Origin: Chromatiaceae bacterium
GTDB taxonomy: Bacteria > Pseudomonadota > Gammaproteobacteria > Chromatiales > Chromatiaceae
NCBI GenBank assembly: GCA_012962365.1
Contig: DTXR01000423.1
Location: forward strand, 1 to 12,690
Direction: 5' to 3'
Length of the DNA: 12,690 nucleotides
The position numbers and the translations under genes are program-made. Position 1 is the first letter of the stretch. Each line of letters opens with the position of its first letter. This document shows, piece by piece, positions 1 to 12,690 of this stretch. Under the pieces are notes generated by a model. It did no database searches and was not told where the DNA came from. It saw only the letters and a list, made by a program, of their open reading frames with translations.

Positions 1-17
1 GAAAGACTCGATTATCG

Positions 18-79
18 GTCATTCCGGCGCAGGCCGGAATCCACGGTGGGCAATGGATCCCGGCCTACACCAGGATGAC
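18..79. repeat. Palindromic dispersed-type repeat element
   Basis: Two 26-base arms (18-43 and 54-79) are inverted copies of each other, matching at 21 of 26 positions, around a 10-base spacer. The outer ends are GTCAT and ATGAC, and each arm carries a GGCCGG(A/G)ATCCA core. The left arm can also fold on itself, since TTCCGGC pairs roughly with GGCCGGAA. From general knowledge, intergenic repeats of the type GTCATTCCGGC...GGCCGGAATCCA occur in many copies in proteobacterial genomes as REP- or MITE-like elements. Only one copy is visible here, so dispersal is inferred. It sits upstream of the beta-helix gene and encodes nothing convincing. Confidence 0.75.
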
Positions 80-200
80 ATGCCAGCGAGCAGATGGCTG
101 GATTTTGTAACGAATCGCCAAAAAGAAAACACCCGTCCCAGAACTGAATTACAAAAACCGGAGACTATGTCATCAGTATTTCAGAACACTGGCACCAGAC

Positions 201-1697
201 ATGAAAATGAAACGACTGCATTTTATCCGATTGGGCATCTGCCTGTTGCTTTTGGGTGGATCGTTGCTTGTCTATGCGGGAGCGGCGATGGGCGCCACCT
301 GCGAGCCACTCCCTCCGGCAAACGGCAACATCGTGAATGTAGACAGCGTTTCCAGCCTGCGAGCCGCGGTAAACAATGCATTGGCTGGTGATGACATTTT
401 GATCGCAGATGGCGTCTATAATCTCAATGGCGTCTATCTGCGCATCGATGTTCCGAATATCACGTTGCGCTCGGCCAGCGGAAACCGCAATGCCGTCATA
501 CTGGATGGCAACTACCAGACCACGGAGATCATCCAGATCGCCGCATCGAACATAACCATCGCGGATATCACCTTGCGAGAGGCGTACTATCACCCGATTC
601 ATGTTATGTCGAGCGATACGGCCGATACCAGGAACACACTCATCTACAATGTACGGATCATCGACCCCGGCGAGCAGGCCATCAAGATCAATCCCACCGG
701 CGCCGGATTTTATCCGGATGAAGGCACCATTGCGTGCTCACATATCGAGTTGACCAATGCCGGCAGGCCACACATCCGTAACAACTGCTATACCGGCGGT
801 ATCGACGCACACCAGGCGGAGGATTGGGTTATCCGCGACAACAGAATTGAAGGATTCTGGTGCGAAAGCGGCCTCTCGGAACACGGTATTCACCTGTGGC
901 GCGGCAGCCGTGGCACCCTGGTCGAGCGCAATGTGCTGAACAACAATGCACGCGGCATCGGCTTCGGCCTGGTTACCAGCGGCAATGCCAGAACCTACCC
1001 TGATTCCCCCTGCCCGGCAGCCGGCGGTAGTTATGTCGATCACTACGACGGCATAGTTCGCAACAACTTTGTTTTCGCCAACGAAGCGGCGCTTTTCGCT
1101 TCGAATGACGGCTTCGACTGCGGTATCTGCATATGGCAGGCATGTGGCGCGAAGGTACTGAACAACACCGTTGCATCCACGGCGGCACCGCTTTCATCCA
1201 TCGAATGGCGTTTCGACAATACCAGTGTCGATATTCGCAATAACATCGTCAGCCACAACCTTCGGCACAGAGGCGGCAGTGCTAACCTGGAAAACAATAT
1301 CGAACAGGCGCCACTGGCGATGTTTGCCGATGGCAGTAACGGCGACCTGCACCTGATCCCGTCCGCCACGATCGCCATCGATCAGGCATCCGTGCTGGCG
1401 GATGTCGCCGATGATATCGACGGCGAGCTTCGTTCCGCTGCGACACCACCGGACATCGGCGCAGACGAGCATTCACCTTTTGATTGTTCCGGGGATTCAG
1501 TGGGCATTTCAACCCACACTTTCGGGACGAACACCAAAACCACCTGTATTGCGCAGACCTCGATCACCATCGGCCCGAATGTAACGGCAAAAACGAACGC
1601 GGAAGTGACATTGATCTCTCCCCTCGTTCGCTTCGGATCACAGGTGCACATCGAGCCAGGAGCGGTATTGCAGATAACACAGCCGTCCTCTCGCTAA
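201..1697 (+). CDS. Secreted right-handed parallel beta-helix protein
   Basis: This is a 498-residue protein. A hydrophobic stretch at residues 9-30 after a basic start (MKMKRLHFIR) ends near GAAMGA and looks like a Sec signal peptide, with probable cleavage around residue 31. There is no lipobox before Cys34. Residues about 45-425 are a chain of short beta-helix coils rich in N-x-I/V turns, such as SNITIADITLREA (116-128), EDWVIRDNRIEG (207-218) and TLVERNVLNNNARGIG (239-254). The first coils (DDILIADGVYNL) resemble the start of pectate lyase or chondroitinase-B-like folds. The helix ends in PPDIGADEHSPF (416-427), a closing motif common in this family. A final module of about 70 residues (428-498) has two cysteines and IGPNVTAKTNAEVTL. 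The family suggests a polysaccharide lyase or carbohydrate-binding surface protein, but I see no catalytic signature that fixes a substrate. The Shine-Dalgarno is weak. A second ATG lies two codons later (207). Confidence 0.85.
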   Translation: MKMKRLHFIRLGICLLLLGGSLLVYAGAAMGATCEPLPPANGNIVNVDSVSSLRAAVNNALAGDDILIADGVYNLNGVYLRIDVPNITLRSASGNRNAVILDGNYQTTEIIQIAASNITIADITLREAYYHPIHVMSSDTADTRNTLIYNVRIIDPGEQAIKINPTGAGFYPDEGTIACSHIELTNAGRPHIRNNCYTGGIDAHQAEDWVIRDNRIEGFWCESGLSEHGIHLWRGSRGTLVERNVLNNNARGIGFGLVTSGNARTYPDSPCPAAGGSYVDHYDGIVRNNFVFANEAALFASNDGFDCGICIWQACGAKVLNNTVASTAAPLSSIEWRFDNTSVDIRNNIVSHNLRHRGGSANLENNIEQAPLAMFADGSNGDLHLIPSATIAIDQASVLADVADDIDGELRSAATPPDIGADEHSPFDCSGDSVGISTHTFGTNTKTTCIAQTSITIGPNVTAKTNAEVTLISPLVRFGSQVHIEPGAVLQITQPSSR

Positions 1698-1764
1698 GCA
1701 GGACAACCCCATCAAGAACGGCGGGGAGCATTTGAGATATTCCGTACCAACTGCCATGGCGTCA

Positions 1765-1778
1765 ACGCCCATGGGCGT
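1765..1778. repeat. Perfect 14-bp palindrome in an intergenic gap
   Basis: ACGCCCATGGGCGT is its own reverse complement. It lies in the 263-base gap between the beta-helix gene and the small membrane-protein gene. A shorter palindrome, GCCATGGC, sits just before it at 1753-1760. No T-run follows, so it is not a canonical terminator. A dimeric regulator site or simple chance are both possible. I see nothing else in this gap. Confidence 0.4.
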
Positions 1779-1960
1779 GGGTCACTGGACTGCCTTAAAA
1801 CAGACAGGAGGTCTCTGCGCTGCAGTTCTTCGCAACACTCCAGACCCTCTGCTTGCGTACGCAGGTGAAATTCATCCCGGAACCGGCTGAACAAAAGGTT
1901 GCAACCTTACCTTGTTCCGGCAATCATTGTGCCCACCAATTTTCAAGAAAAACCACGGCC

Positions 1961-2422
1961 ATGACACGAGAAGCTCCACCATCCGCAACCAGTACATCCT
2001 TCAACCGGAAACAACAGCTTTACGCCCGTTACCTAAGCGCCGTACTGATGGATCTGACGATTCTGAACCTGTTCGACGAATACTGGGATGCCGTGGTCAT
2101 CGATTCCTTCAGCATCTCTTTGCTGGCCGCAATCTTGCTTCAGGTCATGCTCAAGATTTCCATCGCCATCGAACACCATGTGGATGCTGCCGTCCAATCC
2201 AGAGCAGGCAGGCACAGCGGAAAAGCGCGGCTGTTTTCCGCTTGGGCTGTCCTGTTCATTTCCAAACTGGTTATCCTGGGAGCGTTGGGCCTTGTTTTTG
2301 GAGATGAGGTTCAGTTTATTGGTATCCACCATGGTCTCATTCCTTTTATGGTGGTGGTCATCGTCATGCTGGCTGCGGAGGAATTGATGCGGCGTATCTA
2401 TTACGCATTGGCATCGTCATAG
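1961..2422 (+). CDS. Small three-helix inner-membrane protein, function unknown
   Basis: This protein has 153 residues from the ATG at 1961. The frame stays open upstream to 1853, but the extra N-terminal residues are low in quality and unlike a membrane protein, so I prefer the internal ATG. Three hydrophobic segments are visible at about 50-70 (SFSISLLAAILLQVMLKISI), 91-113 (LFSAWAVLFISKLVILGALG) and 125-148. Before the first is a polar stretch with YLSAVLMDLTILNLFDEYWD. Charged residues lie within or beside the helices (K65, K102, EE 140-141, RR 144-145). I recall similar small uncharacterised membrane proteins in Gammaproteobacteria but know no function for them. The next gene, also a membrane protein, starts 77 bases downstream on the same strand, so co-transcription is possible. 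Confidence 0.75.
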   Translation: MTREAPPSATSTSFNRKQQLYARYLSAVLMDLTILNLFDEYWDAVVIDSFSISLLAAILLQVMLKISIAIEHHVDAAVQSRAGRHSGKARLFSAWAVLFISKLVILGALGLVFGDEVQFIGIHHGLIPFMVVVIVMLAAEELMRRIYYALASS

Positions 2423-2499
2423 GGAGCGGCACCATACACCAACTTTCCCGCTGGTGCCCCGTAACCGCAATCACATTAATTCCCAACTGGTACTGGAAA

Positions 2500-3096
2500 G
2501 TGAATTGGACAGATATCGCTTCGGCAGCCACTACGCTGTTTCTCGTTATGGATCCTCTGGGCAATGTGCCTGTTTTCAACGCGGTACTCGCCGGGTTCGA
2601 CCCCGCTCGCCGTACGGCGGTCATGGCGAGAGAACTGCTGCTCGCCCTGTTGATACTCTTCGGGTTTCTGTTGGCGGGAAATGCCATCATGAGTTTCCTT
2701 GGATTGAGCCAGTCATCCCTGAGTATCGCTGGCGGCATCCTGCTGTTCATCATTTCCCTGCGCATGATCTTTCCCCCTGCCTACAAGGATTACCAGGCAG
2801 AAGACGAGGAACCGTTCCTGGTACCCCTGGCCGTCCCCCTGATAGCAGGACCCTCAACTATCGCCCTCCTGTTGTTGCTCAGCTCCAGGCAACCGGATCG
2901 TCTGGATGAATGGAGCATCGCCCTGTTTCTTGCCTGGCTGGGCACCACGCTGCTACTGATTGCCTCGCCCTTTCTGTTGCGTATCCTTGGCCCCCAGGGT
3001 TCCCGGGCAATGGAGCGGTTGATGGGCATGATCCTGGTTATCCTCGCCACGCAGATGCTCTTGAACGGTATTCGTGATTTTGTACAGAGCCTTTGA
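2500..3096 (+). CDS. yhgN: MarC-family (UPF0056) inner-membrane protein, YhgN-like
   Basis: This 198-residue protein begins with GTG and is about the length of E. coli YhgN. It is nearly all hydrophobic, with about six membrane segments. Family motifs seen are VMDPLGNVPVF (16-26), the loop EEPFLVPLAVPLIAGPSTIA (103-122), and the C-terminal ERLMGMILVILATQ (172-185) ending in NGIRDF. The two halves each carry the conserved proline/glycine re-entrant-type element. MarC was once linked to multiple antibiotic resistance, but that role was withdrawn, and the substrate of YhgN/MarC proteins remains unsettled. The GTG at 2500 matches the usual family N-terminus (MNxxDIxSAA), although the Shine-Dalgarno is poor (GGAAA ends right at the start codon). 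The symbol follows family resemblance rather than synteny. Confidence 0.9.
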   Translation: MNWTDIASAATTLFLVMDPLGNVPVFNAVLAGFDPARRTAVMARELLLALLILFGFLLAGNAIMSFLGLSQSSLSIAGGILLFIISLRMIFPPAYKDYQAEDEEPFLVPLAVPLIAGPSTIALLLLLSSRQPDRLDEWSIALFLAWLGTTLLLIASPFLLRILGPQGSRAMERLMGMILVILATQMLLNGIRDFVQSL

Positions 3097-3204
3097 TCAG
3101 AACCCGCACTGGTAAAGCAGGCCAATCAATGGCCTTCAATATTGGAAATAGGCGGCCACACCACAACGAGCATGGAGGCAGGAGTAACTCTGTTTTCCTG
3201 AACA

Positions 3205-3238
3205 ATGAAATGCCTGAAACCAGACCCCGGCATTTCAT
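3205..3238. repeat. Perfect 10-bp inverted repeat before the dodecin gene
   Basis: ATGAAATGCC (3205-3214) and GGCATTTCAT (3229-3238) are exact reverse complements around a 14-base loop. The repeat lies between the yhgN-like stop (3096) and the dodecin start (3310), just upstream of a possible extended -10. There is no T-tract, so it could be a weak transcript end for the upstream genes or an operator for dodecin. A smaller stem, AGGCC/GGCCT, lies at 3119-3135. Confidence 0.5.
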
Positions 3239-3250
3239 CTGAAGAAAAGC

Positions 3251-3259
3251 TGCTACACT
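3251..3259 (+). promoter_or_regulatory. Possible extended -10 promoter for dodecin
   Basis: TGCTACACT fits an extended -10 (TGn followed by TACACT) and lies 51 bases before the dodecin ATG. No good -35 hexamer is found at 15-18 bases upstream. That space is taken by the right arm of the 3205-3238 inverted repeat, which could place an operator over the promoter. This is pattern-based only. Confidence 0.3.
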
Positions 3260-3309
3260 CGTAAGCGCTCATCCGGGCAACTCAAACTTTTCAGACAAGG
3301 GAGACAGCC

Positions 3310-3510
3310 ATGTCAGTAGCAAAAATCACGGAAATTACCGCAACTTCAAAAAAGAGCTTCGACGCTGCCGTACAGAACGGCATCAAGCGCGCCAGCAAGA
3401 CGCTGAAGAACATCACCAGCGCATGGATAGCTGATCAAAGCGTATCTGTAAAAAACGGCAAGATCGTCCGCTATGAAGTACGCATGAAAATTACATTCAT
3501 CCTCAAGTAG
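3310..3510 (+). CDS. Dodecin (flavin-binding dodecamer subunit)
   Basis: This 66-residue protein has the normal dodecin length. It shows the family pattern: a first strand KITEITATS (5-13), a helix with SFDAAVQNGIKRASKTLKNI (16-35), Trp39 at the site of the flavin-stacking tryptophan, then SVSVKNGKIVRYEVRMKITF (44-63) forming the last two strands. Dodecins assemble as hollow 12-mers in the cytoplasm that bind and store or shield flavins. The usual (R/Q)V after the YxV strand is EV here, so flavin preference cannot be read from it. The start has a strong Shine-Dalgarno (AAGGGAGA, 3297-3304). Inverted repeats lie on both sides, suggesting a single-gene transcript. The damaged SpoIIAA-like gene follows on the same strand. 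Confidence 0.93.
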   Translation: MSVAKITEITATSKKSFDAAVQNGIKRASKTLKNITSAWIADQSVSVKNGKIVRYEVRMKITFILK

Positions 3511-3519
3511 CTGTTAGCG

Positions 3520-3556
3520 TGCTTTCCCCGGCAAACACTATCGACGGGAGAAAGCA
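3520..3556 (+). terminator. Hairpin after dodecin, possible terminator
   Basis: TGCTTTC (3520-3526) pairs exactly with GAAAGCA (3550-3556). The stem continues as CCC/GGG past a one-base bulge, closing a loop of about 16 bases. It starts 10 bases after the dodecin stop. There is no U-tract after the stem, so intrinsic termination would be weak. It could instead protect the 3' end of the message. Confidence 0.35.
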
Positions 3557-3601
3557 GCTCTACACCAGGCTCATACCGGCTTTATCACACAGACAATTCA
3601 C

Positions 3602-3966
3602 ATGTTGAAAGTAGCATTGGAAAAAGATTCGGATATCGCCACTCTCAAACCAGAAAGGCCGTTATCCAAAAGTGGCTTCGATATTGCCACAGGCATTATC
3701 GATCCTTGCCTGGAAGAACACGGAGAACTCAGGGGGCTGATCATCGACTCGAAGAGTATTCCCGGATAGGAATCCTCCGGCACTGTCTTGAGTCATCTGA
3801 AATTCGTCAAGAACCATCACCGGAAACTGTCCTGCATCGCACTGGTTACCGATTCAGGAATTGGTAACCTGGCTGAAAAACTTACCGCTCATTTTGTTTC
3901 GGCCGAAGTAAAGCAATTTCCCCATGAGCAGTATCAGCAAGCCAGAAACTGGGTGGGGACAGTTGA
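3602..3966 (+). pseudogene. SpoIIAA-like (STAS-fold) protein gene, broken
   Basis: Reading from the ATG at 3602 gives MLKVALEKDSDIATLKPE... up to RGLIIDSKSIPG, then TAG at 3767-3769. The same frame continues as ESSGTVLSHLKFVKNHHRK, IALVTDSGIGNLAEKL and HFVSAEVKQFPHEQY..QARNWV. Together these match the SpoIIAA-like family (PF11964 type), a STAS-fold domain of about 120 residues. In that family the position of the stop is normally Trp in an FPGW motif, so the simplest lesion is TGG to TAG at codon 56. A second problem is that the frame misses a stop after NWVG and runs on to 4132 through unrelated residues into the antisense hemerythrin gene. One extra G in the GGGG run at 3955-3958 would give W-V-G-D-S and TGA at 3964-3966. 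Two lesions suggest a decaying gene. Sequencing error or amber readthrough are alternatives. The molecular role of intact members is not well defined. Confidence 0.85.
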
Positions 3967-3985
3967 GTTCGGTACGAATCCTGCG

Positions 3986-4024
3986 CGGATTCAACTTGCC
4001 AATGCAACCTGCAGATTGAATCCG
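3986..4024. terminator. Inverted repeat between convergent genes, possible terminator
   Basis: CGGATTCAA (3986-3994) and TTGAATCCG (4016-4024) are perfect 9-base inverted copies around a 21-base loop. On the plus strand AACATTTTG follows, a weak T-stretch. The repeat lies between the broken SpoIIAA-like gene and the convergent hemerythrin-like gene. It may mark transcript ends for one or both. Confidence 0.35.
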
Positions 4025-4035
4025 AACATTTTGAT

Positions 4036-4051
4036 CCGCAATCTGCTGCGG
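4036..4051. terminator. Short hairpin near the 3' end of the hemerythrin-like gene
   Basis: CCGCA (4036-4040) and TGCGG (4047-4051) form a perfect 5-base stem around a 6-base loop. It lies just past the minus-strand gene's stop codon (4073-4075). There is no clear U-tract on either strand. It could contribute to termination of the minus-strand transcript. Confidence 0.25.
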
Positions 4052-4072
4052 CCAGAGTCGATCAGAGATTCC

Positions 4073-4486
4073 CTAGGTCTTGCCGGCAATAGGATAAAAC
4101 TTGCTTTCTTCCATGCGGATACGTTCCTGTAAAATACGGAAAACATCTTTTGTTTCTTTCACGAAAGCCTCGCACTCTTCCGGTTTCGAACCTGAATGGC
4201 AAGCGTATTGCAGGTATTCGGAAAACACTCTTTTCAATTCATGACTTCCGCTAAGGAAATTTCTGGCGGTGCGCTGAACTTCTGGGTCCTGATGTATGAG
4301 CAAATCCTTGTACAAGGTGTCGTCTTCAAGTATGAGATGCTCACTCACCATTTCCAACAACTCTGAGAAAAGACTCTCGAAAGAACGACTTTTTCTTGCT
4401 CTTTCATCCTCTACCAGAAGAGAAAGAACATGGATAAGATCACAGATTTCCTCATGCTGTTTTTTCAGTGTTTCCAGTGGAATCAT
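4073..4486 (-). CDS. Hemerythrin-like HHE cation-binding domain protein
   Basis: This 137-residue protein is almost entirely helical. The metal-ligand pattern of the HHE family is visible: His11 in LKKQHEEI, His50 with Glu54 in SEHLILEDDTLY, His82 in GSHELKRVF, and EE 126-127 in RMEESKFYP near the C-terminus. Hemerythrin-like proteins hold a di-iron site and bind oxygen or take part in iron, nitric oxide or redox sensing; which applies here is not shown. The last ligand region has E rather than H, as in many bacterial HHE domains. There is no signal peptide or extra domain, so it is probably cytosolic. The start has a strong Shine-Dalgarno (AAGGAGGAGA on the minus strand, 4491-4500). Its 250-base upstream gap holds no other gene I can support. 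Confidence 0.85.
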   Translation of the reverse strand: MIPLETLKKQHEEICDLIHVLSLLVEDERARKSRSFESLFSELLEMVSEHLILEDDTLYKDLLIHQDPEVQRTARNFLSGSHELKRVFSEYLQYACHSGSKPEECEAFVKETKDVFRILQERIRMEESKFYPIAGKT

Positions 4487-4692
4487 TTCCTCTCCTCCTT
4501 TATTGTTACTGCATTGCCAGCTTAAACCAATCGGCTACTCATTATCCAGTACCCGCAAGAACTTCTGATTTTTCCAAGAAGAAGCAATTTGCAGATTCAA
4601 ATGCTCAGGATCAGGGCACGAATCGCACGTAATACCAGGCTATCGCAACAATTTTCGACACAGACCCCACACATTTTGGCCGAAAAATACGA

Positions 4693-4707
4693 GTTCACGA
4701 CTTGAAC
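4693..4707 (-). terminator. Weak hairpin/T-run downstream of pcm
   Basis: On the minus strand GTTCA-AGTCG-TGAAC is a perfect 5-base stem with a 5-base loop, about 30 bases after the pcm stop. It is followed by TCGTATTTTT. The stem is short and AT-rich and the T-run is displaced by four to five bases, so this is only a weak candidate intrinsic terminator. The rest of 4487-4736 shows nothing I can name. Confidence 0.3.
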
Positions 4708-4736
4708 AGAGGTTCTCCGATGAGGATGTTCACCCA

Positions 4737-5408
4737 CTATTCACCAGGCTGGTCACTATCCACCAAGGGGACAAAGGCCACGCCCAGCACATTCTGCTTA
4801 TGAATATCCCCCTGAATGTCCTTTTCCACCAGAATCAGTTCCTGATAGCTGTAGGGCTCGCCCACGGGAATGACCAGTCTTTTTCCCGGTTTGAGCTGGT
4901 CCAGCAGCGCAGGCGGGATATGACTGGCTGCAGCTGTGACAATGATACCGTCGTACGGCGCATGCTCTGCCCAGCCTTCGTAACCATTGCCAATGCGAAC
5001 ATGAATATTGTCATACCCTAGATGCCGGAATACATCCTGTGCTTTCCTGCTCAGTTCCGGCACCAGTTCCACGCTGTACACCTGCTTCGCCAGTTGGGAC
5101 AGGGTAGCTGTCTGATAACCGGAACCTGTGCCTATCTCCAGTACCCTGTCGTCCGGTTGCAACGCCAACATGTCAGTCATGAGAGCCACGATATAAGGCT
5201 GGGAAATGGTTTGCCCATGACCGATGGGCAGCGGGCCGTTACAAAACGCGGCATGCTTCATGTCAGAAGGCACGAAGGCATCGCGAGGCACTTCGCGCAT
5301 CACCTCCATGACCCTTGGTGACAAGTGATCACGACCGGTCATTCGATGAGTGAGCAGCACTTCGCTTTCGATGTCATCGACCATCTGCTGCTGCTTGTTC
5401 CGACTCAT
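4737..5408 (-). CDS. pcm: Protein-L-isoaspartate O-methyltransferase
   Basis: This 223-residue protein matches the Pcm family along its length. Pcm uses S-adenosylmethionine to methylate isoaspartyl residues in aged proteins, starting their repair, and releases S-adenosylhomocysteine. Motifs seen are PRDAFVP (41-47), LPIGHGQTISQPYIVALM (60-77), motif I VLEIGTGSGYQTA (89-101) for cofactor binding, VYSVELVPEL (110-119), NGYEGWAEHAPYDGIIVTAA (141-160) and LVIPVG (178-183). The N-terminus is slightly longer than in E. coli Pcm. The ATG at 5408 overlaps the stop of the preceding ahcY remnant (ATGA). The Shine-Dalgarno GGAGGAAGGG (5411-5420) lies inside that remnant. The usual surE-pcm-nlpD-rpoS neighbours are absent. 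Confidence 0.97.
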   Translation of the reverse strand: MSRNKQQQMVDDIESEVLLTHRMTGRDHLSPRVMEVMREVPRDAFVPSDMKHAAFCNGPLPIGHGQTISQPYIVALMTDMLALQPDDRVLEIGTGSGYQTATLSQLAKQVYSVELVPELSRKAQDVFRHLGYDNIHVRIGNGYEGWAEHAPYDGIIVTAAASHIPPALLDQLKPGKRLVIPVGEPYSYQELILVEKDIQGDIHKQNVLGVAFVPLVDSDQPGE

Positions 5409-5533
5409 GTCCCTTCCTCCCAGGATGAAAGATGCTGGCTTCGCTTCGGAGTGTGTTCATTGATGTAGATACCACTGGCACTCAGTTTCAGTTTGGCCAC
5501 TTCCTTATCGATTTCACCTGGCACAGCATGCAT
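5405..5533 (-). pseudogene. ahcY: Truncated S-adenosylhomocysteinase C-terminus (ahcY remnant)
   Basis: The minus strand reads 42 codons from the ATG at 5533 to a TGA at 5407-5405: M-HAVPGEIDKEVAKLKLSAS, then GIYINEHT, then QHLSSWEEGT. From family knowledge, archaeal-type and Thermotoga-type AhcY end in VP.EID..VA.LKL..MG..ID.LT.EQ..YL.SWE.GT, lacking the long C-terminal tail of other bacterial and eukaryotic forms. An in-frame TAG (5539-5537) stands just before the match, and I find none of the other ~370 residues upstream in any frame. The remnant's TGA overlaps the pcm ATG. The codons for WEEG (TGG GAG GAA GGG) form the pcm Shine-Dalgarno, which may explain why this piece survived. AhcY removes the SAH that Pcm makes, so an ancestral ahcY-pcm operon is plausible. 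The identification is from memory of the family, not from a search. Confidence 0.72.
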
Positions 5534-5605
5534 CCGCTATTCCAATAAATATGCTCACACGTTGCCGGATGAACAATGAATGAGCTTGCCATGTAACACC
5601 CTCCC
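5488..5605 (-). other. Orphan Shine-Dalgarno and start codon with 34-codon frame
   Basis: On the minus strand GGGAGGG (5605-5599) lies six bases before an ATG (5592-5590). That frame encodes 34 residues (MASSFIVHPATCEHIYWNSG...) and stops at 5490-5488 inside the ahcY remnant, in a different frame. I do not recognise the peptide. It may be a leftover 5' end of a deleted gene, a leader peptide coupled to pcm, or chance. An AT-rich TATATA block at about 5706-5711 could hold a minus-strand promoter, but no convincing pair of hexamers is seen. The rest of 5540-5770 holds nothing else I can support. Confidence 0.25.
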
Positions 5606-5774
5606 GGTTTTCATTTTCACCGCTGATCCCGAATCAGAAAACCCGACATCCAGGAGCCGGAGAGGGATTTGTAATTTGCCAACCCTGCCAGAGAAAGACA
5701 GACGGTATATATTGAATTTCTTGAACATTTCACTTTTGTATGTAATCAGTTATCTGCTTTACTAAAGATATTGG

Positions 5775-5821
5775 GGCTCCAGCCGAAAAGTAAACAGGAA
5801 GTTCACTATTTACCTGGAGCC
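5775..5821 (+). promoter_or_regulatory. Hairpin predicted to mask the HDOD ribosome-binding site
   Basis: GGCTCCAG (5775-5782) is the exact reverse complement of CTGGAGCC (5814-5821), which contains the Shine-Dalgarno TGGAG of the gene starting at 5829. The stem extends inward: GTAAA (5790-5794) pairs with TTTAC (5809-5813), which directly adjoins the right arm. A 7-base bulge (5783-5789) lies on the left, and the loop is about 14 bases. That makes 13 paired bases, with the ribosome site inside the helix. It could be a translational switch, thermometer or repressor target. It matches no riboswitch class I know. Confidence 0.5.
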
Positions 5822-5828
5822 AGAAATC

Positions 5829-6695
5829 ATGCAAACAGACGTACCTGCCCCCCAGAACATCGCTCTCGACTTTTTGACCGATTTTGCGCACCAACTGGGC
5901 AAGCGGGATATCGACCTGCCTCCATTTCCGGATGTGTATGCGAAAATACTCAATGCCTTGAACGACCCTGATGTACCCCTAGACCAGCTGGCGCGCATGG
6001 TCACCGCAGCGCCTGATCTTTGCGTTCGTATCCTGCTGGTAGCAAATTCTGCTCTGATGAACCGGGCCGGGGTGGAGATTACGGATATCAATGTTGCAGT
6101 AACCCGCCTGGGTGTCACTGCGGTGCGAAATGCAACAGTTTCCATTGCGTCCAAAGAGCTTTTCGACATTCCAAGAAATTCTCCCTTGCGCCAGAAGCTC
6201 GATGTCTTGCGAGCCATGTCTTTGAAGACTGCCGCCTATGCCTATGCCCTGGCGGGCAGATCAGATCAACCTGCCCTCCGTGATGATGCCATGTTGACGG
6301 GCTTGCTGCACAACGTGGGCAGCTTCTACATCATCACCAAGACCGAACAGTTTCCGGAATTCGCAAATGAAGAACTGTGCCATACATGGATGCCTGGAAT
6401 TGGCAGTGCTCTCATAGACAACTGGGGTTTTGCGGAAGAAATCTCCAAGGCTGTCGATGAACAAAACACAGTGGAACAGGAACATTTTGACCCCGTTAAT
6501 CTGCGCGACATACTCATCGTCAGCAAACTGTTGGCCGAGATGCATGATTCAGATCATCACGAAACCGCTTTGCAGGAATTGGCGTGGGAAAAAACGCCTC
6601 CTTTATCCCGCCTGGGATTCACCGCAGAAAACATCGCAGATAAGGTTGAAGAATCAGCCGATGAAGTGCAGTCGTTTATTTCAGCCTTGAGTTAA
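5829..6695 (+). CDS. HDOD-domain protein with degenerate HD residues
   Basis: This 288-residue protein has one HDOD domain from about residue 25 to 235. Family landmarks are DIDLPPFPDVYAKIL (27-41), AAPDLCVRILLVANSALMN (60-78), INVAVTRLGVTAVRN (87-101), LTGLLHNVGSFYI (156-168) and MPGIGSALIDNWGFAEEI (188-205). In phosphohydrolases the HD pair would read LLHD; here it is H161-N162, and the usual C-terminal HH is replaced by DEQN (210-213). Catalysis on a nucleotide is therefore unlikely. HDOD proteins generally act as signalling or scaffold components. There is no signal peptide and no added output domain. The C-terminal 50 residues are acidic and helical. The start has a Shine-Dalgarno at 5815-5819 that appears to be base-paired. 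The gene is monocistronic, convergent with the OsmC gene, and I see no terminator in the 142-base gap between them. Confidence 0.9.
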   Translation: MQTDVPAPQNIALDFLTDFAHQLGKRDIDLPPFPDVYAKILNALNDPDVPLDQLARMVTAAPDLCVRILLVANSALMNRAGVEITDINVAVTRLGVTAVRNATVSIASKELFDIPRNSPLRQKLDVLRAMSLKTAAYAYALAGRSDQPALRDDAMLTGLLHNVGSFYIITKTEQFPEFANEELCHTWMPGIGSALIDNWGFAEEISKAVDEQNTVEQEHFDPVNLRDILIVSKLLAEMHDSDHHETALQELAWEKTPPLSRLGFTAENIADKVEESADEVQSFISALS

Positions 6696-6837
6696 AACCT
6701 GAGTCCGTGAGTCCATCGGAACACATAGCACACGTTCTTGATTCGTCATGCTCTACGCTATACAAATCGATGCCTTGCACTCTACACCTCCTTTGAGACC
6801 ACGGTTTCAGGGGAATGGCGCCAAAAAATGCCCATAT

Positions 6838-7242
6838 TTACCCGCTCACAATGTCGAAAGCGATGTCTTCTATGGTCTCGATGGTTTCATGCACCGGGCA
6901 GTGTTTGGCTACATGCAACAGCGCCTCACGCCGGCATTCGTCACTGCAATCAGCCTCGGGCAACCTAACCGTAACACGGAAATTGGTCAGTCGAATAGGA
7001 TGATCTGTCTTGTCGAAATCCACATCAACCGTCATGCCTTCAGTATCAAAACCATGTTCTTCAGCATATTTGGCCACAAAAGCGCCGACACAGGACCCAA
7101 GAGAAATGACAAACAGTTGGGGCGGCATCAAACCCCGATTCTTTCCACCCATCTTTTCCGGCACATCAATAAGAATGCTGTGATCACCAACCTGGCTCTC
7201 GAACAGCATGTTACCTTTGTATCTGGTCGTAATTGTTGACAT
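6838..7242 (-). CDS. OsmC/Ohr-family peroxiredoxin-like protein
   Basis: This 134-residue protein is of the OsmC-like family. The two signature cysteines are present: Cys51 in ISLGSCVGAFVAKYAEEHG and Cys115 in HVAKHCPVHETI. In OsmC and Ohr these form the thiol pair that reduces organic hydroperoxides. A basic MGGKNRG turn precedes PPQLFVISLGSC, as in the YhfA-like and general OsmC subgroups rather than classical Ohr, so the physiological substrate is uncertain. It is cytosolic, with no signal peptide. It has a strong Shine-Dalgarno (AGGAGGA on the minus strand, 7248-7254), a good sigma-70 promoter and an FNR-type box upstream. It is transcribed alone and ends convergent to the first HDOD gene. 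Confidence 0.93.
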   Translation of the reverse strand: MSTITTRYKGNMLFESQVGDHSILIDVPEKMGGKNRGLMPPQLFVISLGSCVGAFVAKYAEEHGFDTEGMTVDVDFDKTDHPIRLTNFRVTVRLPEADCSDECRREALLHVAKHCPVHETIETIEDIAFDIVSG

Positions 7243-7283
7243 GGTTTTCCTCCTGCTATCGGGCTTCTCAATCTTTCGTTTTT

Positions 7284-7313
7284 ATAATATGGACACAAAC
7301 AGCGAGATTTCAA
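7284..7313 (-). promoter_or_regulatory. Sigma-70 promoter of the OsmC-family gene
   Basis: On the minus strand TTGAAA (7313-7308) and TATTAT (7289-7284) are separated by 18 bases. Each differs from consensus at one position. The predicted start of transcription is near 7277, about 35 bases before the ATG. An alternative -10, TATAAA, overlaps it. Confidence 0.6.
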
Positions 7314-7327
7314 CTGATTCGCATCAA
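7314..7327 (-). promoter_or_regulatory. FNR/ANR-type box upstream of the OsmC-family promoter
   Basis: On the minus strand TTGATGCGAATCAG matches the FNR consensus TTGATnnnnATCAA at 9 of 10 defined positions. Its centre (about 7320.5) is roughly 43 bases before the predicted transcription start and abuts the -35. That is close to the -41.5 placement of class II FNR activation. The match is by eye; no FNR gene is in the window. Confidence 0.5.
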
Positions 7328-7541
7328 TTAAATTGGCGACCAGGGTGCAGCCTGTCCAGAAACCCCACGACATGCCCTCACCCTTTGGCGCCCATGGACA
7401 AACCGGGCTTGCGGGGGCAGACAAACGATCAATGAATTTAAGGGATTCCTGACGGGCAGGCTGAAATGAAAACTGACTTTTCTCAGGCCGGACCACGAGT
7501 CTTATCCAGCCGTCATTGATTTCGTACTAAGGCCGGAACAA

Positions 7542-8384
7542 TCAGAACAGCGTCGCAGCCTGACTGCGCACATCCTCAACTACCACCTCAAATTCCGCCA
7601 GCTGAATTTCGCTCAGATCCAGAAATTCTGCTTCCGGAAGCGTAGCCAGAGCCAGTTGCTCATCGGCCTTGCGGCCGACTCCCACTTTGGCACAGCCACC
7701 ATCCACAAGACGCACAATGGCCTGCAGGGCATCTGCTTCCGCCAGATTCGAGTCGTGGTGATTCCGCGCTATATCTGCATAGATGCCGGGCAGCTCCCAG
7801 GAAGTCATGAGACTGAAACCCAACTCGGGATGCAGCGCTTCCAATGCCTCGTCGATGAGCGCATCCGTCAGCGGTGGAATGTCTTTGTCTCCTGCTCGCG
7901 CGTCCAGTATCTTGAGCAATACCAGTTCACCCACATCATGTAACAAGCCTGCCAGGAAGGCTTCTTCTGATCGATCTCGCATGCCTGCCTCCTTTGCGAG
8001 CCAGCGTGCGCCCAATGCCGAAACATAGGCATGTTCCCACATACCCGGCATCCGGTTTTTCAGAGTTTTCAAATGTGCATCGTGCGCTGCTGCCTGAGCG
8101 CTCATCAGGGCAATATTTGCTACCTGCTCTAGCCCGAGACGTATTACGGCCTGCTGTATGGTGCTGACCTCCTTCAGACCACCATAGAACGACGAGTTCG
8201 CTACTTTGAGAATTTGTACGGCCAATGCCGGATCCGTCATGATCGCAACGATAATCTGATCAAGTTGCACATCATCTTCATTCTTCATGCGTTGCAGATC
8301 CAGTGCGACCTGGTTGAATACCGGCAACTCCAGTTCACCGGATTGCATCTGTTCTCCAACCATGTCTTTCAGCGACTTGCTCAT
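7542..8384 (-). CDS. HDOD-domain signalling protein with intact HD residues
   Basis: This 280-residue protein has an HDOD domain from about residue 18 to 215: ELPVFNQVALDLQ (19-31), MTDPALAVQILKVANSSFYG (49-68), IQQAVIRLGLEQVANI (76-91), WEHAYVSALGARWLA (116-130), GLLHDVGELVLLK (146-158), HPELGFSLMTSWELP (185-199) and ARNHHD (206-211). Unlike the other HDOD protein in the window it keeps His117, His149-Asp150, His185 and His209-His210, so a metal-binding HD site is possible. The remaining 65 residues are an acidic helical tail. Its ATG has GGAG nine bases upstream and lies 21 bases after the stop of the ATPase gene, so the two are almost certainly co-transcribed. The pairing suggests it modulates the motor or reports on it. 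No partner is known from sequence alone. Confidence 0.95.
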   Translation of the reverse strand: MSKSLKDMVGEQMQSGELELPVFNQVALDLQRMKNEDDVQLDQIIVAIMTDPALAVQILKVANSSFYGGLKEVSTIQQAVIRLGLEQVANIALMSAQAAAHDAHLKTLKNRMPGMWEHAYVSALGARWLAKEAGMRDRSEEAFLAGLLHDVGELVLLKILDARAGDKDIPPLTDALIDEALEALHPELGFSLMTSWELPGIYADIARNHHDSNLAEADALQAIVRLVDGGCAKVGVGRKADEQLALATLPEAEFLDLSEIQLAEFEVVVEDVRSQAATLF

Positions 8385-8405
8385 TGTGCTCTACTCCATT
8401 CAAAA

Positions 8406-10340
8406 TTATTCAGGGACGCCGGCAAGACGAAAGATGTCTTCCAGGGAACGTGGTGGCGAAAGCCGAGGCAGATGACGAAGTACCTCCTGGATGCTGGTCT
8501 GTCCCTTGGCAGCCTTGGCGATACCGTCTTCGACAAGGGTGATCAACCCGGATGTTTCGACACTGATACGCCGTATTTCTAACGACGTCTTGCAATTCAG
8601 AATGGCATCCTTGACGGGCTCGTTCAGCACCAGCAATTCAAATACACCGACGCGGCCACTGTATCCCGTGTAATGACAATGGTGGCATCCCTTTCCCTGT
8701 TTGAAGTCGGCGCCTGCCAGATCCGAGGCTCTGACTCTCAGTCGCTGAAGATCCCGGACTGTGGGACGATACGTCTCTGCACAATGCGGGCACACCCTGC
8801 GCAACAAGCGTTGGGCAAGCACCGAAACCACCGTCGAGGAAATGAGGAAGGTTTCGATATTCATGTTGATCAGCCGCAACAGGCCGCCGATGCTGTCTTC
8901 AGTATGAAAGGTCGTGAGTACCTTATGCCCCGTCAAGGCCGCCTGGATCGCCGCCTCTGCGGAAAAGCGGTCGCGCACTTCTCCAAGGACGATAACATCC
9001 GGATCCTGACGCACCATGTGTCGCAGGCTTTCTTCGAAAGTAAGATCAATCTTGGCGTTGAGTGAACACTGGGCAATGCCCTCGATCACATACTCCACCG
9101 GATCTTCTGCAGTAATGATGGCATGCTCGCTATCGTTCAGGTAATTGACACATCCGTACAAGGTGGTGGTCTTGCCTGAACCCGTGGGGCCGGTTATGAG
9201 TATCACACCACTGGGAATTTCCAGTGCATCATCGATAAAGCGCTGCAGCATGCGCGGTGCCATGCCCACATCTGCGACATCCAGCATGGAAGCCTTGCGG
9301 GTCAGTAGACGCAACACGATCTTTTCGCCAAAAATCGTGTTGTAGAAAGACACCCGGACATCACACTCCAACCCGGATTTTTTGTCCTCAAACTTGAATC
9401 CACCGCCCTGATGTCGGCGTCTTTCTGCGATATCCGCCTTGGCCATCACCTTGAGTCGTCCGGTTATGCCCGGCAGGGCGTCCTTGCTCAATTCCCTGTC
9501 CTGCATCAACATGCCGTCGCAACGGACACGAATCCTTACATAATCCTTCATGGGCTCGATATGCACATCGCTGGCGTCCTTGCTGATGGCATCTGATATG
9601 AGGCGATTCACCAGCAGCGTGGTCTCATGAGTATCCACCTTGCCACTGGCGGACGCGCTTTTCCCTTCCTTTTTTGCCTCCCGCTCGTACCGGGTAAAGA
9701 ATTTCTCCAGGCTTTGGCGCGAAACAATTGCCGGGGATATCTGCCTGTCGAATGCGACCTCCGCTGCCTGCAGCACGCCTTTGTCCGCAGGATCGGCGAA
9801 AGCAACCTGTACACCTTCTTCCGTGTTCTTTACAGGCATAACCTGATGGCGCCGACACCATTCCAGACTAACCTGATCCAACAGAGATTTGTCCACCTCA
9901 TGCTCATTCAGTTGCACGACAGGATAGCCCAACTTGTCGGCCATGACTTTCAGCAGGACATGTTCAGGAATCATCTGCTGGGCTACCAGCAGTTCAGCGA
10001 GTTGCCTACCCTGCCACTCCGGGGTCTTGAGCATGGCTGACGCCGCCCGCAGCTCCTGGGGCTTGAGATGCCCCAGTTCTACCAGCATGTCGCCGAGTGG
10101 TAATGACAGGCAGCTTTGTTTCTGTACCTTCCGGAGTTTCTCATCGTCCAGCTTGCCAAGTTCCTGCAACACCCGAGTAAGAGGATAATCCTTACCCATC
10201 TTCTCCCGCACGCGCAGGGCATATTGCAGATCCCTCTCGGAAAGCAGTCCGGCTTTGACCATGCAGGCGCCGATACGGGCGCCGGCGTCGAGGGATTCCG
10301 CTTTGCCGTCTTCTGTTTGTGGTGCCAATACGCTGGGCAA
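8406..10340 (-). CDS. GspE/PilB-type secretion or pilus assembly ATPase
   Basis: This 644-residue protein starts at TTG, supported by GGGAGGA (10354-10348) seven bases upstream. Residues 20-145 hold MshEN/T2SSE_N-like repeats: ARIGACMVKAGLLSERDLQYAL (21-42, split at RIG and GLL), LGDMLVELGHLKPQEL (82-97) and LAELLVAQQMIPEHVLLKV (114-132). MshEN modules bind cyclic di-GMP in MshE. The ATPase core has Walker A GPTGSGKT (384-391), the Asp box ITAEDPVEY (409-417), Walker B VIVLGEVRD (449-457) and the His box TGHKVLTTFHT (470-480). A zinc-binding tetracysteine follows, CPHC (517-520) and CHHC (552-555). It would act as a cytoplasmic hexamer driving pseudopilus or pilus assembly. No pilin, platform or secretin gene is nearby, so the exact machine is unknown. 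A short linker of Lys/Ser (222-235) precedes the core. Confidence 0.95.
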   Translation of the reverse strand: MPSVLAPQTEDGKAESLDAGARIGACMVKAGLLSERDLQYALRVREKMGKDYPLTRVLQELGKLDDEKLRKVQKQSCLSLPLGDMLVELGHLKPQELRAASAMLKTPEWQGRQLAELLVAQQMIPEHVLLKVMADKLGYPVVQLNEHEVDKSLLDQVSLEWCRRHQVMPVKNTEEGVQVAFADPADKGVLQAAEVAFDRQISPAIVSRQSLEKFFTRYEREAKKEGKSASASGKVDTHETTLLVNRLISDAISKDASDVHIEPMKDYVRIRVRCDGMLMQDRELSKDALPGITGRLKVMAKADIAERRRHQGGGFKFEDKKSGLECDVRVSFYNTIFGEKIVLRLLTRKASMLDVADVGMAPRMLQRFIDDALEIPSGVILITGPTGSGKTTTLYGCVNYLNDSEHAIITAEDPVEYVIEGIAQCSLNAKIDLTFEESLRHMVRQDPDVIVLGEVRDRFSAEAAIQAALTGHKVLTTFHTEDSIGGLLRLINMNIETFLISSTVVSVLAQRLLRRVCPHCAETYRPTVRDLQRLRVRASDLAGADFKQGKGCHHCHYTGYSGRVGVFELLVLNEPVKDAILNCKTSLEIRRISVETSGLITLVEDGIAKAAKGQTSIQEVLRHLPRLSPPRSLEDIFRLAGVPE

Positions 10341-10436
10341 GGTGCTTTCCTCCCGCTATTCAGTTTCATGCAACCTATCGGCGATGCGGGAGCAAACTTT
10401 AGGGAGTCAGGGTTACTTACGAAGGCATTCCGAGCT

Positions 10437-10451
10437 AGCCAGCGACTGGTT
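10437..10451 (-). terminator. Small hairpin after the DUF1501 gene
   Basis: AACCAG and CTGGCT on the minus strand form a 6-pair stem (one G-T wobble) with a 3-base loop, five bases after the DUF1501 stop. No U-tract follows. The remaining 115-base gap holds the ribosome-binding site of the ATPase gene and no promoter I can defend. Readthrough from the DUF1800/DUF1501 unit into the ATPase gene is therefore possible. Confidence 0.25.
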
Positions 10452-10455
10452 GGTT

Positions 10456-11853
10456 CTATTCAAATCCATCGGAGAAAAGCACTTCCTGATCCATGAATTC
10501 TAGCCTGGAAGCCGAAAAACGGTAGAGGTTGGGAAAAATGACACCTAACTCCTGTTCCGATGCACCAAACCAGGTAGCCAGGGGGGCATAATACTGTTCA
10601 ACAGAAATACCGGGGATGAGCCTGTCATCCAGGGCATCCGGTGATTCCTTGCGGATACGGGGCATGGTTCCGTAAATATCGCCGCCCTTGACCGCACCAC
10701 CCATAACGAAAGCGTGTCCGCCCCAGCCATGATCCGAACCCTTTCCATTCGGCGTGATAGAGCGACCAAAATCCGAACAGGTAAAGGTGGTCACCTGCTG
10801 CTCCAATCCCAGTTGCGCCAGGGCATCCTGAAAGGCGCCCAGGGACTTGTCGAGATAATCCACGAGGTGGCTGTCGGCATCCAGAGGCGTATCGTGTGTA
10901 TCCCAGCCATGGTAGTTGACGAAAAACACCTGCCGCTGAGGTCGATTGGGAACACGATCTTTCACCGCCAACATCCGCACCACGGCTCGCAGCTGCATTC
11001 CAAATGGCATGCCGGACTCATGGATGCCGGCAGTAAATTCCGGAAAATCCGGCGCACTTTCCAGAATGCCTGAAAGCACGTTGAACAGTTGTATGTTATT
11101 GGTGCGACGATGGGCGAACGCCTCGACAAGGTGATTGCCATGAGTAGAATTATGCTGCAACAACTGCCGGTATATTTCGCCCAAAGAACCATCCTCACGA
11201 AAGGCATAGTAGTCATCAAACGCATAGATGTCACTACCATCAAATTCGAAAGCGCTCTTGTCGCCCCCCTGCTGCATCAGGTTCTTCCCACCACTGGTCA
11301 AGTTGAACAGAGGCTCGTCCGGAGCAAATGCATCTGCCATCCTTGCCGCCCACCCTGCTTTTTGCCGTACGGCGGCATCTGCTGTCATCCATTGATCACG
11401 CTGGGTATTGTGTGAAAACAGCTGATTAGGTACCGGCGCGCCATTCAGGATTTCAGCCCGGGTAACTGGTTGAACCAATGTTCCCACATTGGCGATGACA
11501 GCCAGTTTCTGCTGATCAAATAGTTCGTGCATACGGTTCATGCGCGGATGAAACCCGTAACTCACACCATCATCATACCTTACAGGATCCAGCTTCAGGA
11601 GAGAGCCGCCTGAAATGGCCATAGTACCCCGCGCATTTCTGTACGCCTCGTAAGCAGCACCTTGTTTTGGAACCACCATGTTGAACACATCTGCTCCTCC
11701 TTCGAGGAGCACACAAACCAGTGCCTTGTATCCACCACTGCTGTCAGCCGCTCTTGCCTCCGGCAGCACTCCCAACAATGCCGACAACGGCGAAAGCGTC
11801 GTGGCGCCAATCAGGGAGGTACGCAAAAATTGGCGTCTGTCCAGCTTCTTCAT
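10456..11853 (-). CDS. DUF1501 family protein with Tat signal
   Basis: This 465-residue protein belongs to the DUF1501 family (COG4102 type), which has an alkaline-phosphatase-like fold by family assignment as I recall it. The N-terminus DRRQFLRTSLIGATTLSPLS (5-24) is a clear twin-arginine signal, with probable cleavage after ARA (33-35), so it is exported folded. Family landmarks are LLEGGADVFNMVVP (49-62), SHNTQRDQWM (147-156), NYHGWDTHDT (313-322), TCSDFGRSITPNGKGSDHG (358-376) and GGHAFVMGGAVKGG (378-391). The Ser/Asp/His-rich motifs could bind metal, but no reaction has been established. The C-terminus ends in LFSDGFE. Its Shine-Dalgarno overlaps the stop codon of the upstream DUF1800 gene (TAGGAG) with a 9-base gap, so translation is probably coupled. 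Confidence 0.95.
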   Translation of the reverse strand: MKKLDRRQFLRTSLIGATTLSPLSALLGVLPEARAADSSGGYKALVCVLLEGGADVFNMVVPKQGAAYEAYRNARGTMAISGGSLLKLDPVRYDDGVSYGFHPRMNRMHELFDQQKLAVIANVGTLVQPVTRAEILNGAPVPNQLFSHNTQRDQWMTADAAVRQKAGWAARMADAFAPDEPLFNLTSGGKNLMQQGGDKSAFEFDGSDIYAFDDYYAFREDGSLGEIYRQLLQHNSTHGNHLVEAFAHRRTNNIQLFNVLSGILESAPDFPEFTAGIHESGMPFGMQLRAVVRMLAVKDRVPNRPQRQVFFVNYHGWDTHDTPLDADSHLVDYLDKSLGAFQDALAQLGLEQQVTTFTCSDFGRSITPNGKGSDHGWGGHAFVMGGAVKGGDIYGTMPRIRKESPDALDDRLIPGISVEQYYAPLATWFGASEQELGVIFPNLYRFSASRLEFMDQEVLFSDGFE

Positions 11854-11862
11854 GTCTATCTC

Positions 11863-12690
11863 CTATCTCTGTACCGCGTATTCAGCGGAAACAACAACCA
11901 GGGAAATGAGATTCCTCACCAGCGTTTCTGGCGGCGTGCTACTGTGGTCATTGACATAAACAAGCAATAGTTGGCGCATCTCCGAACTCATGGATCCTGC
12001 CATGAGCAACACATTCAGGCGTTCCAGCAACTGGTGCAGATTGCCGGCTTCCAACAGATCCCGCTCCCGGCTCACGTCGAGGCTTGCCGTCATGTCATGC
12101 ACTTCATAGGTATAGCTCTGATGCACCAGGGACATCATGACATGATGCAGACCATCAATACCCATGATCGTCATTTCGGGGGCAACCAGACCAGCATCGG
12201 CAAGTTCGGATGGCCCGTCATCAGGTGTGAACCAGTTGAATACGGTGAGCGACTCCAGAGGGGCATTCTGTTGCAGAAAACTGCGTACATACTGGAAGTT
12301 AAAGCAGCGGTATTCGTATTCGTCATTCCAGCCACGCTTGTGCGCCCCATTTGCGGCATGAAAGGCTCGCCACAAATGGGTAATAAACAGCAAAGGCTCG
12401 CGTACCTTGCCAAAGGATGAAACATCGCCCTGGCGGCCTGACAGGGCTTCGGGATCCAAAAGAATGGCTTTTATCACGGCTTTCATATCACCACGTACAC
12501 CACTTCCATTGTCGTTGAAGGCGGCAGTTACGCGGGCAATATAAGTCGGTGATGGATTACTGGTAACCAGCCGTTGAATCAGCCGACGGCCAATGAACGG
12601 GCCAACATTGGGATGCTGGAACAAATGATCGAGCACAAAATCCAGATCCTCCTGCGTTGTTTGACCTGCAGGGATATCCACACCCAATAC
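11863..12690 (-). CDS. DUF1800 family protein (5' end outside window)
   Basis: About 275 C-terminal codons are present; the frame is open to the window edge and the TTG at 12687 is internal. The DUF1800 signature is strong: LDHLFQHPNVGPFIGRRLIQ, RLVTSNPSPTYIARVTAAF and GDMKAVIKAILLDPEAL, followed by GKVREPLLFITHLWRAF (roughly 30-105 of the visible part). The end, ISLVVVSAEYAVQR, is typical. DUF1800 proteins (COG5267) are large, usually exported and very often encoded directly before a DUF1501 protein, as here. The function is unknown. The signal peptide, if any, lies beyond the window. The stop TAG is 9 bases before the DUF1501 start. Confidence 0.92.
   Translation of the reverse strand, partial: VLGVDIPAGQTTQEDLDFVLDHLFQHPNVGPFIGRRLIQRLVTSNPSPTYIARVTAAFNDNGSGVRGDMKAVIKAILLDPEALSGRQGDVSSFGKVREPLLFITHLWRAFHAANGAHKRGWNDEYEYRCFNFQYVRSFLQQNAPLESLTVFNWFTPDDGPSELADAGLVAPEMTIMGIDGLHHVMMSLVHQSYTYEVHDMTASLDVSRERDLLEAGNLHQLLERLNVLLMAGSMSSEMRQLLLVYVNDHSSTPPETLVRNLISLVVVSAEYAVQR

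Follow-up and report, generated by a model that had tools for sequence, protein, structure and literature searches.

Why does a pcm gene begin at the very end of what reads as another gene, the greater part of which is missing from the DNA in front of it? The question is raised by a 12,690-nucleotide stretch of a Chromatiaceae bacterium (contig DTXR01000423.1; the whole stretch is referred to as the window), in which pcm is preceded by 42 codons resembling the C-terminus of S-adenosylhomocysteinase (AhcY). A pair of ahcY and pcm joins a SAM-using repair enzyme with the enzyme removing its by-product. We hold with good confidence that ahcY was deleted here from an ahcY-pcm pair, and that its end was kept as the ribosome-binding leader of pcm. 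The features concerned are as follows.

4737..5408, minus strand: pcm, protein-L-isoaspartate O-methyltransferase, intact, 223 aa (PF01135, NF001453)
5405..5408, minus strand: ATGA, pcm start overlapping the ahcY stop (TGA 5407-5405, ATG 5408-5406)
5411..5422, minus strand: WEEG codons TGG GAG GAA GGG holding the predicted pcm Shine-Dalgarno (duplex energy)
5405..5533, minus strand: what is left of a short-type ahcY, namely its last 42 codons and TGA (AhcY profile and PDB matches)
5534..5762, minus strand: upstream stretch in which no AhcY is detected (a profile alignment allowing frameshifts scores no higher than shuffles)
5763..6695, plus strand: HDOD gene (5829-6695; PF08668), divergent from pcm, and the 66 bp of native DNA before it

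A remnant of ahcY in front of pcm

On the minus strand, positions 5533..5405 encode the peptide MHAVPGEIDKEVAKLKLSASGIYINEHTPKRSQHLSSWEEGT, followed by a TGA stop. An earlier sequence-only reading had placed this interval correctly and had given no strand; on the plus strand the same interval contains a stop and no AhcY-like peptide. The resemblance to AhcY claimed in that reading was confirmed by profile search. NCBIfam TIGR00936 (ahcY) matches the 42-mer end to end (profile 375-416 of 416, E 3.6e-7), the similarity reaching the last residue of the profile C-terminus, NF004005 matches it at E 1.8e-6, and solved AhcY chains in the PDB match it with a best E of 8.1e-8. The TIGR00936 score of 29.3 bits is far under the curated cut-off of 497.6, as is expected because the 42-mer is a fragment, and a Pfam-A search of the 42-mer gave no match. 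That the tail might be a widespread small protein was ruled out by a search among proteins of similar length, which returned only the tail itself. The frame is a remnant and not a working enzyme, the substrate- and cofactor-binding domains of AhcY being absent, and 5533..5405 is almost certainly what is left of a lost ahcY.

The remainder of the gene is missing, as had been noted from the letters. A frameshift-tolerant profile alignment detected no AhcY in the 327 bp upstream of the tail (score 25.9 against 29.6 +/- 4.2 in 150 shuffles); with the tail included the alignment scores 148 half-bits, against averages of 27.6-29.6 for shuffles of the adjoining upstream DNA. A decayed N-terminal piece of ahcY in 5534-5860 was also considered and rejected, with columns 1-80 scoring 25.9 against 24.6 +/- 3.6. 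The left edge of the remnant is sharp, the deletion junction lying at about 5534-5537. Similarity to same-genus DNA restarts at 5762/5763 (approximately 70% identity in the genomes G009, G005 and G004), and the HDOD gene with its native upstream DNA marks the far side of the junction.

The description of the lost enzyme as archaeal-type was half right. The C-terminus of intact relatives is short, without the 8-11 extra residues, and in this it is like the short-type (archaeal-type) S-adenosylhomocysteinase described in PMC7765604, of which the window keeps 42 codons only. The consensus active-site stretch of these relatives, whose ahcY open frames are mostly 421-490 codons long, is HITTE, and it differs from the archaeal-type HxT(E)xK; HxTxQ(E) is given in that source as the form in eukaryotic and most bacterial AhcY (PMC7765604).

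The tail peptide has drifted. Of 23 columns whose conservation across 20 intact relatives is 85% or higher, 6 are changed in the window, against 0-2 for each of the 20 relatives when left out in turn; the changes fall at 1 of 9 such columns in residues 1-17, 4 of 7 in residues 18-33 and 1 of 7 in residues 34-42. The remnant peptide is no longer under AhcY constraint, and it is decaying while the pcm Shine-Dalgarno remains strong. Relaxed constraint of this kind also suits a rival account, in which the tail is the chance end of a deletion, yet to be erased, and pcm initiation is irrelevant. The same account is favored by the length of the tail, since 42 codons exceed what initiation needs; this length needs no cause beyond where the deletion happened to end.

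The translation start of pcm

The pcm gene itself carries a full-length PCMT domain (PF01135, E 2.1e-62, 211 bits against a cut-off of 20.3) and scores 237.4 bits with NCBIfam NF001453, above the cut-off of 188. As the sequence-only reading had it, the TGA of the tail (5407-5405) overlaps the ATG of pcm (5408-5406) to form ATGA, and the WEEG codons (5422-5411) double as the predicted Shine-Dalgarno of pcm, TGGGAGGA (5422-5415), which lies inside the ahcY-tail frame with a duplex energy of -10.2 kcal/mol and a spacing of 6. The ATGA junction is also found in G428, G504, G551, G597 and G580, with GTGA in G025, and a Shine-Dalgarno within ahcY codons is also found in the intact loci of G428, G551 and G597 as well as in G025 and G580.

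Judging from this site, pcm is most likely initiated by fresh ribosomes at GGGAGGA, and it is presumably still translated from the Shine-Dalgarno of the tail; reinitiation of ribosomes that have translated the tail frame is possible. The latter is part of another explanation, according to which the 42 codons are translated into a functional small protein or leader peptide and couple pcm by termination-reinitiation. An ATG at 5533 opens the remnant and the frame is open as far as the ATGA junction; in two of the remnants described below (G493 and G510) a mini-frame runs complete from the ahcY start to its stop. Such junctions also couple translation in most of the E. coli pairs examined in PMC6728339, where removal of the Shine-Dalgarno from five overlapping pairs abolished reinitiation in one, cut it by 60-90% in three and left it unchanged in one. 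However, the Shine-Dalgarno in front of the ATG at 5533 is weak (-3.3) and a stop lies two codons before that ATG, whereas the site of pcm seems of sufficient strength for fresh initiation. The residues of the tail drift, and the G493 and G510 mini-frames differ at 4 of 93 nt, of which three changes are non-synonymous and one is synonymous. A coding role of this kind appears improbable.

Intact ahcY-pcm pairs in relatives

An ancestral ahcY-pcm operon from which ahcY was deleted had been proposed from the window alone, and it is supported by intact pairs in relatives and by a shared pcm clade. When the class was searched with the tail, 24 of 369 genomes had a match, the window's own genome included. 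In 15 of the 24 tail-matching loci (L063-L086, the window's excluded) pcm begins directly downstream, and it is 51-68% identical to the pcm of the window; for the 9 others no pcm was found within the DNA stretch examined. One genome (G317:C1) has two AhcY-tail matches (L081 and L086), the second of which is in a 150-aa open frame adjoining masked bases. A full ahcY directly before pcm is present within the window's own family in G428, G504 and G551, with the ATGA junction in all three, and an intact pair was observed in 10 of 16 loci added later, one of these being cut by a contig end. The ahcY-pcm pair occurs in many genomes of this class, which we take to be Gammaproteobacteria. A literature search for the pair gave none on the subject, by title, among the matches listed.

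In a survey of 210 genomes of the family, pcm of the window's type (E 1e-98 or better) was found in 23, comprising 3 with intact ahcY, 4 with a remnant (the window, G025, G493 and G510) and 16 without trace of it. In a tree of 61 rows, the window, G025, G428, G504 and G551 fall in one clade with support of 96/95. A larger pcm tree, made by a quick method with loci below 56% identity left out, has 79 rows, namely 24 intact, 6 remnant and 49 labelled none. In this tree the clade of the window has 4 intact, 3 remnant and no traceless loci, and its sister has 4 intact, 1 remnant and again none without trace. A third clade consists of 6 intact loci and 4 labelled none, G296 being among the latter before its reassignment to the remnants. 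In the wider linked clade, 16 of 46 rows are labelled as without ahcY trace, or 15 once G296 counts as a remnant. The group to which G493 and G510 belong comprises 2 remnants and 5 traceless rows; an intact pair is absent from it.

Other losses of ahcY that left its end

Remnants before pcm recur at other loci, falling in three families (f1, f81 and f153), and these similar losses stop at nearly the same place. In two of them the deletion is bracketed by synteny with the flanking genes kept. The remnant in G598 has 8 codons (...VFSSWQEGS and the stop). Compared with G113, its far-side gene (PolX-like domains by Pfam) matches at 82% and its tail and pcm at 77%; 354 bp in G598 correspond to 2.5 kb in G113 holding a radical-SAM gene and ahcY, and similarity restarts 27 nt before the pcm start. 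The remnant in G580, the least certain of all, has approximately 9 codons with one base lost. Both of its flanks match G597, with 348 bp in G580 against 2.0 kb in G597, and similarity restarts at GGAAGG, 13 nt before the pcm ATG.

The other two types of remnant are fusions. In G025 about 12 ahcY codons are fused to a phosphoribosyltransferase gene (PF00156), the frame of which extends beyond the stop of its relatives, through ...QRNNLSSQEEGR and a stop, into the GTG of pcm. Since the gene order in G081 is phosphoribosyltransferase-ahcY-pcm, this fusion is the expected product of a deletion between phosphoribosyltransferase and ahcY. In G493 and G510 (L231 and L232) the ahcY start is joined to its last codons in a 30-codon mini-frame, MPNA(N/S)CDIKDPALAERGVQRI(G/E)WAW(H/Q)EGTA and a stop, that ends in TGATG at pcm. 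A microhomology, TGGCAGGAA, is common to the two fusion places in the intact gene of G113, one of six intact genes compared; in the other five the shared run is just 5-6 nt long. With the start taken by hand at TGATG, the codons kept are weak as a Shine-Dalgarno in G493 (-3.9) and reach -7.8 in G510.

A 30-nt profile of the ahcY end was used to score pcm loci without an intact tail (150 loci, those below 45% identity being left out of this count; L149 was dropped, leaving 149). The five highest scores belong to G598 (21.2), G025 (15.3), G580 (12.5), G510 (5.8) and G493 (1.9); the sixth is -1.6, and the loci below the top four average -16.9 (sd 5.6). For reference, the window scores 31.8 and the intact loci, left out one at a time, 25.9-45.1. 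This profile covers the Shine-Dalgarno, and a remnant without it is visible only by a pairwise test or a long AhcY match. In the pairwise test, which used single-base shuffles on 6 remnant loci, 16 labelled as without trace and 128 others, the scores of the window, G598, G025 and G510 were each reached in 0 of 200 shuffles, that of G580 in 1 and that of G493 in 6. The G580 score is 30 against 21.1 +/- 2.8, and the highest z among the 128 unlinked loci is 4.0 (one locus); as this test does not set G580 apart, its assignment rests mainly on profile and synteny.

The pairwise test also singled out G296 (L204, G296:C83), with a score of 40 against 20.2 +/- 2.5 and 0 of 200 shuffles. A decayed ahcY end stands there before pcm (CTTGTTTTCTTGCGGGTAGACACCTGATGA, against CTTGCTTCCTGGAAGGAAGGTACCTGATGA in G586), and an intact short-type ahcY without pcm is present on another contig (G296:C13), so that the pair was split or doubled and not simply lost. 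A scar of a further kind is found in G078 (L234:6706-6962, G078:C7), where the first 50 or so ahcY codons are joined to the last 41 with the frame shifted; no pcm lies behind it, and the pcm of this genome is on contig C3 without a remnant. Two other candidates were set aside. The leader CCCCAGGAGGAGGGCC of G012 (L011) is outside the 14 highest of the 149 in the 30-nt profile, and G583 (L259), borderline against a longer stretch (1-5 of 500 shuffles) but no longer so in the later pairwise test, is not counted. At least three separate losses, and probably five or six, left a remnant; the window and G025 could share one first deletion, as the order of their branching is not firm in the tree.

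Is the end of ahcY kept for pcm initiation?

The ancestor would have had a short-type ahcY directly before pcm, with the ATGA overlap and with the pcm Shine-Dalgarno in the last ahcY codons. ahcY would have been redundant, because an ordinary long-type ahcY is present elsewhere in the genome, and its deletion would have left about 42 codons of its end. A deletion into the last few codons would destroy the ribosome-binding site of pcm, and so the 3' end would have remained. From then on the tail peptide would drift while the Shine-Dalgarno stays strong; codons above about the last 9 would need no function, and are probably just not yet lost. The limit of the deletion would have been set by selection on pcm initiation.

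The sequence-only reading held that the tail was kept because pcm needs it. This claim is favored and not proven, in that the losses stop short of the Shine-Dalgarno codons, the peptide decays and the site stays, and we lean towards it. The remnants differ greatly in size, with 42, about 12, about 9, 8 and about 4 codons, and each contains the Shine-Dalgarno codons; four of their sites (the window, G025, G580 and G598) are at -10 kcal/mol or better; and, as far as pieces of a size visible to the profile are concerned, no pcm locus was seen to retain some other portion of ahcY upstream while lacking the end. All three observations argue against a tail left by chance.

A contrast between clades bears on the same point. 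The pcm Shine-Dalgarno, placed by script, is in ahcY codons in 7 of the 8 intact loci of the window's clade and its sister, whereas in the third clade pcm starts 22-40 nt past the ahcY stop and the Shine-Dalgarno is in the spacer in 6 of 6 (start codons were chosen by script, with the later start preferred in G504). Among loci that have lost ahcY, a remnant is kept by 4 of 4 where the site is in ahcY codons and by 1 of 4 where it is in the spacer, a difference that is not significant (one-sided Fisher 0.07 by loci, 0.14 by events). Counting only remnants with intact GGAGG-like codons gives 4 of 4 against 0 of 4 (Fisher 0.014), with small numbers, in a test devised after seeing the data and in a form close to the hypothesis itself. 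Within these small numbers, the direction of the contrast is as expected if the tail survives for pcm initiation.

Several loci fit a tail that is simply left over. The scar in G078 retains the ahcY end with no pcm behind it, from which it follows that tails can persist for a while without a job. The remnant in G296 has a decayed Shine-Dalgarno, in the clade where the pcm site lies in the spacer and the tail is not used. Loci without ahcY trace are common, and retention is not universal, many unlinked pcm loci having none. In G523 the end of a different gene now lies 3 nt from the start of pcm, which indicates that the leader of pcm can be replaced. Weighed with the observations above, we regard a purely accidental leftover as rather unlikely.

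Relation to known systems

Gene remnants and deletion scars are known in bacterial genomes, and so are overlapping coupled genes. The locus is like coupled overlapping pairs in its ATGA overlap and in the downstream gene's Shine-Dalgarno inside the codons of the upstream gene; it differs in that the upstream gene is gone, with little left beyond the site-bearing codons. It is like other bacterial gene remnants as a truncated, drifting piece of a redundant gene, but here similar pieces turn up in three families and share one boundary. In the literature searched, no case was found of a remnant retained to serve as ribosome-binding leader of the next gene. PMC1586002 concerns a different situation, in which a single deletion cut into both genes of a coupled pair.

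We tentatively suggest that, where the genes of an operon are tightly packed, the next gene's ribosome-binding site limits how far a deletion may extend rightward, that lost genes would regularly leave a fossil of their last codons, and that ahcY-pcm may provide natural replicates of this process. If so, the stops at about 13-36 nt before pcm in four of the five remnant types (positions by alignment in G580 and G598, read by eye in G025 and G510) would map the smallest working initiation region, and where the site lies in a spacer the fossil would decay or be lost, as in G296. Several natural deletions would then illustrate how a gene may disappear apart from a few codons borrowed by another gene. 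Such fossils would record, in searchable form, both lost operon partners and what a translation start requires, and annotators might take short C-terminal-like frames before a gene as leaders and not as small proteins.

Second copies of ahcY and the genomic setting

A second ahcY, sought elsewhere in the genome of the window, was found (L001, G000:C303). It is of the long type, ends in PYKPDHYRY and is cut by a contig end, and the gene beside it we take from its sequence to be metF. AhcY copies were searched with PF05221 in 26 genomes. The search found no other AhcY in G132 and G373, which have the intact pair. Another AhcY is present in all seven genomes tested that have lost the gene before pcm (G000, which is the window's own genome, G025, G493, G510, G078, G523 and G535), including G523 and G535, in which no ahcY trace is left.

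Parts of the window are collinear with other genomes of the same genus: 7539-12656 with several of them (PilB 81-85%), 2003-4553 with G014 in four pieces, and 5763-6689 with a different locus in G009, G005 and G004. In the same-genus loci compared, no collinear counterpart was found for 4554-5762, which holds pcm and the tail, or for about 6756-7538, nor was a synteny bracket found for the window's own deletion. Pcm of the window's type at E 1e-98 or better is absent from the other 14 same-genus genomes, the window being the only one of 15, and pcm with its tail came to this place either by transfer or by differential loss.

This setting raises the question of an assembly or binning artefact, with the tail and pcm misjoined or the contig foreign to the genome. 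The genome is a draft of 765 contigs, this pcm is isolated within the genus, and segments at about 4600-4715 and 6688-6755, which flank the stretch from pcm to the HDOD gene, have further copies in this genome, several of them at contig ends, and in same-genus genomes. Yet the collinear flanks tie the contig to its genus, tail and pcm are joined through ATGA just as ahcY and pcm are in intact relatives, and the 42-mer has a count of 4 member sequences from 2 contigs, one of which is possibly the window itself. An artefact is, in our judgement, very improbable.

One more frame lies in the DNA upstream of the remnant. It has 34 codons (5592-5488, minus strand; MASSFIVHPATCEHIYWNSG...), overlaps the tail in a different frame and ends 79 nt before pcm. 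As a frame-shifted piece of AhcY (MASSFIVHPATCEHIYWNSG, MASSFIVH..., from 5592) it is convincing by eye, but its profile score is no better than that of shuffles, and it was rejected as AhcY. It is preceded by a strong predicted Shine-Dalgarno (CGGGAGGG, -10.5 kcal/mol), and is possibly the 5' end of another lost gene.
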